Positions 1 through 64,000 of a stretch of 64,000 bases of DNA are shown in pieces. Positions within the stretch are counted from its first letter, which is position 1. Every line of letters begins with the position of its first letter. Below the pieces are notes generated by a model. The model saw only the letters and a program-made list of their open reading frames with translations. It did no database searches and was not told the origin of the DNA. Source of the stretch: Natrinema caseinilyticum (GTDB taxonomy: Archaea; Halobacteriota; Halobacteria; Halobacteriales; Natrialbaceae); the NCBI RefSeq assembly GCF_024227435.1, contig NZ_CP100445.1, positions 1,609,369-1,673,368 of the forward strand. Direction: 5' to 3'. A program made the translations under genes and the position numbers.

Positions 1-323
1 TCTTTCGTCGCTCCATGGACGAGCCATCGAGAACGGTTATGATTAGTAATCAGTTCGTTATGCTTTCCATCGACAACGACGACGAATTTAGGTGGTAATC
101 ACCCCGAAACAGGCTCGAGAAATGACCAACAAACCGGTCGAAACTGTATCCGTATCGGGATTTCCCGGTCGTTACGACGGCCGTGACGGTCACAGAGAAA
201 AGAGAGTCACGAACGGACGGTATTCACTCCATTCGATAGAAGCGGAGACGATGTCCGCAGACGCAACGGTAGAAAGCAGTCCGTACCGGCCGACGACGTC
301 ACCGGCCGCGTCCGAGCGGCCGA
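1..323. other. Intergenic stretch, no supported gene
   Basis: This stretch lies beyond the 3' end of the MinD-type gene, and I see no gene in it. The one open frame (85 codons on the plus strand) has no recognisable domain and is rich in Arg and Ser, as expected of a shadow frame. A 13-bp perfect palindrome, TGATTAGTAATCA, sits at 40-52 in a locally AT-rich patch and could belong to a promoter of a gene left of or inside the window edge. That is only a suggestion. Confidence 0.5.
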
Positions 324-1190
324 TCAGGAGTCGGTTTCGGCATCCGTAATGGCGCTCGAAACGTCGTCGTGTGCCGCTTCGCGGCCCGTCGAATCGCCTT
401 TCGGGTCGACCGGCGGGTTCGAACGGGAGCCGGTCGGCGGTCGTCTGTTCGTGCCGCCATCGGTGGCGGGCTCTGCGATGTCGACGCCCGTCAAATCCGA
501 CGCGAGCCGGCGGTAGGCGACGGCACCCGGCCCGTTCGGTTCGAACACGACGAGCGGCGTGCCGGCGTAGATGCTGTCTCGAGCGGCGGGATCCTCGGGA
601 ACGATCCCGAGCAGCGACACCCCGAGGCGGTCCGCGAGTTCCTCGTGGGAGATGTCGCTGTCGGGTCGGGTCCGGGTGAGGACGAGGCCGGCGACGGAGC
701 CACCGGCGCGATCGGTCAACTCGAGGGTCTTTTTCGAATCGTGGATAGCGGCGGGTTCGGGCGTCGAGACGATGACGACGGCGTCGGCCAGTCCCAGCGG
801 GAGGACCGTCTCGTGGCTGATACCCGCGCCGACGTCGAGAAAGACGTAATCGAATTTCGTCCGAAGCGTGGCGACGGCCGTACCGAGCCCTTCGGGTGAG
901 GTTTCGGCGTACTCGTCGAGGCTGGTCCCGCTGGGAACAGCGAAGATGTTGTCCGCCAATCGGTACGTGGCGTCGTCGACCGATGCGTTGCCCGCCAAGA
1001 CGTCGTATAGGGTCGTCGAGTCGGGAGAGAGGCTGACGAACCCGGCGAGGTTCGCCATGCCGAGATCCGCGTCGACGATGGCGACGCGCTTTCCGGCCTC
1101 GGCCAGCGCCGTCCCGAGATTGACCGTCGTCGTCGTCTTCCCGACACCACCTTTCCCGCTCGCGATAGCGTAGACCGTCTCCTGAGACAT
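324..1190 (-). CDS. MinD/ParA-family P-loop ATPase
   Basis: Cytoplasmic ATPase of the SIMIBI class, the family that positions proteins or plasmids by ATP-driven dimerisation on a surface. The deviant Walker A motif GKGGVGKTT is at residues 12-20, followed by the typical strand VAIVDADLGMANLAG (Walker A' / switch I). At 288 aa it is slightly longer than the usual 250-270 aa, because the last 50 residues are a Gly/Pro/Thr/Ser-rich tail and not an amphipathic membrane helix like that of bacterial MinD. Haloarchaea carry several MinD paralogues with roles in placing archaella and chemoreceptor arrays; which paralogue this is cannot be told from the sequence. It is transcribed away from the aRF1 gene, and the gap of about 190 bp must hold both promoters. 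The family is certain, the role is not. Confidence 0.9.
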   Translation of the reverse strand: MSQETVYAIASGKGGVGKTTTTVNLGTALAEAGKRVAIVDADLGMANLAGFVSLSPDSTTLYDVLAGNASVDDATYRLADNIFAVPSGTSLDEYAETSPEGLGTAVATLRTKFDYVFLDVGAGISHETVLPLGLADAVVIVSTPEPAAIHDSKKTLELTDRAGGSVAGLVLTRTRPDSDISHEELADRLGVSLLGIVPEDPAARDSIYAGTPLVVFEPNGPGAVAYRRLASDLTGVDIAEPATDGGTNRRPPTGSRSNPPVDPKGDSTGREAAHDDVSSAITDAETDS

Positions 1191-1376
1191 ACTCGATTAC
1201 TGTCCTGACCCTAGAACGGCAACACCTTAAATCGTCACCTAACCTCTCGGCTCGTTATGGCGCGCCGACACGTCTCGCATAGTCGGAAAAACGACGCCAC
1301 GACTCCGCCAGCGCTCGGTTGCACGACGAGGGGTGTGTCAAAGGATTCTTACCCACAGCAGCGTTTTGTTCGACTA

Positions 1377-2636
1377 ATGAGCCAGGAGAGGGAACAGGAG
1401 CAATCCGACCGGAAGAAATACGAGTTCCGGAAGGTCATCGAGGATCTCAAGAACTACGACGGCTCCGGAACGCAGCTCGTGACGATCTACGTTCCCGAGG
1501 ATAGACAGATCAGCGACGTCGTCCAGCACGTCACACAGGAACACAGCGAAGCGGCCAACATCAAATCCAAGCAGACCCGAACCGCCGTCCAGGACGCGCT
1601 GACGAGCATCAAAGACCGGCTCCGATACTACGACACCTATCCACCCGAAAACGGCATCGTCCTCTTCTCGGGTGCCGTCGACTCCGGCGGCGGGCAAACA
1701 GAGATGGTCACCAACGTCCTCGAGAGTCCGCCCCAGCCTATCGAGTCCTTTCGGTATCACTGCGACTCGGACTTTCTGACCGAACCGCTCGAGGAGATGC
1801 TCGCCGACAAGGGACTCTACGGCCTGGTCGTCCTCGACCGCCGCGAGGCCAACGTCGGCTGGCTGAAGGGCAAACGAATCGAACCGGTCAAATCCGCGTC
1901 CTCGCTCGTTCCCGGCAAGCAGCGCAAAGGTGGCCAGTCCGCACAGCGATTCGCTCGCCTGCGCCTCGAGGCGATCGACAACTTCTATCAGGAGGTCGCA
2001 GGAATGGCGAACGACCTGTTCGTCCCGAAGCGCCACGAACTCGACGGAATCCTCGTCGGCGGCCCCTCGCCGACCAAAGACGAGTTCTTGGACGGCGACT
2101 ACCTCCACCACGAGATTCAGGACAACGTCATCGGGAAGTTCGACGTCGCGTACACGGACGAATCGGGACTGAAGGATCTGGTCGACAACGCCGAGGACGC
2201 CCTGGCCGACGCCGAGGTGATGAAAGACAAGCAGGTGATGGAGGAGTTCTTCGAGGAACTCAACGCCGGGGACCTGGCGACCTACGGCTTCGAGCAGACG
2301 CGTCGAAACCTGATGATGGGCGCGGTCGACCGCCTGTTGATCAGCGAGGACCTCCGGAAGGACGTCGTCACCTACGACTGTCCGGAGTGTGGCGCAACCG
2401 AGCGCGAGGTGATCGACCGGCGAAAGTCGACGCCGACGCACACCTGCACCGAGTGTGGAACCGACGTCGAGGCGACCGAAGAGGACCGCGAGGACGCGAT
2501 CGACCACCTCATCGACATCGCCGAACAGCGCGGGACCGAGACGAAGTTCATCTCGACGGACTTCGAGAAGGGTGAACAGCTCTACAACGCCTTCGGCGGC
2601 TTCGCCGGGATTCTGCGGTATTCGACCGGCGTCTAA
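1377..2636 (+). CDS. prf1: Peptide chain release factor aRF1
   Basis: Class-1 archaeal/eukaryal-type release factor. It reads all three stop codons in the ribosomal A site and triggers peptidyl-tRNA hydrolysis. The NIKS stop-codon recognition motif is at residues 61-64, the catalytic GGQ loop (KGGQSAQRF) has GGQ at 185-187, and a C-terminal domain carries two CxxC pairs (CPEC 335-338, CTEC 357-360), a zinc-ribbon-like element of archaeal members. The open frame reaches back to 1257, but the ATG at 1377 gives 419 aa, the normal family length. The 40-residue extension is Arg/His/Ser-rich and not acidic, so I reject it. It appears monocistronic, divergent from the MinD-type gene. Confidence 0.97.
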   Translation: MSQEREQEQSDRKKYEFRKVIEDLKNYDGSGTQLVTIYVPEDRQISDVVQHVTQEHSEAANIKSKQTRTAVQDALTSIKDRLRYYDTYPPENGIVLFSGAVDSGGGQTEMVTNVLESPPQPIESFRYHCDSDFLTEPLEEMLADKGLYGLVVLDRREANVGWLKGKRIEPVKSASSLVPGKQRKGGQSAQRFARLRLEAIDNFYQEVAGMANDLFVPKRHELDGILVGGPSPTKDEFLDGDYLHHEIQDNVIGKFDVAYTDESGLKDLVDNAEDALADAEVMKDKQVMEEFFEELNAGDLATYGFEQTRRNLMMGAVDRLLISEDLRKDVVTYDCPECGATEREVIDRRKSTPTHTCTECGTDVEATEEDREDAIDHLIDIAEQRGTETKFISTDFEKGEQLYNAFGGFAGILRYSTGV

Positions 2637-2830
2637 GCGGATTCTTCGAACGGACGTCCCGGTCGTCCGGACCGAAATCGGAGAGCGGAACCGACGTCGA
2701 GAAACGGGAACCGATAGCAGGGAAAGCGAACAGTCTCCGGAGAACGCCAATCGACCGCAGGGGACGCGAAATCCGTCGACTGGCCGGCGAAACCCAACAG
2801 GATTAACCGCTCGCCGAGTGAGTATCGCGT

Positions 2831-3760
2831 ATGCCCCTCTCGAATCGACGGATCCTCGTCACGGGTGGCGCTGGGTTCATCGGCTCGCACCTCTCGGAGC
2901 GACTGCTCGCGGACGGTGCCGACGTCCTCGTCGTCGACAACTTTTCGAACGGTGATCGCGATCGCATCCCCGACGACGCGGACTTTCTCGAGGCCGACCT
3001 CACCGAACCCACCGCACTCGAGGGCCACCTCGACGACGTCGACCTCGTCGTCCACCTGGCGGCGTCGAAGCACGTCGACACGGACCGCCCGCACGGCCAG
3101 TTCGACGACAACACGCGGATGACCCGAAATATCCTCGAGTCGATGGCCGACGCGGACGTCACGGAAATCGCCTACACCTCCTCCTCGACGGTCTACGGCG
3201 AAGCCCCGCGACCGACGCCGGAGGATTACGCCCCGCTCGAGCCGATCAGCGCCTACGGAGCCAGCAAGCTGGCGGACGAAGGGTTACTTTCCGCGCGGGC
3301 CCACAGCCACGACCTCACCGTTTGGAATTTCAGGTTCGCGAACGTGGTCGGCCCCCGCCTCAGGGGAGCGGTGATCCCCGATTTCGTCGAGAAACTACGG
3401 GCCGATCCCGAGACGCTTTCGATCCTCGGTGACGGCCGCCAGGAGAAGTCCTACCTTCACGTCGAGGACTGCCTCGACGCCATGCTCCACGTCGTCGAGC
3501 ACGCCGACGACGCGATGAACACGTACAACCTCGGCACGCGCACGACGACCTCGGTCGACCGGATCGCGACTATTGCCGCAGAGGAACTCGGCGTGGAACC
3601 CGATCGGGAGTATACCGGCGGCGAACGGGGCTGGACCGGTGACGTCCCGAAGATGCGCCTCTCCATCGAGAAGCTGTCCGCGCTGGGTTTCGAACCCCGT
3701 CTCTCGAGCGACGAGGCGGTGCGACGGTCGACGCGGGAGATCGTCGAAGAGGTACGATAG
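2831..3760 (+). CDS. NAD-dependent nucleotide-sugar epimerase/dehydratase (extended SDR)
   Basis: Extended short-chain dehydrogenase of the UDP-glucose 4-epimerase (GalE-like) group, 309 aa. The Rossmann motif GGAGFIGS is at residues 12-19 (GxxGxxG 12-18), the NAD-contacting VVDNFSNG follows at about 34-41, and the catalytic set is S119/T120 with Y142 and K146 (YGASK). Members interconvert or dehydrate NDP-sugars used for glycan synthesis. Which sugar is handled cannot be read from the sequence; GalE-like or dTDP-glucose dehydratase-like activities are both possible. It is followed at 150 bp by the flippase-like gene and the other glycan genes, so it may supply a sugar for that set. No metal box was seen in front of it. 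Confidence 0.88.
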   Translation: MPLSNRRILVTGGAGFIGSHLSERLLADGADVLVVDNFSNGDRDRIPDDADFLEADLTEPTALEGHLDDVDLVVHLAASKHVDTDRPHGQFDDNTRMTRNILESMADADVTEIAYTSSSTVYGEAPRPTPEDYAPLEPISAYGASKLADEGLLSARAHSHDLTVWNFRFANVVGPRLRGAVIPDFVEKLRADPETLSILGDGRQEKSYLHVEDCLDAMLHVVEHADDAMNTYNLGTRTTTSVDRIATIAAEELGVEPDREYTGGERGWTGDVPKMRLSIEKLSALGFEPRLSSDEAVRRSTREIVEEVR

Positions 3761-3870
3761 CCGGCGGTCGAAGACGGGAACCGACGACGACCGAGGACGA
3801 CCGGCAACGGTCGGCGGTAGGTGGAAGCCAAAACGGCCCCGAGAACGACCCGATCCCGCGATCGCGAGTG

Positions 3871-3888
3871 TTTTAGGTGGGCTTAAAT
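3871..3888. promoter_or_regulatory. DtxR/IdeR-type operator, box 1
   Basis: TTTTAGGTGGGCTTAAAT is an imperfect copy of the palindrome found four more times in this window; the second half-site has one changed base (CTTAAA for CCTAAA). It lies 24 bp before the ATG at 3912 and overlaps the TATA-like CTTAAATAT. The arrangement fits control of the flippase-like gene by a metal-dependent DtxR-family repressor. That is inference from similarity to the known DtxR-type consensus (TTAGG...CCTAA); binding is not shown. Confidence 0.6.
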
Positions 3889-3911
3889 ATCTGGGCCGGG
3901 AGGATAGGGCC

Positions 3912-5147
3912 ATGGAAGGCGAGGGTGAGCGGACCGGTCCGTCCGCTCCCGATGCCGGCTCGGTCTCGAGCGCCGAAAGCGACGGGACGGGCGCGGAGAG
4001 TGTCGGTCGCGGTGCGAGCCGGGAAAACGCCTGCGAGGGATCGCCGGGTCACAGATTCACCGCCGCCCTGACTCGCCGCCGACTGACGGTGGCCGGGACG
4101 ATGGTCGTGCTTCTCGGACTCGTCGTCGTGATACGGGAACTCGACGTGCGGACGGTCGCGTCCGAGATCTCGAGTGCAGATCCGCTCGTGCTCGCCGGCG
4201 CGGTCGCCGTCTACGCCGTCTCGTGGCCGCTCCGTGGTCGCCGGTATCGCGACGTGCTCGCGGCGATGGACCACCGCAGCGACACCGCGTTTGCCACGAT
4301 CGCGATCTTCGTCAGTCAGACGGCGAACCTCGCGGTCCCGGCGCGAGCCGGCGACGCGGTGCGCGCACACGTACTGCGGACGAACCGCGACGTACCGTAT
4401 TCCGCCGGGTTCGCGTCGTTGGCCGTCGAGCGGGTGTTCGACCTGACGACGATCGCGGCGCTCGCGGCGCTCGCCGCGGCGTGGCTCGCGCTGGGCGATG
4501 CGGCCGGGACGCTCCGGACGGTCGCGTCGGCCGACGGGGCGAGGATTACCGTCCTGTCCGCGGCGACGGTGAGTCTCGCGGCTGCAGGTGTCGGCCTCGC
4601 GGTCGTCACGTCCGCTCGAGCGGATCACGGACTCGGTGCGTGGGTGCGGGATGGGGTCGGCGGCCGGCCGCGGCTCGAACGGGCCGTCACGGCCGGGCTC
4701 CGGTTCGCGACGGCGGTCCAGACGGTCGCCCGGCAGCCGCGCGCGCTCGGACGAATCGGGGCCGGGAGTCTCGCCGTGTGGTCGCTCGACGTGTGTACCG
4801 CAGTTCTCGTTCTGGCTGCGCTCGGAAGCGACCTCGCGTTCGCCACGCTGGTGGCGGTCGGAACGCTCGCGGTTAGCGTGGGGAACCTCGCGAAAGTTCT
4901 TCCCCTCTCCCAGGGCGGCGTCGGGCTCTACGAGGCCGCCTTTACGGCGCTGATCGTCGGGCTCACGCCGATCGGTGCGAGTACGGCGCTCGCCGCGGCG
5001 ATCGTCGATCACGCGCTGAAAAACGCCGTGACGCTGGTCGGCGGCGCCGGCGGGACTCTCGCGCTCGGTCTCTCCCTCTCGGACGCGACGGGGGAGCCGG
5101 ATCCGACGCGAAATAACGGTAGTTTTTTAGGCGAGCCTAAAAGATAG
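3912..5147 (+). CDS. Lysylphosphatidylglycerol-synthase TM-region/AglD-like membrane protein
   Basis: Polytopic membrane protein of the family with the LPG_synthase_TM domain (flippase-like, UPF0104), 411 aa from the ATG at 3912. The open frame runs back to 3573, but that part overlaps the epimerase and is basic. Residues 1-50 are a charged, likely disordered N-terminus; after that come about eight hydrophobic segments (for example LTVAGTMVVLLGLVVV). The segment ending in SQGGVGLYEA is typical of the family. In haloarchaea this domain occurs at the C-terminus of AglD and in stand-alone relatives thought to move lipid-linked sugars, so a role in translocating a polyprenyl-linked glycan is likely but unproven. 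Metal box 1 lies before it, and box 2 is embedded in its last codons and serves the next gene 7 bp downstream. Confidence 0.8.
   Translation: MEGEGERTGPSAPDAGSVSSAESDGTGAESVGRGASRENACEGSPGHRFTAALTRRRLTVAGTMVVLLGLVVVIRELDVRTVASEISSADPLVLAGAVAVYAVSWPLRGRRYRDVLAAMDHRSDTAFATIAIFVSQTANLAVPARAGDAVRAHVLRTNRDVPYSAGFASLAVERVFDLTTIAALAALAAAWLALGDAAGTLRTVASADGARITVLSAATVSLAAAGVGLAVVTSARADHGLGAWVRDGVGGRPRLERAVTAGLRFATAVQTVARQPRALGRIGAGSLAVWSLDVCTAVLVLAALGSDLAFATLVAVGTLAVSVGNLAKVLPLSQGGVGLYEAAFTALIVGLTPIGASTALAAAIVDHALKNAVTLVGGAGGTLALGLSLSDATGEPDPTRNNGSFLGEPKR
5125..5142. promoter_or_regulatory. DtxR/IdeR-type operator, box 2 (inside the 3' end of the upstream gene)
   Basis: TTTTAGGCGAGCCTAAAA is the best palindrome of the five (7-8 bp half-sites around a 3-bp centre). 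It is embedded in the last codons of the flippase-like gene, where it encodes Phe-Leu-Gly-Glu-Pro-Lys, and ends 12 bp before the ATG of the GT75-like gene. An AT-rich stretch (AAATAAC) lies just upstream. A bound protein would sit between promoter and start, as expected of a repressor. Confidence 0.72.
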
Positions 5148-5154
5148 TGGCACA

Positions 5155-6390
5155 ATGGATCAGGATATCTGCGTCGTCGTGCCGACGATTCGGGAGTACG
5201 AGTGTCTCCGCTCGTACTTCGGAAACGCGCGGGAACACGGATTCGACCTCTCGCGGCTCCACGTGGTTCTCGTCACCGAGAACTTCTGCGAGACGAAAGC
5301 GATGGAAACGATGCTCGCCGAGGAGGGCGTTTCGGGCGAGGTTTTCGACGGGAGCCGTCGCGAGGAGTGGTACGCCGACCACGACGTCGCGGAGTACTCC
5401 CACGTCGTCCCGGCGGCGAGCCACGCCGAGACGAGTTTCGGCCTGCTCTACATGTGGGCCCACGACGAGTTCGACTACGGCTTCTTCATCGACGACGACA
5501 CCCTTCCGCACCCCGACGAGGACTTCTTCGGGACGCACATGGGGAACCTGGCTTTCGAAGGCGACGTCGAATCGGTCGCCTCCGACGAGCGGTGGGTCAA
5601 CGTGTTGTACCAGAACGCGGACGACCACGGCCTCTACCCGCGGGGGTACCCGTACTCGGCGATGGGCGAGACCGTAGAGACCGCTACCGCCCACGTCGAC
5701 GCCGGCGACGTCGTCGCCTCGCAGGGCCTGTGGACGAACGTGCCCGACCTCGACGCCGTTCGCATCCTGATGGACGGCGACCTCGAGGGGCAGGCCCAGA
5801 CCCGGACCGCGAGCGAGGACTTCGGCGACGACTTCGTCGCCGCTCGCGGCAATTACCTCACGGTCTGCTCGATGAACCTCGCCTTCCGGCGCGAGGTGAT
5901 TCCCGCGTTCTACCAGCTGCCGATGGACGACAACGAGTGGAACGTCGGCCGGTTCGACGACATCTGGTCGGGGGTCTTCCTCAAGCGAGCCTGCGACGTG
6001 CTCGGCAAGCGCATCTACAACGGCGCGCCGCTTTGCGAACACAACAAGGCCCCTCGAAGCACCTTCGACGACCTCAACAACGAGGTTCCGGGACTCGAGC
6101 TCAACGAACACCTCTGGCGGGTGATCGACGGCGTGGAACCGGAGGGTCCACGGGCCGTTCAGCCGGCGGAGCCGTCCGAGGACGATGGTAGCGGCGACGC
6201 GGACGACTACGCGGCCGTCTTCGAGGCGATGGGCCGCGAACTCGCCGACGGTGAGTGGGAGGAGTACAACAACGGCGCGTTCTTCAACTACGTCGGCGAA
6301 CACATGCTCGACTGGCTCGAGTGCCTCGCGGCGCTCGGATCGGGCGCCGGCCCCGAAACGGACCGCGCACAGGTCGTCGCCGACGACTGA
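5155..6390 (+). CDS. GT75-like glycosyltransferase (reversibly glycosylated polypeptide / alpha-1,4-glucan-protein synthase family)
   Basis: Cytosolic protein of the RGP family, 411 aa. Plant members interconvert UDP-arabinopyranose and UDP-arabinofuranose or become self-glycosylated. The N-terminus ICVVVPTIRE is a GT-A nucleotide-sugar fold start, and the metal/nucleotide-binding DDD is at residues 113-115 in GFFIDDDTLP. A second conserved block (ARGNYLTVCSMNLAFRREVIPAFYQLPM) follows, with RFDDIWSGVF after it. The C-terminal 60 residues are acidic. Its place between a flippase-like protein and a metal-type ABC importer, with its own metal box, suggests that it makes or transfers a sugar for a surface glycan when metal is scarce. 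The family is fairly sure; the reaction is not. Confidence 0.8.
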   Translation: MDQDICVVVPTIREYECLRSYFGNAREHGFDLSRLHVVLVTENFCETKAMETMLAEEGVSGEVFDGSRREEWYADHDVAEYSHVVPAASHAETSFGLLYMWAHDEFDYGFFIDDDTLPHPDEDFFGTHMGNLAFEGDVESVASDERWVNVLYQNADDHGLYPRGYPYSAMGETVETATAHVDAGDVVASQGLWTNVPDLDAVRILMDGDLEGQAQTRTASEDFGDDFVAARGNYLTVCSMNLAFRREVIPAFYQLPMDDNEWNVGRFDDIWSGVFLKRACDVLGKRIYNGAPLCEHNKAPRSTFDDLNNEVPGLELNEHLWRVIDGVEPEGPRAVQPAEPSEDDGSGDADDYAAVFEAMGRELADGEWEEYNNGAFFNYVGEHMLDWLECLAALGSGAGPETDRAQVVADD

Positions 6391-6406
6391 ATCGTCAACT
6401 ATAAGG

Positions 6407-6424
6407 TTTTAGGTCAGCCTAAAC
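6407..6424. promoter_or_regulatory. DtxR/IdeR-type operator, box 3
   Basis: TTTTAGGTCAGCCTAAAC lies between a TATA-like ACTATAAGG (about 6398-6406) and the ATG at 6430. This is the classic place for a repressor that blocks transcription. It precedes the iron-type ABC binding protein, a usual target of DtxR-family iron or manganese regulators, which makes the metal reading of all five boxes more believable. Confidence 0.75.
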
Positions 6425-6429
6425 CGAGT

Positions 6430-7590
6430 ATGAACGGAGACAGCGGAGAGCGCGCGGTTACGCGCAGGAACGCGTTGCGAATCGGGTCCGCCCTGGGCGT
6501 CACCTCGCTCGCGGGCTGTCTGGGATTCTTCAACGACGATCAAGACGTCGAGATACCGTCACTCTCCGAGTTCCGAGGCTCCGGGACGCTCGTGGAAGGT
6601 CGACCGGCACCGGGAGGGACGTCGATAGAGGAACTCCCGGATCTCTCGGGCGACCTCGCGCTCTACATCGGCGGCGGCGAGGGTGGGATCTACTACGAGT
6701 TCGTCGAGATGTTGCAGAACATCTATCCCGATTTCACGGTCCATCCGAACGACAACGACTCGGCGTCGCTGGCCCAGACGATCGTCGAGGAAGTCGACGC
6801 CGGCGCGGCCCAGGCGGACGTGTTCTGGTCGATCGACGCCAGCTCGCTGGGGTTCGTCGCGGACAACGACGCCTACGAACCGCTCTCGGACGCTGCGGTC
6901 GACCCGGTCGCGAACGACCAGTTCGTCGGATCCGACGAGGCGTGGGCCGGCGTCGCCGGACGTGCGCGTTCCGTGCCGTACAACATCGACCAGCTGAGCG
7001 GCTCGGACGTTCCGAGCACCGTCATGGAGTTCCCGTCGACCGACGCCCTGCAGGGAACGATGGGCTGGGCACCGACGTACGGTGCGTTCAAATCGTTCGT
7101 GACGGCCATGCGGCTGATCGAAGGCGACGAGGCGACCCGTACCTGGCTGGTCGACATGCGAGACGCCGGTACCGAGCGCCGTGGCAACGAGTACGCCGTC
7201 TCCCAGGCCGTGGCTAACGGCTCCCTGGCGGCCGGGTTCGCGAACCACTACTACGCGATGCGCGTCAAAAATCAACAGCCGGACGCGCCGATCGATCTCG
7301 CCTTCACCGAAAGCGATGCCGGCGCGCTGATAAACGTCGCAGGCGCGCTGAAAGTGAAAGGGACCCAGCGGGGCGAACTCGTCGACGATTTCGTCCGCCA
7401 CTTGCTCTCCTCGGAGGCACAGGAGTACTTCGCGACGATCAGTTTCGCCTACCCGATGATCGAGGGCGTCGCCCCGGTCGGTGGTCTCCCGACGATCGAC
7501 GAGCTGAGCCCGCCGGATATCGACCTCGCGGAGCTATCGAACCTGGAACCGACCCTCGACCTGATGGACGACGCCGGCGTCTCAGGATGA
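6430..7590 (+). CDS. Tat lipoprotein, iron-type ABC transporter substrate-binding protein
   Basis: Extracellular solute-binding lipoprotein of the ferric/FbpA-like class, 386 aa. The twin-arginine motif TRRNALRIG is at 11-19 (RR 12-13) and the lipobox LAGC at 27-30, so it is probably exported folded and anchored by Cys30. The mature part has a periplasmic-binding fold start (LALYIGGGEGGIYYEFVEML), and Tyr/Arg-rich loops such as GRARSVPYNID could hold the ligand. Box 3 lies just upstream and the permease start overlaps its stop (ATGA). No ATPase gene follows, so the system must borrow one encoded elsewhere. Iron is the most likely cargo from permease homology and the operator type; another metal is possible. 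Confidence 0.87.
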   Translation: MNGDSGERAVTRRNALRIGSALGVTSLAGCLGFFNDDQDVEIPSLSEFRGSGTLVEGRPAPGGTSIEELPDLSGDLALYIGGGEGGIYYEFVEMLQNIYPDFTVHPNDNDSASLAQTIVEEVDAGAAQADVFWSIDASSLGFVADNDAYEPLSDAAVDPVANDQFVGSDEAWAGVAGRARSVPYNIDQLSGSDVPSTVMEFPSTDALQGTMGWAPTYGAFKSFVTAMRLIEGDEATRTWLVDMRDAGTERRGNEYAVSQAVANGSLAAGFANHYYAMRVKNQQPDAPIDLAFTESDAGALINVAGALKVKGTQRGELVDDFVRHLLSSEAQEYFATISFAYPMIEGVAPVGGLPTIDELSPPDIDLAELSNLEPTLDLMDDAGVSG

Positions 7591-9200
7591 CGATCCGAGA
7601 GCAGGTCGCACGAACGGTCGAACGCGGGACGAACGGAGACGACTCTCCCGTCGACGTCGGCCTCACGCTGCTCGCTGCTGCCATCGCAGCCGTTCTGGTC
7701 CTTCCGCTTTCCTGGCTCGTCGTCGACGCCGCCGGGCTCGGGTCTCGAGCGCTCGAACTGACCGTCGACTCCCAGACCGTCGAGGTGCTGCTCCGGAGCG
7801 TCGCGCTGGTCGCGGTGGTCACCGGCGCGAGCGTCGTCATCGGCGTCCCCCTCGCGGTGTTGACCGTTCAGGGAGAGATCCCGTTTCCTCGGTTCTGGAC
7901 CGTCCTCGCCGCACTGCCACTCGCCGTCCCGAGTTATCTCGGGGCGTTCGCGTTCGTCTCGGCGTTCGGACCACAGGGAGAGCTCGCCGACCTCCTCGCT
8001 CCGCTCGGCATCGACTCGATCCCGTCCGTCTACGGGTTCGCCGGGGCCGCGTTCGTGCTAACGCTGTACACCTACCCCTACGTGTTCCTGACGACGCGGG
8101 CGGCGTTGCTCTCGTTCGACGGGTCGCTCGTCGAGGCGGCGCGAACGCTCAACACCGGCCGTTGGGAGGCGTTTCGACGGGTCACGCTCCCGCAGATCCT
8201 TCCGGGGATCACGGCGGGCGCGCTGCTCGTGGCGCTGTACGCGCTCGCCGACTTCGGCACGCCAAACATCATGCGGGTCGAGGTGTTCACGCAGTTCATC
8301 TACGCTCGATACAACGCGTTCGCCCGCGACTACGCCGCGTTGCTGTCGCTCCAGTTGTTGACCGTGACGGCGATCATCCTCGCGATCGAATCCCGAATCG
8401 GCGTCGACGAGTCGGGAGCATACGAGAGCGGCGGGCACCGCGGCAGCGTCGACCTCGAGCTCGGAGCGTGGCGATACCCGGCGTTGTTGCTCCCGACCGT
8501 CGTCTCCGTGCTCGCGCTCGCGCTGCCGATCGCGATCTTCGGAATGTGGCTGTTTAGCGGTGGGCCGGGCTATCAAGTCGGACGGCTGACGTTCGAGTGG
8601 GAGTACGGTCTGAACTCGGCCTACGTCGCGCTGTTGGCCGCCGGAGCCTCCATCCTCGTCGCGCTGCCGATCGCGATCGCGTCGGCGACGGCCGATTCGC
8701 GGCTGGCGGCGCTGGCCGACCGCGCGCCGTACGTCGGGTACGCGACGCCCGGGATCGTCCTCGCGATCGCCTTACTCAGTTTCAGCCTCGACGTCATCCC
8801 CGCGATTTACAAGACGGTACCGCTGCTGGTGTTCGCGTACGTCGTCAGGTTCATGCCCCAGGCGATCGGGTCGATTCGGACGTCGACGCTGCAGGTGGAT
8901 CGACAACTCCTCGAGGCGGCCCGCACGCTCGGGCGCTCGCGATTGAGTACGTTCCGGGCGGTAACGCTGCCGCTTATCTTACCGGGAGTCGCAGCCGGGG
9001 CCGCGCTGGTGTTTCTCACGACGATGAAGGAACTGCCCGCGACGCTCATGTTGCGCCCGCTGGGATTCGAGACGCTGGTGACGTACATCTGGCGGGTCGA
9101 GGAAACCGGCCTGTACGGGCAAGCGGCGGTCCCGGCGCTCGTCCTGATCGTCGTCTCCGGCCTGTCGATGGCCGTGATGCTCGCACAGGAAGGGCGGTGA
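7587..9200 (+). CDS. Iron-type ABC transporter permease (FbpB-like, two fused halves)
   Basis: Integral membrane permease of 537 aa with about twelve hydrophobic segments in two homologous halves, as in FbpB/SfuB ferric permeases. Each half carries an EAA-type loop for the ATPase: EAARTLNTGRWEAFRRVTLPQILPG in the first and EAARTLGRSRLSTFRAVTLPLILPG in the second. The ATG overlaps the stop of the binding-protein gene by 4 bases, a sign of translational coupling. The usual third gene (FbpC ATPase) is absent; a large membrane glycosyltransferase follows after 21 bp. It should form the membrane channel for the substrate delivered by the lipoprotein at 6430. Confidence 0.92.
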   Translation: MTIREQVARTVERGTNGDDSPVDVGLTLLAAAIAAVLVLPLSWLVVDAAGLGSRALELTVDSQTVEVLLRSVALVAVVTGASVVIGVPLAVLTVQGEIPFPRFWTVLAALPLAVPSYLGAFAFVSAFGPQGELADLLAPLGIDSIPSVYGFAGAAFVLTLYTYPYVFLTTRAALLSFDGSLVEAARTLNTGRWEAFRRVTLPQILPGITAGALLVALYALADFGTPNIMRVEVFTQFIYARYNAFARDYAALLSLQLLTVTAIILAIESRIGVDESGAYESGGHRGSVDLELGAWRYPALLLPTVVSVLALALPIAIFGMWLFSGGPGYQVGRLTFEWEYGLNSAYVALLAAGASILVALPIAIASATADSRLAALADRAPYVGYATPGIVLAIALLSFSLDVIPAIYKTVPLLVFAYVVRFMPQAIGSIRTSTLQVDRQLLEAARTLGRSRLSTFRAVTLPLILPGVAAGAALVFLTTMKELPATLMLRPLGFETLVTYIWRVEETGLYGQAAVPALVLIVVSGLSMAVMLAQEGR

Positions 9201-9221
9201 TGCGCCCGTGAGACTCGAACG

Positions 9222-11228
9222 ATGAGGCGACGAACGTGGCGGGTCGCGGTCGTCGGTATCGCACTCGTCGGCGCTCTCGCCGTCTGGCTGCTCGAGACGT
9301 ACACGTTTCCGTACCACTCGCTCAACCACGACGAGGGGGTCTACCTCCAGCAGGCGGCGATGGTGCTTGACGGACAGCTCTTCGTTCGACCGCCCGTCGA
9401 GGACGTCTTTCGCCCCTGGTTCTTCGTCGAAGACGGGGACCGACTGTATCCGAAGTACGCGCCCGTCCCCGCGGCCATCTTCGCGCTCGGCGAACTCCTG
9501 GGCGGGTATCGACTCGCGCTTCCGGGTATCGCGGCCGCCATACTCGCGCTCGTCGCGCTGGTCGTTCGCGAGGTTTTCGATCGGCGGACCGGCATCGCGG
9601 CCGCCGTGATCGTGCTGTGTTCGCCGCTCTTTCTGATCGAATCGGCCGTTTTCATGCCGTACGCGCCGACGACGATGCTCAACCTGACCTTCGCCTACGG
9701 CTATCTCCGAGCCGACCGAACGGACGATCGACGCTGGGCCGCGGCGGCCGGCGCGGCCATCGGATTGGCGTTTTTCTCACGACCGTACACCGCCGTGCTG
9801 TTCGCCGCGCCGTTCGTCGTCCACGCGTGCTGGACCCTTCGGGGGGATTTCCGTCAGGCCCTTCCCAGACAGACCGCGACGGCGGCGTTCGGGCTGGCGG
9901 GCGTCGGACTCGCGCTGGGTTACAACGCCGTCGTGACCGGCTCGCCGCTCGTGTTCCCCTACGAGGCGTTCGCGCCGCTGGACGGCCTCGGCTTCGGTCG
10001 CCGGCAACTTCTCGGTCCCGGAATAGAATACACCGCGGGGCTGGCGCTGCGGTCGAACGCGCTGGTACTGGCGACGTTCGCCACCGGCTGGATCGCCGGA
10101 GGAATTCTCGGCGCCGTCGTCGCCGCCGTCGGGTTCGGGGTCGCCGTCCGCCGCGGCCTCTCGCCCCGCGAATCGATCATCGCCGGACAGGTCCTCACCA
10201 TCGCCGTCGGGAACGTCTACTTCTGGGGGAACCACAACATCCTCGGAGATCTCGATCGGGCCGGCGACGGCCTGATCGCCACGCACGGCCCGTACTACCA
10301 CTTCGATCTCCTGGTGCCGTTCGCGGCGTTCGCCGCCGTCGGTGCACTGGCGCTCGTCGCCGCCGCCCGACGGGCGACGGATCGGAATCTCGGCCCGCAA
10401 GCGGCACGCGTCACGCTCGTCGCCGCGGTGCTCGTGAGCGCGCTCGCAGTGGGCGCCGTCACCGCGGCGAACGTCGACGAGAAAATCGATCGAAACGCGG
10501 CGGTGACCGACACCTACGAGCGGGTCTACGAGCCACTCGAGGACGCGCCGAGCGAGCGGTCGGTCGTGTTCCTTCCGACGCCGTACGGGGACTGGCTCGC
10601 CCACCCGTTCCAGGCGCTTCGCAACGATCCGGACTTCGACGGGCAGCGGGTGTACGCGATGGACGAGCGGCCGTTCGCCGTCGTCGACGAGTATCCCAAC
10701 CGATCGCTGTACAGATTCGCGTATCGCGGCACCTGGGATCCGCCCGACGGGTCCCCGCGTGCGGCCCGACTGCAACCGGTCGATCACGTCGCCGGCTCGA
10801 CGGTCGGACTGAACGCCACCGTCGGCGTTCCGACGGCGGCGGAGAGCGTCACCGTGACCCTCACGACGGACGAGGGGAGTGCCACGTCCGTCCTGGAGAA
10901 CGTCTCGGATCGGACGAGCCTTCGGGTGATCGCCACCGACGGGGCAGTGCGATTGGGCGGGCCGGAGATCGGGGCCACCGAATCGCTCCCCCTCGACGAT
11001 CGCGACGACGTCGTGCTCGACGTGTTCGTCGACCGCGGGCTCGGCGGGAGCTTCAGCTATCGGCTCGAGGTCCCGGTTCGGACGGACGGCGAGACCGTCC
11101 GTGCGCTTTCGCCCAGGGTCGAGCGGTGTAGCGGAATCCGCGATTGCGGCGGCGAAGCGGCGTACATCCCCGAGCAGTCCCCGAACGGCGTGTTCGTCCG
11201 AACCGATATCGTCGTCGTCGAAGAGTAG
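9222..11228 (+). CDS. Membrane glycosyltransferase, GT39/ArnT-like (GT-C fold)
   Basis: Large membrane protein of 668 aa. The first half has about ten hydrophobic segments and an early luminal-loop motif HSLNHDEGVYLQQA (residues about 29-42), the acidic loop placed after the first helix in dolichyl-phosphate-sugar-dependent GT-C enzymes. The second half (from about residue 430) is a soluble extracellular domain rich in beta strands. Such enzymes use polyprenyl-phosphate-linked sugars on the outer face of the membrane. It follows the metal permease by 21 bp and likely shares its transcript, so it would be expressed with box 3. The nearby GT2 polyprenyl-phosphate sugar synthase could supply its donor. 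Sugar and acceptor are unknown. Confidence 0.8.
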   Translation: MRRRTWRVAVVGIALVGALAVWLLETYTFPYHSLNHDEGVYLQQAAMVLDGQLFVRPPVEDVFRPWFFVEDGDRLYPKYAPVPAAIFALGELLGGYRLALPGIAAAILALVALVVREVFDRRTGIAAAVIVLCSPLFLIESAVFMPYAPTTMLNLTFAYGYLRADRTDDRRWAAAAGAAIGLAFFSRPYTAVLFAAPFVVHACWTLRGDFRQALPRQTATAAFGLAGVGLALGYNAVVTGSPLVFPYEAFAPLDGLGFGRRQLLGPGIEYTAGLALRSNALVLATFATGWIAGGILGAVVAAVGFGVAVRRGLSPRESIIAGQVLTIAVGNVYFWGNHNILGDLDRAGDGLIATHGPYYHFDLLVPFAAFAAVGALALVAAARRATDRNLGPQAARVTLVAAVLVSALAVGAVTAANVDEKIDRNAAVTDTYERVYEPLEDAPSERSVVFLPTPYGDWLAHPFQALRNDPDFDGQRVYAMDERPFAVVDEYPNRSLYRFAYRGTWDPPDGSPRAARLQPVDHVAGSTVGLNATVGVPTAAESVTVTLTTDEGSATSVLENVSDRTSLRVIATDGAVRLGGPEIGATESLPLDDRDDVVLDVFVDRGLGGSFSYRLEVPVRTDGETVRALSPRVERCSGIRDCGGEAAYIPEQSPNGVFVRTDIVVVEE

Positions 11229-11387
11229 CGGACGCGAGCGGCGCGGCTCCAACGATCGGACGGAGCGGGATCCCCGGGGACCGGAGGAGTGAAAGCTCCG
11301 AGAGCCGCCCGGGCAGCCGTCTCGAGGGGCGGGCGACGGACACATTTCAGGCAATAGCGTTAGAGGCCGTCCGCTCCCAGCATACCT

Positions 11388-12428
11388 ATGACCACCGAGC
11401 GGTGCGGCCACGTGACGAACAGCAGCGGGGTCGACGACGCCGGTGCGGTCTGTTGCTGGCGACCGACGTGGAGAGACGATCGGTGTCTCTGGCACACCGA
11501 GTCCGTCGTGCCGACGACTGCCTACGAGCGGCAGGCGCCCGCGCCGGGCGAGCGCCTCGACGGGGCGAACTTCGAGGGAGCGCGGCTGAACGATACCTCG
11601 ATCCTCGCGGGACAGTCGCTCGTCGAGGCGGATTTTTCGAACGCGGTCGTAGACGACGCCGACCTCTCCGGGGCGGATCTCCGGCGCGCCACGTTTCGGG
11701 ACGTCGACGCCCACGGCGCGTCGTTTCGGGACGCCAACCTGCACGACGCCGTGTTCGTCTTCGCCGACCTCCGCGGTGCGGACTTCCGGGGCGCACGGCT
11801 CTACCGCGCGGGCCTGACCGACGTGCGGATCAACCTCGAGACGTCGTTCAGCGAGCGCGCGGTCTACGAGGCCGAGATCGACCGAGAACTGTCGGGCGAC
11901 AGCGCCGTAGAGCGTGCCGAATCCGCACAGTGGGTGTATTCGGAACTCCAGCGGCTCTACAGGGAGAACGCGTTCCCGAAGCAGGCGAACGCGTTTTACC
12001 TCCGAGAGATGGACTTTCGCCGCCGCGAGGCCTGGCGGACGGGAAACTACAGGCGCGCGATTCGGCTGGCGGGATCGCGCTGGGTCATGCGCTACGGGAC
12101 GAGTCCGTGGCGCGTCGTCGCGACCTCGGTACTGCTGATTCTCGTCTGTGCGGGGCTGTACCCACTGACCGGCGGCATCCAGGAGGTCGGGACCGAGACC
12201 GCCGTGACGTACGAGATCGACGACCCCACCGAGACGCCGAGTCGCGTCCTCGGGCGGGCGTACCTGAAGAGCCTCTACTTCAGCGTGATCACCTTCGCGA
12301 CGCTCGGCTACGGCGATATACAGCCGGTAGCGGGGATGGCTCGGGCCATCGCCGCGGCCGAAACCCTGCTCGGATCGCTACTGATGGCGCTGCTGGTCTT
12401 CGTCCTGACCCAGAGCGTTCGATACTGA
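11388..12428 (+). CDS. Pentapeptide-repeat / two-TM potassium channel fusion
   Basis: 346 aa. Residues about 50-140 are a run of pentapeptide repeats of the A(D/N)LxG/F type (LDGANFEGARLNDTSILAG, ADLSGADLRRATFRDV), which form a right-handed beta helix. A helical region follows (about 160-230), then TM1 (about 240-260), a pore loop with the K+ selectivity filter TLGYGD (residues 305-310) and TM2 at the C-terminus. The layout is that of a 2-TM K+ channel with an N-terminal cytoplasmic sensor or scaffold. The short Cys-containing N-terminus (CGH, CCW, CLWH around residues 6-34) may bind a metal. It is convergent with the GT2 gene and shows no operon partner. Channel activity is likely from the filter; what gates it is unknown. 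Confidence 0.88.
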   Translation: MTTERCGHVTNSSGVDDAGAVCCWRPTWRDDRCLWHTESVVPTTAYERQAPAPGERLDGANFEGARLNDTSILAGQSLVEADFSNAVVDDADLSGADLRRATFRDVDAHGASFRDANLHDAVFVFADLRGADFRGARLYRAGLTDVRINLETSFSERAVYEAEIDRELSGDSAVERAESAQWVYSELQRLYRENAFPKQANAFYLREMDFRRREAWRTGNYRRAIRLAGSRWVMRYGTSPWRVVATSVLLILVCAGLYPLTGGIQEVGTETAVTYEIDDPTETPSRVLGRAYLKSLYFSVITFATLGYGDIQPVAGMARAIAAAETLLGSLLMALLVFVLTQSVRY

Positions 12429-12476
12429 CCGTGCGCGAACGATGCGACGAACGACTGCTCCGACGTGCCCGGCCAC

Positions 12477-13223
12477 TCAGAATCGTTCCTCGAGACAGAC
12501 CGTGACGATCGACTTCGCAATCGCGGCGCCGCCCTCGATCGGGTCGAGTTTGGTCTCGCCGGCGCGTTCGCGGTACTCGATCGGGTGTTCGCGGACGTCG
12601 TAGCCTCTCAGTAGCGGCCGGATCAGGAGTTCCGCGGAGAGGCCGGTGTTTTCCGTCCATCGGATCGACTCGACGACCTCGCGGCGGTAGGCGCGCATTC
12701 CGGTCGTCGTGTCGTGGACGCGAGTGCCCATCAGGACGCTCGCGAGGGCGGCGAAGGCGTGGTTCCCGAACCGGTTGAACGCCGGCATCGCGTCGGCTCC
12801 GTGGTAGAGCCGGTCGCCGCTGACGACGTCGTAGCCCTCGTTGATCAACTCGAGGAACTCGGGGAGTTGCTCCATGGGATAGGTGTCGTCGCAGTCGGTC
12901 GTGACGACGACCGGCCTATCCGGCTCCAGGATCGCCGCGCGAACCGCGACGCCGTACCCCTGGGGGCGCTGTTCGACGACCGTCGCGCCGTGTTCGCGGG
13001 CGATTTCGGGGGTGCGGTCCGAGGAGCCGTCGACGCAGACGACCTCGGCCTTCCCGTCGGTGACGTCCTCGATATCCGATAGTACCGTGCCGATCGCCGC
13101 CTCCTCGTTGTAGGTTCCCATGACGACGCTGACGTCCTCGAACGTGTATTCCGCGTCGTGATCGCCGTGCTCGTCGCGCTCGTCGGTTCCGTCGGTCGCC
13201 TCGGTTTGCTCCCCGCTGCTCAT
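12477..13223 (-). CDS. Family 2 glycosyltransferase (dolichyl/polyprenyl-phosphate sugar synthase type)
   Basis: Cytosolic GT-A enzyme of the DPM1-like group, 248 aa. After an acidic 30-residue N-terminus come VSVVMGTYNEEAAIG, the nucleotide-binding CVDGSSDRT, the metal-binding TDCDDTYP and the later GMRAYRREVV. No C-terminal membrane helices are seen, so it is the soluble form. Such enzymes load one sugar from an NDP-sugar onto polyprenyl phosphate, giving the donor used by GT-C enzymes such as the one at 9222. Metal box 4 lies 32 bp upstream of its ATG, so it may be co-regulated with the uptake operon. It is divergent from the P450 gene. Confidence 0.9.
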   Translation of the reverse strand: MSSGEQTEATDGTDERDEHGDHDAEYTFEDVSVVMGTYNEEAAIGTVLSDIEDVTDGKAEVVCVDGSSDRTPEIAREHGATVVEQRPQGYGVAVRAAILEPDRPVVVTTDCDDTYPMEQLPEFLELINEGYDVVSGDRLYHGADAMPAFNRFGNHAFAALASVLMGTRVHDTTTGMRAYRREVVESIRWTENTGLSAELLIRPLLRGYDVREHPIEYRERAGETKLDPIEGGAAIAKSIVTVCLEERF

Positions 13224-13254
13224 TGGTGGAATTCGCCGCCCGCCGCACTTATGC

Positions 13255-13272
13255 GTTTAGGTTTGCCTAAAA
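13255..13272. promoter_or_regulatory. DtxR/IdeR-type operator, box 4
   Basis: GTTTAGGTTTGCCTAAAA lies in the 190-bp gap between the GT2 gene (minus strand) and the P450 gene (plus strand). Read towards the GT2 gene, it is just upstream of a TATA-like GCATAAGTG, so it covers the BRE region and not the TATA-to-start spacer. A bound regulator could block or help initiation here. For the P450 gene it is about 80 bp before the TATAAA at 13354-13359. Confidence 0.7.
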
Positions 13273-13414
13273 TGATGTCTCGAAAGTATCACGATGCCGC
13301 CGGGGCACACCGGTTACGCAGACGGGACGAGGCCGACGACTAGTACTCGACTGTATAAACCCGCCCGAATCAGAGGCGGAACCTGTAGGGAATCGTGTGA
13401 CGAACCCACAACCC

Positions 13415-14653
13415 ATGAGCGCCGGAGGACCTGGCGGCTGGATACCGCTACCGGAGCCGCTTTCGAGTCGTGACGGAAACCTCGAGCCGTTCGACTGGTT
13501 TCGAACGCAACGATCGGCACACGATCTCCGCTGGGATCCGGAACGGGAGTGCTGGGACGTCTTCACGTACGAGGCAGTCGAGCAGGTACTGTCGGACGCC
13601 GAGACGTTCGCCAACGAGCCGATCATGGGGCAGAACACGACGTTCAAGGATACGTTGCTGGCACTCGATCCGCCGGAGCACACCGAGAAACGATCGCTCG
13701 TCGAGGAGCACTTCTCATACGAGGCAGTCCAACGCTACGAGGACGACATCAGGGCGAGTGCCGACCGGTTGCTCGAGGACGCGATGGACGGTCAGTCGGG
13801 ACAGTTCGATCTCGTCTCGTCGTTCGCCTATCCGTTGCCGATTTCGACCATCGCGGGGATCCTCGGGGCGTCCGAAGACGTTCGTGAGCGACTCAAGGCG
13901 GTGAGCGACGAGGCGGTGGCGGCCCCCGACTTGAGCGAGTTCGACGACGCAGACCAGTTCGTGGAAGACCAGGCCGAGGCCGTGTTCGGCATCGGCCAGT
14001 TGGTCAACGACGTCATTCTCGAGAAACGCGAGGACCCGGGCGACGATCTGGTCTCGGATCTCGCCGGATCGGACCACGGGCTCTCACACTACGAATTGCT
14101 CCGCCTGTGCGGGCTGTTGATGGTGGCCGGCCACGTCACCACCACGAACCTGATCGGGAACACGGTGCGGTGTCTGGCCGCCCGACCCGACGCGCTCGAG
14201 GCAGTGAAAGGAGCTATCGGGGATGGAGACGAGGAGCCCATCCATCGCACCGTGGAGGAGGTTCTCCGCTATCGCTCGCCAGTACAGCTAGCAGTCCGCG
14301 TCGCCACGGAAGACACCGCGGTCGCCGGACGATCGATCAGCGAGGGCGAGCCGGTCGTGGCATGGATTCAGGCCGCGAACCGGGATCCGGCGGTGTTCGA
14401 CGACCCGGACACGTTCGATCACACCCGCGCTCCCAACCCGAACATCGCCTTCGGACGGGGACCGCACACGTGTCTGGGGGCCCACCTGGCGAAACTCGAG
14501 GGACGGGTCACGACCAAGGTGCTGTTCCAGCGAGTCGAGTCACTGGAGGTGATCGATACGACGCACGAACCCGTCGAGGCCCCGTTCCTGCACGGCGTCC
14601 GGGAACTGCCAGTCAGGTACGAGTGTGCCACTGGCAGGGCAGATACCTCCTGA
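13415..14653 (+). CDS. Cytochrome P450
   Basis: Soluble heme-thiolate monooxygenase of the bacterial class, 412 aa from the ATG at 13415 (418 aa from GTG 13397). The I-helix oxygen-binding motif AGHVTTTN, the K-helix ExxR (EEVLR) and the heme loop FGRGPHTCLGAH are all present; the proximal Cys is residue 353 in the ATG numbering. A TATAAA box at 13354-13359 supports transcription from about 13382, which would keep both starts. No ferredoxin or reductase gene is adjacent, so electrons come from partners encoded elsewhere. The substrate is unknown. It stands divergent to the metal-box-controlled GT2 gene; a link through heme or iron is only a thought. Confidence 0.95.
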   Translation: MSAGGPGGWIPLPEPLSSRDGNLEPFDWFRTQRSAHDLRWDPERECWDVFTYEAVEQVLSDAETFANEPIMGQNTTFKDTLLALDPPEHTEKRSLVEEHFSYEAVQRYEDDIRASADRLLEDAMDGQSGQFDLVSSFAYPLPISTIAGILGASEDVRERLKAVSDEAVAAPDLSEFDDADQFVEDQAEAVFGIGQLVNDVILEKREDPGDDLVSDLAGSDHGLSHYELLRLCGLLMVAGHVTTTNLIGNTVRCLAARPDALEAVKGAIGDGDEEPIHRTVEEVLRYRSPVQLAVRVATEDTAVAGRSISEGEPVVAWIQAANRDPAVFDDPDTFDHTRAPNPNIAFGRGPHTCLGAHLAKLEGRVTTKVLFQRVESLEVIDTTHEPVEAPFLHGVRELPVRYECATGRADTS

Positions 14654-14699
14654 TACTGTCGGAGAGACGCGTCGACGACCGACGTTCGGGCGTTCACAG

Positions 14700-15617
14700 C
14701 TACGTCGGACCGACGACCGGCCCCGTTCCGTCTCGGTAGCGAAGCAACGCTCGTTCCTTCGATTTGGCTTCGAGCATCACGTCCGCGCCGTCGAGAAGCC
14801 AGTCGGGAACCGACGAGACGTACTCGGCGTGCGCCTGTGGACGCACGTCCTGCCCGTATAGCCGTGCCGGCTCGGAGTAGTGCGCGACCGGTCGCACGTC
14901 GCCCCACGTTTGCGCAGCCAGTTCGAAGGCCTCTCTGTACGTGAGTCCCCCACTCGTGAACTGGTGGTGATGGTAATCGAAGACGACGGGCACCTCGAGT
15001 GGTTCTGCGACCGCCTCGACCAGTTCGGGGACGCTCCAGAGCCCCTCCTTGTCGTCGTTTTCGACGGTGAGGCGCTTGCGGGCGGCGGGCGAGAGGCTGT
15101 TTACGGCTTCCCGGAAGTGAGCGGCCGTTGCCGCCTTGTCGTCGTAGTGGGCTCCGATGTGAACGTTGATGCTGTAGTACGGCGTTCGGGGGAGGCCGAT
15201 CAAGTCGAGCCACGAGCCGTGGACTTCGAGGTCTCGAATCGAGTTCTCGACGGTCTCCGCCGACTCACTGGCGAGTTTGCACCAGTGGCTCGGGTGAAAC
15301 GTAAATCGCACGTCGTTGTCTCGAATAAGCTGGCCACAGTCGGCGGCGATTCGGGCTATCTCCTCGTAGTCGGGGAGGTCGGTCAGTTCGAACTGGGAGT
15401 TCCACGGCACCAACTCCGACGTACAGCGATAGAAGGAGATGTCGTGGTCTACGTTCCAGCGCAAAATCTCAGACAGGTCGGCGAAGTTCTGAACAGCGAG
15501 TTCGGATGCGTAGGCTACGCCCCGTGACTCCCAGGTCTTCCGTTGCATCCCGCGATTGCATCGTAGCGGCGGGTCGTGTTCTCTCAACGTGAGATTCATA
15601 CAGGCGTAACCCAACAT
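14700..15617 (-). CDS. uvsE: UV-damage endonuclease UvsE/UVDE
   Basis: DNA repair endonuclease of the UVDE TIM-barrel family. It nicks 5' of pyrimidine dimers and other lesions. The N-terminus LGYACMNLTL is the family start, and later blocks ISFYRCTSELVPWNS, FHPSHWCKLAS, INVHIGAHYDDK, LTVENDDKEG and FDYHHHQF carry the metal-binding His, Glu and Asp residues. The ATG at 15617 gives 305 aa and fits the family start; an upstream ATG at 15656 would add 13 residues not expected in the family. Its 3' end faces the P450 gene (46 bp between the stops). It adds a photoproduct-repair route suited to a sun-exposed habitat. Confidence 0.93.
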   Translation of the reverse strand: MLGYACMNLTLREHDPPLRCNRGMQRKTWESRGVAYASELAVQNFADLSEILRWNVDHDISFYRCTSELVPWNSQFELTDLPDYEEIARIAADCGQLIRDNDVRFTFHPSHWCKLASESAETVENSIRDLEVHGSWLDLIGLPRTPYYSINVHIGAHYDDKAATAAHFREAVNSLSPAARKRLTVENDDKEGLWSVPELVEAVAEPLEVPVVFDYHHHQFTSGGLTYREAFELAAQTWGDVRPVAHYSEPARLYGQDVRPQAHAEYVSSVPDWLLDGADVMLEAKSKERALLRYRDGTGPVVGPT

Positions 15618-15911
15618 CGGTGTAGCGTCTAATTCGTGCCCTGTGTAGATAACCACACGGACGAACCGAACCCGCTTCCGGCGGAAGTCAGTCTGCGGTG
15701 AGACGGGACCACGACCGTCTCCAGACTCTCGAGGCCAAAACGCTCGGGGACGCCGTCCATCGAGGGGCGGTCCGAGGACGGGCCGACCAAGCCGCTGCCC
15801 GATTCGTGCCCTGTCTCTTCCACGCGCCGAATCAGCGGCCGAGAATCTGTCAGAGTGCGCCTGCTAAACGCGGAAGATCTGGTCTGCACGAGGACCCTGC
15901 GTGATTCGAAG

Positions 15912-16550
15912 TCAGTACACGATGTCCCACATCGGCGTCAGCGTGATCGACTCGATATCTTCGCGATCGATATCCGTCTCGAGTTCATTTTCGCTCACCA
16001 ACCGCAATACTGCCCCGCGATCGGCGTGGATCGGTTCGGCACTCGCCGCGAAGTACTCCGAGCGTCCGTCGTCCGCCGAGACTTCGACACGTAACTCCGC
16101 GCCCTCATCGTCACGGGTCCACTGATGGTCGACGTACGTCTCCCAGCACTCGCTACAGACGTCTTCGAGCTGCTCCTCGAGGTTCCCGGTGAACGAATCC
16201 GGTTCGAACGGCAAGGAATGGTGCAACACGTTTCGACAGACCGGCTCGGCTTGAACGATCGCGTCGTCCTGGTCCCTGCCGTATAGAACCAGGCAGCCAT
16301 CGACGCACGCGATGGAATCGCCGTCGAAATCGGCAATCGGCTGGTCGAGTCCGTTCAGGCAATGGCTACACGTGATGTCTTCCGCCGTCACGTCCTCGTG
16401 TAATTCGAAATGTCTGTCCTCGATCGGTAATCGGACCGCATCACAGAGGCTCGACCACCCAAATCCGGTGTCTGGAGGGACGTGATTGTCGTAGAACACG
16501 TGTGTGAGACCGTCGTCAGTGGTCCAGCAGTAGGGAATCGGATGGTACAT
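15912..16550 (-). CDS. Uncharacterised Cys-rich acidic protein
   Basis: No family recognised. The ATG at 16550 gives 212 aa. I prefer it over the ATG at 16601 because an AT-rich TATA-like stretch (about 16570-16585) lies 25-30 bp upstream, which would make a near-leaderless mRNA. The protein is acidic and has several Cys groups (CSHC, CVDGC, CRNVLHH, CSECW) that could form one or two structural zinc sites. No signal peptide or membrane helix is seen. It lies 85 bp beyond the stop of the GMC oxidoreductase on the same strand but has its own likely promoter. Codon use is slightly less GC-biased than its neighbours, which may mean it was acquired. Confidence 0.72.
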   Translation of the reverse strand: MYHPIPYCWTTDDGLTHVFYDNHVPPDTGFGWSSLCDAVRLPIEDRHFELHEDVTAEDITCSHCLNGLDQPIADFDGDSIACVDGCLVLYGRDQDDAIVQAEPVCRNVLHHSLPFEPDSFTGNLEEQLEDVCSECWETYVDHQWTRDDEGAELRVEVSADDGRSEYFAASAEPIHADRGAVLRLVSENELETDIDREDIESITLTPMWDIVY

Positions 16551-16635
16551 AGTGATACATCCGGGTACGAGGATATAAAAATAATTCAGTCGGCCAATCA
16601 CACAACAGACGGCCTGTCGGTAGCGATTCTGCGGC

Positions 16636-18273
16636 TTACAGCGCCTCAGCGACGTGATCGGCGGCTTTCAACGCAAGCGCCGCGATCGTCAGCGTCGGGT
16701 TCATCGCCCCGCCAGTCGGAAAGACGCTGCTCGAGGCAATCCAGCAGTTCTCGAGGTCGTGGGTTCGGAGGGTGGGATCGACGACGCTTTCTGTCGGATC
16801 GGTTCCCATTCGGGTCGTCCCCATGTGGTGGAACGTGGGGATCGTGTTTTCGGGGCCGATCCGACCGGTGATCTCCGCGCCGAGTTCCGCGAGGATCTCC
16901 CGCTGGATTTCGTTTACCCGTTCGATCGTCCGGAGCGCGCGATCGTCCACGGACCAGTCGATGTGCGGGACGGGATTGCCCCGATCGTCGGTGCGGTCCG
17001 GATCGAGGCCGACGGAGCTGTCCTCACGGGGGAGTTGTTCGACCAGCGCGCCGATCCCGATATGGGTTCCGTAGTCGCGTCGAAGCCGCTCGAGCAGGTC
17101 GTCGCCCCAGTCGTCGCCGGAAAGCGCCATCCCGACGGGCGAGGGACCGGCGAAGTTGAAGAACTCGAGTTTGAACGGCGCGTACTGGTCGTCGGCGTCG
17201 TCGTAGAACTGGTGGGATTCGCTGGTGAGAAAGCCGACGTGATTCTGCCGGGTTGGCTCGTCTATGACGCCGTTCACGCCGGCAAAGAGGTGATCCATGA
17301 AGTACTTCCCGACGAGTCCGCTCGAGTTCGCGAGGCCGTCGGGATAGCGACTCGACTCGGAGAGCAAGAGCAGACGGGGCGTCTCGACGCCGCCACAGGC
17401 GATGACGAAGGCGTCGGCCTCCTGTCGACGCCGTTCGTCGTCGGGGGTCGCGTAGACGGCCGCCGTGACCGAGTCGGCGTCGTGCTCGAGGCGCTGGACC
17501 GGCGCGCGGTCGATCACCGTCGCGCCCGTTGCCTCGGCGCGCTCGACGTGGACGGTCGCGTCGTACTTCGCGCCGGAGGGACAGACCGGCCGACAGGTTC
17601 CGTACCCGACGCAGGCACCCCGTCCGTCGTAGGATTCGGAGTTGCGCGCGTTCGGAACGGAGTGCATCGCGATCTCGAGTTCGTCGCAGGCCTCGGCGAA
17701 CAGGCCGTCGCTGTAGGACGGTGGAAACGCGGGCATCGGATGCGGCTTCTCGCGTGGCGGCGCGAACGGGTTGTCCTGGGCGCCGGCGATCCCCAGTTCT
17801 CGCTCCGCGGCGGCGTAGTAGGGGCGCAGATCGTCGTAGTCGATCGGCCAATCGGTGCCCACTCCGCGCACGCTTCGGGAGTCGAAATCGTCCTCGTGGA
17901 GTCGCATCACCATGCCCTGCCAGTGGAGCGTCGACCCGCCCACGCCCTTGACGCGGGCCAGATCGAGCGGGTAGGACCACTCGCCCGTCGTCGAGAACGC
18001 GTCGCGCTCGCCTCCGCCGTCCCAGACGTCCTGTGGGCCGTAGAACGGGCGGATCGCCCGCTCCTGTCTGGCGAGCCTGTCCGCCGAATCGAACCGCGGC
18101 CCGGCTTCCAGGATCGCGACTTTGCGGCCGGCGTCGGCGAGTCGATCCGCGACGATGCCACCCGCGGGACCGGCACCGATCACGCAGACGTCGGCGTCGT
18201 CGACCGGCGAGCGATCCGCATCGTCGTCGGTGGCACCCCCCGCCGAATCCGCGGGTGGGCGGCCGCCGCTCAC
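16636..18273 (-). CDS. GMC-family FAD oxidoreductase (gluconate/sugar dehydrogenase large subunit type)
   Basis: Flavoprotein of 545 aa starting at GTG 18273, whose GTGA overlaps the stop of the small-subunit gene. The FAD-binding VIGAGPAGG is near residue 31-39 (GxGxxG 33-38). A ferredoxin-like Cys cluster CVGYGTCRPVCPSGAK lies in the middle, as in membrane-linked gluconate 2-dehydrogenases. The C-terminal substrate block has FHHMGTTRMG and GGAMNPTLTIAALALKAADH. The longer open frame upstream is the overlap with the small subunit and is basic. It should oxidise an alcohol or sugar acid and pass electrons to the membrane through its partner. The cytochrome c subunit of bacterial enzymes is missing. 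Confidence 0.9.
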   Translation of the reverse strand: MSGGRPPADSAGGATDDDADRSPVDDADVCVIGAGPAGGIVADRLADAGRKVAILEAGPRFDSADRLARQERAIRPFYGPQDVWDGGGERDAFSTTGEWSYPLDLARVKGVGGSTLHWQGMVMRLHEDDFDSRSVRGVGTDWPIDYDDLRPYYAAAERELGIAGAQDNPFAPPREKPHPMPAFPPSYSDGLFAEACDELEIAMHSVPNARNSESYDGRGACVGYGTCRPVCPSGAKYDATVHVERAEATGATVIDRAPVQRLEHDADSVTAAVYATPDDERRRQEADAFVIACGGVETPRLLLLSESSRYPDGLANSSGLVGKYFMDHLFAGVNGVIDEPTRQNHVGFLTSESHQFYDDADDQYAPFKLEFFNFAGPSPVGMALSGDDWGDDLLERLRRDYGTHIGIGALVEQLPREDSSVGLDPDRTDDRGNPVPHIDWSVDDRALRTIERVNEIQREILAELGAEITGRIGPENTIPTFHHMGTTRMGTDPTESVVDPTLRTHDLENCWIASSSVFPTGGAMNPTLTIAALALKAADHVAEAL

Positions 18274-18791
18274 GCGTCCGGCCCCCGCTGGTAGGTCTCG
18301 AGGCCGCCCGGGTAGCCCCGGGGGTTCTCGAGGCCGACCAGTTCGCCGCCCGTCGGCGAGGCGTAGAGCGCGAGCAGGAGTTCGTTGACGACGTAGTACC
18401 GAACTCGCTCGGACGGCGTCCCCTCGGGATTTTCGTCCGCGGTGTCCACGCCCACGTTCCGCAGCACCTGCTCGCGGTCGGCGACCGACAGCGCAGCGAA
18501 CCCGTCCCCGTACCACACCTCGGCGTTGTCGTCCAGGTGTCCGACCGCCGCCTCCATCCCCATCGCGTGCGTTCGATCCCCGAATCGGGCCTCGAGAAAC
18601 GTTTCGACGAACGTCGCCGTCCCCGAGACGTCGTCCGGGTAGACGACCGCGGCGGCCGCGATCTGTCCCTCGAGAATCCGCTCCACGTCGACCGCCGAAT
18701 CGGCGCCGGGCGGGGCAACACAGCCGGACAACGACCCGCCGACACCGAGTGTTGCCAGTGCGGCGATCGCGTCTCGTCTGGTCAGCTCCAT
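18270..18791 (-). CDS. Tat lipoprotein, gluconate 2-dehydrogenase subunit 3-like
   Basis: 173 aa. The start MELTRRDAIAALATLGVGG is a twin-arginine signal (RR 5-6), and the lipobox LSGC ends at about residue 24. The mature part fits the gluconate 2-dehydrogenase subunit 3 family, the small partner that carries the flavoprotein (which has no signal of its own) through the Tat system. Its stop overlaps the start of the GMC gene (GTGA), so the two are translationally coupled. Metal box 5 is 8 bp upstream of the ATG, between it and the TATA-like GGGTATAAG, which suggests repression by a metal-loaded regulator. Confidence 0.85.
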   Translation of the reverse strand: MELTRRDAIAALATLGVGGSLSGCVAPPGADSAVDVERILEGQIAAAAVVYPDDVSGTATFVETFLEARFGDRTHAMGMEAAVGHLDDNAEVWYGDGFAALSVADREQVLRNVGVDTADENPEGTPSERVRYYVVNELLLALYASPTGGELVGLENPRGYPGGLETYQRGPDA

Positions 18792-18798
18792 GAGATCG

Positions 18799-18816
18799 GA
18801 TTAGGTAGACCTAAAA
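18799..18816. promoter_or_regulatory. DtxR/IdeR-type operator, box 5
   Basis: GATTAGGTAGACCTAAAA, read on the plus strand. On the minus strand it lies between a TATA-like GGGTATAAG and the ATG of the Tat small dehydrogenase subunit. It matches the shared consensus TTAGG-N5-CCTAA. With boxes 1-4 it defines a set of five palindromes in 15 kb, four of which have both half-sites intact. Confidence 0.72.
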
Positions 18817-18929
18817 CTTATACCCGTTGAAACGGGACTCGCCGGCGCTGATTGCACCGGTCGTGAGACCACGAATGCGACGGAGTTCGGGACGGCCCAG
18901 CCATCGAATACGCGGTGTTGGTATCGGAA

Positions 18930-18944
18930 ATAATGTGATTTATT
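18930..18944. promoter_or_regulatory. AT-rich promoter element before the FIST sensor gene
   Basis: ATAATGTGATTTATT, with an AATAA...TTATT dyad when the flanking base is counted, lies 31 bp before the FIST ATG and probably contains the TATA element. The same 15 bases recur exactly at 54827-54841, near the chemotaxis transducer. Chance is possible for an AT-rich word but is unlikely in such GC-rich DNA. Confidence 0.45.
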
Positions 18945-18975
18945 ACCGCGGGCCTTCATTTCTCCTCGAGACGCC

Positions 18976-20169
18976 ATGCAAACGGTCGTCGCTACGGGTC
19001 ACGCGACCGGGAGTGACAGCGTTCGAGCCGGCCGGAGCGCTGCCTCCAGCGCGCTCGCCGACCTACCGTCCGATCGAGTCGACTTCTGTCACCTGTTCTG
19101 TTCGCCGGAGTACGAGTACGAGGGAGTCATCGATGGTGTCCGCGCTACGATCGGCCCCGAAGCTGAGTTGCTCGGCTGTTCTGCGGCCGGGGAGTTCACG
19201 GGGACGGACGTCGCCACCGAGAGCGTCGTCGCTGCGCTCGTTACCAGCGACTCGCTTCGCTTCTTTACGGGTCTCGGAACGGGACTCCGGACGAGCGTTC
19301 CGAACACCGTTCGCGAAGCGGTCGCCGATCTTCCGACGACCGTCAGCGGCTATCCGTATCTCTCCGCGATTAGCCTCCACGACGGGCTCAGCGGGGTCGG
19401 CGAACAGCTCGCACTGGTCGCCCAGCAGAAACTCGGCCCCAGGGTGAGCGTCGTCGGCGGCGCGGCCTCCGACCGGTACGAGCAGGATTCGACACACGTC
19501 TTCAGAAACGACACGGTCGCCGAGGACGCCATCGGAATCGCCCTCGTCGCCTCGACGGAGCGGCTCCCGATCGCGGTCGGCCACGGCCACGAGCCGATTT
19601 CTGAGCCGGTCACGGTGACGGCGGCCGACGGGTGCGTCGTCTCCGAACTCGACGGTCGGCCGGCCTACGAGGTCTGGGAGTCGGCAGTCAGAGAGCGCGT
19701 CAGGGCGGAATTCGGCGTCGAGATCGACAGCGTCCCACCGACCGGAACGGAAATGCTCAGAATTATGGGAGCCTTCGAGTTCGGCGTCGATCAGGGCGGA
19801 TCGTACAAGATCAGATGGCCGAGAGTCGAGGCCGACGACGGGACGCTTCGCTTCGCCGTCGAAATCCCGGAGGGGACGGTGCTTCGAGTGATGTACGGGA
19901 GTCCCGACTCGCAGATCGAGTCGGCACGCGACACCATCCGCGAAGCGATGGGCGAGACCGACGCCGCGATCGCCGGGGCGTTCGTCTACGATTGCGCGTG
20001 TCGAGAGATCATCCTCGAGGATCGGTTCCCGGAAGCGGTCACCGCGATGCGCGAGGAACTCGGAGCGCCCCTCTGTGGGTACGAGACCTACGGAGAGATG
20101 TGTCTGCAGATGGGACAACTCAGCGGCTTTCACAACACCTCGAGCGTCGTCATGCTCCTCCCGAAATGA
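18976..20169 (+). CDS. FIST-domain signal-sensing protein
   Basis: 397 aa with FIST_N (about 30-220) and FIST_C (about 230-380) domains, predicted to bind small ligands such as amino acids. Typical blocks are LLGCSAAGEFTGTDV, LFCSPEYEYE and SVVGGAASDRY in the N-part and GYETYGEMCLQMGQLSGFHNTSSVVML at the C-terminus, the family ending. No signal peptide or membrane helix is seen, so it acts in the cytoplasm. Its stop overlaps the ATG of the histidine kinase (ATGA), so the two are almost certainly one sensory unit. In other prokaryotes FIST proteins are often encoded beside kinases or methyl-accepting proteins. Confidence 0.92.
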   Translation: MQTVVATGHATGSDSVRAGRSAASSALADLPSDRVDFCHLFCSPEYEYEGVIDGVRATIGPEAELLGCSAAGEFTGTDVATESVVAALVTSDSLRFFTGLGTGLRTSVPNTVREAVADLPTTVSGYPYLSAISLHDGLSGVGEQLALVAQQKLGPRVSVVGGAASDRYEQDSTHVFRNDTVAEDAIGIALVASTERLPIAVGHGHEPISEPVTVTAADGCVVSELDGRPAYEVWESAVRERVRAEFGVEIDSVPPTGTEMLRIMGAFEFGVDQGGSYKIRWPRVEADDGTLRFAVEIPEGTVLRVMYGSPDSQIESARDTIREAMGETDAAIAGAFVYDCACREIILEDRFPEAVTAMREELGAPLCGYETYGEMCLQMGQLSGFHNTSSVVMLLPK

Positions 20170-21401
20170 AAACGGATCACGAGCAACTCGTCTCGAAGTT
20201 CAGCCAGACGGTCGGCGTCGAGAAGGCCGAAGCCGTCGTCGCGGCGAGCGCTGAGACCATCGGTCTCGAGCGGAAAGAGTACTACACGCCACACGAACTC
20301 GAGGACCTCTGTTCCGTGATTGCGGACCGCTACGAGGGTTACATCGCCATCGTCGCCCAGGAGATCCGCGTCCATCAGCAGGCCCAGCAGCGATTCGAGG
20401 CGTTGCTCGAGCGGATCTCCGATCCGGTCGTCGTCGTCGAGTTCGAAGGCGACGAGCCGATCGTCACGTGGCTCAATCCGGCGTTTCAGGAGACGTTCGG
20501 CTACGGATCGAGAGCTATCGGAACGGCGCTGTCCGAACTCATCGTTCCCGGTGACGGCCCCACGAGCGGGATCGATCACTGGCTGCGGTCGTCCGAAAAC
20601 GGTCAGGAACTCCGGCGAAAAACGGCGGACGGTGACGTTCGAACGTTCATCTTCCGACCCGTGACCGTCACCAGGGAGGGCGGCCGCGTCGAGGGGTACG
20701 GCATCTACGTCGATATCACGGACCGCAAACGCCGAGAACGCATGCTCGAGAATCAGACCGAGCAACTCGAGCAGTTCGCGAGCGTCGTCAGTCACGACCT
20801 CCGAAACCCGCTGAACGTCGCCCAGGGACATCTCATTCTCGCGCGAGAACACGCCGAATCGTCGCGCGTTCGCGACTCCTTGGACAGCATCGAAGAGTCA
20901 CACGACCGCATGAGTTCGCTCATAGACACCCTCCTGACGCTCGCCCGCGACGGCCAGCGCGTCGAGGACCCGCGTCCGGTTTGGCTCTCGCAGGCCGTGA
21001 CCGCCGCCTGGTCCCACGTCGACACCCGCGACGCGACGCTCCGGACCGAGGCGCTCGAGGAAGTCGCGGTCGCGGCCGACGAAAGTCGTCTCATCCAACT
21101 GCTCGAGAATCTCGTTCGAAATTCCGTCGAACACGGGTCATCGTCACCCACAGTCCGGATCGGGCTCCTGCGGGAGAATACCGACCCGGTCGGCTTCTAC
21201 GTCGAAGACGATGGTCCCGGTATTCCGGACGAGGCTCGAGAGCGAATCTTCACGCACGGCTTTTCGACCCAGGAGGACGGGACCGGGTTCGGGCTGACCA
21301 TCGTCCAGACTATCGCGGACGCACACGACTGGACCGTCACGCTCGCGGACACCGACGGCGGTGCCAGGTTCGAGGTGACCGCCGTCGAATTTCGATCCTG
21401 A
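20166..21401 (+). CDS. PAS-domain sensor histidine kinase
   Basis: Soluble kinase of 411 aa starting at ATG 20166 inside the stop of the FIST gene. Residues 1-70 are helical, a PAS domain spans about 75-190, and HisKA has the phospho-acceptor in SHDLRNPLN (His near 209). The HATPase domain has the N box NLVRNSVEHGS (about 315), G1 DDGPGIPD and G2 GTGFGLTI (about 373). The open frame reaches farther upstream only because it crosses the FIST gene. No response regulator lies next to it, so the target is elsewhere. The input is likely the FIST protein or the ligand it binds. Confidence 0.93.
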   Translation: MKTDHEQLVSKFSQTVGVEKAEAVVAASAETIGLERKEYYTPHELEDLCSVIADRYEGYIAIVAQEIRVHQQAQQRFEALLERISDPVVVVEFEGDEPIVTWLNPAFQETFGYGSRAIGTALSELIVPGDGPTSGIDHWLRSSENGQELRRKTADGDVRTFIFRPVTVTREGGRVEGYGIYVDITDRKRRERMLENQTEQLEQFASVVSHDLRNPLNVAQGHLILAREHAESSRVRDSLDSIEESHDRMSSLIDTLLTLARDGQRVEDPRPVWLSQAVTAAWSHVDTRDATLRTEALEEVAVAADESRLIQLLENLVRNSVEHGSSSPTVRIGLLRENTDPVGFYVEDDGPGIPDEARERIFTHGFSTQEDGTGFGLTIVQTIADAHDWTVTLADTDGGARFEVTAVEFRS

Positions 21402-21453
21402 ATCGGCTCGCGGACCGACCACTCCCGCTATCTGACCGCGAACTGACCGCCCC

Positions 21454-22206
21454 TCACACCGGTTCGAGAAGCGAGGGGACGTCGTTCGATGGATCGTTTA
21501 CGGCCGTCGAAACCGGATCGGCACGCATCCCTTCGGCCGGGTACGGCTCGAGCAGTTCACCTGGATCGTCGGCCGATAACCACCGCTCCTCGGCGTCGGG
21601 ATCGAGGATCACCGCCATCCGGTGGTGGAAGTCCGAGACGATTTCGTTCGGCTCCGTCGTGAGTATCGTAAACGTCTCGAGCGGTCCCGTCTCGGATTCG
21701 GGTTCCGCGCCGCCGCCAAAGGCGTCGAGTCCCGTCTGGGTCGTGTCCGGTTCCCAGCGCTCCCAGAGGCCCGCCATCGCGAAGACGCGGTCGTCCTCGA
21801 AGGTGACGCGATAGGGTTGGGTTCCGTTCTCGGTGTCGACCCATTCGTAGAAGCCGTCGGCGGGCACCAGGCACCTGCGCCGGGCGTAGGTCTCGCGGAA
21901 ACTCGGTTTCTCGTCGACTGATTCCGCTCGAGCGTTGATCAATCCGCCGGCGTCGTCGTCGGCCCACGACGGCACCAGCCCCCACTCGAGGCGTCGGATC
22001 GTCTCCGGGTCCTCGCCGGTGATCACCGGCAACTCCTGGCCGGGAGCCGCGTTGTATCGCGGGACGAACGCCGACGCGGACCCGGAATCGGAGGCCCGAG
22101 CCGATCGAGAATCCGAATCCGATTCGGGGCCACCATCCCGAAACCGGGCGTCGAATCGCGCCTCGAGATCGTCCTGCTCGACGACGAGCGTGTATCGGCC
22201 GCACAT
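21454..22206 (-). CDS. SOS response-associated peptidase (SRAP, YedK/HMCES-like)
   Basis: 250 aa. The start is set by MCGRY: Cys2, exposed after Met removal, forms the thiazolidine crosslink to abasic sites in single-stranded DNA. A 15-residue upstream extension in the open frame is therefore rejected. Other active residues are visible in RYNAAPG (Asn), PADGFYEW (Glu) and HHRMAVIL (His). Two Ser/Asp/Ala-rich or Gly/Glu-rich linkers (about residues 27-45 and 160-175) are longer than in the bacterial protein, a usual haloarchaeal feature. It protects abasic sites during replication. It is convergent with the histidine kinase gene. Confidence 0.95.
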   Translation of the reverse strand: MCGRYTLVVEQDDLEARFDARFRDGGPESDSDSRSARASDSGSASAFVPRYNAAPGQELPVITGEDPETIRRLEWGLVPSWADDDAGGLINARAESVDEKPSFRETYARRRCLVPADGFYEWVDTENGTQPYRVTFEDDRVFAMAGLWERWEPDTTQTGLDAFGGGAEPESETGPLETFTILTTEPNEIVSDFHHRMAVILDPDAEERWLSADDPGELLEPYPAEGMRADPVSTAVNDPSNDVPSLLEPV

Positions 22207-22396
22207 GTCTCCCTCGACGGTCCGGAGTGTCTTAGCCTGTCCGCCCGTCACCGACCGAGTCGAGGCGGGACGGAATCCCGGACCGACGAACCGCCGATCG
22301 CTCGATAGTCAGTATGGGGTTCTTACTCCGGTCGTCCCGTCGAGTACGGCCCCCGTTACCATATCCGATCCCGACGCAGCCATCGTCGGGGTCATC

Positions 22397-22510
22397 ATGG
22401 AAGACCGATACGAAATGGTGGTGTGTCAGAGCGGCAATCTCCGACTCAGGGATCCGGATGACCCCGATCGCTGGATCGCGACCGACTCTCCTGTGGAGAT
22501 CGAACAGTAA
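22397..22510 (+). CDS. Very small conserved-looking acidic protein (37 aa)
   Basis: Starts at ATG 22397 (MEDRYEMVVCQSGNLRLRD) and ends with a short acidic tail containing DRWIATDSPVEIEQ. Codon use is that of a real haloarchaeal gene, and the composition (Asp-rich, one Trp, no Arg/Ser-rich shadow look) differs from the surrounding frames. It resembles other tiny haloarchaeal proteins with a D-x-D-x-x-x-W-I ending, but I cannot name the family. No clear Shine-Dalgarno is seen. It is an isolated gene between the SRAP gene and tRNA-Ser. Confidence 0.5.
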   Translation: MEDRYEMVVCQSGNLRLRDPDDPDRWIATDSPVEIEQ

Positions 22511-22791
22511 TCCGGCGCCTCCTTCGCGTACCCCTACCTTCCGTCCGTGTCCGGCCGACTGTTGAACCGACGTTGAACGCCGTGTCCGGCCGACTATGGG
22601 TCCAGTGGGTGACGCGCCGCACGAAGGGCGCCACGAAAGCGCAAGGAGAGAGATTCGAACGGAGGCGAGACGGTCGGCCTCGCTCCGTTCGGTCGAAGGC
22701 GACTCGGTTGCTCGAACCCCGTACGCGGCGTAGTCGTGCGTTCGCGTTACTCGCGCCGCCACGCGACGCTCGGAGGATACAACTGCGAAAA

Positions 22792-22873
22792 CGCCAGGAC
22801 AGGGATTTGAACCCTGAATCCCGAAAGGGAACACGCTTTCCAGGCGTGCGCCTTACCGTTCGGCCATCCTGGC
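22792..22873 (-). tRNA. tRNA-Ser (GGA)
   Basis: 82-nt class II tRNA on the minus strand. The acceptor stem GCCAGGA pairs with TCCTGGC and the discriminator is G. The anticodon arm CACGC-CTGGAAA-GCGTG has anticodon GGA (Ser, UCY codons). There is a long variable arm with the hairpin TCCCTTTCGGGA, and the T arm is CAGGG-TTCAAAT-CCCTG. No intron and no encoded CCA are seen. A TATA-like AGTTAAAC lies about 30 bp upstream. Confidence 0.97.
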
Positions 22874-22920
22874 CCAGGTGATTCTTACTCCGTCCGTCGT
22901 TTAACTGTTACGAGACGAAG

Positions 22921-23166
22921 TCACGTCCCGCGACGCCGTCTCGCCCACGCGGCGAGTCGCGACTCGAGCAGGTACGACCCGAGCGTGGTTGCGAGCCCGA
23001 CGAGCGTCGCGAGTGCGAGCCCCTGGGCCATCGTGACGATCGGCTCCCGGACGAGCGCGGCGCCCTGAACGAGGACGAGGACCGAGAGGAAGCCTATCGC
23101 GCCCCACAGGGCGGCGGATTTCGCGTACGGATCGATCCCCCTCTTCCCAGCCGGATGGCCGCTCAC
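22921..23166 (-). CDS. Small membrane protein, two TM helices
   Basis: 81 aa with two hydrophobic stretches (about 17-36 AALWGAIGFLSVLVLVQGAA and about 44-66) and a basic C-terminus (RRRRGT), so the tail probably stays in the cytoplasm. No family recognised. It begins 16 bp after the stop of the RidA gene on the same strand and is likely co-transcribed, but no functional link can be read. Confidence 0.7.
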   Translation of the reverse strand: MSGHPAGKRGIDPYAKSAALWGAIGFLSVLVLVQGAALVREPIVTMAQGLALATLVGLATTLGSYLLESRLAAWARRRRGT

Positions 23167-23182
23167 GCGTCGCTCACCGCCG

Positions 23183-23563
23183 TCACTCGAGGCTCGCGAC
23201 GGCTTCGATCTCGATCCCGACGCCCTTCGGGAGGGCGGCGACCTCGACGGCGCTGCGAGCCGGCGGTTCGTCGTCGAAGTACGCGGCGTAGGTCTCGTTC
23301 ATCGCGTCGAAATCGTCGATGTCATCGAGGAAGACGGTCACCGTGAGGATATCCGCGGACGTCGCGTCCGCCTCGTCGAGGACGGCGTCGAGGTTGTAGA
23401 GGGCCTGCTCCGTCTGTGCCTCGATGGATTCGTCGGCGAGTACCTCGCCGTCGGCCGTCATCGGTATCTGTCCGGCCGTAAACAGCAGCGAGTCGTTTCC
23501 TACCGCCTGGCTGTAGGCACCGACCGCAGCCGGTGCGTCGTCGGTCTCGATGATTCGTTTCAT
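23183..23563 (-). CDS. ridA: RidA family 2-iminobutanoate/2-iminopropanoate deaminase
   Basis: 126 aa from ATG 23563 (MKRIIETDDAPAAVGAYSQAV). The start YSQAV and GQIPMTADGEV, and the conserved Arg in PPARSAVEVAALPKG followed by the IEIEAVA ending, are family hallmarks; that Arg binds the substrate carboxylate. RidA hydrolyses the reactive enamine/imine released by PLP enzymes such as threonine dehydratase. The ilvA gene 560 bp upstream on the same strand makes exactly this product, so the pairing makes metabolic sense. An ORF start nine residues upstream is basic and is rejected. Confidence 0.95.
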   Translation of the reverse strand: MKRIIETDDAPAAVGAYSQAVGNDSLLFTAGQIPMTADGEVLADESIEAQTEQALYNLDAVLDEADATSADILTVTVFLDDIDDFDAMNETYAAYFDDEPPARSAVEVAALPKGVGIEIEAVASLE

Positions 23564-24121
23564 ACCCGGACGGTATCGCCGGCCGCGCATAAAGCCTCGA
23601 GATCCGCGGACGTCGGCGGGGAAAATCGGGCGGTGGCTCGAGCGCCGGAACGCGGGTGGCCGCAGTTTCGTCGGCCTCGACCGCGGTCAGACCGGTCGCC
23701 GAACCGAGCGTCGGGAACGGGAGTGGCCGCGACGAGCGCGACCGCTGTCCCCGTCAGGTCACCCGCTCCAAGAACTGCGGCGCGGTCGCGTCCGCGGCAG
23801 GTCACGAGAGCGTAACCACTGCCTAACGCGACGGTGGAGCCCCTCCGACCGCGTCGATCCCCGAGCGATACGACCGATCACCGCCGCTCGCCAGGATCGA
23901 TGCACGCGGGACGTCTATCCGACTTGCGAGGACTGGGTTCACCATGGACCCTTTCGGGCCCGTGCCCGGTCGAACCTATTTACTCGACGTCCGATGGGAA
24001 CGCGTCGGTTCTCGAGCGACAGGAGCCGCTTCCGGCGCTACCGACGTCGCGTTTCGAGCGGGACGGAATCCGGCGACCGGACGGGCGAGATTCGGAAAGC
24101 CGATAGCGGAGCTGAACCCAC
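23564..24121. other. Intergenic gap of 558 bp, nothing supported
   Basis: The stretch lies between ridA and ilvA, both on the minus strand. All open frames in it are Arg/Ser-rich and look like shadows; composition is GC-rich and non-coding in character. It may hold the ridA promoter. No repeat, hairpin or RNA gene was recognised. Confidence 0.5.
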
Positions 24122-25333
24122 TCAGGCGAGGACGTCGACCGTGTACCCCGCCTCACGAAGGTCCGAAAGGAAGGAATCGACGTGGTCGGGACCGCGCATC
24201 TCGAGTTCGATTTCGACTTCCGTGTCGCTCATTTCGACCTCGCGAGACGTTCGGTCGTGGTGGATCGCGTAGATGTTCGCCCGGTGGGCGGTGAAGATCT
24301 CGAGCAAGTCTTCGAGCGCGCCCGGCCGGTCTTTCAGAACGGTTCTGATCTTCAGATAGCGACCGGTTTCCACCAGTCCGCGGATGACGACGTTGGTCAG
24401 CGTGTTGAGGTCGATGTTTCCACCGCAAAGCGCAGGAACGATGACCTCGTCCTCCTCGTACTCGAATTTCTCGAAGAGGACCGCTGCGAGGGGAACCGCA
24501 CCCGCGCCCTCGACGAGCGTCTTCGAACGCTCGAGCAGGTAGACTAGCGCGACCGCGATTTCGGGGTCCGAGACGGTGACCACTTCGTCCACGTACTCCC
24601 GGATGTACGGGAACGTCTGCTCGCCGATACTGCGGGTCGCGATCCCGTCCGCGATCGTATCGACCTCCTCGATCGAGACGCGTTCACCGGCCTCGAGCGA
24701 GTCGGCAGCGCTCGAGGCACCCTCGGCCTGGACGCCGATCACTCGCGCGTCCGGTCGCTGCTCCTTGATGGCGGTCGCGATTCCGCTGATGAGTCCGCCG
24801 CCGCCGATGGGGACGACGACCGTCTCGACATCGGGGCAATCGTCGACGATCTCGAGGCCGATCGTTCCCTGACCGGCCATCACGTACTCGTCGTCGAAGG
24901 CGTGGACGTACGTCCGTCCTTCCTCGCGTTCGATTTCGTGTGCGCGCTCGGCGGCCGCGTCGTAATCACGACCCGCGAGGACGATGTCGGCGCCGTAGCT
25001 CACGGTCGCCTTGACCTTCGAGATCGGCGCGTATTCGGGCATGACGATCTTCGAGTCGACGCCCGCTCGCGTGGCCGCGAGCGCGACGCCCTGGGCGTGG
25101 TTGCCCGCGCTCGCGGTCACGACGCCCGCGGCCTTCTGCTCCTCGGACAGCGTCGCGATCCGGTTCGTCGCGCCGCGGATCTTGAACGCCCCCGTGCGCT
25201 GGAAGTTCTCCAGTTTCAGTCGGATATCGGCTCCAGTCATCGCCGAGTACGTGTGTGAGCGCTCGAGCGGCGTCCGTCGAGAGGTTTCTCGCACCCGCTC
25301 GCGGGCCTCCAGAATATCTGTGAGTTCGAGCAT
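24122..25333 (-). CDS. ilvA: Threonine ammonia-lyase (ACT-domain type)
   Basis: Cytosolic PLP enzyme of 403 aa. It deaminates threonine to 2-oxobutanoate for isoleucine synthesis or threonine catabolism. The PLP lysine is K51 in FKIRGATNR, the phosphate loop is GGGGLISG, and an ACT domain covers about 325-403 (LKIRTVLKDRPGALEDLLEIFTAHRANI). The length matches the short single-ACT form (TdcB/YgiX-like) and not the long two-ACT IlvA. ACT-mediated allosteric control is expected. RidA downstream would clear its imine intermediate. Confidence 0.95.
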   Translation of the reverse strand: MLELTDILEARERVRETSRRTPLERSHTYSAMTGADIRLKLENFQRTGAFKIRGATNRIATLSEEQKAAGVVTASAGNHAQGVALAATRAGVDSKIVMPEYAPISKVKATVSYGADIVLAGRDYDAAAERAHEIEREEGRTYVHAFDDEYVMAGQGTIGLEIVDDCPDVETVVVPIGGGGLISGIATAIKEQRPDARVIGVQAEGASSAADSLEAGERVSIEEVDTIADGIATRSIGEQTFPYIREYVDEVVTVSDPEIAVALVYLLERSKTLVEGAGAVPLAAVLFEKFEYEEDEVIVPALCGGNIDLNTLTNVVIRGLVETGRYLKIRTVLKDRPGALEDLLEIFTAHRANIYAIHHDRTSREVEMSDTEVEIELEMRGPDHVDSFLSDLREAGYTVDVLA

Positions 25334-25366
25334 ACGCCCGTCTACTCGGCGGACGGAGTAAGGGTT

Positions 25367-25432
25367 ACTGTCGGGGTTGGAAGAGCCGCGGCTCAGTGTG
25401 CAGTTGGATCACTGTCGGGGTCGGAAGAGCCG
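25367..25432. repeat. Pair of 22-bp direct repeats
   Basis: A 22-bp word beginning ACTGTCGGGG and ending GGAAGAGCCG occurs at 25367-25388 and again at 25411-25432 with one mismatch, 44 bp apart, just upstream of the ilvA start. Such close direct repeats could be a regulator's tandem site or the result of slippage. Confidence 0.75.
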
Positions 25433-25467
25433 AGCGAGCGGCCCTACCGACGACCCCCAACAGGGAT

Positions 25468-25490
25468 GTGCTGCCAACTGTGGGCAGCAC
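25468..25490. repeat. Perfect 8-bp hairpin
   Basis: GTGCTGCC (25468-25475) and GGCAGCAC (25483-25490) form a perfect stem with a 7-base loop. No T-run follows on either strand, so it is not a plain terminator. It lies beside the direct repeats and may be part of the same element. Confidence 0.7.
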
Positions 25491-26129
25491 GACAGGGAAT
25501 ACAGGGAATGCACGGCGTGTGTCGTGCGAATAAAGAAGGGAACCCATAGCATATAAATCTCATGCACCCGAGGCGAAAGTGAAAACGCAAGACTGCACGG
25601 CGAGAAGTTGCACGTCAGACGTAGGAATGACGAGTGTCATCCGCAAATGATTGCAAAAATGTATCTTATTGAAGCAAACGTTCGATACTGGTTTCGTTAT
25701 CGCTCTCTCGCAATTCATATAACCTCAGTATCAAGTAAGAGATGGCCATCAACTGTTTGCCACTTCAACACACACTTCGGCCACATTACCACTATCGAGT
25801 CGAATTCGGGAAATCGATTCCGATGCGTCCGTGGACCACGGTTCTGTATCGCGGATAATGTCAGTCGGCTAATCTATCACCGGACGACGTGAGGCCCTGA
25901 ACTGGGATGAGACAGCGGATATGACACTCCTCACCGTCACGAGACGGACTACGGCGACTCGAAACACGTTCGCCATACGTTTTCGATGGCCGTCTCGGGA
26001 CCGCCGGCTCGAGAAACCGGACGGGTCTCTGGAATTACCGGAGGCGTTCCCGGCGACTGGAGCGAGAGAAATCGAGTCGAATCGCGGCGTGAACGCACGA
26101 TTCTGTCGAGGGAGAAATCGGGTTCCCGG

Positions 26130-27278
26130 TTACCGGTCACCGAGCGGAACGAATTCCTGATCCTGCGGGCCGGTGTATCGGGCGCGCGGGCGGATGAGAC
26201 GGTTGTCCTGCTGGTATTCGAGGACGTGTGCGATCCAGCCGCCGACGCGGCTCATCGCGAAGATCGGGGTGTACATGTCGATCGGGATGCCGAGCTGGTA
26301 GTACACCGATCCCGAATAGAAGTCGACGTTCGGCGCGATACCCTTCTCGGTGAGCCCTTTCTCCTCGGAGAGGTACTGTTCGATGGTGGTCGTGTAATCG
26401 TACCACTTGCTCTCGCCGTTTTCGGCGAGTTCCTCGCTGCGTTCCTGGAGGATCTTCGCGCGCGGGTCTTTGACGTTGTAGACGCGGTGACCGAAGCCGG
26501 GGATGCGCCGTCCCTCCTCGGTGGCTTGCTCGACCCACTCGCGGTGGTCGAGATCGCTTTCGTCGATCTCGATCAGGACTTCCATGACGTCCTGATTCGC
26601 GCCGCCGTGGAGCGGACCGGAAAGGGCACTGATGCCGCCTGTGACCGCGCTGTAGATGTCCGCCATCGTCGAGCCGATAACCATCGAGGTAAACGTCGAA
26701 GCGTTCAGACCGTGGTCCGCGTGGAGGATCAACGCCTGATCGAACGTCTCGGCTGCGATATCGTCCGGCTCCTCGCCGGACAGCATGTAGAGGAAATTCG
26801 CCGCGAGTCCCAGGTCGGGGTGGGGAGCGATCGGGTCTTCGCCGAGGCGGTAGCGCTCGAACGCGGCCAGCGCCGTCGGAATCTTGGCCGTGATCCGACG
26901 ACCCTTCCGAAGCGTCGCCTCGAGGTCCTCGGGATCGGCGTCGTCTTCGGGCTCGTAGGCCGAAAACATCGACACCGCAGTCCGCAGGGCGGCCATCGGC
27001 TGTTCGTCGCTGGCCGCGAGTTTCTCCATCGTCTCCAGGACGTCGTCGTCGACCTCGCGTTCGTTCATGAGCGCGTCCGAAAACGGCTCGAGTTCGTCGT
27101 TGGATGGGAGATGACCGTTCCAGAGCAAGTAGAGGACTTCTTCGTAGCTCGCGCCGCGGGCGAGGTCCTCGATCGTGTGGCCGCGATAGATCAGGCGGCC
27201 GGCGTCACCGTCGATCGAACTGAGTTCCGATTCGGCAACCAACACACCCTCGAGCCCTTTCTTGAGGTCGTCAGACAT
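26130..27278 (-). CDS. gltA: Citrate (Si)-synthase
   Basis: 382 aa from ATG 27278 (MSDDLKKGLEGVLVAESE). Condenses acetyl-CoA and oxaloacetate at the head of the TCA cycle in the cytoplasm. Catalytic and binding blocks are HADHGLNAS (His), SGPLHGGAN (His) and PGFGHRVY (His/Arg); the later FYSGSVYYQLGIP and PRARYTGP are also typical. The open frame extends 52 codons upstream, but that part is basic and crosses the promoter (TATA-like GATAATAC at about 27307-27314), so it is rejected. It is monocistronic; the TRAP permease gene upstream ends its own stop region 240 bp away on the same strand. Confidence 0.97.
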   Translation of the reverse strand: MSDDLKKGLEGVLVAESELSSIDGDAGRLIYRGHTIEDLARGASYEEVLYLLWNGHLPSNDELEPFSDALMNEREVDDDVLETMEKLAASDEQPMAALRTAVSMFSAYEPEDDADPEDLEATLRKGRRITAKIPTALAAFERYRLGEDPIAPHPDLGLAANFLYMLSGEEPDDIAAETFDQALILHADHGLNASTFTSMVIGSTMADIYSAVTGGISALSGPLHGGANQDVMEVLIEIDESDLDHREWVEQATEEGRRIPGFGHRVYNVKDPRAKILQERSEELAENGESKWYDYTTTIEQYLSEEKGLTEKGIAPNVDFYSGSVYYQLGIPIDMYTPIFAMSRVGGWIAHVLEYQQDNRLIRPRARYTGPQDQEFVPLGDR

Positions 27279-27517
27279 ACTCAGGGATTTCGGACCCCAA
27301 TGGAAAAGTATTATCGTTTGCCCGGTGACGGTTGTCAGTCCGCCGGACGTGTGTTTTCGCCGGTTCGACTTCGGTAGCGGGAGAGCGGCCCTGGCTCGAA
27401 CGAACACGCTGTCAGTCGCTCCCCGGCCGACCACCGCGGTCGTCTGCGCAACTGTTCGCCCGGCTATCGAACCGTTTCGACCGCACGGAAGAAGGCCGAC
27501 CGACGCACCGAGACCGA

Positions 27518-29590
27518 TCAGGGCTGGCCGCGTCGGTTAGCGTCGGTAACCGCCTCGGTCGGATTCGACTGCCCGAGCGTCATCTGAACGCCGTACAGGA
27601 CGATGACGAGTGCAAGCGCGCCGAGTTGCACGATCCGGTCGGGGTGAACCATCGCGACGATACCGGCCGCGAAAAACACGATTCTGAGCCCGATCGTTGG
27701 CCCTCGATCGAACGGGAATCGATAGTTGATGCCGTGGATGATCGCGACCGACCCCAGCAGCGCGATGACGCCGGCGGTCAACGCGGCCGTGCTGAACTCG
27801 CCCGAGACCATCGCCGGATGGTAGACGAAGGCGAAGGGGAGGACGAAAAGCGGCGCGGATATTTTGATCGCCTCGAGACAGGTCCGCCAGAAGTTCCCGC
27901 CGGCGATCCCCGTCGCGACCGCGACACAGGTCGCGATCGGCGGCGTCAGCCCGGCCAGAATCGCCGCGTAGAAGACGAAGTAGTGCGCGGCGAGGTCAGG
28001 AACGAGGAACTGATTGATGAGCGTCGGCGCGATCAGCAGTGCGACCACCGTGTAGGACGCCGTGGTCGGCATGCCGAGGCCGAGCAGGATACAGATGACC
28101 ATCGCGAGGAAGAACGCGATGAGGGGGACGCCCCCGGAGAGATCCATCAGCGTGAGCGAGATCGCCGTCGGAACGCCGGTCGCCATCAAGATGTCGACGA
28201 CGCCGTTGATCGCCGCCAGAATAATCGTGATCGGCGCGACCACGATAACGCCCTGGCGGAACCCTTCGATCGTCTGCTTGAAGGTATGGACGACCGTTCC
28301 GCCGAGATCGTCGCCTTCGAGTCCTGCTTTTATCAACGGAATCACGATCCCGAGGGCGATCATCGAGACGGCGGTCTGCAGCGCCGCCGTCATCACCGTC
28401 ACCTGGACGATGCCGAGCTGATACACCAGGATGACCAGCGGCACGCCGTACTTGACGGACTCGAGGAGGCCGTCCTGCCGACTCAGTTTTTCGTCGAACA
28501 GGCCGCTCATGGAGGGGTCGTCGATCTGGGGGGTCGCCACGTAGTGGACGGCGATGAAGATCGAGACCACGAGAATCGCGGCGGGGATGAGGCCCGCGAT
28601 AATGACGTCGCCGTACGTGAGTCCGGTTATCAGCGAGGCCATGATGAACGCACCGGCGCCCATGACCGGGGGAAGTACCTGACCGGACGTCGAGGCGACC
28701 GCTTCGATCCCGCCGGCGGTCTCGGGTTTGATACCGCTTTTCTTCATGAGCGGGATCGTAAACGACCCGGTCATTCCGGCGTTTGCCGTCTGGCTGCCGT
28801 TGACCGAGCCGATAACCGCGCTCGCGAGGACCGCGGTCTGGGCGATCCCGGAATCGATATACGTCGCGGAGCGAACGGCGATCCGGAGGATGAGGTCGAA
28901 CGCGCCGTAGGCCTTCAACAGCCCCGCGTACAACAGGAACAGCGCGATCCAAGCTGCGACGAGCTGGGTCAGGAAGCCGTAGAAACCGTCACCGCTGATG
29001 GCGAGGATCCGCAGCGTTCGCTCGGGCGTGAGCCCGCCGTGGCTGAGCGTCCCGGACAGGTACGGGCCGGCGAACCCGTACCCGATACCGCCGAGGACGA
29101 CGACCAGGAACGTTACCCCGAACGACCGCCACGTGAGGTAGATCATCACGAGCGAGATCGCAAGCGCGAGCGCGATCTCGTAGCCGTAGGCCTGGCCGGC
29201 GCGAGTGTAGACCAGGTCCTGAAAGCTCGTGAACAGATACACCGTCCCGATCGTGACTACCACGCCCGACACGGCCAGCATCGCCGTCTCGAGCCAGTTC
29301 TTTTCCTCGAGCGTATCCGGAAGCTCGATCAGCAGGTACAACAGGAGAACGCCGCCGAGAAAGAGGGTGCCGTACCGGGGGCGGTCCATCATCTGCGTCT
29401 CGGAGTACCAGAAGACGAGCAGCCAGAACGGGATCGAGCCGAGAATCACAGCCCACTCGAACTTTCCGCGGAGTCCATCGGCGACGGACAGCGGGTCACC
29501 GGTTTCGAGGACGTCCGCGTCGGCGGCGGGCGAGACGTCCGCCGTCCCGTCGGCAGCATCGTCAGTGCTCGCGTTGTCGTTAGTTACCAT
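27518..29590 (-). CDS. TRAP transporter fused permease (4TM + 12TM)
   Basis: 690-aa membrane protein joining the small (DctQ-like) and large (DctM-like) TRAP subunits, as found with TAXI-type binding proteins. Signature stretches include GSVNGSQTANAGMTGSFTIPLMKK, SGQVLPPVMGAGAFIMA, LGLGMPTTASYTVVALL and GLTPPIATCVAVATGIAG. About 16-18 hydrophobic segments are visible. The N-terminal 40 residues are acidic and cytoplasmic. Uptake would be driven by the Na+ gradient. The binding protein gene lies 41 bp upstream in the same operon. Substrates of this class are often dicarboxylates or glutamate; the true cargo is unknown. Confidence 0.95.
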   Translation of the reverse strand: MVTNDNASTDDAADGTADVSPAADADVLETGDPLSVADGLRGKFEWAVILGSIPFWLLVFWYSETQMMDRPRYGTLFLGGVLLLYLLIELPDTLEEKNWLETAMLAVSGVVVTIGTVYLFTSFQDLVYTRAGQAYGYEIALALAISLVMIYLTWRSFGVTFLVVVLGGIGYGFAGPYLSGTLSHGGLTPERTLRILAISGDGFYGFLTQLVAAWIALFLLYAGLLKAYGAFDLILRIAVRSATYIDSGIAQTAVLASAVIGSVNGSQTANAGMTGSFTIPLMKKSGIKPETAGGIEAVASTSGQVLPPVMGAGAFIMASLITGLTYGDVIIAGLIPAAILVVSIFIAVHYVATPQIDDPSMSGLFDEKLSRQDGLLESVKYGVPLVILVYQLGIVQVTVMTAALQTAVSMIALGIVIPLIKAGLEGDDLGGTVVHTFKQTIEGFRQGVIVVAPITIILAAINGVVDILMATGVPTAISLTLMDLSGGVPLIAFFLAMVICILLGLGMPTTASYTVVALLIAPTLINQFLVPDLAAHYFVFYAAILAGLTPPIATCVAVATGIAGGNFWRTCLEAIKISAPLFVLPFAFVYHPAMVSGEFSTAALTAGVIALLGSVAIIHGINYRFPFDRGPTIGLRIVFFAAGIVAMVHPDRIVQLGALALVIVLYGVQMTLGQSNPTEAVTDANRRGQP

Positions 29591-29631
29591 TTGTCTGGGT
29601 TACGAAAGGGAATTGCGTTACTGGACGTCGG

Positions 29632-30687
29632 TCAGTTGTCGGACTCGGCGGCCTCGCCGCGCTTCCAGGCGTCGTCCCAGACGTCGTTCTCGTCGAAGAA
29701 TTCGGCGACGCCCTGGTGGACCTCGAGGCCCTCCATGACGGTCTGGGTCATCAGTTCGGGCGTGAATTCGAGCGTCGTCGAGTCCGACTCGCGAAGCGTA
29801 TCGTGGTGTTCGTTCGCCAGTCGGGCGATCTCTTTCGTCGCTTCTGCGGGCACGTCGGGACCGAACGCCCACTGGGCCGCGAGCGACCACGAGGTGACCG
29901 TATCGGTAACCTTCGTCACGTCCTGCTCGTAGCCGTAGGGGTCGAACTCCTCGAGCAGCGCGCCGGGATGGTCCTCGATGGTCTGTTTGAACTCGTCGTC
30001 GACCTCGAGCAGGTAGAGACCCTCCCCGCTACGGACGTCGACCTCCTGACACCAGCCGGAGAGTTCGACGCCGTTCGCGCCGTACAGACAGAGCGCGTCG
30101 ACGTTCCCCTCCTCGACCTGGCCGGGAATGTCGCCGGTATCCGAGTTGTTGATCTCGTTGGGGCCCCAGATGCCGGCGCTTTTGAGAATCTCCTCCGTCA
30201 GTAGACGGGTCCCGAAGCCGGGCTGAATCGGATAGATCGTGTAGCCGCCCTCTTTGAGGTCCGCGGTCGATTCGAGACCGCTGCCTTCGAGACCGACCAT
30301 GTGGATCTGCAGGGACGTGAACATGAAGCCCTGATGCGGCAGCGAATCGACGGGGTTCTCGGCGAACGGCCCCTCCTCGTTCATGGCCTTCGAGATCGAG
30401 TTGTTGTCGACACCCATCGAGGGAATGTTTCCGTCGTCGAACTCACGGAGGTTCGCCGTCCACCCTTCCGTCTCCTGGACGGAGATGTTGATCACGTCGC
30501 TGTGTTGTTGGGCGGCTCGAGCGAGGGCCTGCCCCGCGGCCTGAGTCGAGCTCCCGGTCGAGGTCCCGCCGATCGTGACGGTTATCTTGCCGTCGCCGCC
30601 ACCGAGACAACCGGCTACACCGATGATACCGGCTGTCGCGGCGCCTTTCAGAACGTCTCGTCTCCGTTGGCCACTATTGGCACACAT
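29632..30687 (-). CDS. TAXI-family TRAP solute-binding Tat lipoprotein
   Basis: 351 aa from ATG 30687. The twin-arginine motif is in QRRRDVLKG (about residues 7-15) and the lipobox VAGC follows at about residue 27, so the protein is probably exported folded and lipid-anchored. The mature part starts ITVTIGGTSTGSSTQAAGQALA, the family N-terminus, and IYPIQPGFGTRLLTEEILKSAGI forms the ligand cleft. An ATG 17 codons upstream is rejected because the Tat motif would lie too far inside. It is the first gene of a two-gene TRAP operon with an AT-rich promoter region in front. Confidence 0.94.
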   Translation of the reverse strand: MCANSGQRRRDVLKGAATAGIIGVAGCLGGGDGKITVTIGGTSTGSSTQAAGQALARAAQQHSDVINISVQETEGWTANLREFDDGNIPSMGVDNNSISKAMNEEGPFAENPVDSLPHQGFMFTSLQIHMVGLEGSGLESTADLKEGGYTIYPIQPGFGTRLLTEEILKSAGIWGPNEINNSDTGDIPGQVEEGNVDALCLYGANGVELSGWCQEVDVRSGEGLYLLEVDDEFKQTIEDHPGALLEEFDPYGYEQDVTKVTDTVTSWSLAAQWAFGPDVPAEATKEIARLANEHHDTLRESDSTTLEFTPELMTQTVMEGLEVHQGVAEFFDENDVWDDAWKRGEAAESDN

Positions 30688-30959
30688 ATACGGCTTCAGT
30701 TTCGAACACCCTAATAAAAACTTGTTGATCCGCGCCATAAGATAATGTAGTTTCTTTACTTATATGTGCCCCTACCCATCATGGTAATAGATAACAGCAG
30801 TTGTACTAGAATCCAACTAAAACCCAGTGTAAACGACTAATACATACACTCTATCAATTATTCTATATTTATATATAAACTATATTATAGAGATTTTGTC
30901 GACCGATATCTGGGGCGAACAGCAACCTTTTTTAAACGTTTTTCGAGAACTACCGATCG
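30688..30959. promoter_or_regulatory. AT-rich divergent promoter region (TRAP operon / MFS carrier)
   Basis: This 272-bp gap is by far the most AT-rich part of the window. From about 30850 to 30895 it is almost pure A/T with overlapping TATA elements, and a second TATA-like run lies near 30755. It should hold the promoters of both divergent transport genes. No clear palindromic operator was seen. Confidence 0.6.
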
Positions 30960-32159
30960 ATGGAGCAATCGTACTGGCGAACCGTCTCTCTCGTCACCGT
31001 CTGGCAGATCGCAGCGAGCATCTGCTACTATACGGTCTTCGCCGCGACACCGTTCTTCCGGGATACGTTCGGCCTGTCCCGATTCTCGGTCGGCCTCGTG
31101 GTCACCACACTCACTCTCGGCTACGCCGTCTTTCTGGTGCCGCTTGGCGCGCTGACGGATCGATTCGGCGAACGACGGGCGCTGACCCTCGGCCTCGTCG
31201 GTCTGTCGGCGGGGACGCTCCTCGTCGCAGCCGCACCGTCGTCCGCGCTGTTAGTCGTGGCAGTGTTCCTCCTTGGATCGACGTACGGGACCGCGATGCC
31301 GGGGACGAACAAGGCGATCTTCGACGCAATCGAACCGGGACGACAGAATCTCGCGATGGGCATCAAGCAAATCGGCGTCACCGGTGGGAGCGGAATCAGC
31401 GCGCTCCTCGTCACCGGTCTCGCGGGCGCGCTGTTCTGGCAAGCCGGCTTTCTCGTCGCCGCGGGGTTCGGATCGCTCGTCGCCGCCGTCTTCTTTCTCC
31501 GCTACTCGAGCGGCAGTCAGAGGCGTGACGCCGGCTACCCGGATTTCGGCGCGCTGCTCTCGAACCGACCGTACGTCGTTCTGTTGATCGCCGGGCTCTT
31601 TCTCGGCGCGGCCCTGTTTACGACGACCGGATACACGGTCCTGTACGTCGAAGAATCGATCGGTGCGTCCGTCGCGTTCGGCGGCGTCGTCCTCGCGCTC
31701 GTCCAATTGTTCGGCAGCCTCGGCCGCCTCCTGGCGGGGTGGCTCGGCGACGTCCTCCCCGGCGAACCGCGCGTCAGAAACGGCCTCCTGCTCGTCGGTC
31801 AATCGCTCGGCAGCGCCGTCATGTTCGTCGTCGTCGCGTCGACGACCACCGAGCTCGGGGCCGCGATCGGGTTCGCCGTCCTGGGCTTTTTCGTCCTCGG
31901 GTACACCGGCGTCTACTACTCGGTCATGGCAACGCTCGTCAGGACCGACGAGATGGGCGGCGCCACCGCCGGAGGACAACTCGCACTTACCTGCGGCGCC
32001 CTCGTCGCCCCGCCCGCGTTCGGCTACCTCGCCGACACGGCCGGCTACCGAACCGCCTGGCTCTTCCTCGCCGCAGTCGTCGTCGTGGCGGTGGGCCTTC
32101 TCGTGCAGGTCGTCCGAACGCCGCCGTCCGTCGCGCGATCCGCCCCCTCCGAGGCCTGA
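30960..32159 (+). CDS. MFS transporter
   Basis: 399-aa membrane carrier with about 12 hydrophobic segments. The loop 2-3 motif GALTDRFGERRAL (about residues 62-75) is the MFS motif A, and the centre TM block GIKQIGVTGGSGISALLV is typical of the cyanate/NNP-like subfamily. Direction and substrate are unknown. It is divergent from the TAXI-TRAP operon and shares its AT-rich promoter region, so both may answer to the same signal. Confidence 0.9.
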   Translation: MEQSYWRTVSLVTVWQIAASICYYTVFAATPFFRDTFGLSRFSVGLVVTTLTLGYAVFLVPLGALTDRFGERRALTLGLVGLSAGTLLVAAAPSSALLVVAVFLLGSTYGTAMPGTNKAIFDAIEPGRQNLAMGIKQIGVTGGSGISALLVTGLAGALFWQAGFLVAAGFGSLVAAVFFLRYSSGSQRRDAGYPDFGALLSNRPYVVLLIAGLFLGAALFTTTGYTVLYVEESIGASVAFGGVVLALVQLFGSLGRLLAGWLGDVLPGEPRVRNGLLLVGQSLGSAVMFVVVASTTTELGAAIGFAVLGFFVLGYTGVYYSVMATLVRTDEMGGATAGGQLALTCGALVAPPAFGYLADTAGYRTAWLFLAAVVVVAVGLLVQVVRTPPSVARSAPSEA

Positions 32160-32189
32160 TCGAGCCGGTGCGACCGCGGCGGCCGTCGC

Positions 32190-32564
32190 TCACTCGAGTC
32201 GTTCGACCAGTTCGACGTCGTACCCGTCGGGATCCTCGACGAACGCGACGCGACAACCGATATCGGCCATCGTCGTCGGATCCATCCGTACCGGCGGATC
32301 CGCCCGGTCGACGAGCCGTTCGAGCGCGTCGTCCGTGCTGTCGACCGTCACCGCGACGTGGGCCATCGTTCCCGGGTCGATCGCCGGGCCGCCGTCTGGA
32401 TCGTACTTGAACTGAAATTCGGCGTCGTCGCCGCCGATGTAGACGTTTTCGACGCCGTCGTCCCCCGTAAACGACCAGTTCTCGCGCAGTCCGAGGGCGT
32501 CGACGTAAAAGGCACGCGTTCGATCGATGTCCGAGACCCACAGCGCCGTGTGACTGACGTCCAT
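32190..32564 (-). CDS. VOC-superfamily protein (glyoxalase/dioxygenase-like)
   Basis: 124 aa from ATG 32564 (MDVSHTALWVSDIDRTRAFY). Two beta-alpha-beta-beta-beta modules can be seen, with metal-ligand candidates His5, Glu in ENVYIGGDDAEFQ, His in MAHVAVTVD and Glu in GYDVELVE, the pattern of lactoylglutathione lyase. True glyoxalase I activity is doubtful since haloarchaea use gamma-glutamylcysteine and not glutathione. An upstream start nine residues earlier is less likely. It is convergent with the MFS gene. Confidence 0.87.
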   Translation of the reverse strand: MDVSHTALWVSDIDRTRAFYVDALGLRENWSFTGDDGVENVYIGGDDAEFQFKYDPDGGPAIDPGTMAHVAVTVDSTDDALERLVDRADPPVRMDPTTMADIGCRVAFVEDPDGYDVELVERLE

Positions 32565-32690
32565 GTGTGCATCGAGACCGTCGCACGGCAAAGTGTTACT
32601 GCCGACGCACCGCGGATACGGGACCGACTGTGCCTTCGACGTGGCTCACCGGGTGGCGTCCCCTCGAGCCCGACGCCGACGTCGACCGGA

Positions 32691-33338
32691 TCACTGCTCG
32701 AGGATGTCGTCCATGAGTTTCGTCTGGGCCGCCGCCAGATGCTCGGTGAAAGTCGAGCGAGCGACGCCGAGACGCTCGGCGACGTCCGTCGCGTTCGCGC
32801 CCTTCGGATAGTCGAAGTAGCCCATCTCGTGGGCGGCCTCGAGGATTTCTCGCTGTCTGGCCGTGAGCCGGTCTCGGTCGACGACGACCGGATCGGTCGA
32901 CGCGCTCTCGTGATCCCGTGAGAGTTCGTCGACGATCACCCCGTCGAAGGACGCCCGCAGTTCGTCGACGATGTCGGCGACCGCCGCGAGTTCGAGCGTT
33001 CGAAACGAAACGATCAGCGCACCGTCCTGTGCGCGCACCGACGAGACGGGCGTTCCCGTTCCCTCGACGACTTCGCAGGCGCAGTCGGCGCCGCCGTCGC
33101 GCTCGAATCGATAAATCGCCTCGCTGTCGTCGGACTGAATCGGCGTCAATTCGACGTCCGCACCGCCGTCGACCGAAGCGTCCGCGGCGACGCAAAATTC
33201 CTCGACGACCGTCCCGGCGGCCGTCTGTCGGGACGACCGCGAGACCGAATCGACCGGCTCGTCGGCGTGTGCCGAGACGTCGGCGACCGGACACCCCGCG
33301 GGATCGTCGATGACGACCGTTGCACGAAACCCCGTCAT
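32691..33338 (-). CDS. HTH_10 (bacterioopsin activator-type) transcription regulator
   Basis: 215 aa from ATG 33338 (MTGFRATVVIDDPAGCPV). The C-terminal block LTARQREILEAAHEMGYFDYPKG, followed by ANATDVAERLGVARSTFTEHLAAAQTKLM, is the HTH_10 DNA-binding domain found only in haloarchaeal regulators. The N-terminal 150 residues form a small sensor domain with a few Cys (CPVADV, CVAADA, CACEVV) that could sense a metal or redox state. Fifty upstream codons in the open frame are rejected: they lack an acidic bias and run into the promoter. The target genes are unknown. Confidence 0.88.
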   Translation of the reverse strand: MTGFRATVVIDDPAGCPVADVSAHADEPVDSVSRSSRQTAAGTVVEEFCVAADASVDGGADVELTPIQSDDSEAIYRFERDGGADCACEVVEGTGTPVSSVRAQDGALIVSFRTLELAAVADIVDELRASFDGVIVDELSRDHESASTDPVVVDRDRLTARQREILEAAHEMGYFDYPKGANATDVAERLGVARSTFTEHLAAAQTKLMDDILEQ

Positions 33339-33583
33339 GGAATCCAGTTGGGCTGCAGGCGAGATAACCGACTCCGGAATTCCCGCGGGCTGAAAATTCT
33401 GTGACCCACCCACACCTCGAGAGTCGCACGCGATACTCGGCAATATCGCACCCGACGAGGCGTCGGCGAGACGTCCATCTGACGACACCGACGAGCGGGT
33501 TGCGCTATGGCGCCGGCGAGCGGTCGCACAGCAAGCGCACGAACGCGGTGCTCGAGCGAGCGCTCGATGGTCAGCGAGTGATG

Positions 33584-33946
33584 CTACAACTGTTGTCCCA
33601 GTTTCTCCCTGCTGATTCGGATCCCGGTCGGCGCGATGATCATCTGATCGTCACCCTTGCGGACGATATCGCCGTCTACCTCCTGGGCGACCTGTCGCAG
33701 CTCGTCGACGATGTGCTCGACCGTGCTGTCGTTGGTCCGCAGGCGCGTGATATCGGCGATGACGATGTCACCGTCGTAGACGGCGTCTTTGATGTCGATC
33801 GCGTCGGCCTGACTGCCGACCTCCGCGATGTGTACTTGCATCGTCGCCTCTGCTGACTCCGCCGAGACGTCCTCGAGATTCAGTTCGGCGTAATCCTCGA
33901 CGGTCCGCGGCTGATTCCCGCCGAGAATTTTGCTCATGAGTCCCAT
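33584..33946 (-). CDS. sepF: Cell-division protein SepF (archaeal)
   Basis: 120 aa. The N-terminal MGLMSKILGG is the short amphipathic membrane-binding helix, and the SepF domain follows from about residue 35 (ATMQVHIAEVGSQADAIDIKDAV...IVIADITRLRTNDSTVEHIVDELRQ). Archaeal SepF anchors FtsZ2/FtsZ1 rings to the membrane and is essential in Haloferax. No ftsZ lies in the window. It stands alone, with about 245 bp to the HTH_10 gene and 157 bp to the CBS gene on the same strand. Confidence 0.95.
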   Translation of the reverse strand: MGLMSKILGGNQPRTVEDYAELNLEDVSAESAEATMQVHIAEVGSQADAIDIKDAVYDGDIVIADITRLRTNDSTVEHIVDELRQVAQEVDGDIVRKGDDQMIIAPTGIRISREKLGQQL

Positions 33947-34103
33947 TGGCGGTATTCACCGCCGCCGCCAGTATAGTTCTTACGTCAGACACAGTCCGGA
34001 TAGCGAAACGGTCCGGGAATTCGACGGCTCTGTCACGGTCTCGGGGTGCAATCGCCGTCCGCTCGTGAGAGATTTCCCGACCGGAACCGTCTCGAGCGCT
34101 CAC

Positions 34104-34553
34104 TCAGTCGCCCGACGCGACCGCCAGGTCGTCGGCCGACTCGAGTCGCATCGGTTCGGCTCGCCACTCGATCTCGAGGCGGTGACGCGGGAGGTACGGG
34201 GCCAGCGTCCGGGCCGAGAGCAGGCCGCGGAACCGGCCGTCGCCGACGACGGGGAGGTGCTTGACGCCGCTGGTCCGCATCGTTTCGGCCGCCTCGGACA
34301 GCGTCGCGGACGGCGAAGTCGTCGCGACCGGCGTCGACACGAGTGCTCGCACGGTGGGCCGATCGTCGGTTTCCGCGATCATCGCGACGAGATCCGACTC
34401 GGACACGACGCCGACGACGGCATCGTCCTCGAGGACGACGAGGGCGGGCACGTCGGTGCAACGAAGCCGTCGGGCCGCCTCGGTCACGGACGTCTCGGGC
34501 GCGATCGTCACCGACTGACGGAGTCCGACGGCTGCGACTGTCGTTTCGATCAT
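34104..34553 (-). CDS. Two-CBS-domain protein
   Basis: 149 aa with two CBS modules: about 8-62 (LRQSVTIAPETSVTEAARRL...ALVVLEDDAVVGVVSESDLVAMI) and about 70-125 (TPVATTSPSATLSEAAETM...HLPVVGDGRFRGLLSARTLAPYL). Such pairs bind adenine nucleotides and act as energy sensors for partner proteins. No partner gene is adjacent, so its role cannot be told. Confidence 0.93.
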   Translation of the reverse strand: MIETTVAAVGLRQSVTIAPETSVTEAARRLRCTDVPALVVLEDDAVVGVVSESDLVAMIAETDDRPTVRALVSTPVATTSPSATLSEAAETMRTSGVKHLPVVGDGRFRGLLSARTLAPYLPRHRLEIEWRAEPMRLESADDLAVASGD

Positions 34554-34673
34554 GGACGTCCCACGGTAGCAGATGTCAGTACATAGTTCCTATGGACATA
34601 TGAATCGTGTACCCTAGTATTGCTAGCATAATCTGAACACAGGTCCCTGATTATCTATCGTTCGTAATCGTTT

Positions 34674-34729
34674 TTGCAGACAAACGAACGGTTCGTGGTG
34701 ATTGCAGACAAACGAAGGGATCGTGGTGA
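34674..34729. repeat. Tandem pair of 28-bp repeats
   Basis: Two adjoining 28-bp units (34674-34701 and 34702-34729) starting TTGCAGACAAACGAA and ending TCGTGGTGA differ at two positions. The first contains the small palindrome CGAACGGTTCG. They lie just past the stop of the PUA gene, in a locally AT-rich gap before the CBS gene. Confidence 0.8.
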
Positions 34730-34778
34730 TCGAGGACGTTCGAAGCCGCGACGGATCCTCGACGTTTCTCGTCGCGGA

Positions 34779-35258
34779 CTACCCGGTAAATTCGAAGAGT
34801 TCGTCGCCGACGTGGTGGACGGAATCGACGACTTTCCCTTCGTCACCGACCATATCCGCCCCGTCGACGCGGGCGCGACCGACAGCGAGTATCTTCCCGT
34901 GGGACTCCTCCGCGATCACGACCAGGTCGTCCGGCGAGATATCGTCCGTCGCCTCGGTGATCCCCGGACGCATGACGTCCGCGCCGTCGCTGACGAACGA
35001 GACGGCACCCGCATCGACGGTCACCAGTCGCTTCTCGGGTTCGTACGCGTTCGCGCCGCGAACCGTCAGAAACGGTTCCTCGTCGAAGAACGCGACCTGG
35101 GGCTCCCCGTCGATGAGGATGACCTCGCGGTCGGCCTCTTCGAACTCGACGCGCTCGTAGACGTCACCCTCGGGCGCGACGCCAAGTTTGTCCTCGAGTT
35201 CCGCCTCGAGGTCGGAGACGGCATCGCTACGGAGATGATGTCGAGATTTGACCTGCAT
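34779..35258 (-). CDS. PUA-domain RNA-binding protein (MCT-1/Tma20-like)
   Basis: 159 aa from ATG 35258 (MQVKSRHHLRSDAVSDLEAEL). The N-terminal part (1-75) resembles the pre-PUA domain of the MCT-1/Tma20 group. The PUA domain follows (KRLVTVDAGAVSFVSDGADVMRPGI... and SHGKILAVGRA), the fold that binds structured RNA. The eukaryal relatives work in translation re-initiation and ribosome recycling; an archaeal equivalent role is plausible. The long upstream extension in the open frame is basic and rejected. It is divergent from the small zinc protein at 35393. Confidence 0.9.
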   Translation of the reverse strand: MQVKSRHHLRSDAVSDLEAELEDKLGVAPEGDVYERVEFEEADREVILIDGEPQVAFFDEEPFLTVRGANAYEPEKRLVTVDAGAVSFVSDGADVMRPGITEATDDISPDDLVVIAEESHGKILAVGRARVDGADMVGDEGKVVDSVHHVGDELFEFTG

Positions 35259-35392
35259 ATCCGGCCAAACGACCGGTCTGGAGTTAAAAGGCCCGTTCCT
35301 GGAAGCGGCCGGTCCGGCGACCCGACCCGACCAACGACGGACGGGGAAGTGACGTGCCAATTGCTAAGTATCCCCACACCGTGCGAGCGAGT

Positions 35393-35683
35393 ATGTGGCC
35401 CTCTCGGAACCGCACGGAGACGGTGACCTGTCTCGCCTGTGGCGCCGAGCGCCCGCGCGACGAGACCCGCGAGTACGACAAGTACGGCGACCGCTGGGAT
35501 CGCGAGGACAAGACGTTCGAATATCTCTGTAAGTCCTGTCACCGCGAGCTCTGTCATCATCCGCGCGGTGACCTGGAGGAACTGCTGATCGATCTCGAGA
35601 CCGGCGACGGAAGCCGTGATGCGTTTCTCGCGAGCTATCTCGCCGCGGTCGAGGAACGATACGGCCCGCTCGGGGAACGCTAG
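35393..35683 (+). CDS. Small putative zinc-binding protein
   Basis: 96 aa from ATG 35393 (MWPSRNRTETVTCLACGAE). Two CxxC pairs (CLAC at about 13-16 and CKSC at about 46-49) and a following RELCHH could form a treble-clef or zinc-ribbon site. A helical C-terminus (LEELLIDLETGDGSRDAFLASYLAAVEERYG) follows. It looks like a widely kept haloarchaeal protein, but I cannot name its family or role. It is divergent from the PUA gene and 130 bp before the RNase gene. Confidence 0.82.
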   Translation: MWPSRNRTETVTCLACGAERPRDETREYDKYGDRWDREDKTFEYLCKSCHRELCHHPRGDLEELLIDLETGDGSRDAFLASYLAAVEERYGPLGER

Positions 35684-35811
35684 CCGCCGTCCGAGCGTCG
35701 ACTCGATCGAGCGGGGACCACGGGCGAGCGGGCATCACTACCGGTCGTCGCGCGCTGCCCCTCGAGGGCCATCCCGACACGACTTTCACCCTTACGTTCG
35801 TAGACGACTGT

Positions 35812-37110
35812 ATGAGCGACGACGCACAGGCCGATGCCGGCACGGCCGAAGGGCAGGGTCCCGTGGAGATCAGCGAGGACCTCGCGCGCCACCTGGAGAA
35901 CAAGCGCGAGGAGTTGTTCGAGAAGCTCGAAATCCGCGACGAGTTCCCGTCCGAGGTCTTAGCGGAGGCCGAGGCACGGACGGAGGGCGTCCAGGCCGAG
36001 ATCAGCGACGAAATCGACGAGCGACGAGATCTGCGGGACTTGACGACGTGGACGACGGACCCGATCGACGCCCAGGACTTCGACGACGCGCTCTCCATCG
36101 AAGAGCGCGAGGACGAGTACGTCCTCTGGGTTCACATCGCGGACGTGACCCACTACGTCAATCCCGAGACGGCGATGTGGGACGAAGCCGTCGAGCGGGG
36201 GAACACGGTCTACTTACCCGGTTACACGATCCATATGCTCCCGCCGGTGCTGGCCGAGACGGTCTGCTCGCTGGTCCCCAACGAGGAGCGCCTGGCTCAC
36301 ACCGTCGAGATGCACCTCGACAAGGAACACCTGAGCTACGAGACCATCGACATCTACAAGTCCGTCATCGAGTCCGACGAACGACTCACCTACTCACAGG
36401 CCGAAACCCGACTCGAGGAACCGGACGCGCCGCTCCACGAGGAGAACAAACTGGTCTACGAACTCGCGGATCGGATGCACGAACAGCGCAAAGCGGACGG
36501 CTCGCTCGTCTTGAACCCGAGTCGCGATCGGGCACACACCATCATCGAAGAGTGCATGCTGAAGGCCAACAAGGCCGTCACGCACGAACTCATGTGGAAT
36601 CGGGGCGTCGAGGCCATGTACCGGGTCCACCCCCAGCCGAGTCCGGACGAGTGGTCCAAGGCGCTCCAGGAGATACAGGACCTCGACGGCGTCTCCATTC
36701 CCGGCAGCACCTGGGACGACCCGCGAAAAGCCGTCAACGCGACGCTGGAAGAGGCCCCCGGCCGCCAACTGGACAAGATTCAGTGGGCGGTCATGAAGGT
36801 GATGCCCCGGGCGAAGTACATGAACGATCCGTTCGGCGGCCACCACGCGTTGAACTTCGAGATCTACGGCCACTTCACGAGCCCCATCAGACGGCTTTCG
36901 GACCTGATCAACCACTGGATCGTCTACCAGAACGACGTGCCGGAGAACCTCATCGAACTCTGTGACCGCGCCAGCGACAAGCAAAAAGACGCCGAACAGT
37001 GCGAGCGCGAGTACAAGACCTTCCTCCAGGAGGTCGGCCTCGATCCGATGGCGGTCAACAACCGCGGAATCGAAGTGGTAGACGAAGCGGAAGCCGAAAA
37101 GACGCTGTAG
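35812..37110 (+). CDS. rnr: RNase R/RNase II-family 3'-5' exoribonuclease (RNB domain)
   Basis: 432 aa, made of a short acidic N-terminus and an RNB catalytic domain. The block TTDPIDAQDFDDALSIE has the metal-binding Asp residues (D-x-x-x-x-x-D-x-D-D), followed by HIADVTHYV and YLPGYTIHMLPPVLAE. The tower-to-active-site stretch GSLVLNPSRDRAHTIIEECMLKANKAV and the Arg-rich HFTSPIRRLSDLINHW close the domain. The cold-shock and S1 domains of bacterial RNase R are missing, as usual for haloarchaea. It degrades RNA hydrolytically from the 3' end and may take the place of the archaeal exosome, which haloarchaea partly lack. Confidence 0.95.
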   Translation: MSDDAQADAGTAEGQGPVEISEDLARHLENKREELFEKLEIRDEFPSEVLAEAEARTEGVQAEISDEIDERRDLRDLTTWTTDPIDAQDFDDALSIEEREDEYVLWVHIADVTHYVNPETAMWDEAVERGNTVYLPGYTIHMLPPVLAETVCSLVPNEERLAHTVEMHLDKEHLSYETIDIYKSVIESDERLTYSQAETRLEEPDAPLHEENKLVYELADRMHEQRKADGSLVLNPSRDRAHTIIEECMLKANKAVTHELMWNRGVEAMYRVHPQPSPDEWSKALQEIQDLDGVSIPGSTWDDPRKAVNATLEEAPGRQLDKIQWAVMKVMPRAKYMNDPFGGHHALNFEIYGHFTSPIRRLSDLINHWIVYQNDVPENLIELCDRASDKQKDAEQCEREYKTFLQEVGLDPMAVNNRGIEVVDEAEAEKTL

Positions 37111-37249
37111 GCTCTCGCTTCGGCTCGATCTCGCGACAGGCACTCGCTCGAGTACCAGTTCGGCGTCTGGGTACCACAGGGGTGCTCGACACCGACCGTC
37201 GAGGGACGGCGCTGCTCGACTCGCCGACGGTCGAGCGCCCGTGAGGCCG

Positions 37250-37807
37250 TCACCGCTCTGCGTCCGGCAACTGTTTCTCGTAGACGTGTTCCTCGAGCCC
37301 CGGACCCAGATCGGACGGGCGGGTTCCAACGCGGTCGAAACCGCGGGACTCGTAGAACGAAATGCCGATCTCGTTTCTCGCCAGGACGGCCAGTCGGAGC
37401 CGGTCGAACTGCCCCGAGAGGGTCGCTTCGAGACGCTCGAGCAACGCGGTCCCGACGCCCTCGTTCCAGTGGCCGGGCCGGACGTAGAGGCGCGCGAGAA
37501 ACGCCACCGACGTATCCTCCGGCCAGGGGACGGCGTGGATGTAGCCGCTGAGGGGATCCTCGACCCTCGACTCGTTCGTAGCGCCGTCCGCTGACGGGGC
37601 ATCGGCCACGAGGAAGACGGCGTTTTCGCGCCCGTTCGTTCCCGTAATCGCCGACTCGAGGTCCCCGATCGAGTACCAGTCAGAGACGACGTCGTCGACC
37701 CTCTCCGACCCGAGGATGTCGTCGTAGGCAGCGTGCCAGCTCTCACGGGCGACCTCGTGGATGGCCCAGACATCGTCGACCGTAGCCTGCCGGACGGCTC
37801 GAGTCAC
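37250..37807 (-). CDS. GNAT-family N-acetyltransferase
   Basis: 185 aa from GTG 37807 (VTRAVRQATVDDVWAIHEVARESWHAAY). The acetyl-CoA loop is in LYVRPGHWNEGVGTALLERL (motif A, Q/R-x-x-G-x-G/A), and the end block NEIGISFYESRGFDRVG is motif B. The substrate is unknown. The longer frame upstream of the GTG is basic and rejected. Its 3' end faces the RNase R gene, and the following 990 bp hold no solid gene. Confidence 0.88.
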   Translation of the reverse strand: MTRAVRQATVDDVWAIHEVARESWHAAYDDILGSERVDDVVSDWYSIGDLESAITGTNGRENAVFLVADAPSADGATNESRVEDPLSGYIHAVPWPEDTSVAFLARLYVRPGHWNEGVGTALLERLEATLSGQFDRLRLAVLARNEIGISFYESRGFDRVGTRPSDLGPGLEEHVYEKQLPDAER

Positions 37808-38795
37808 GGTGAGGCGTAAGACGGCTGCCGCCAAAAAGCGGCACCCGACAGCCACCGCATCGATACGGTCACGTCGCGATGAATCGGCGGCCCAGGGTGC
37901 ATCGACGACCCGCCCGGTCGCTGACGATCGACGGTGGCGGCGAGTGACTCGAGCCATCGCTGCGATCGGTTGTGCAAGGCGCTCTACGGGCGGCGAGGGC
38001 GGTCGAAAAACGACGATCGGCGGACCTCTTACAGTCGCATCCGCGATGCGGTACCGATCAGGAGGGTACGACGGTCGTGATTCGATTCATTGCACTCGGC
38101 CGATGACAGCGGCTTATAAAGAACCTTCTGACAGATCCGTCCAATTGTGGTAGATAACCACCTTCGACCTCGGAGGTGTGTTCACACACAGGGACGCGCC
38201 CGGACACGTCCGGAACCGACGCCGCAACCTCGGGCATGACGATGGGCGGCCCACGGATCTTGAACTCGACGTGGATACTCACGGTTCTGGCTCCGTCGGA
38301 TTCACAGTCTCGGTCGGCTGTCGTCCGGTCGCGCTGGCGATCAGAATCCGTCCGAGATGTTCACAGTCGCGCTCGTTCGGATGCACGTGAGCTCCGTACC
38401 CGGTCCAGCGACGGTCGGTTCCCGGATAGCGGTTCCCCGACGTCTCTCCGAACCGACTGCCTCGTCGCCGACGAAGGGGAGTCACATCCGGGGGGATACT
38501 CCATTCCATGTCACATAATACCATGAATCATATCCCGAGTTGATATTTTCCACAGAGCAGTTGACAAATGCTGGGAACGGACACGTCCGAACGAATCGAC
38601 GCCTGCTCCGATCGACGTCATCCGTCCGATCCCTCGTCTCGCCATCGAGAGATCCACCGACCGATTCACCGCCCGTCGAGTGCGTGATATACCGTTCGCT
38701 CTGCGCGTCCGGTGTCGTCGACGCTAGAAACCGATCGACGCACTCGGCGGCGGGCCTGCAACCGCCCACACGAGATTCGAGAGTGCCGAATCGAG
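37808..38795. other. Gene-poor stretch between the acetyltransferase and kdgK
   Basis: About 990 bp without a supported complete gene. It contains the possible broken regulator listed separately. The parts around 38090-38160 and 38510-38560 are locally AT-rich and may hold promoters. No insertion sequence, RNA gene or repeat was recognised. Confidence 0.45.
38058..38524 (-). pseudogene. Possible remnant of a regulator (HTH_10-like N-terminus), two overlapping frames
   Basis: Two minus-strand frames meet with a GTGA overlap at 38279-38282. The downstream one starts MSIHVEFKIRGPPIVMPEVA and has normal haloarchaeal codon use for about 45 codons, then turns AT-rich with unlike residues. The opening is like that of some HTH_10 regulators as I remember them, but the DNA-binding half is missing. 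The upstream 81-codon frame (ending TVNPTEPEP) is not recognised. A decayed gene is my reading; two tiny coupled genes are the alternative. Confidence 0.28.
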
Positions 38796-39755
38796 TTACC
38801 GCGAGATATCTTCGGCTTGCTCGTTGACGACGGCCTCGACCTCGTCCGCCGTCACGAGTGCCACGTCGCCGGGGATCGTCCGCTTGAGCGACGCCGTCGC
38901 GGCGGCGTACTCGAGGGCGGTCGCGACGTCGTCGCCGTCGAGACGGCGGGCGATGAACGCGCCGGTGAAGGCGTCGCCGGTCCCGATCGGATCTACGGTG
39001 TCGGTCTCGTAGGCGTCGTGATCGTGGACGACGCTGTCGTGCCAGCCGACCGCGCCCTGTGAACCGCGTGTCACGACGACCGTCGTGAAGTCGTATTGCG
39101 AGCCGAGTTTGTGCGCGAGTTGTCGCGGATCGCCCTCGAGTCCCAGGACGGTTCGCGCGTCCCGGGCGGCGATAACGAGGATGTCGATACCCGGGAACAA
39201 CCGCGTCAGCGTGTCCTTGGCCTCGTCGGGCGACCAGAGTTTGCGACGGTAGTTGAAATCGAAGGCCGTCGACGTCCCCCCTTTCCGAGCCGCTTTGAGC
39301 AGGTTCGCAGTCGTATCCCGCAGCGTCGAGGAGAGCGCGGGCGTGATACCGGTCGTAAAGAAGACCTGCGCGTTCTGGATCCGATCGATGTTTAGTTCGC
39401 GGGCCTCCGCCGTCGAGACGGCGGTGTTCTCCCGGTCGTAGATCACGTTCGTCCCCCGTGGTTTCCCGGCCTGCTCGAGGTAGTACGTCCCCTGGCGGCC
39501 GCGGTGGCTCCAGACGACGTCGGTCTCGATTCCGTGTCCGCGAAGTTCCCCGACGACGCGCCGCCCGAGCGCCGTCTCCGGTACTTTCGACACCCAGGTC
39601 GCCGAAGCGCCCAGTCGACTCGCCGCGATGGCGACGTTGCTCTCGGCCCCTGCGGCACGAACCTCGAACTCGCTTGCGTCCTCGAGGCGTACGTGTCCCG
39701 GCGGCGACAACCGGAGCATCGTCTCACCGAACGTGACGATGTCGGTCTCGCTCAC
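38796..39755 (-). CDS. kdgK: 2-keto-3-deoxygluconate kinase-type sugar kinase (PfkB family)
   Basis: 319 aa ribokinase-fold kinase. The opening VTFGETMLRLSPPGHVRLEDA and AAGAESNVAIAASRLG form the sugar lid and PfkB signature 1; the ATP/catalytic block is DPIGTGDAFTGAF (signature 2, catalytic Asp). The opening is that of KDG kinases of the semi-phosphorylative Entner-Doudoroff pathway, by which haloarchaea degrade glucose, so kdgK is the most likely name; another sugar acid is possible. It stands alone with its promoter in the gap at 39756-40022. Confidence 0.88.
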   Translation of the reverse strand: MSETDIVTFGETMLRLSPPGHVRLEDASEFEVRAAGAESNVAIAASRLGASATWVSKVPETALGRRVVGELRGHGIETDVVWSHRGRQGTYYLEQAGKPRGTNVIYDRENTAVSTAEARELNIDRIQNAQVFFTTGITPALSSTLRDTTANLLKAARKGGTSTAFDFNYRRKLWSPDEAKDTLTRLFPGIDILVIAARDARTVLGLEGDPRQLAHKLGSQYDFTTVVVTRGSQGAVGWHDSVVHDHDAYETDTVDPIGTGDAFTGAFIARRLDGDDVATALEYAAATASLKRTIPGDVALVTADEVEAVVNEQAEDISR

Positions 39756-40022
39756 GGCTCGCCACCCCAGGTCGATCTGCAGTGAACGGAAACGTCTCTG
39801 TCGGCCATACCCGTCTCAACGAACGGCTCTGGTATAAGTTATGGAGGTCTGTCATTGCACAATTATGCTCGGTCGGCCACGGAAACGGACGGCAGTCGAT
39901 CACGGAGGTGAAACGATCGTTTCGTCGACGGTGCCAACCGTGGTCATCGTCAGGTGGGATGGCAAATCGTGACACTGAAGCGTTCGTTTGGCATTTCGTT
40001 GATACTTTGCGCAAGGAGAATC

Positions 40023-40683
40023 GTGTCCCCGTACGAATCGACGGCGGTATCTCACAGCCGTCGGTAGTGCTGGCACGGTCGCGATAGCAGGGTGTAGTGC
40101 GGTGAACCACCTCGGGGTCGCGCCCCGAGGTACTCGGCCTGCTCCGCCTATAGAAGGGGCGCAAACGCTGTCTGATCCCACCCTCCACGCGGAATCCAGC
40201 GGGAGACGCAGCCTCAGTTTCACGACAGCGGGCGAAGAGATCGGATCGGTCGGCGTCGACGGAACCGTCACGTCGGGGATCGTCGATCTCCAGACCGAGA
40301 TCTGGCACCGGGAGGGAACGACCGCAAAATCGATCAAGTTCAGGATATGGATGCCGACGTCAGGGACGGATTCCCCCGCAGAAGTCGCCGTCCGGTCGCC
40401 CGTGGAGGGCGATAGCTCGTCCCCGCCGTCCGTCTCGCTGTCTACGCCACGACGCGATCCGGGGACGACAATCGAAATCGACGACCTGGACGACCTCGCA
40501 GACGAGACGATCAGTACGCTCGCGTTCTTCGTCAGGCCCCCGTCGAAGACGGCCACGACCCTCCTGATCGACGCGGCGGTCGACCTCACGAGCAGTGACT
40601 TGCTCGGCAGCGAGTACTCCCTGGAGGGTCGATTGCGACTCGAGTTTCCGTCGCTCGACGGAACGTCGTCCCTTCGCCGATAG
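40023..40683 (+). pseudogene. Tat lipoprotein gene with a one-base frameshift in its signal peptide
   Basis: A strong Shine-Dalgarno (AAGGAGA, about 40013-40019) precedes GTG 40023, but that frame soon leaves the real coding frame. In the main frame the codons just upstream of 40102 read NRRRYLTAVGSAGTVAIAGC, a textbook Tat lipoprotein signal with no start codon. Removing one C from the CCCC run at 40027-40030 joins the two into MSRTNRRRYLTAVGS..., ending at the lipobox IAGC. The mature protein (about 195 aa) is acidic and Ser/Thr-rich with no known domain. Either the gene is frameshifted or the C run is a sequence error. Translation from GTG 40102 would give a version without a signal. Confidence 0.7.
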
Positions 40684-40835
40684 GTCGGCGCAAGCCCGGT
40701 CGTCAGCACGCACCACCGGTGAGCCGTCCGGAAACCCCTCCCGCCAGGACGATCGACTACCTGTCGCGTGTCGATACGTTCACGAAAGGACCAAGAACAG
40801 GCAAGAATTACTTCCTTTCGAGCGGTGTGTTACCT

Positions 40836-41273
40836 ATGGACGACGTAACCGAATTCGACGATATCCTCATCCCGACCGACGGGAGCAAATCCGCCCGCGC
40901 GGGAGCCGAGCAGGCGATCAAATTCGCACGGCGAAACGATGCCACCCTCCACGTGCTGTACGCGATGGACATGGGCGACGCGGACTACGTCGCAGTCCCG
41001 AGCGATATCGCGCAGACGCGCAAGCGACTGGAAAAGAAAGGCCAGACGTTCGTCGACGAGATCGAAGAACTCGCCGCGGACGCGGATATCACGTGCGTCA
41101 CGAGCGTCAAATCGAACACGCCCGTCGAGGCCATCGTCGAGTACGTCGACGAACACGACATCGACCTCGTCGTCATGGGAAAACGGGGGCGATCCGATCC
41201 CGACAAGCCCCTCGTCGGCTCGATCACGAACCGGGTTGTCGGCTCGCTCGACATCCCCGTGTTCACCGCTTGA
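40836..41273 (+). CDS. Universal stress protein (UspA family, ATP-binding type)
   Basis: 145 aa from ATG 40836 (MDDVTEFDDILIPTDGSKSA). The family opening ILIPTDGS and the ATP-binding motif G-2X-G-9X-G-S near the C-terminus (MGKRGRSDPDKPLVGSITN) are intact, so it should bind ATP and form dimers. Haloarchaea carry many USP paralogues, and their functions are mostly unknown. The open frame runs 39 codons upstream, but that part crosses the promoter and is rejected. Confidence 0.93.
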   Translation: MDDVTEFDDILIPTDGSKSARAGAEQAIKFARRNDATLHVLYAMDMGDADYVAVPSDIAQTRKRLEKKGQTFVDEIEELAADADITCVTSVKSNTPVEAIVEYVDEHDIDLVVMGKRGRSDPDKPLVGSITNRVVGSLDIPVFTA

Positions 41274-41275
41274 GC

Positions 41276-41328
41276 GACCCGCTCCTCGGCACCGTCCGAC
41301 CCGCTCCTCGGCACCGTCCGACCCGCTC
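41276..41328. repeat. Short tandem repeat, 22-bp unit
   Basis: A 22-bp unit (GACCCGCTCCTCGGCACCGTCC with the last bases joining the next copy) occurs twice in full at 41276-41297 and 41298-41319, followed by a third partial copy. It starts right after the stop of the USP gene and could be a slippage product or part of the 3' untranslated region. Confidence 0.75.
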
Positions 41329-41441
41329 GAGCACCGCTCGTCGACGCGTCCGTCCGCTCGAGTGACGCCTGCGGTCAGCGGACCGCCTCCGATCGCCCGA
41401 TCACCCGTTCGCAGCCGGGACGGTGATGCCGTCTCGACGAA

Positions 41442-42518
41442 CTAGTCGTCGGGACCGAGCGACGACGTGACGGCGACGGTCGTCCGATCGTCTCCGGCCT
41501 CGAGATCGATCCGACCGCCGAACCTCTCGAGCAACGCACATCCCGTTTCCAGGTGATCGGTGACTGCCGGAACGCGAACCGTTCCGCCGACGAGCGCCAG
41601 GAATACCAGCAACTGGTCGGCCATGTGGCGATCGACGGGCGCCGACCCGTCGAGAAATCGGTTCGCAGCGTCCGCGGCGTCTTCGCCGACCCGCTCGGCC
41701 GGTTTGCCGCGCTCGCCGAGCGCGGTGAAACCGGCGACGCCCGAGCCGTGATCGACACGAATCACCAGCACGGAGCCGGGAGATGGGCTTCGAGCCGTCG
41801 TCTCGCACCGTTCTCGCAGTTCGAGCGACGGCGCTCGGTGCAGTCGCTCGAGCGCCCCCTCGGCCTGGCGCATCGCGACGTCGCGGTCGGCGAGCGACGC
41901 CGACTCCGTCGAGTAGAGACGAACCCCCTCGAGGGGTCCTCGCTCGACGAGGTCGATCCGATCGAGGCGCGACGGCGCCAGATACAGCGTCGTTCGGCCG
42001 CCGCCCGCGGGGTAAAACCCCCGTTCGTCGATTTCGCAGGCCGCCGCGACGCCGAACCGACGGAGCACGGGAAGTTTCACGAATCGGAAATAATCGAGCG
42101 GCGGCGACCACGCGACGTCCGTCCCGCCGGTGACCGTCACCGACAGCGGCGACTCGAGGACCGTCGAAAGCGGCAGCAACGCATCGAACAGTAGCGGTGC
42201 GCTTCCGGCAGTCCCGATGTCGACGGTGTAGTGTCCGCCCGCGAGCCGTTCAAGCCCTCCGCGGCCCGGTCTCCTATCGAGATTCGGATCGAACTCGATC
42301 GTCTCGGAACGGAGTTCGGCGCCCGTCACGTCGGCGTCGCAGATCTCGGTCATCGTCTCGAGAACTGCCAGATGCTGATTGGCCAGGCCGGGCGTCGGCC
42401 GATCGCCGCGGACGTTCTCGAGTCGAACCGGCCGGTTCTCGACGACCGATAGCGCGAGTGCAGTTCGAAGGAACTGCCCGCCCGCGCTCGAGCCGTCGAG
42501 TTCGAGGGCAGCGGTCAT
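41442..42518 (-). CDS. rtcA: RNA 3'-terminal phosphate cyclase
   Basis: 358 aa from ATG 42518 (MTAALELDGSSAGGQFLRTAL). RtcA turns a 3'-phosphate of RNA into a 2',3'-cyclic phosphate through an enzyme-AMP intermediate. Visible hallmarks are GGQFLRTALALS, GHYTVDIGTAGSAPLLFDALLPL, GFYPAGGGRTTLY and the C-terminal DRHMADQLLVFLAL, whose His (near residue 299) is the adenylated residue. An upstream 100-codon extension in the open frame is rejected as basic. No RtcB ligase gene is adjacent. Confidence 0.95.
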   Translation of the reverse strand: MTAALELDGSSAGGQFLRTALALSVVENRPVRLENVRGDRPTPGLANQHLAVLETMTEICDADVTGAELRSETIEFDPNLDRRPGRGGLERLAGGHYTVDIGTAGSAPLLFDALLPLSTVLESPLSVTVTGGTDVAWSPPLDYFRFVKLPVLRRFGVAAACEIDERGFYPAGGGRTTLYLAPSRLDRIDLVERGPLEGVRLYSTESASLADRDVAMRQAEGALERLHRAPSLELRERCETTARSPSPGSVLVIRVDHGSGVAGFTALGERGKPAERVGEDAADAANRFLDGSAPVDRHMADQLLVFLALVGGTVRVPAVTDHLETGCALLERFGGRIDLEAGDDRTTVAVTSSLGPDD

Positions 42519-42659
42519 ACGGGGTCGTACGGTCTCGAGGGTCCTCCCGGTGTCGACTTCGCGGTGACGGACAGCGACCCGCGCGAGTCGATCGTCGTCC
42601 CCCACACCGAGTTCCGGTTGGTGAAGCTTTTCGGTTCTCCGAAATGGAACGGTGATGAG

Positions 42660-43988
42660 ATGCGACTCTGGCGCGATCCCCTCCGGCGGCGATGGATCCT
42701 CTGGGCGACGATGGGCGTCGCCTTCTTGCTCGTCAACGCGAACCGACTCTCGACGGCGGTCCTCGCCGAGGATCTCATGGCCGCGTTCGAAACGACGGGC
42801 GCGCAACTGGGGACGCTCCACGCGTTTTTCTTCTGGGTGTACGCCGCCATGCAGATTCCGGCCGGCGTCCTGGCAGACCGCGTGGGTCCGCGACGCACCG
42901 CTGCGATCGGGACGGGGGTGATGGCCGTCGGTACGATCGGGTTCGCAGCGGCGACCACGTACGTCACGGCGGTACTCGCCCGCGGTCTGGTCGGCCTCGG
43001 CGGCAGCGTGATTTTCGTCTGTATCCTCCGGTTCTGTGCCACCTGGTTTCGCGCCGACGAGTTCGCGACGATGAGCGGACTCACGTTCACCGTCTCCGGG
43101 ATCGGCGGCGTCTTCGCGACCACTCCGCTCGCGATCGCCGTCGGGGCGGTTGGCTGGCGGACGGCGATCGGCGCGCTCGGCGTCGCGGGTTTCGTCGCCG
43201 CCGTGGCCGTGTTCGCGCTCGTCCGAGACACGCCCGCGCGTGCCGGATTCGATCCGATCGAGGGCGTCCCCGAACGGGAAACGCTAACGCACGCGCAGCT
43301 CAAATCGTCGTTCGCGGACGTGATTCGGGACCCGCTGGTCTGGATCGTCGCCCTCATGCTGTTTTGTTCGACCGGCGTGAATCTCACCCTGTTCGGACTC
43401 TGGGGCGTCCCGTACGTCGTCCAGACGTACGACGTCTCGGTCACGACGGCCTCGACGATCACCCTGCTGGGGAGTATCGGTATCATGACCGGCCCGCCGA
43501 CGATCGGCTGGCTGTCGGACCGCCTCGAGCGACGGATGGAGCTGATGGTAGCCGGCGGGGGCTGTTTCGTCGCCGCTCTCGCCCTGATCGCGGTCGTCGG
43601 GAAGCCGCCGCTGGTCGTCGTCGGGGCCGTGTTCCTGCTGGCCGGCTTCCTCGTGGGCGCGTTTCTCCTCGGCTACGCCGTCGTCAAGGACCGTCACTCC
43701 GCCGACGCGAGCGGGGTATCGACCGGGACCGTCAACGCCGGAGCGTTCGTCGGGGCCGCGGTCCTGCCGACGGTGATCGGCCGCGCGCTCGACACGTACT
43801 GGACCGGCGAACTCGTCGGCGGCGTCCGTGTCTACACGCCGCTCGGGTACCGGATCGCGTTCGCGATCGCCGCCGCCGCGGGCGCGGTCGCCTTCGGCTG
43901 TGCGCTCTGGCTCTACCGTCACGAGCGCGCGACCGCTCGAGACACCGACGCCGGTGACGTCGGCGCCGAGGGCCTCGGCGGCGAGTAG
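42660..43988 (+). CDS. MFS transporter (NNP/OPA-like)
   Basis: 442 aa from ATG 42660 (MRLWRDPLRRRWILWATMGVAF). About twelve hydrophobic segments; motif A variant GVLADRVGPRRTAAIG follows TM2, and the blocks NRLSTAVLAEDLMAAFETTGAQLG and GRALDTYWTGELV in the C-half point to the OPA/GlpT-like branch. A 32-codon upstream extension overlaps the rtcA promoter and is rejected. Substrate and direction are unknown. It is divergent from rtcA. Confidence 0.9.
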   Translation: MRLWRDPLRRRWILWATMGVAFLLVNANRLSTAVLAEDLMAAFETTGAQLGTLHAFFFWVYAAMQIPAGVLADRVGPRRTAAIGTGVMAVGTIGFAAATTYVTAVLARGLVGLGGSVIFVCILRFCATWFRADEFATMSGLTFTVSGIGGVFATTPLAIAVGAVGWRTAIGALGVAGFVAAVAVFALVRDTPARAGFDPIEGVPERETLTHAQLKSSFADVIRDPLVWIVALMLFCSTGVNLTLFGLWGVPYVVQTYDVSVTTASTITLLGSIGIMTGPPTIGWLSDRLERRMELMVAGGGCFVAALALIAVVGKPPLVVVGAVFLLAGFLVGAFLLGYAVVKDRHSADASGVSTGTVNAGAFVGAAVLPTVIGRALDTYWTGELVGGVRVYTPLGYRIAFAIAAAAGAVAFGCALWLYRHERATARDTDAGDVGAEGLGGE

Positions 43989-44062
43989 CGGAGTGGATAC
44001 GGGCACGAAAGCGGCGTGGACGCGGAGTCGCCGTCCGTCGACCGATCGCGCCCCCGAACGGG

Positions 44063-46315
44063 CTATTCTCCGTGACCCGGGTAGTCCCGCTCGAATCGGT
44101 CTTCGATCTCCGCCTCGTCGAACTGCACGATCACGGGGCGACCGTGTGGACAGGAATAGGGGTTCTCGCAGTCGTCTAACGCCGCCAGCAGGTCGACGAC
44201 CGATCCCTCCGTCAGCGAGGTGTTCCCGGTGATCGAGGGATAACAGGCCAGATCGCCGAGGAACTCGTCGGCCAGCGCGTCGACCGTCTCGGCACCGGTT
44301 TCGCGGTCGCCCGCGATGAACGACGCCAGGACGTCGCGCAACCGCGACGGCTCGAGCGTCTCGGCGAACACCGCGGGAACGGTCGTCACCGCGACGGTCC
44401 GATCGTCGATCCGATCGGCGTAGAAGCCCAGCCGCGAGAGCGCCTCGCGGTAGTGATCGAAGGCCTCGGCCTCCGCCGCCGTTAGCTCGAGTTCGACGGG
44501 CGAGGCGAGCGCCTGTGCGCTCGGATCGGTGGCGAACGCGTCCCGGAGACGCTCGTAATTGACCCGCTCGTCGGCGGCGTGCTGATCGATCAAGACGAGT
44601 CCGTCGGACGATTCACACACCAGATACGTCTCGTGAAGCTGGCCGAGGACGCGCAACGGCGGGAGCGAGTCGAAGTCCGTTTCGTCGCCAGTCGCGGCCT
44701 CGCCGGTTAGCGTCCGCTGTTCGACGGCCGCCTCGAACTTGCGGTCGGAGTCGAGACTCGAGGTGCGGTCGCCACCCGAGGCGGTCCGGTCGCTCGAGTC
44801 ACGATCGGTCCGCGACTCCCGTTTTCGTCCGGAAGTCCCGGCGAGGTTCTCGGCGACGTCGGCGGGTTCGCCGCCGCTCTCCGCCGGATCCGTGGCTGTT
44901 TCGCCCCGTCTCCCGGAGGCCGACGCGGCGTTCGACGGGTCGGCCTCTGACGGGGTGCTCGAGCCCGACGGACCGGCCTCTGACGGGGCACTCGAGCCCG
45001 ACGGACCGGCCTCTGACGGGGCACTCGAGTTCGATGTCTGCGGCCGACGGCGCGAAGTCGACTCGGCCGCCGACGCGGATTCGCTCGCCGTCGATTCGCC
45101 AGCGGCCGCGTCCGTATCGGGCCCGCCCTCGAGCGTCGATCCGCCGCCGGATGACGCGGTGCCGGACTCGCCGTCGTGTTCGGTGCCCGACGCAGCCCGG
45201 CGTTCGCCGCCGGGTTCGATCCGCGTCTCGCCCGGCGCCGACCGGCCCCGGGGCGCTCGAGACCGGAGCAGACCGTGCTCGAGCAGCGCGGATTCCACGG
45301 CGGCGTCGACTTGTCTCCGGACCGCGTCGTCGTCGTCGAACCGCACCTCTCGCTTGCGCGGGTGGACGTTCACGTCGACCGCATCGCCGGGTACCTCGAG
45401 AAAGAGGGTCACGAAGGGGTAGCGGTCACCGCCGAGTTGCGTGCCGTACGCGCCCATGATCCCCTCGCGCACCGCGTCGGCGGTCACGGCCCGGCCGTTG
45501 ACGTACGTCGCGAGGTACTCCCGGCTCGAGCGGTTGGTTTCGGGGTGGGAGACCAGCCCGGAGACGGTGTCGAGCGGTCCGGGCGGGAGCGCGTCGCCGT
45601 CGGCCTCGAGGGGGATCATCGCTGACGCGACCTCGCGCCCGTAGACGGCGAGCACGGCGGCCTGCAGGTCACCCTGGCCCGTCGTGGCGAACACTTCTCG
45701 ACCGTCGTGCGTGAGGGAAACGGCCACCTCGGGATTCGCGAGCGCGTACCGCGTGACGACGCGGTTGACGTGGGCGAACTCCGTCGCCGTCGTCTTGAGG
45801 AACTTCCGGCGAGCCGGCGTGTTGTAGAACAGGTCCTCTAGTTCGACGATCGTTCCGTCGGGACAGCCGGTCGGCTCCACGGACACGACGTCGCCGCCCT
45901 CGTAGACGAGTTCCGTCCCCGCACCGGCCGCCCCACGCGGTCGTGAGCGAACGGTCATGCGCGACACCGATCCGATCGTATGCAGCGCCTCGCCCCGGAA
46001 TCCCAGGGTCGCGACGCCGGACTCGAGATCTTCGAGGCCGTCTATCTTGCTGGTCGTGTGCTCGCGGACGGCCGCGCGGACGTCGGCCGCGAACATGCCA
46101 CGGCCGTCGTCGGCGACCCGGATTCGCTCCGTGCCGCCCGCGTCGACGGTGACGTCGACGCTCGAAGCGTCCGCGTCCAGGCTGTTCTCGACGAGTTCCT
46201 TCACCGCGCTCGCGGGCCGCTCGACGACCTCACCGGCGGCGATTCTGGCAACCGTCTCGTCGTCTAGCTGGTGGATATCGGTCTCGTCGTCGGAAGGGGT
46301 ACTCGCGTCACTCAT
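44063..46315 (-). CDS. mutL: DNA mismatch repair protein MutL (endonuclease-proficient type)
   Basis: 750 aa. The GHKL ATPase N-terminus has IAAGEVVERPASAVKELVENSLDA (N box), DDGRGM and TLGFRGEAL. A long acidic Ser/Pro/Gly/Asp-rich linker (about 350-560) includes three tandem 11-residue repeats. The C-terminal dimerisation/nuclease domain has DQHAADERVNYE near residue 575, an exact match to DQHA(x)2E(x)4E, the metal-binding endonuclease motif of MutL in organisms without MutH and Dam, and CPHGRP near residue 721. It therefore should nick the error strand itself. Its partner mutS lies 3.6 kb downstream, not in one operon. Confidence 0.97.
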   Translation of the reverse strand: MSDASTPSDDETDIHQLDDETVARIAAGEVVERPASAVKELVENSLDADASSVDVTVDAGGTERIRVADDGRGMFAADVRAAVREHTTSKIDGLEDLESGVATLGFRGEALHTIGSVSRMTVRSRPRGAAGAGTELVYEGGDVVSVEPTGCPDGTIVELEDLFYNTPARRKFLKTTATEFAHVNRVVTRYALANPEVAVSLTHDGREVFATTGQGDLQAAVLAVYGREVASAMIPLEADGDALPPGPLDTVSGLVSHPETNRSSREYLATYVNGRAVTADAVREGIMGAYGTQLGGDRYPFVTLFLEVPGDAVDVNVHPRKREVRFDDDDAVRRQVDAAVESALLEHGLLRSRAPRGRSAPGETRIEPGGERRAASGTEHDGESGTASSGGGSTLEGGPDTDAAAGESTASESASAAESTSRRRPQTSNSSAPSEAGPSGSSAPSEAGPSGSSTPSEADPSNAASASGRRGETATDPAESGGEPADVAENLAGTSGRKRESRTDRDSSDRTASGGDRTSSLDSDRKFEAAVEQRTLTGEAATGDETDFDSLPPLRVLGQLHETYLVCESSDGLVLIDQHAADERVNYERLRDAFATDPSAQALASPVELELTAAEAEAFDHYREALSRLGFYADRIDDRTVAVTTVPAVFAETLEPSRLRDVLASFIAGDRETGAETVDALADEFLGDLACYPSITGNTSLTEGSVVDLLAALDDCENPYSCPHGRPVIVQFDEAEIEDRFERDYPGHGE
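44941..45029. repeat. 33-bp tandem repeat inside mutL
   Basis: Three 33-bp units begin at 44941, 44974 and 45007, encoding on the minus strand a PSEAGPSGSS(A/T)-type 11-residue repeat in the disordered linker of MutL. Length changes here would keep the frame and be tolerated, so the repeat number may vary between strains. Confidence 0.85.
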
Positions 46316-46490
46316 GATGTGTCGGCGTCGGCACGACCATCGGTCCCGACGCGCCAGGTGTGCTGGCTATCCCTACAGAAGCCGGCTGGTTAGGTCTTCC
46401 GTCCTCGGACACCGCCTCGACGACAGGGTCGTCGGATCGAAACACGCCCCACCGAACCGCCTCGGAACTGAGACCGCCTCGCGAGCGCGG

Positions 46491-47291
46491 TCAGTCCTCG
46501 AGCCCGAGATCCTGCGACATCGAATTCCCCGCCCGCGGGACGCCCTTGACGGTGACCGTCTCGCCGTTCATGAACGAGGCGGCGGGGCTCGAGAGGAACT
46601 GGGCGACGTCGGCGATCTCTTCGGGGTGGCCGATGCGGCGGTCGGCCTTCTCGCGGGGCGGCATGTCCTCGCTTTCGATCCCGAGCGTCTCGGCGACGCC
46701 CGGCGTCTGGATGAGACCGGGAGCGATGCAGTTGATCCGGATACCGTATTCGGCCCACTCGGTGGCGAGCGTCTCGGTCAGACGGATGATCGCCGCCTTC
46801 GAGGCGCCGTAGTGACTTTCGCCGGGAGCGGCGTGCTGGCCGTTGACGCTCGAGAGGTTGATGATGGCGCCGCCGTCGCCCTCGCGCATGACCTCGCCCG
46901 CGAGCTGGGTGCAGTGGACGGTACTGTTGAGATTGAGGTCGACGATCGTCTTCCAGCCGTTCTCGGAGATGTCTTCGAACGGCGCGACGAACTCCCCGCC
47001 CGCGTTGTTGACGAGGATATCGATATCGCCGAACGCGTCGACGGTTTCGTCGACCAGGTTCTGGACCTGCTCTCGCTCGCGGACGTTACACTCGACGGCG
47101 AGCGCCTCGCCCGCGTCGTCGGCCTCGTTGATTCCTTCCGCTACCGGCCCCACGCGGTCCATGGACCGCGAGCAGATCGCGACGTTCGCGCCGCTCGCCG
47201 CGAGCGTCTCCGCGATCGCCTGTCCGATCCCCTGGCTCGCCCCGGTGACGATGGCGGTCCGTCCCGCAACGTCGTAGTCTGGTTCGTGCAT
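46491..47291 (-). CDS. SDR-family oxidoreductase
   Basis: 266 aa classical short-chain dehydrogenase. The dinucleotide motif TGASQGIGQ is at about residues 16-24, NNAGG near 88-92, and the catalytic Ser in NLSSVNGQ with Tyr/Lys in YGASK completes the triad. The C-terminal substrate region ends IGHPEEIADVAQFLSSPAASFMNGETVTVKG, the usual SDR ending. It likely oxidises or reduces a hydroxyacyl or sugar substrate; which one is unknown. It is transcribed towards mutL, 175 bp away. Confidence 0.93.
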   Translation of the reverse strand: MHEPDYDVAGRTAIVTGASQGIGQAIAETLAASGANVAICSRSMDRVGPVAEGINEADDAGEALAVECNVREREQVQNLVDETVDAFGDIDILVNNAGGEFVAPFEDISENGWKTIVDLNLNSTVHCTQLAGEVMREGDGGAIINLSSVNGQHAAPGESHYGASKAAIIRLTETLATEWAEYGIRINCIAPGLIQTPGVAETLGIESEDMPPREKADRRIGHPEEIADVAQFLSSPAASFMNGETVTVKGVPRAGNSMSQDLGLED

Positions 47292-47458
47292 CGTGCTAAC
47301 GGGGGTCTTTCGGTCTCAAAATTCTACCGATGACCGGCAGCGAGACGGGGATTCGAATCGACGCTCCCGGTGCTCGAACCGGCGATACCGGTCCCGGTTT
47401 TCCCCGTTCGAGAGGTTTTTGAACCGCGTTCCTTTGATAGCGCCTACCGTCGAGTCGC

Positions 47459-48754
47459 GTGACACGATTTACGTCAGTCGCGCTCCTGAGAAACAGGGAG
47501 TTCGCGGCGCTGGCCGGAACCGCGTTCGCGAGGAGCCAGGCGTACTCGACGATCCTGATCGCGCTGGCACTGTACGCCGACCTCTTTCGGACGTCCGGAT
47601 TCGTCGAGGGGCTGTTCGGTGCGATGTTCGCGCTCGTCCAGTTGCTCATCGTCCTGCCGCTCGGCCGGAAAGTGGATACGGGGAACGCAAAGCGGTACCT
47701 GCTCGCCGGTTTCCTGCTCAACGTCGGCGTCTTCGTCGGGTTCGTTTTCGTGACCAGCCCGGCCCACGTCGTCCTCGTTCGGATGGTCCAGGGGCTCAGC
47801 GCGAGTATCCTCTGGATTACGGGCGCTGCGATCGTCGGCGAGATCAGCCCCGACGACCAGCAAGGGCGGTGGCTCGGCGCGTACAACCAGTTCGCGTCAA
47901 TCTCGTCGCTGGCCGGCGATCTGGTCGGCGGGTACCTGCTGTTCGCCTACGGCTTCACCGCGACGTACGTCGTTCTCTCGGCGATCACGATGGGATCGTT
48001 CGTCCTCGTCTTCGCCTTCCTCCGCGACAACCCCGGCGGCCGGAAGGACCCCGAGGAAGCCGGCGGCGCGGAGACGTTTCGAGCGCTGCTCGGGCTTCCG
48101 ATGCTTCGGGCGCTGGTGGGCTTTCGATTCTTCTTCAGCTTCGGGAAGATGGCGGTCATCCTCTTTCTCCCCATTTACGCGCGGACGAGTTTCGGCATCT
48201 CCGCGTTCGCCATCGGCTGGATCATGGCCGGCGGGAAGCTCACGAAAGCGCTCACACAGGGCTTCGTCGGTAACCTCACGGACCGCCACGGCATGGAACA
48301 CTACTTCGTCGCCACCGGCGCGATCCTCTACGGAATCGGTACCGCTGCGATCCCGCTGGCCGCGTACGCCGAGGGACGGATCGATCCCCTCACGGTGACG
48401 GTACACGGAGACACACAGACCCTCGGCGGCGCCTTCGTCGCGCTCTTTCTCGCCTACTCCCTGCTCGGAATCGCCGATTCCATCCGGCTGCCGGCGAGCA
48501 TGTCGCTGTTCGTCGACGAGGGCGGGCAGTACGACTCCGTCGCGAGCGCCATGTCGCTGCGATCGATCTCCTGGAAGGTCGGTCAGGTGACGGGACCGAT
48601 CCTCGTGGGGACGACGATGGACTTCGTCTCCACCGAAGCGGGATTCTTCCTCGCCGCCGGATTCATCGTCGTCGCGACCGCGGCCTTCGTCGTGACCGCC
48701 CGACGCGCCCACTCGAGACGCATCGTGACGGACGAACCGTCTCCCGGTGACTGA
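47459..48754 (+). CDS. MFS transporter
   Basis: 431 aa starting at GTG 47459 (VTRFTSVALLRNREFAALAGTAFARS). About 12 membrane segments are seen; the loop 2-3 motif is QLLIVLPLGRKVDTGNAKRYLLAG, a weak motif A. The C-half holds QYDSVASAMSLRSISWKVGQVTGPILVGTTMD, a helix typical of the family. It is divergent from the SDR gene with a gap of 167 bp. Substrate is unknown; drug or sugar export is possible. Confidence 0.87.
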   Translation: MTRFTSVALLRNREFAALAGTAFARSQAYSTILIALALYADLFRTSGFVEGLFGAMFALVQLLIVLPLGRKVDTGNAKRYLLAGFLLNVGVFVGFVFVTSPAHVVLVRMVQGLSASILWITGAAIVGEISPDDQQGRWLGAYNQFASISSLAGDLVGGYLLFAYGFTATYVVLSAITMGSFVLVFAFLRDNPGGRKDPEEAGGAETFRALLGLPMLRALVGFRFFFSFGKMAVILFLPIYARTSFGISAFAIGWIMAGGKLTKALTQGFVGNLTDRHGMEHYFVATGAILYGIGTAAIPLAAYAEGRIDPLTVTVHGDTQTLGGAFVALFLAYSLLGIADSIRLPASMSLFVDEGGQYDSVASAMSLRSISWKVGQVTGPILVGTTMDFVSTEAGFFLAAGFIVVATAAFVVTARRAHSRRIVTDEPSPGD

Positions 48755-48958
48755 CGGCGGCTCCTGTCACCACGCTGGCATCTCGTTTATCAGTCCGCCG
48801 TCTGCCACCCCCTCGTCTTCACATCACCAGGTCCGCGTATCGATACGCGAGCACGGCAACCCGTGAGACGCGCGTTCGATCGACGGGCCGACGTGATCGG
48901 GCGCACCGAACGTCGCCGACAAGAAGATCTTTACCGTCTGAAATAGGTATCACGTGTC

Positions 48959-49447
48959 ATGGGTACGCACACGGAAGGCAGCGTCGACGCGATTCACATC
49001 GCTTCGGAAGCCGGGGCGGAGATGCAGTCGCTGACGGACGTCAAAGCGGTCGCCGACCGCGGACTCGAGGGCGACCGATACTTCGACCGGGCGGGGTCGT
49101 GGTCGGGGGAAAAGGGCCGGGACCTCCCGCCGGAGGACCGAGCGCTCACGCTCTTCGAAGCCGAGACGCTCGACATCGTCGAGCGGGACGCCGGCATCGA
49201 ACTCGAGCCGGCCGATCACCGACGGAATATTACCACCAGAAACGTCGCCGTCGATCACCTGCTCGACGAGCGGTTTCAGATCGGAGAAGCGGTCTGCGAA
49301 GGGACCGAGATCTGCGAGCCGTGTGCGTACCTCGAGTCACTCACCGAGGAGGGCGTCCTCAGCGCGCTCGTCCACCGGGGCGGGTTGAACGTCAAGATCG
49401 TCTCCACCGGGGAGGTCTCCGTCGGCGATCAGATAACCGTTCTGTAG
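48959..49447 (+). CDS. MOSC-domain protein
   Basis: 162 aa. The MOSC (Moco sulfurase C-terminal) domain covers most of it, with VAVDHLLDERFQIGEAVCEGTEICEPCAYLESL and LNVKIVSTGEVSVGDQI. Two conserved Cys lie near residues 119 and 122 (CEPC). MOSC proteins carry sulfur to, or act on, molybdenum cofactor; the molybdate/sulfate-type carrier at 60.4 kb is not linked to it. It has its own TATA region near 48935 (GAAATAGGTAT) and no operon partner. Confidence 0.9.
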   Translation: MGTHTEGSVDAIHIASEAGAEMQSLTDVKAVADRGLEGDRYFDRAGSWSGEKGRDLPPEDRALTLFEAETLDIVERDAGIELEPADHRRNITTRNVAVDHLLDERFQIGEAVCEGTEICEPCAYLESLTEEGVLSALVHRGGLNVKIVSTGEVSVGDQITVL

Positions 49448-49572
49448 GCCCACTGCGAGGGGAACGGCCCGACGGACACGGTCGTGACTGGAGCGACACG
49501 TCACCTGGAAACACCGGCATCCGTTCGAAATAATATCATAACGAACATACGATTTCACACCGAATTCCGTCT

Positions 49573-49773
49573 ATGAGCTCGTCGAACTACGCCCAATTTT
49601 TTCGGTCCCTGGCCGTTCTGAGCGTGCTTGCGGTCCTCCTATCGGCCCTCTTCGCGCCTCCCGATCCGTTCACGCAACTGCTGTACGTCGGTCCGTTGCT
49701 GATCGGTGCACTCGTCCTTTCGTACGTTCACGCGTACACGGATCGCCTCGAAGCGTTGGAAAGCGCGTTCTGA
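49573..49773 (+). CDS. Small two-TM membrane protein
   Basis: 66 aa. Two hydrophobic helices (about 10-30 and 34-52) are joined by the short loop PPDPFTQ, and a charged C-tail (DRLEALESAF) follows. It looks like a haloarchaeal-specific family, but I cannot name it. It begins about 125 bp after the MOSC gene with an AT-rich patch before it, so it has its own promoter. It is convergent with mutS. Confidence 0.75.
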   Translation: MSSSNYAQFFRSLAVLSVLAVLLSALFAPPDPFTQLLYVGPLLIGALVLSYVHAYTDRLEALESAF

Positions 49774-49881
49774 TTCCCGCTTTCGACCGGCCGGCGCCGG
49801 AATCGATAGTGAGGTGACGTCGACAGCGGCCGGGCCGACCGCAGGCGACTCGAGACGGGCCGCAATCGAACGAAGGGGCGA

Positions 49882-52581
49882 TCACTCCTCGAGTCGCTCC
49901 TGTAGCTCCTGTACTTTCGAGATCAGTTCGACCGGCGGCGTCGTGTTCACGTCGATCGCCTCGAGATCCGCGAGGACGGCCTCCGTTTCGGGATCGAGCC
50001 GTTTCTCGGCCCGTTCGGCTTCGGTCGCCGCACCGCCGTCCGTCGATGCGGCCTGTGACTGCGTCCGGGACCGCTCGGCGGTCTGCATCGTCCCGCTGCC
50101 CAGATCGAAGACGGCCTGAACGGGTTCGCTCGAGCCGCCCTTGGCTTCGATCGCCTTCTCGTCGCGAAGGCGCTCGAGGACGGCTCTCGAGCGCTCGACG
50201 ACGGGATCCGGCACCCCCGCGAGATCGGCGACGTGGATCCCGTAGGAGCGGTCGGTTGGCCCGTCGCGAACCGTTCGCAGGAACGTCACGTCGCCGTCGC
50301 GCTCGTCCGCGGCGACGTGGACGTTCGCGACGCGGGGGAGGTTCTCCGCGAGCCCGGTCAGTTCGTGGTAGTGGGTCGCAAAGAGCGTCTTCGCTTTCAC
50401 TTCGTTGTGCAGATACTCCGTCGCAGCCCAGGCGATCGAGATGCCGTCGTAGGTCGCGGTTCCTCGCCCGACTTCGTCCAGGATCACCAGCGACTCGTCG
50501 GTCGCGGCGTGGAGGATGTTCGAGAGTTCGCTCATCTCCACCATGAACGTCGAGCGCCCCTGTGCGAGTTCGTCCAGCGCGCCGACGCGGGTGAAGATGC
50601 CGTCGACAAGCCCGATGTCGGCCTCCTTCGCCGGGACGAAGCTTCCGATCTGAGCCAGCAGGACGATACACGCGACCTGGCGCATGTACGTCGATTTGCC
50701 GGACATGTTCGGCCCGGTCACCACGAGGAATCCGCGGTCGTCGTCCAGGCGAACGTCGTTCGGGACGAACTCCGTCGTCTGCTCGACGACCGGATGTCTC
50801 CCCTGCTCGATCTCGAGGCGATCCTCCCGATGTAAGTCCGGCCGGACCCACCGGTTCTCGGCCGCGTGCGTCGCCAGACTCGCGAGCGCGTCGACCGTCG
50901 CAAGCGCCCGTCCGACGTCCTGTAGCAGTTCGGCACGCGACGCGACTTCCTCGCGAAGCGCCTCGAAGAGTTCGTACTCGAGGTCACCGCGTCGGTCCTC
51001 GAGACGAAGGATTTCGCGCTCTTTCTCCTCGAGTTCGGCGGTCGTGAACCGCTTCGAATTCTTCAGCGTCTTGATCTCCTCGTAGTGATCCGGCACGCCG
51101 TCGGCGGCGGATTTGCCGACCTGGATGTAGTAGCCATCGGTCTTGTTTCGGTCGACGGTCACGTGCGAGAGACCGTACTGGCGCTTCTCGCGTTCGGCGA
51201 GCGTGTCGAGCCACTCTTTGATCTCCTCGTGGCGCTCGATCACCTCGTCTAAGTCGTCGTCGTAGCCGCGCCGGAGGAGTCCCCCCTGAGTCACCGTCGA
51301 CGGCGGTTCCGGTGCGATAGCCTCCGCGAGCGTCTCGCGGAGGTCACGCGCCGCGTCTCCATCGGGCGACTCGACGGTCGCGGACAGCGGCGACTCGGCC
51401 AGTTCCGGACTCGAGGCGACCGTTTCGGCCAGCGCGGGCAGGACCGAGAGCGTGTTCTGGACCGCCAGCAGGTCCCGCGCATCCGCGCTGCCGTGCGTCG
51501 CTTTCGACGCGAGCCGAGCCAGATCGTACGCGTCACCGAGGGCCGCCTGGATCTCGTCCCGCGCCAGTGCCGCCGACGAGAGCGCGGCGACGCTCTCCTG
51601 GCGGGCTTCGAGCGCATCGAGGGAGCGCTGCGGGCGCTGGAGCCACTCCTTCAAGAGGCGGCCGCCGGCGCTGGTCTCGGTGTGGTCGATCGTCGCGAAC
51701 AGCGACCCGTCGCGGTCGCCTTGCATGGTCTCGGTCAACTCGAGGTTGCGCTGGGTGGTCGCGTCCAGCGTGACGTGATCGGCGCCGTGGTGGGCCTGAA
51801 TGCGGGTCATCGACGCAAGGACGCCGACCCCGGTCTCCTCGACGTACGAGAGGATAGCTCCGGCAGCAGCGATCGCCGGCTCGGCGACCGACAACCGCTC
51901 GACGATTTCCGTCCCGAACTGCTCGTGAACCCGGTGGGTTCCCCGCTTCGGCGCGAACGCTTCGGTCTCGTGGAGCGTCAGCGTCGCATCGCTGCGTTCC
52001 CGAATCCGGTTCAACAGGTCGTCGTCGGTCCGGACGTCGGGTCCCGGCAGAATCTCGACCGGATCGAACCGGTAGAGTTCCGTCAGCGCGTCGTCCGCGT
52101 CCGCGGCCGTCGCGACGAGAAAGCGGCCGGTCGTCACGTCCGCGAAGGCGAGTCCGTAGCCGTCATCGGTCGACGAGCGGCCGTTCGAACCGCCGGCGTC
52201 GCTACCCGCATCGACGACCGCCGCGAGGTACTGGGCGTCGGCGTCGCCCGTTTCGAGCAACGTCCCGGGAGTGACGACGCGGACGATCTCACGCGCGTGG
52301 CCGGAATCGGTCTCGTACTGATCGGCGACGGCGACGCGGTAGCCGCGCTCGACGAGCGCCTTGAGGTAGGGCGTGAGGTCGTCTATCGGCACGCCGGCCA
52401 TGGGATACGACGAGCCGTGCGAGGACTTCTGGGAGACTTTGAGGTCGAGTTCCGCGCTGACCGTTTCCGCGTCCTCGCCGAAAAACTCGTAGAAATCGCC
52501 ACACTGCATGGCAAGCAGTTCCGCTTCGGTCTCGTCTTTGAGCGAAAAGAACTCGCCGACGATACCCGTCGCCTCGGTCAT
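49882..52581 (-). CDS. mutS: DNA mismatch repair protein MutS
   Basis: 899 aa from ATG 52581 (MTEATGIVGEFFSLKDETEAELL). Domain I has the mismatch-binding MQCGDFYEFFGEDA (the Phe-x-Glu wedge, GDFYEFF). Domains II and III follow, then the ABC ATPase with Walker A GPNMSGKST near residue 621-629, LAQGRSTFMVEMSE (signature), DEVGRGTATYDG (Walker B) and ATHYHELT. The C-terminal linker contains Ala/Ser/Gln-rich residues before a short helical tail. It is the mutS1 type that works with MutL (44.1 kb). A 56-codon upstream extension in the open frame is rejected. Confidence 0.97.
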   Translation of the reverse strand: MTEATGIVGEFFSLKDETEAELLAMQCGDFYEFFGEDAETVSAELDLKVSQKSSHGSSYPMAGVPIDDLTPYLKALVERGYRVAVADQYETDSGHAREIVRVVTPGTLLETGDADAQYLAAVVDAGSDAGGSNGRSSTDDGYGLAFADVTTGRFLVATAADADDALTELYRFDPVEILPGPDVRTDDDLLNRIRERSDATLTLHETEAFAPKRGTHRVHEQFGTEIVERLSVAEPAIAAAGAILSYVEETGVGVLASMTRIQAHHGADHVTLDATTQRNLELTETMQGDRDGSLFATIDHTETSAGGRLLKEWLQRPQRSLDALEARQESVAALSSAALARDEIQAALGDAYDLARLASKATHGSADARDLLAVQNTLSVLPALAETVASSPELAESPLSATVESPDGDAARDLRETLAEAIAPEPPSTVTQGGLLRRGYDDDLDEVIERHEEIKEWLDTLAEREKRQYGLSHVTVDRNKTDGYYIQVGKSAADGVPDHYEEIKTLKNSKRFTTAELEEKEREILRLEDRRGDLEYELFEALREEVASRAELLQDVGRALATVDALASLATHAAENRWVRPDLHREDRLEIEQGRHPVVEQTTEFVPNDVRLDDDRGFLVVTGPNMSGKSTYMRQVACIVLLAQIGSFVPAKEADIGLVDGIFTRVGALDELAQGRSTFMVEMSELSNILHAATDESLVILDEVGRGTATYDGISIAWAATEYLHNEVKAKTLFATHYHELTGLAENLPRVANVHVAADERDGDVTFLRTVRDGPTDRSYGIHVADLAGVPDPVVERSRAVLERLRDEKAIEAKGGSSEPVQAVFDLGSGTMQTAERSRTQSQAASTDGGAATEAERAEKRLDPETEAVLADLEAIDVNTTPPVELISKVQELQERLEE

Positions 52582-52681
52582 GTGCAGTGAGTATCTTCCC
52601 AGCGCAAAAACCCTGCGGGATCCACGGTGAAAGTGATCCGAAGAGACGGAGGCAGAACGCCATCCGATCGGCCGGGAGCGA

Positions 52682-52884
52682 CGGTCCGTCCCGCGGTCGG
52701 TGCTTCGAATTGCAGGCTTCCAGACGTACTCGTCGATCAACCAGGTCACGTTCCCGATGGTCGTGGGGTTGCTGGCGCGCCCCCGGGCAGGCTCGGCTTC
52801 GACGTCGATGCCGTGGGGCTGTGACCTCGATTACCGTCGGCCGTGTCGACGATGGCCTCGTGGATGTTCTCGCCGGCCGTGCGT
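52682..52884 (-). pseudogene. Possible decayed coding fragment between the transducer gene and mutS
   Basis: On the minus strand one frame right after the transducer stop reads ERTAGENIHEAIVDTADG, and a second frame reads HGIDVEAEPARGRASNPTTI and on to VTWLIDEYVWKPA. Both pieces have a protein-like, acidic make-up and good codon use, unlike shadow frames. They would join only by a frame change, and no start or stop frame is intact. A universal stress-like origin crossed my mind but is not supported. It may also be chance. Confidence 0.22.
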
Positions 52885-54570
52885 TCAATCTCGATCGGCG
52901 GCGCGCTCGTCGTTCGACGGATGCGAGTCGCCGTCGAATTCGAATTCCGGGGACGCCGCACGTTCGTCGTCTCCAGCGTCGGTTCCCTCGAGTGTCCGTT
53001 CGTCACCGTCGACGGCGAACGTGGAGTCCGTCGCATCCGACCCGGAGGAGAATCCACCTGCCCCGACGTCTCCGCTAGTCGGCGGCCACGTGGGTCGCTC
53101 GTTTGCGTCTGTCTCGAAGCTGTCGAGTCTCTCTGCCAGTTGCGTCGCCTGATGAGAGAGGTCCGTGATGACCCGTGAAACTTCGGCGAGTGAACTCGTC
53201 TGCTCTTCGGCCGCTGCGGCGACAGTTTCGGCTTCCGAAACGGTTTCCTCGGATATCGCGGTCGCTTCGTCGATCATGGCGACGACCTGCTGGGTCGACG
53301 CGGCCTGCTGTTCGGTCGCAGCCGAGATTTCCTGCACCCCGTCGTTCGTGTCTCGTGTGTACATTGCGATTGCCTCGAGGGCCGAAGCGGCGTTCTCGAC
53401 AGCCTCGCGGTGGCTAGTGACCTCCTCGCTAGTGGCACGAACGGTGTCTGCCGTCCGGTTCGTCTGTTCTTTGATGCCCTCGATACGCTCTTCTATACTT
53501 TCGGCGGCCTCTTTCGTCTCCGATGCGAGTTCCTTGACTTCGCCGGCGACCGCGCTGAACCCACCGCCTCCGGACTTGGCCGAGCGCGAGGCCTCGATGT
53601 TGGCGTTGAGCGCGAGCATATTCGTCTGATCCGCGACCGTAGAGATGAACTCGACGAGTTCGTCGATCTGATCGATCTCGGCCTGGAGCGCCTCGATGTC
53701 CTCGACGGCCCGTTCGGACTCGGATTCGATCTCGTTCATTCCCTCGATCGCGTCCCGGGCGGCTTCGCGTCCCTCTTCGCCGGTCCGTGCGGTTTGCGCT
53801 GCGAGGTCCGCCACCCGGTTCGACGAGGAAGCGATCTCCTCGATCGTACTCGAGAGACCATTCATTTCGGCGTCGACGGATTGAAAGCTCTCGTATTGGC
53901 GCTCCGCACCACTGGAGATGTCCTGAATAGAACCGGCCACTTGCTGGGAGGCCGATTGCACTTCCTCCGAACTGGCCGTCGCTTCCTCGGATGCAGCAGC
54001 GACGTCCACAGCGAATTGCGAGAGGAACTCCGTCGTCGACTCGAGTTCGGCGATCATCTCGTTGAACTCGGTCGCGACCGTTCGTATCGCCTCGTTCTCG
54101 CTTTCAGGATCCATCCGTCGGGTCAAGTCGCCGGCCGCACACGCCTGCATTACGTCGGCGTACTCGTCGGCCTTCGCTATGAGATGCTGGTTGGCCCGTT
54201 CAGCTTCTTTTCGAAGCGCAACGGCCTCACGACGCGCTTCCTCTGCTTCGTTCATCTTGCGTTGGATCGCCTCGCCTCTGTCCTGTAGGTCCTCGACTGT
54301 CAATATTCCAGTATTGACTACCAGCGAGACGAACACCGCGCCGAACAGGAAGACGAACCCCGTGAGCAATCGAAACATCTCTTCGGACCCGCGGACCGTC
54401 ACCCAGAGGGCGGCGACGTATCCGATCAGGAAAAACGACATCAGTCCGAACAATCCGATCCACCGTCGGCGGTAGTCGTTCTCGTCGAGTCGCCGAACCA
54501 ACCGCCTCGTATAGAGGATCGATCCGCACATCACGATCGCCCCGCCCACTATCAGCGATTTTACTATCAT
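52885..54570 (-). CDS. Methyl-accepting chemotaxis transducer (Htr-type, cytosolic signalling)
   Basis: 561 aa. Three hydrophobic segments at about 1-20, 38-60 and 66-90 anchor it with almost no extracellular loop, so it senses within or near the membrane. A HAMP-like coiled-coil region follows, then a long MCP signalling domain (about 190-500) with the conserved hairpin tip EFISTVADQTNMLALNANIEA, the CheW/CheA contact. The C-tail is acidic with Asp, Ser and Gly. Stimulus is unknown. It has no che genes beside it. The promoter lies in an AT-rich gap upstream. Confidence 0.92.
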   Translation of the reverse strand: MIVKSLIVGGAIVMCGSILYTRRLVRRLDENDYRRRWIGLFGLMSFFLIGYVAALWVTVRGSEEMFRLLTGFVFLFGAVFVSLVVNTGILTVEDLQDRGEAIQRKMNEAEEARREAVALRKEAERANQHLIAKADEYADVMQACAAGDLTRRMDPESENEAIRTVATEFNEMIAELESTTEFLSQFAVDVAAASEEATASSEEVQSASQQVAGSIQDISSGAERQYESFQSVDAEMNGLSSTIEEIASSSNRVADLAAQTARTGEEGREAARDAIEGMNEIESESERAVEDIEALQAEIDQIDELVEFISTVADQTNMLALNANIEASRSAKSGGGGFSAVAGEVKELASETKEAAESIEERIEGIKEQTNRTADTVRATSEEVTSHREAVENAASALEAIAMYTRDTNDGVQEISAATEQQAASTQQVVAMIDEATAISEETVSEAETVAAAAEEQTSSLAEVSRVITDLSHQATQLAERLDSFETDANERPTWPPTSGDVGAGGFSSGSDATDSTFAVDGDERTLEGTDAGDDERAASPEFEFDGDSHPSNDERAADRD

Positions 54571-55651
54571 TTTATCATAAATGAATGTTATTCGATAATG
54601 AATCCATACCCGAAATTAATCGACTGGCACTCGGTGTTTCGGTTCGGTTTCACCGTCGCTCGGACGTGGAGGAGGCGAGCGGTGAGCGGTCTCGACGGCG
54701 CCTCTGGTTCCAAGAACGGATTCGTTCCCGGTATCACAGTGGATGTGGAAGCCATTTCACGTATGCCGCAGTCCTACAATCCCACATATAATGCTATTGA
54801 ATATCCTGTGAAAGTTACTGATTCGTATAATGTGATTTATTCCTACAATTGTCGGCGTAACGGACGGCCTTCGGCTAGCCGAGTGGCGCTATTGGATCGA
54901 CGAACGACCGCCGACCCGCAGCGCTCGGCGATGGTTCCGTACTCGAGGCTGTCGTCCCACCACGGCGACTGCCCCTCGACATCGGCCGGAACCGGGAGGA
55001 CGCGTTCGTCACTACCGGTAACGTCTTCGATTACGCCTCGAGTCGCCAGCCCGACGACGGGCCGCCGATACCCGCTTCAGAAGCCACTCCCGACACGGTA
55101 GTTAGCGATCCGTTCGGGGTCGAAACCGTCCGATTCGGACGTCGCGACACCAGAAATAGCACACGTACTCCGACGGTCGTAGTAGCGCCCGACGGTCGGT
55201 TTCGCCGGCGTTCAGCGGGGACCCCTCCATTGTCCCGGAAACGCCGGCGGATGCCGACGCCGGAGCGAAACTCCGAATGATGTGTCAGTGATGGGTAGGG
55301 GAGGATCGGATTCGTCACCGCATGGCCTGATGTTGGAACGATATCCGATCACGGCGAGGGTCACGATGATGTCTCGGATAGCCGAACGGTCAGTCTGGCA
55401 ACGACCGAAGTCGTTTCCTCGCCGATCGTTTCTTCGAGACCCCTATGAAAAATTATTTTCCAGTTAAAACCGTGTCAACGGCCACAATCGGACACCTCAG
55501 GCGAACGAGAGGGTGGAGCCCAAGCGGGACTGGCTCGCGGTGAAAGCAGCGGAGACGCCCGATCACGGGTCCGACGTACGAGGAGTGAAGGTCAACGCGG
55601 CGGCTGTCCCCCGGGTCTCTCAGCAGAAAGCGAATCGCCCGGACGGTCGGA
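54571..55651. other. Gene-free stretch of 1.1 kb
   Basis: Bounded by the transducer (minus) and the CsaA-like gene (minus). The first 300 bp are AT-rich and include the transducer promoter and the 15-base word shared with the FIST promoter. From about 54900 to 55650 the DNA is GC-rich but all frames look like shadows. I see no RNA gene or repeat. Confidence 0.5.
54827..54841. promoter_or_regulatory. Second copy of the AT-rich element ATAATGTGATTTATT
   Basis: Exactly the same 15 bases as at 18930-18944 in the FIST promoter. Here it lies about 255 bp upstream of the transducer start, with no plus-strand start nearby, so its role is not clear. The dyad AATAA...TTATT is weaker here because the base before it is T (GTATAATG). 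Confidence 0.35.
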
Positions 55652-55975
55652 TCAGTACAACGTCCCACCCAGGGGCACCGACTCGTCAGGCGACACCAGT
55701 ACGGGATATCCCTCCTCGCTTGGGACGCCGACGGTGAGGGCTTCGGATTTGAATCCCGCGATCCGAACCGACCCGATGTTCGTCGCACACAGGACCTGCC
55801 GGCCGACGAGGTCGACGGCGTCGTAGTGGTGGTCCAGTTGGCCGGCCGACTGTATCTCTTCGTCGCCCAGGTCGATCCAGAGTTTGGTCATCTTCGGCTT
55901 TTCGGCCTGGGGGAACGGTTCCGCCTCGATCACTTCGCCGACTACGATCTCCGCGTCGAACGGACTTTCGACCAT
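55652..55975 (-). CDS. tRNA-binding domain protein (CsaA/MetRS-C-like)
   Basis: 107 aa OB-fold protein of the tRNA_bind family: IVVGEVIEAEPFPQAEKPKMTKLWIDLGDEE..., then AGQLDHHYDAVDLVGRQVLCATN and PVLVSPDESVPLGG. CsaA of bacilli acts as an export-related chaperone, and the C-terminal domain of methionyl-tRNA synthetase binds tRNA. A stand-alone copy in haloarchaea may do either. It stands 73 bp from the stop of the LLM-class oxidoreductase gene, on the same strand. Confidence 0.92.
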   Translation of the reverse strand: MVESPFDAEIVVGEVIEAEPFPQAEKPKMTKLWIDLGDEEIQSAGQLDHHYDAVDLVGRQVLCATNIGSVRIAGFKSEALTVGVPSEEGYPVLVSPDESVPLGGTLY

Positions 55976-56048
55976 GAAGGGCGTCTCGGCGCCATCGAAA
56001 ATTAGGTGTCGATCCGCGAGTCGACCCCGCGATCGGCTCTCGAGGCGA

Positions 56049-57023
56049 TCACTCGAGCAGGGCGTCGGCGAGCAGCGCCAGACTGTCGTCCCCGTCCTCG
56101 GTCGCGTCCGGAACCGCGAGCATGACCGTCTCGATCCCGACGTCGGCGTACTCCGCCAGCCGATCGCGGACTTCGTCCGGCGTTCCCGTCGGGGCCGTTT
56201 CGACGTACCCGGAGAGGAAGCACTCGCGGGGCTCGCTCGACTCCTCGGGCAGGAACGCGGTGCGAAACGCCTCGCGCTTTCGCTCGGCAGCCGCAGTCGT
56301 CTCGCCGACGAAGACGAACAGTTCGGCGGACTTCCGGATCTCGTCGTAGCGGTCCTCGTTCTCGCAGTGGGCTCGGAGAACGGCGAGTTTCTCGGCGAAC
56401 CCCTCCGGCTCCAGGGTACCGTAGTTCCAGCCGTCCGCCAGTTCGGCGGTGTATCGCAGCGTGAAGTCCTCTCCCCCGCCGCCGATCCAGATGGGCGGGT
56501 GCGGATTCTGCACGGGCGTGGGCTCGCAGAAGGCGTCCTCGAGATCGATCTCGAGGTGCTCGCCCTCGTGACTGTACGTCTCGGGCGTCCACAGCCCCCG
56601 GAGGATTTCGACGGTCTCGGCGAGCCGGCGAAGCCGATCGGCCGGTGGCGTTCGAAACTCGTAGCCGAAGCGGTCGTACTCGTCCTCGTACCAGCCCGCC
56701 CCCAATCCCAGTTCGAGCCGACCGTCGCTGACGCGATCGACCGTCGCGGCCATCTTCGCGAGGAGGGCCGGATGACGGTACGACTGGCTGGTGACGAGCG
56801 TCCCGAGTCGGACCCGGTCGGTGGCCTCCGCGACGGCGCTCAGGGTCGTCCAGCACTCCAGGGTCGTCCGGCGCGGGTCGCCGATCCACGACTGGAAGTG
56901 GTCCTCGAGCCAGACCGCGTCGTAGCCCCGCCCCTCCGCCTCGAGAGCGACGTCCCGGACGGTCCCGACGTCGGTGCCGTACTGCGGGAGGATGACCCCC
57001 ACGTCCAGGTCGATCGCGGTCAT
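56049..57023 (-). CDS. LLM-class F420-dependent oxidoreductase
   Basis: 324 aa from ATG 57023 ([19 protein letters not shown]). Luciferase-like TIM barrel; the blocks GYDAVWLEDHFQ, VRLGTLVTSQSYRHPALLAKMAATVDRVSDGRLELGLGAGW and PIWIGGGG are family signatures for F420 binding. Haloarchaea make coenzyme F420, so hydride transfer from F420H2 is the likely chemistry, on an unknown substrate. Its ATGA start overlaps the thiDN stop, so the two are translationally coupled. The open frame upstream of the ATG overlaps ThiDN and is rejected. Confidence 0.9.
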   Translation of the reverse strand: MTAIDLDVGVILPQYGTDVGTVRDVALEAEGRGYDAVWLEDHFQSWIGDPRRTTLECWTTLSAVAEATDRVRLGTLVTSQSYRHPALLAKMAATVDRVSDGRLELGLGAGWYEDEYDRFGYEFRTPPADRLRRLAETVEILRGLWTPETYSHEGEHLEIDLEDAFCEPTPVQNPHPPIWIGGGGEDFTLRYTAELADGWNYGTLEPEGFAEKLAVLRAHCENEDRYDEIRKSAELFVFVGETTAAAERKREAFRTAFLPEESSEPRECFLSGYVETAPTGTPDEVRDRLAEYADVGIETVMLAVPDATEDGDDSLALLADALLE

Positions 57024-58381
57024 TCGACGACCTCCGCGTTCAGCGCCAGCGTCCGATCGGCGAGCGTCGTCGCGTCCTCGGCGACCAGCTTTACGATCGC
57101 CTCTTTCCCCACGTCGCCGCGATCGACGACCGCGACCGGGGACTCCTCTCGGTCGGCGAACGCCCGTCTGGCACCCCACCCCATCGTGCTCCCCTCCGTC
57201 TCCGCGACCGTATCGGGCTCCCTGGAGCGATCGTACTCCGCGATCGGCCAGTCGATCGCCTCGAGAGCCCCCTCGACGTCCTCGTCGAAGCGGCAGTTGA
57301 CCGCGAATCGCAACGCGGGAACGAATTCCCGCGCCGAGAGCAGGAAGCGGGCGACGTGGCTCGAGGCCCCGAATCTGACGCCGCGGTTCGGCTGGACGCC
57401 GGAGAGAGTCCGCGTGATGCGGCCCTCGACGGCGGCGGTCTCGGCGACCGATTCGGCGAACGGCGTCGCGCCGACGACGTTCATGCCGACCTCGGGGACG
57501 AGCGCGGACACGTCGGCCTCGACGAACCGGTCGACGACCGCATGGACTTCTTCGGCGGTCACCTCTTGCGCGGCTTCGTTTCGGAGCGCCACCGTGTGGT
57601 TGACCGCGCCGGGACCCCGACCGACGTCGTAGTGGTAGCGCACCGCACGTGCGAGGAAGTCGGTCGCGCCGCCGACGGCCGTTTCCAGCGGCTCGTCTTT
57701 CGCGAGGCGCGCTGCGATCGCGGCTGCGAGCGCGCAGCCGGAGCCGTGGGTCGCGTCCGTGTCGACGCGGGGGTGTTCGAACGTCCGGACGACGTCGTCG
57801 GTGATCAGCACGTCCCGAACGTGCTCGCCGGGGACGTGACCGCCCTTTATCAACACGGCGTCGGCACCGGTCTCGAGGATCGCCTCGCCGGCCTCGCGAG
57901 CGGTCCGGTCGTCGGTGACGGCGATACCGGTCAATACCTCGGCCTCGTCCGCGTTGGGCGTGGCCAGCCTCGCCTCGGCGAGCAGATCCTCGTACGCGCG
58001 TTCGGCGGCGGGTTCGAGCAGGCGGTCCCCCGAGGTCGCCACCATCACCGGATCCACCACCAGCGGGAAATCGAAGTCGCTCGCCCGGTTCGCGACGGTT
58101 TCGACGACGTCGGTGGTCGCAAGCATCCCGGTCTTCGCGCCGCCGATGTCGAAGTCGGCTGTTACGGCGCCGAGTTGGGCTTCGACCTCGTCGGGCGGTA
58201 CGGCGTACGAAGACTCGACGCCGCGGGTGTGCTGGGCGGTAACGGCGGTGATCGCTGACGTGCCGAAGACGCCGTGGGCGGCCATCGTCGCGAGGTCGGC
58301 CTGGATCCCAGCGCCGCCACCGGAATCGCTGCCCGCAATCGTCAGCGCGACCGGACGTCTATCGGGTGCTGGTGTTCGCAT
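57020..58381 (-). CDS. thiDN: Bifunctional HMP(-P) kinase and thiamine-phosphate synthase (ThiD-ThiN)
   Basis: 453 aa fusion. The ThiD part (1-265) is a ribokinase-like kinase with [17 protein letters not shown] at the start and the catalytic Cys region [14 protein letters not shown] near residue 207-220. The ThiN part (275-453) has the short archaeal thiamine-phosphate synthase domain ([15 protein letters not shown]... and [14 protein letters not shown]). In archaea ThiN takes the place of bacterial ThiE. Together they phosphorylate HMP twice and join it to the thiazole phosphate. No TPP riboswitch was seen in the short leader. It is coupled to the downstream F420-type enzyme. Confidence 0.96.
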
Positions 58382-58546
58382 GAGCTACCGTATTCTCCGG
58401 TTATACTAAGCGGTAGTGGTGCGCACAACGGACCGGGGCCGGAGTGCGATTTCGTTTCCGGTCGTCCCGACGACGACGGACGCGACGGGATCACTCCCTC
58501 GGTAAACGACCGCGCTTCCCGTTTGAGTCGCTCGAGTTATAGTGGA

Positions 58547-58554
58547 TATAAATA
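58547..58554 (+). promoter_or_regulatory. TATA box of the Tat lipoprotein gene
   Basis: TATAAATA lies 33 bp before the ATG at 58580, a spacing that would give a leaderless or nearly leaderless transcript, the common haloarchaeal form. Confidence 0.6.
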
Positions 58555-58579
58555 GTGTCGTGGTGAACGATAGCGCAAA

Positions 58580-59140
58580 ATGGCCGAGCGGTCGCAACCG
58601 AGACGCCGCTATCTGGTGGCGGTCGGGACGGCCGGCGCGACCGGACTGGCGGGCTGCCAGGAACGGACCGGCGCGCCCGTCTTCGGGTCCGACGACGGTT
58701 CGACGGAGACGACACCGGCGAGCGACGATCCGGCCGGAATCGGTGCGGAGAGTATCGGGAACGAGGCGCCGCTCGTCACCAAAACCCGCCGATCGTTGAC
58801 CGAGCAGGGGTACGCACTCACCGAACAGCGAACCACGACCGGGCCGATCTCGATCGACGGCACCGAGCGAACGCGAAGCAGCCCCGTCGACGAGCGGCAG
58901 TTGTGCGTATTCGATTCCCTCTCGAAAACGGAGCAAGTGTACGTGGACGGCGACACCCGCTACGCCCAGACGACGAGCGAGGAAGAAACGAGATCGTCGA
59001 CGACCGAGAGACGCGAATCGTTCGACGGAAACGTCGACGGCACGGCGATCACGCACACGCGGTCGTTTTCGCTCACCAAGCTGGGCGACGTCACGGTCGA
59101 CCGCCCGGAGTGGATCGAACTGGTCACCGACGAGAGATAG
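58580..59140 (+). CDS. Tat-exported lipoprotein of unknown function
   Basis: 186 aa. The signal QPRRRYLVAVGTAGATGLAGC has the twin-arginine motif and lipobox LAGC (Cys26), so it is likely exported folded and lipid-anchored. The mature part is acidic and Ser/Thr-rich. It has YxLTEQRTTTGPISIDGTERTR and repeated Thr/Glu stretches that look like a beta-sandwich with polar faces. I could not place the family. The signal opening is very similar to that of the frameshifted gene at 40.0 kb (both RRRYL-AVG-AG), a coincidence of Tat signals or a sign of related surface proteins. Confidence 0.8.
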   Translation: MAERSQPRRRYLVAVGTAGATGLAGCQERTGAPVFGSDDGSTETTPASDDPAGIGAESIGNEAPLVTKTRRSLTEQGYALTEQRTTTGPISIDGTERTRSSPVDERQLCVFDSLSKTEQVYVDGDTRYAQTTSEEETRSSTTERRESFDGNVDGTAITHTRSFSLTKLGDVTVDRPEWIELVTDER

Positions 59141-59193
59141 TCACCGCCCGGCACGACGCCACATCGCACGAGGGCCGTCCAGTGATCCCGTCG

Positions 59194-60222
59194 TCAGGGA
59201 TCCGACCCGTCGGCGAGGTCCGCGTAGGCCTCCCACGACGGATCGACGAGCGGATGCTCGAGACGCTCCCCGTCGACAGTAACCGTTCCGTCGCCGGTAG
59301 CGACGGCTTCGACGCGTCCGATTTCGGCGACCGGGGTGTGGCGATCCTCGAGCGCGCGTCGGACGTCGTCGACGCCGTCGGGATCGACGGCGATCACGAG
59401 CGAGCCACAACTGGTCGCCGCCCAGGGGTCGATTTCGAGGACGTCACACACCTCGCGGACGCCGGGGCGCATCGGGACGGCCGCGCGATCGATCGCGAAC
59501 CGAACGCCCGCGCCCTCGGCCATCTCGGTGAGCGCACCGGCGAGACCGCCTTCGGTGACGTCGTGCATGGCCGTTACCGGTCCCGCAGCCGCCGCGGTGA
59601 CGGCATCGCGGACGGAAAACACGTCCTCGAGTCGGTTTCGTGCGGCCTCCAGTACGTCGTCCGAGAGCGGTAATTGCTCGCCGAAGAGGGTGCTCAGCAA
59701 CCCGACCGATTCGACGGCGGGGCCGTTCGTCAGGAGCAGCCGATCGCCCTCGCGTGTGCCGTCGGGGCGGACGATATCGTCGTGGTCGCCGACGCCCATC
59801 GCGGTCGCACCGCCGACCCACGGATACGACAGGTCGGCGTACCGAGCCGTGTGGCCCGTAACGACCGCGACTCCGAGATCCGCACATTCGGCGTCTATCG
59901 TCTTCCAGATCGTCGCGAACTCGTCGTCGGTTATTCGGTCGGGAAGCGTGAAGCTGATCGAGAGGTGTGAGGGAGCCACACCGCTTACGGCCACGTCCGC
60001 GAGAACGAGGTCGAGGGCGAATCGAGCCGCCCGCTCGAGGCCCAGATCGGGCAGGATCGAGAGTGGATCGGTGGCTGTGACCAGCGCCGTCCCGTCGATA
60101 TCCAGGACGCCGAAATCGACGCCGTGGGTCGGCCCGATCGCGACGTCGTCGCGGTCGGCACCGAGATTCGGCGCGATGTGCCGGTCGAAGAACGTCCGGT
60201 CGATTTTTCCGAGATCGGTCAC
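59194..60222 (-). CDS. AIR synthase-related protein (HypE/ThiL-like)
   Basis: 342 aa with the PurM-like two-domain fold: TATDPLSILPDLGLERAARFALDLVLADVAVSG in the first half and AMHDVTEGGLAGALTEMAEGAGV in the second, the glycine-rich ATP-binding block. HypE works in NiFe-hydrogenase cyanation, ThiL in thiamine phosphate phosphorylation. No hydrogenase genes are near, so an undefined ATP-dependent role is safer; the thiamine gene 0.8 kb away is a weak hint only. Confidence 0.88.
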   Translation of the reverse strand: MTDLGKIDRTFFDRHIAPNLGADRDDVAIGPTHGVDFGVLDIDGTALVTATDPLSILPDLGLERAARFALDLVLADVAVSGVAPSHLSISFTLPDRITDDEFATIWKTIDAECADLGVAVVTGHTARYADLSYPWVGGATAMGVGDHDDIVRPDGTREGDRLLLTNGPAVESVGLLSTLFGEQLPLSDDVLEAARNRLEDVFSVRDAVTAAAAGPVTAMHDVTEGGLAGALTEMAEGAGVRFAIDRAAVPMRPGVREVCDVLEIDPWAATSCGSLVIAVDPDGVDDVRRALEDRHTPVAEIGRVEAVATGDGTVTVDGERLEHPLVDPSWEAYADLADGSDP

Positions 60223-60382
60223 GGGTGATCGGTTCCGGCGGGGTGCCTTATCCGTGGCGGTCCAGCAGCGTCATCGATAGCCCGCACCGTCATGTAATCA
60301 TATCCAGTTTCATCATCCGCTCCCGACAACCGCGATCAGTTATAGGCAAGAGTGAAGTCAATCCCCGGTTTAGCGGGTGTAG

Positions 60383-61486
60383 ATGGCGTACTCGTTCCGA
60401 TCGAGAACTGACGCGGATCTCGAGTTCTCCGCCAGCGAGCTGACGGGTGCGCTAGGCGATTCGGTTACCGTTTTGCCGCTGCTGGTCGCATTGGCTGCGA
60501 CGACGAGCGTCTCGCTTCCGCACGTTCTCGTGGGGTTCGGCGTCTTCCAGATCGTCTGGGGCCTCTATTACGGATTGCCGCTCTCCGTCGAACCGATGAA
60601 AGCGCTGATCGGCCTAGCGATCGTCGGCACGCTCACCTACGGCGAACTCGCTGCGGCCGGACTGCTCGCCGGCGGCGTCTTGCTGCTCGTCGGCCACCTC
60701 GGATTCGTCGGTCGAATCCAGCGGGTCGTCGGGGAACCGGTCGTCCGCGGCGTCCAGCTCGCGGTCGCCTTGCTCCTGCTCGAGGCAGCCGTCGACCTCT
60801 CGATCGGGAATCCGCCGATCGCCGTCGCCGGGTTGGCCGTCGTCGGTCTGCTGGCCCTCGCGGGCTACCGAGGGGAAAGCGCCCTCGTCGTCCTCGGGCT
60901 CGGCGGGATCGCGGCCGTGGCGACGGCCGGACTCCCGACGCCCGGAATTCCCGAACCCGCGTTCTTTCCGGCGGGAGCGCCGTCGGTGAGTGCGGCGGCG
61001 ATCGAGGGAACCGTCGCCCAACTCGGCATGACGGTCGGAAACGCTGCCATCGCAACCGCTCTGCTCTGTGGCGATCTATACGATCGTGACGTCTCGGCGG
61101 ACGCGCTCTCGAGGAGCATGGGGGTGACCTGCCTCGCAGCGATTCCGCTCGGCGGCGTGCCGATGTGTCACGGCAGCGGCGGTCTCGCCGGAAAGTACGC
61201 CTTCGGCGCGCGAACCGGCGGCGCGAACGTGCTGCTCGGCGTGGGCTACCTCGCGCTCGCGCTCGTCGCAGCCGGCGCCGTCCTCTCGGCCTTCCCGATG
61301 GCCATTCTCGGCGTTCTGCTCGTCGTCGTCGCGCTCCAACTCGCTCGAGCCGCGTTCGATCCCGTCTCCGACGGCCGATCGCTCGCGTTCGTCGTCGGCG
61401 TCGGTGTCGTCGGAGCGGTCGTGAACGTCGGCGTCGCGTTCGGCCTCGGGGCCGTCGTCTACGTTGGACTTCGGCGGCGTCGATGA
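60383..61486 (+). CDS. Putative molybdate/sulfate transporter (MOT1/SulP-related)
   Basis: 367-aa membrane protein with about ten to eleven hydrophobic segments. The opening SASELTGALGDSVTVLPLLVALA and the PMKAL motif in GLPLSVEPMKALIGLAI, with the later PMCHGSGGLAGKYAFGARTGG, are hallmarks of the MOT1 molybdate transporters of plants and their prokaryotic relatives, which are SulP-like. It lacks a STAS domain, as expected. Molybdate is the likely cargo; sulfate is possible. It is divergent from the HypE-like gene. Confidence 0.9.
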   Translation: MAYSFRSRTDADLEFSASELTGALGDSVTVLPLLVALAATTSVSLPHVLVGFGVFQIVWGLYYGLPLSVEPMKALIGLAIVGTLTYGELAAAGLLAGGVLLLVGHLGFVGRIQRVVGEPVVRGVQLAVALLLLEAAVDLSIGNPPIAVAGLAVVGLLALAGYRGESALVVLGLGGIAAVATAGLPTPGIPEPAFFPAGAPSVSAAAIEGTVAQLGMTVGNAAIATALLCGDLYDRDVSADALSRSMGVTCLAAIPLGGVPMCHGSGGLAGKYAFGARTGGANVLLGVGYLALALVAAGAVLSAFPMAILGVLLVVVALQLARAAFDPVSDGRSLAFVVGVGVVGAVVNVGVAFGLGAVVYVGLRRRR

Positions 61487-61670
61487 AACGAACGCCCGGC
61501 GCAGTCGGTTACCGAGAGAAACGGAATTCGTTCGCCTGACGTCTCCTGCGGATACCGTCCTGGGCTTTCGCGCCGGTCTCGGGCCGGACGAGTGAACGGC
61601 CCGCCTCGAACGACTGGCAGACCCGCCTCGAGCCGGACGACCTTTTGCTCCGGCGAGCCAAACACGAGCG

Positions 61671-61778
61671 ATGACCGCGAGCTGGGCCGACCTGTTCGAC
61701 CGCGGAACGGAGTGCGACGTCGATCTCGAGCGAATCCGAACGGAACTCGAGTCGATTCGGGAGGACGAGAATGTCTGA
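61671..61778 (+). CDS. 35-residue acidic protein coupled to the PIN-like gene
   Basis: ATG 61671 opens a frame (MTASWADLFDRGTECDVDLE...) that ends TGA 61778, overlapping the ATG of the next gene by 8 bases. Codon use is good and the peptide is a helix rich in Asp, Glu, Leu, Arg. The pair of a very short acidic/helical protein with a PIN-like protein, translationally coupled, looks like a toxin-antitoxin or adaptor pair, but neither gene is close to a known VapBC. The length is below common annotation cut-offs, so it will be missed by most pipelines. Confidence 0.65.
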   Translation: MTASWADLFDRGTECDVDLERIRTELESIREDENV

Positions 61779-62244
61779 GGAACCGGATCCCGCCCGCGTC
61801 GTCGCCGACGCGGACGTCCTCGCGGCGGACCTCCTTCTCGGCGGCGACGCCCGCAACGCGCTGGATCACGTCCGGCGACACTCCTGGATCGACCTCGTCG
61901 CGAGCGATCGGCTGCTCTCCGAGACCGAGCGGCTCGTGGCGACCCTCGCCGATCCTGATCTGGCCGCCGACCACCGCGCGCGCCTCGAGACCGACCGCGT
62001 CCGCGTCGAACACCCCGAGGGCGACCATCCGGCGCTGGCGTCGGCCTATCGGGGGAGGGCGGCGCACGTGCTGTCGTACGACGAGCGGCTCCGATCGGCT
62101 AGAGCGGGCCTCACGCTGCAGCCTCGCGTTGCGGTCAGCGTTCGTTCGCCCGACGCGTTCGCTACCCTGTTCGACGCGGCGAGTCTCTACGAGGTCGTCG
62201 AGGGAGGCGAGTATCCGGGACCCGACCGAGATCCTCGCGGCTAA
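61771..62244 (+). CDS. PIN-like domain protein
   Basis: 157 aa starting MSEEPDPARVVADADVLAADLL. The N-terminal VVADADVLAADLLLGGDAR has the two Asp residues of the PIN fold's metal site, SETERLVATLADPDL sits where the next acidic residue is expected, and VLSYDERLRSA gives a later Asp. Such proteins may be RNases; a degenerate or non-catalytic copy is possible since not all ligands are sure. Coupled with the 35-aa gene just upstream. I believe this is a haloarchaeal DUF but cannot give a number with certainty. Confidence 0.7.
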   Translation: MSEEPDPARVVADADVLAADLLLGGDARNALDHVRRHSWIDLVASDRLLSETERLVATLADPDLAADHRARLETDRVRVEHPEGDHPALASAYRGRAAHVLSYDERLRSARAGLTLQPRVAVSVRSPDAFATLFDAASLYEVVEGGEYPGPDRDPRG

Positions 62245-62380
62245 CCGCCCCGCGAAGATGGGAGTGGGGCTCGGTACGGAACACTCGGCGGAGAGCGCGG
62301 AGGCGGTGCAGTATCGAGTCTCGTCTCGTGACCGCTCTCCGAGACTCTTATGTGACGAGAGCCCTGAATGAGGAGGGGTC

Positions 62381-63505
62381 ATGAACGATCTCCGCACCGG
62401 TCTGAGCTACGGTGACGTCCTTCTCGTCCCGAACCGCTCGGCAGTCGATAGTCGCAGCGACGTGAGCCTCTCGACGAGGTTCACGCCGGCTCTCGAACTC
62501 GAGACGCCCCTCGTCTCCGCCGCGATGGACACCGTGACGGAAGCCGAACTGGCGATCGAACTCTCGCGCGCCGGCGGGATCGGCGTCCTCCACCGGTTTC
62601 TCACGCCGGACGAGCAAGCCGACCAGATAGCACAGGTGAACGCGGCGAACGAGCGGATCGCCGCCGCCGTCGGAATCAACGAGGACTACGTGGCCCGCAG
62701 CGACGCCCTGGTGGCGGCCGGTGTCGACGCGCTCGTCGTCGACGTCGCTCACGGCCACCTGGAAGGCGCGCTCGAGGCCGTCGAACGCCTTCACGAGGAG
62801 TTTCCGGAGACCGATCTGGTCGCCGGCAACGTCGCGACGCCCGCCGGCGTCGAGGATCTCGCGGCCGCCGGCGCCGACTGCGTGAAAGTCGGGATCGGTC
62901 CCGGATCCCACTGTACGACTCGAAAAGTCGCCGGCGCGGGCGTCCCGCAACTGACCGCCGTCGACGACTGCGCGGCCGCCGCAGAAGACCTGGACGTGAC
63001 GATCTGTGCGGACGGCGGAATCCGCACCTCCGGCGACGCGGTGAAGGCGTTGATGGCCGGGGCGGACACCGTGATGCTCGGCAGTCTCTTCGCCGGCACC
63101 GAGGAGGCGCCCGGCGCCGTCGTCGAGGTCGAGGGGACGCGATACAAGCGTTCGCGCGGGATGGCGACGACGACCGCGGCCGAAAAGCGCGACGACAAGG
63201 ACGCCGAGGTTCGCGCCGACGAGGGCGTCGAGGCGCTGACGCCGTACAAGGGGCCGGTCGCGGACGTCGTCGACGAGTTCCGCGCCGGAATCCAGTCGGG
63301 CCTCTCCTATTGCGGCGGCCACACGATCCCGGAGGCGCGCGAAAAGGCCGAATTCATCCGCGTCGCACCGAGCGCCAAAGAGCGCGAGGGGTACCACGCG
63401 GACCAGGACTGGGAGGGCGTCAGCGTCGATAGCGAAGTCCCGGCCGTCGGCGAATCGGTGCTCTCTGACGGTGACCGATCGAACGAAGCCGAAAGCGACG
63501 ACTAG
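62381..63505 (+). CDS. GMP reductase/IMP dehydrogenase-family enzyme (no CBS domains)
   Basis: 374 aa TIM barrel of the IMPDH/GMPR family. The opening [22 protein letters not shown] and [27 protein letters not shown] are family marks; the active loop [18 protein letters not shown] holds the catalytic Cys near residue 178, with His where Ile or Val is usual. The two CBS domains of typical IMPDH are missing, and the total length and the [10 protein letters not shown] loop fit GMP reductase or the short GuaB-like form. It would interconvert IMP with XMP or GMP in purine salvage. Its usual partner genes are not adjacent. Confidence 0.9.
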
Positions 63506-63538
63506 AGTCGCCCATCGCCCCGTCGACCCTCGATCACC

Positions 63539-63773
63539 TCACCCGTCGAGATCGGACTCGAGGGACAGCCACCAGAGTCGACCCTGACCCTCCAGCGTGC
63601 CGGCGTCGGCCATCGCCGCGAGTCGCTCGGCCATGTCGTCGAGCGGGACGGCGTGCTCGTCAGCCAGATATCGAGTATTCACGACCGGCACGTGGGCGGC
63701 CCGTATCGATTCGACGACCGCGCTCGACCCGTATCCGATCGCGACCGGAATCCGGGTCGCTATCGTTCGGCAT
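63539..63773 (-). pseudogene. Small winged-helix-like protein, start and body in different frames
   Basis: A strong Shine-Dalgarno (GGAGGT) stands 8 bp before ATG 63773, and the frame opens with MPNDSDPDSGRDRIR, a typical acidic haloarchaeal N-terminus, but runs into a stop after 37 codons. The frame one base over contains SSAVVESIRAAHVPVVNTRYLADEHAVPLDDMAERLAAMADAGTLEGQGRLWWLSLESD, which looks like a real winged-helix (HTH) body and ends at 63539. One extra base within about 63705-63735 would explain both. Alternatively the body starts at GTG 63793, ahead of the Shine-Dalgarno. No target is known. Confidence 0.55.
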
Positions 63774-63958
63774 ACCGAACCACCTCCCCGCACCCAGGTG
63801 AATCCCCGGTGACGTGCCGATGGCGACTACGACGGCCGTCCGCGACGGAATCGACGACCGCGCTCGAGTCGCCTCGTCGAACGTCGATGACCCGAGGGAT
63901 TGCCGCCCGACGAGAGGTGCCTCCAACGGTTTTATGAGTGGTCGTCGACTGAACGCGT

Positions 63959-64000
63959 ATGGCAAACCGGATTCTGGTCGCCTACGACGAATCGCCACAG
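63959..64000 (+). CDS. Universal stress protein, N-terminus only (cut by the window end)
   Basis: ATG 63959 opens MANRILVAYDESPQ, the usual USP beginning (ILVAYDxS), and the window ends 14 codons later. The gap before it is AT-poor except for a TTTTATGAG stretch near 63930 that may be the TATA element. The rest of the gene lies to the right. Confidence 0.7.
   Translation, partial: MANRILVAYDESPQ

Follow-up and report, generated by a model that had tools for sequence, protein, structure and literature searches.

In the window, the whole stretch of 64,000 nucleotides of Natrinema caseinilyticum DNA that was analysed, the plus-strand open reading frame at positions 11388-12428 starts with ATG, has no internal stop codon and encodes a product of 346 residues. 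From the N- to the C-terminus, a Cys/His-bearing segment is followed by a pentapeptide beta-helix, a helical linker and a two-transmembrane (2-TM) pore with the motif TLGYGD. In the Pfam scan the protein matched Pentapeptide PF00805 (E = 2.8e-18; 65.6 bits, gathering threshold 20.2) and Ion_trans_2 PF07885 (E = 2.1e-12; 47.2 bits, gathering threshold 22.5). Since both matches exceed the curated cut-offs, neither half of the fusion is due to chance. The reading frame, Pfam and hydropathy confirmed the composition given in the preliminary description, which had placed pentapeptide repeats, a 2-TM TLGYGD pore and a Cys/His N-terminus in one 346-residue chain. The Ka/Ks value of the gene was 0.19 when compared with the 93% identical copy of Natrinema gelatinilyticum, showing that the entire chain is a selected gene.

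The N-terminal module (residues 6-36, 11403-11495, plus strand as for all parts of the gene) was delimited by invariance and motif count. The N-terminus contains C6, C22, C23, C33 and H36; of these, C6, C23, C33 and H36 were invariant in 25/25 aligned short-form orthologues. Of 83 haloarchaeal ORFs of the family, a set from which four ORFs had been left out, 68 show the corresponding CCCH pattern, against 75 of 4350 shuffled N-termini. Among 21 additional rows, taken from divergent haloarchaea, other archaea, bacteria and viral contigs, 11 had the pattern as well. Judging from the sequence, this small cap probably binds zinc.

The beta-helix or "crown" (residues 57-148, 11556-11831, about 4.5 coils) is supported by PF00805, by the structure model and by an alignment with NP275. 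When the translation was read by eye, 18-19 pentapeptides were found to span residues ~57-148, with one interruption near residues 73-77. None of the 25 aligned short forms showed a gap within residues 57-156, which means that the length of the crown is fixed among them. The longer relatives reach a chain of 1153 residues bearing 17 Pentapeptide_3 stretches. The confidence of the model (pLDDT) was 74-80 across residues 61-120.

The basic linker (residues 170-236, 11895-12095) was modelled as helices at residues 171-194, 197-217 and 221-235, and Y184, R211, R212, A215, W216, Y236 and G237 were invariant in the 25 short forms. Its spacing is like that of a TPR hairpin, and the match to a consensus TPR chain was weak and in register (E = 0.47). 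The TPR_7 profile gave a weak match in one of 36 family members (E = 0.18) and no TPR match was obtained with three sequence fragments; the hairpin is weakly TPR-like. TM1 (residues about 243-261, 12114-12170) was assigned by hydropathy and by a model helix at 240-257. It is followed by the pore helix and selectivity filter (12261-12317; PF07885 and alignments), the TLGYGD filter itself occupying residues 305-310 (12300-12317; translation and alignments). TM2 (residues about 317-342, 12336-12413) coincides with a model helix at 316-345 and a hydropathy peak near 320-340. Only four residues remain after TM2, which leaves the protein without a C-terminal regulatory domain. The median net charge in the 25 orthologues was +6 for the linker and -3 for the turret. 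A basic linker and an acidic turret are what an N-in topology would predict.

The upstream genes encode a solute-binding protein, a permease and a PMT_2/DUF7846 protein; the downstream neighbour is a convergent GT2 gene. A conserved operon was rejected, as this synteny (ABC-type genes, PMT_2/DUF7846, GT2) is confined to close relatives and was found in none of the other clades examined. A neighbour scan covered 99 ORFs at 21 loci, most of which belong to divergent orthologues; the 99 were drawn from 140 picked ORFs, members of the family itself and some others being dropped. Among the 25 of 109 Pfam families listed, the neighbours were mainly housekeeping genes, and among the 25 of 71 PADLOC families listed they matched mostly methylase models, with one ORF each. 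In the copy on a Halococcus plasmid, an annotated N-6 DNA methylase is located two genes upstream. A rough scan for nucleotidyltransferase motifs in 110 loci (1543 gene-like ORFs) yielded 21 matches, and no recurrent nucleotidyltransferase-like neighbour was detected in these loci beyond one related pair (L074, L076). Elsewhere in the window, the plus-strand ORF at 13397-14653 resembles a cytochrome P450 by eye (FGRGPHTCLGAHLA motif). The minus-strand frame at 9777-11744 was rejected as a gene on the basis of overlapping GC-rich frames.

At E ≤ 1e-10 the window protein had matches in 139 of the 391 Halobacteria genomes searched. Counted by hand, a near full-length version was present in 43 of the 391 at E ≤ 1e-75, and the full-length form in 8 of 22 genomes of the same genus; the genome sets searched were even draws and not every genome. 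A further named relative is that of Haloterrigena salina (76% identity). Plasmids gave 27 matching records, 18 of them at ≥80% coverage, including one from Aeromonas caviae and one from Nostoc; the plasmid copies are mostly annotated as "pentapeptide repeat-containing" or "potassium channel family" protein. A linker-plus-pore profile matched 94 of 294 genomes of other archaea in the phylum at E ≤ 1e-8, many of these matches being weak and limited to the pore. Examples from these other archaea combine the CCCH N-terminus, the repeat helix, the linker and the pore. Divergent relatives occur in other archaea and in bacteria, and the architecture is not restricted to halophiles. In viral contigs the full-length alignment revealed no relative, and the linker-plus-pore search found seven remote loci. 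The preliminary description had made its proposal depend on the fusion not being unique to this assembly, and its occurrence in 43 Halobacteria genomes, on plasmids, in other archaea and in bacteria settles that point. The family is apparently unstudied: within the collection of papers searched for this architecture or for haloarchaeal K+ channels, none was listed that deals with a pentapeptide-K+ channel fusion.

Five Ion_trans_2 loci were identified in the Natrinema caseinilyticum genome, the window gene and four others, and PF00805 matched solely in the window ORF. A second family member of the same genome (L114:3489-5717, minus strand; C1 about 2560909-2563137) encodes 743 residues, among them seven Pentapeptide_3 stretches and a pore with the filter TIGYGD. 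Comparable frames of 700-840 residues are found in other haloarchaea.

Several variant forms were encountered. In one remnant from the same genus (L110, G028:C1:2260501), TM1, the filter and the sequence between them are deleted. In L131, L133, L137 and L138, from other archaea of the phylum, a signal-like hydrophobic segment precedes the beta-helix, which raises a question of topology. On plasmids of Halalkalicoccus jeotgali (NC_014298, NC_014300) and Haloarcula (NZ_CP119795), the annotation divides beta-helix and pore between two genes. The matches in G060:C2/C4 and G250:C17 each contain one in-frame TGA and represent a split or broken form, and the 79% identical orthologue L041 (G255:C1:570119), whose N-terminal region is interrupted by a TGA, is possibly a pseudogene. 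A bacterial MAG contig (L020, JAUHVS010000002.1) contains an open frame of 2302 residues in which 22 pentapeptide stretches match the window protein.

The conservation of the pore was evaluated next to that of the other parts. Across 25 orthologues the mean majority was highest in the pore (residues 291-314; 0.84), followed by TM2 (0.73), TM1 (0.67) and the linker (0.66). The filter was TLGYGD in 42 of 52 near-orthologue rows, TLSYGD in five, TLGFGD in four and TLGLGD in one. These rows are the top part of a 90-row alignment and represent 51 distinct records; the 90 rows include one record twice (L004, L043) and one gene twice (L002, L114). The aligned rows are loci selected by hand from the matches, so the proportions of filter changes are not unbiased. 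In the 109-row tree, from which L002 and the remnant L110 had been removed, the core xxG[YFLM]G was absent in 24 rows (the five TLSYGD rows among them), which requires at least 14 changes; as the tree was built rapidly, has long branches and uses rows chosen by hand, this number is indicative. The preliminary description had also relied on conservation of the pore loop, and this holds for most near orthologues but not for one clade, where the loop is changed, nor for many longer relatives, where it is lost.

The TLSYGD proteins (L056, L058, L060, L062 and L063) form one clade of one haloarchaeal genus (SH-aLRT 97) nested among TLGYGD rows, as would result from a single change. Ka/Ks among these orthologues was 0.08-0.16 in four pairs, which suggests that the proteins are maintained by purifying selection. 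According to published accounts, substitutions at the glycine equivalent to KcsA G77 (BK G354S, GIRK2 G156S, Shaker G376A) lead to loss of ion selectivity (PMC11251424), and the GIRK2 weaver mutation is a glycine-to-serine filter change which abolishes K+ selectivity (weaver background, PMC9001731). Since the same glycine is replaced by serine in the TLSYGD channels, these are predicted by analogy to be Na+-permeable. The natural series of TLGYGD, TLGFGD, TLGLGD, TLSYGD and altered filters can be regarded as an evolutionary experiment on K+ selectivity, carried out in cells placed between molar K+ and molar Na+.

Longer paralogues which retain the linker and the TM segments and have no usual K+ filter include L087, L093, L094, L099, L107, L111, L112, L116, L118, L142 and L145, among others. 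They may be non-conducting, non-selective or partner subunits. In the relative from Methylobacterium sp. Leaf117 (L005, 4800-6176), beta-helix, linker and TM segments are likewise present and the filter is replaced.

A structure model built from nine sequences was of low confidence (mean pLDDT 62.4, pTM 0.40), an earlier one from three sequences having reached a pLDDT of 50.8. The top PDB match in Foldseek was HalA, the effector channel of the bacterial anti-phage system Hailong, with oligodeoxyadenylate (9nyi_A; E = 1.3e-6, probability 1.00, 353 alignment columns), with TM-scores of 0.24. VIA-align aligned 263 residues of HalA with residues 37-346 of the model (Z = 10.9, rmsd 8.4 Å). Given these TM-scores and this rmsd, the match does not bear on the relative placing of the domains. 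Among the VIA-align rows listed, HalA is the only one to span both beta-helix and pore, the other 49 covering one side. Foldseek also aligned SV2A/B, an unrelated transporter with a pentapeptide-like luminal domain, over 299-329 columns (E = 4e-5 and worse), and a long Foldseek alignment alone is thus not specific. In the BFVD search the 50 rows listed were mainly pentapeptide proteins, and no two-domain match was recognised among them.

The NCBIfam model of HalA, NF051894, found matches in 21 of the 25 short forms (the best at E = 3e-7), with scores that partly reflect the separate domains. The window protein obtained 10.9 bits, for an equivalog cut-off of 250 bits, and is therefore not assigned to HalA. 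In Halobacteria, 42 of the 292 genomes scanned had a match to the model at E ≤ 1e-3; no genome exceeded the cut-off. Several of the best haloarchaeal matches are members of the window family, matched over the linker and pore (in G018, profile positions 207-338, 30.8 bits).

Taken together, these results show a genuine fusion, both widespread and conserved, for which a channel gated via its beta-helix crown is the best interpretation. That the window protein is a crown-gated K+ channel of HalA architecture has, in our estimation, a slightly better than even chance of being correct. The crown is probably the gate, because the nearest solved relative of the same layout, HalA, is a channel shut by DNA. 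The window protein would be the subunit of a tetrameric, K+-selective 2-TM channel, whose sole regulatory part would be N-terminal and cytosolic, consisting of the probably zinc-binding cap, the short beta-helix and the basic helical hairpin that leads into TM1. Four beta-helices would crown the inner mouth of the pore, as in HalA, and a ligand or partner binding to the crown would shift the hairpin and TM1, whereby the pore opens or closes. The absence of a linked partner gene makes it probable that the ligand is either a general cellular molecule or the product of a locus elsewhere in the genome.

Alternatively, the protein could be a stand-alone, Hailong-like defence or growth-arrest effector, in which a nucleic acid or nucleotide on the crown holds the channel shut until infection releases it and the ion gradients collapse. 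The whole-chain resemblance to HalA and the distant NF051894 matches are consistent with such a role, as are the patchy distribution, the plasmid copies and the remnant L110. In brine, moreover, channels of the TLSYGD clade would presumably leak Na+ unless held shut. On the other hand, neither a recurrent nucleotidyltransferase-like neighbour nor, in the families listed, a defence neighbourhood was found. The window protein matched no PADLOC family at E ≤ 1, the 2023 library being older than the 2025 Hailong paper, and an opened TLGYGD pore would conduct K+ and not Na+. An effector of this kind is considered unlikely. A wider proposal would make the HalA of Hailong a specialised branch of a large and old family of beta-helix-crowned channels, most of them without HalB and gated at the crown by other nucleic-acid or nucleotide signals, with one haloarchaeal genus in which a weaver-type G-to-S filter became fixed, giving a Na+-permeable, normally shut channel under purifying selection. 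This proposal is unlikely as a whole and is put forward tentatively.

Salt-in cells depend on K+. A channel for K+ homeostasis, with the beta-helix as a mere tetramerisation or docking scaffold and gating by voltage, lipid or pH, would fit this reliance, and also the finding that 42 of 52 near-orthologue rows have the canonical filter and that the pore is the most conserved region. Against it, most of the genomes searched are without the gene (present in 43/391 at E ≤ 1e-75, and in 8/22 of the genus), a serine-filter clade exists and the filter has changed repeatedly, and the fixed crown length of the short forms exceeds what a loose tether needs. We consider a homeostatic channel of this type rather unlikely. 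The preliminary description had raised the beta-helix as a channel gate or membrane-proximal sensor and had noted that K+ control is central for salt-in halophiles. A gate or sensor is compatible with the domain layout, and HalA, whose fold matched best over the whole chain, is itself gated. A role in salt-in K+ balance was not supported: the patchy distribution argues against a core role, and the pore deletion in L110, the four other Ion_trans_2 loci, the recurring filter change and the occurrence of the architecture outside halophiles point the same way. It is highly improbable that the pore is vestigial and the protein a membrane-anchored beta-helix scaffold. Conservation peaks in the pore, and the filter of the window protein and of almost all its near orthologues is either unaltered or carries a conservative substitution. 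In favour of a vestigial pore, 24 of 109 family rows, through at least 14 changes, are without the usual filter core and many of them retain the linker and TM segments.

With regard to known systems, a TxGYG filter between two TM helices is present here as TLGYGD, according to hydropathy and alignments. The 2-TM pore and its filter resemble those of the KcsA, KirBac and SthK type (SthK pore, VIA Z = 11.3), and the phmmer alignment with KirBac1.1 starts at the pre-TM1 segment and runs onward. In contrast to these channels, all the additional parts of the window protein are N-terminal. A KirBac-type C-terminal cytosolic domain after TM2 is absent from its sequence and Pfam scan, and the same scan revealed no RCK/TrkA domain of the MthK type. 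The crown resembles NP275 (VIA Z = 16.8, 101 residues aligned); however, the free pentapeptide proteins NP275, HetL, MfpA and QnrB have no channel, whereas the window protein has a short helix joined to a pore. KCTD9 shares the pentapeptide repeats and bears "potassium channel" in its name. It is not known to form a pore itself, the part it shares with channels being the BTB/T1 tetramerisation domain. No BTB/T1 domain was found in the Pfam scan of the window protein, and KCTD9 was rejected as a relative.

The closest comparison is with HalA, which reportedly (Tan, in 2025) combines a DNA-binding crown with an ion channel domain and is gated by DNA. Both proteins are of similar size and carry a beta-helix followed by a C-terminal 2-TM pore in one chain; the comparison covers the fold and the NF051894 profile. 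According to published work, Hailong makes single-stranded DNA oligomers that suppress its effector until a phage exonuclease releases the suppression (PMC12657230), and poly-dA adducts of HalB block the HalA ion channel (PMC13275509). The window protein differs in lying far below the NF051894 cut-off and in having no HalB-like nucleotidyltransferase adjacent to its gene, where PMT_2/DUF7846 and GT2 are located instead. It has the layout of HalA and, by these two results, the 250-bit score and the HalB neighbour, is not a Hailong HalA. The haloarchaeal members are crowned channels without a linked DNA-making enzyme, and HalA offers a structural hypothesis for the role of their pentapeptide crown, which turns them into a family with a testable gate.
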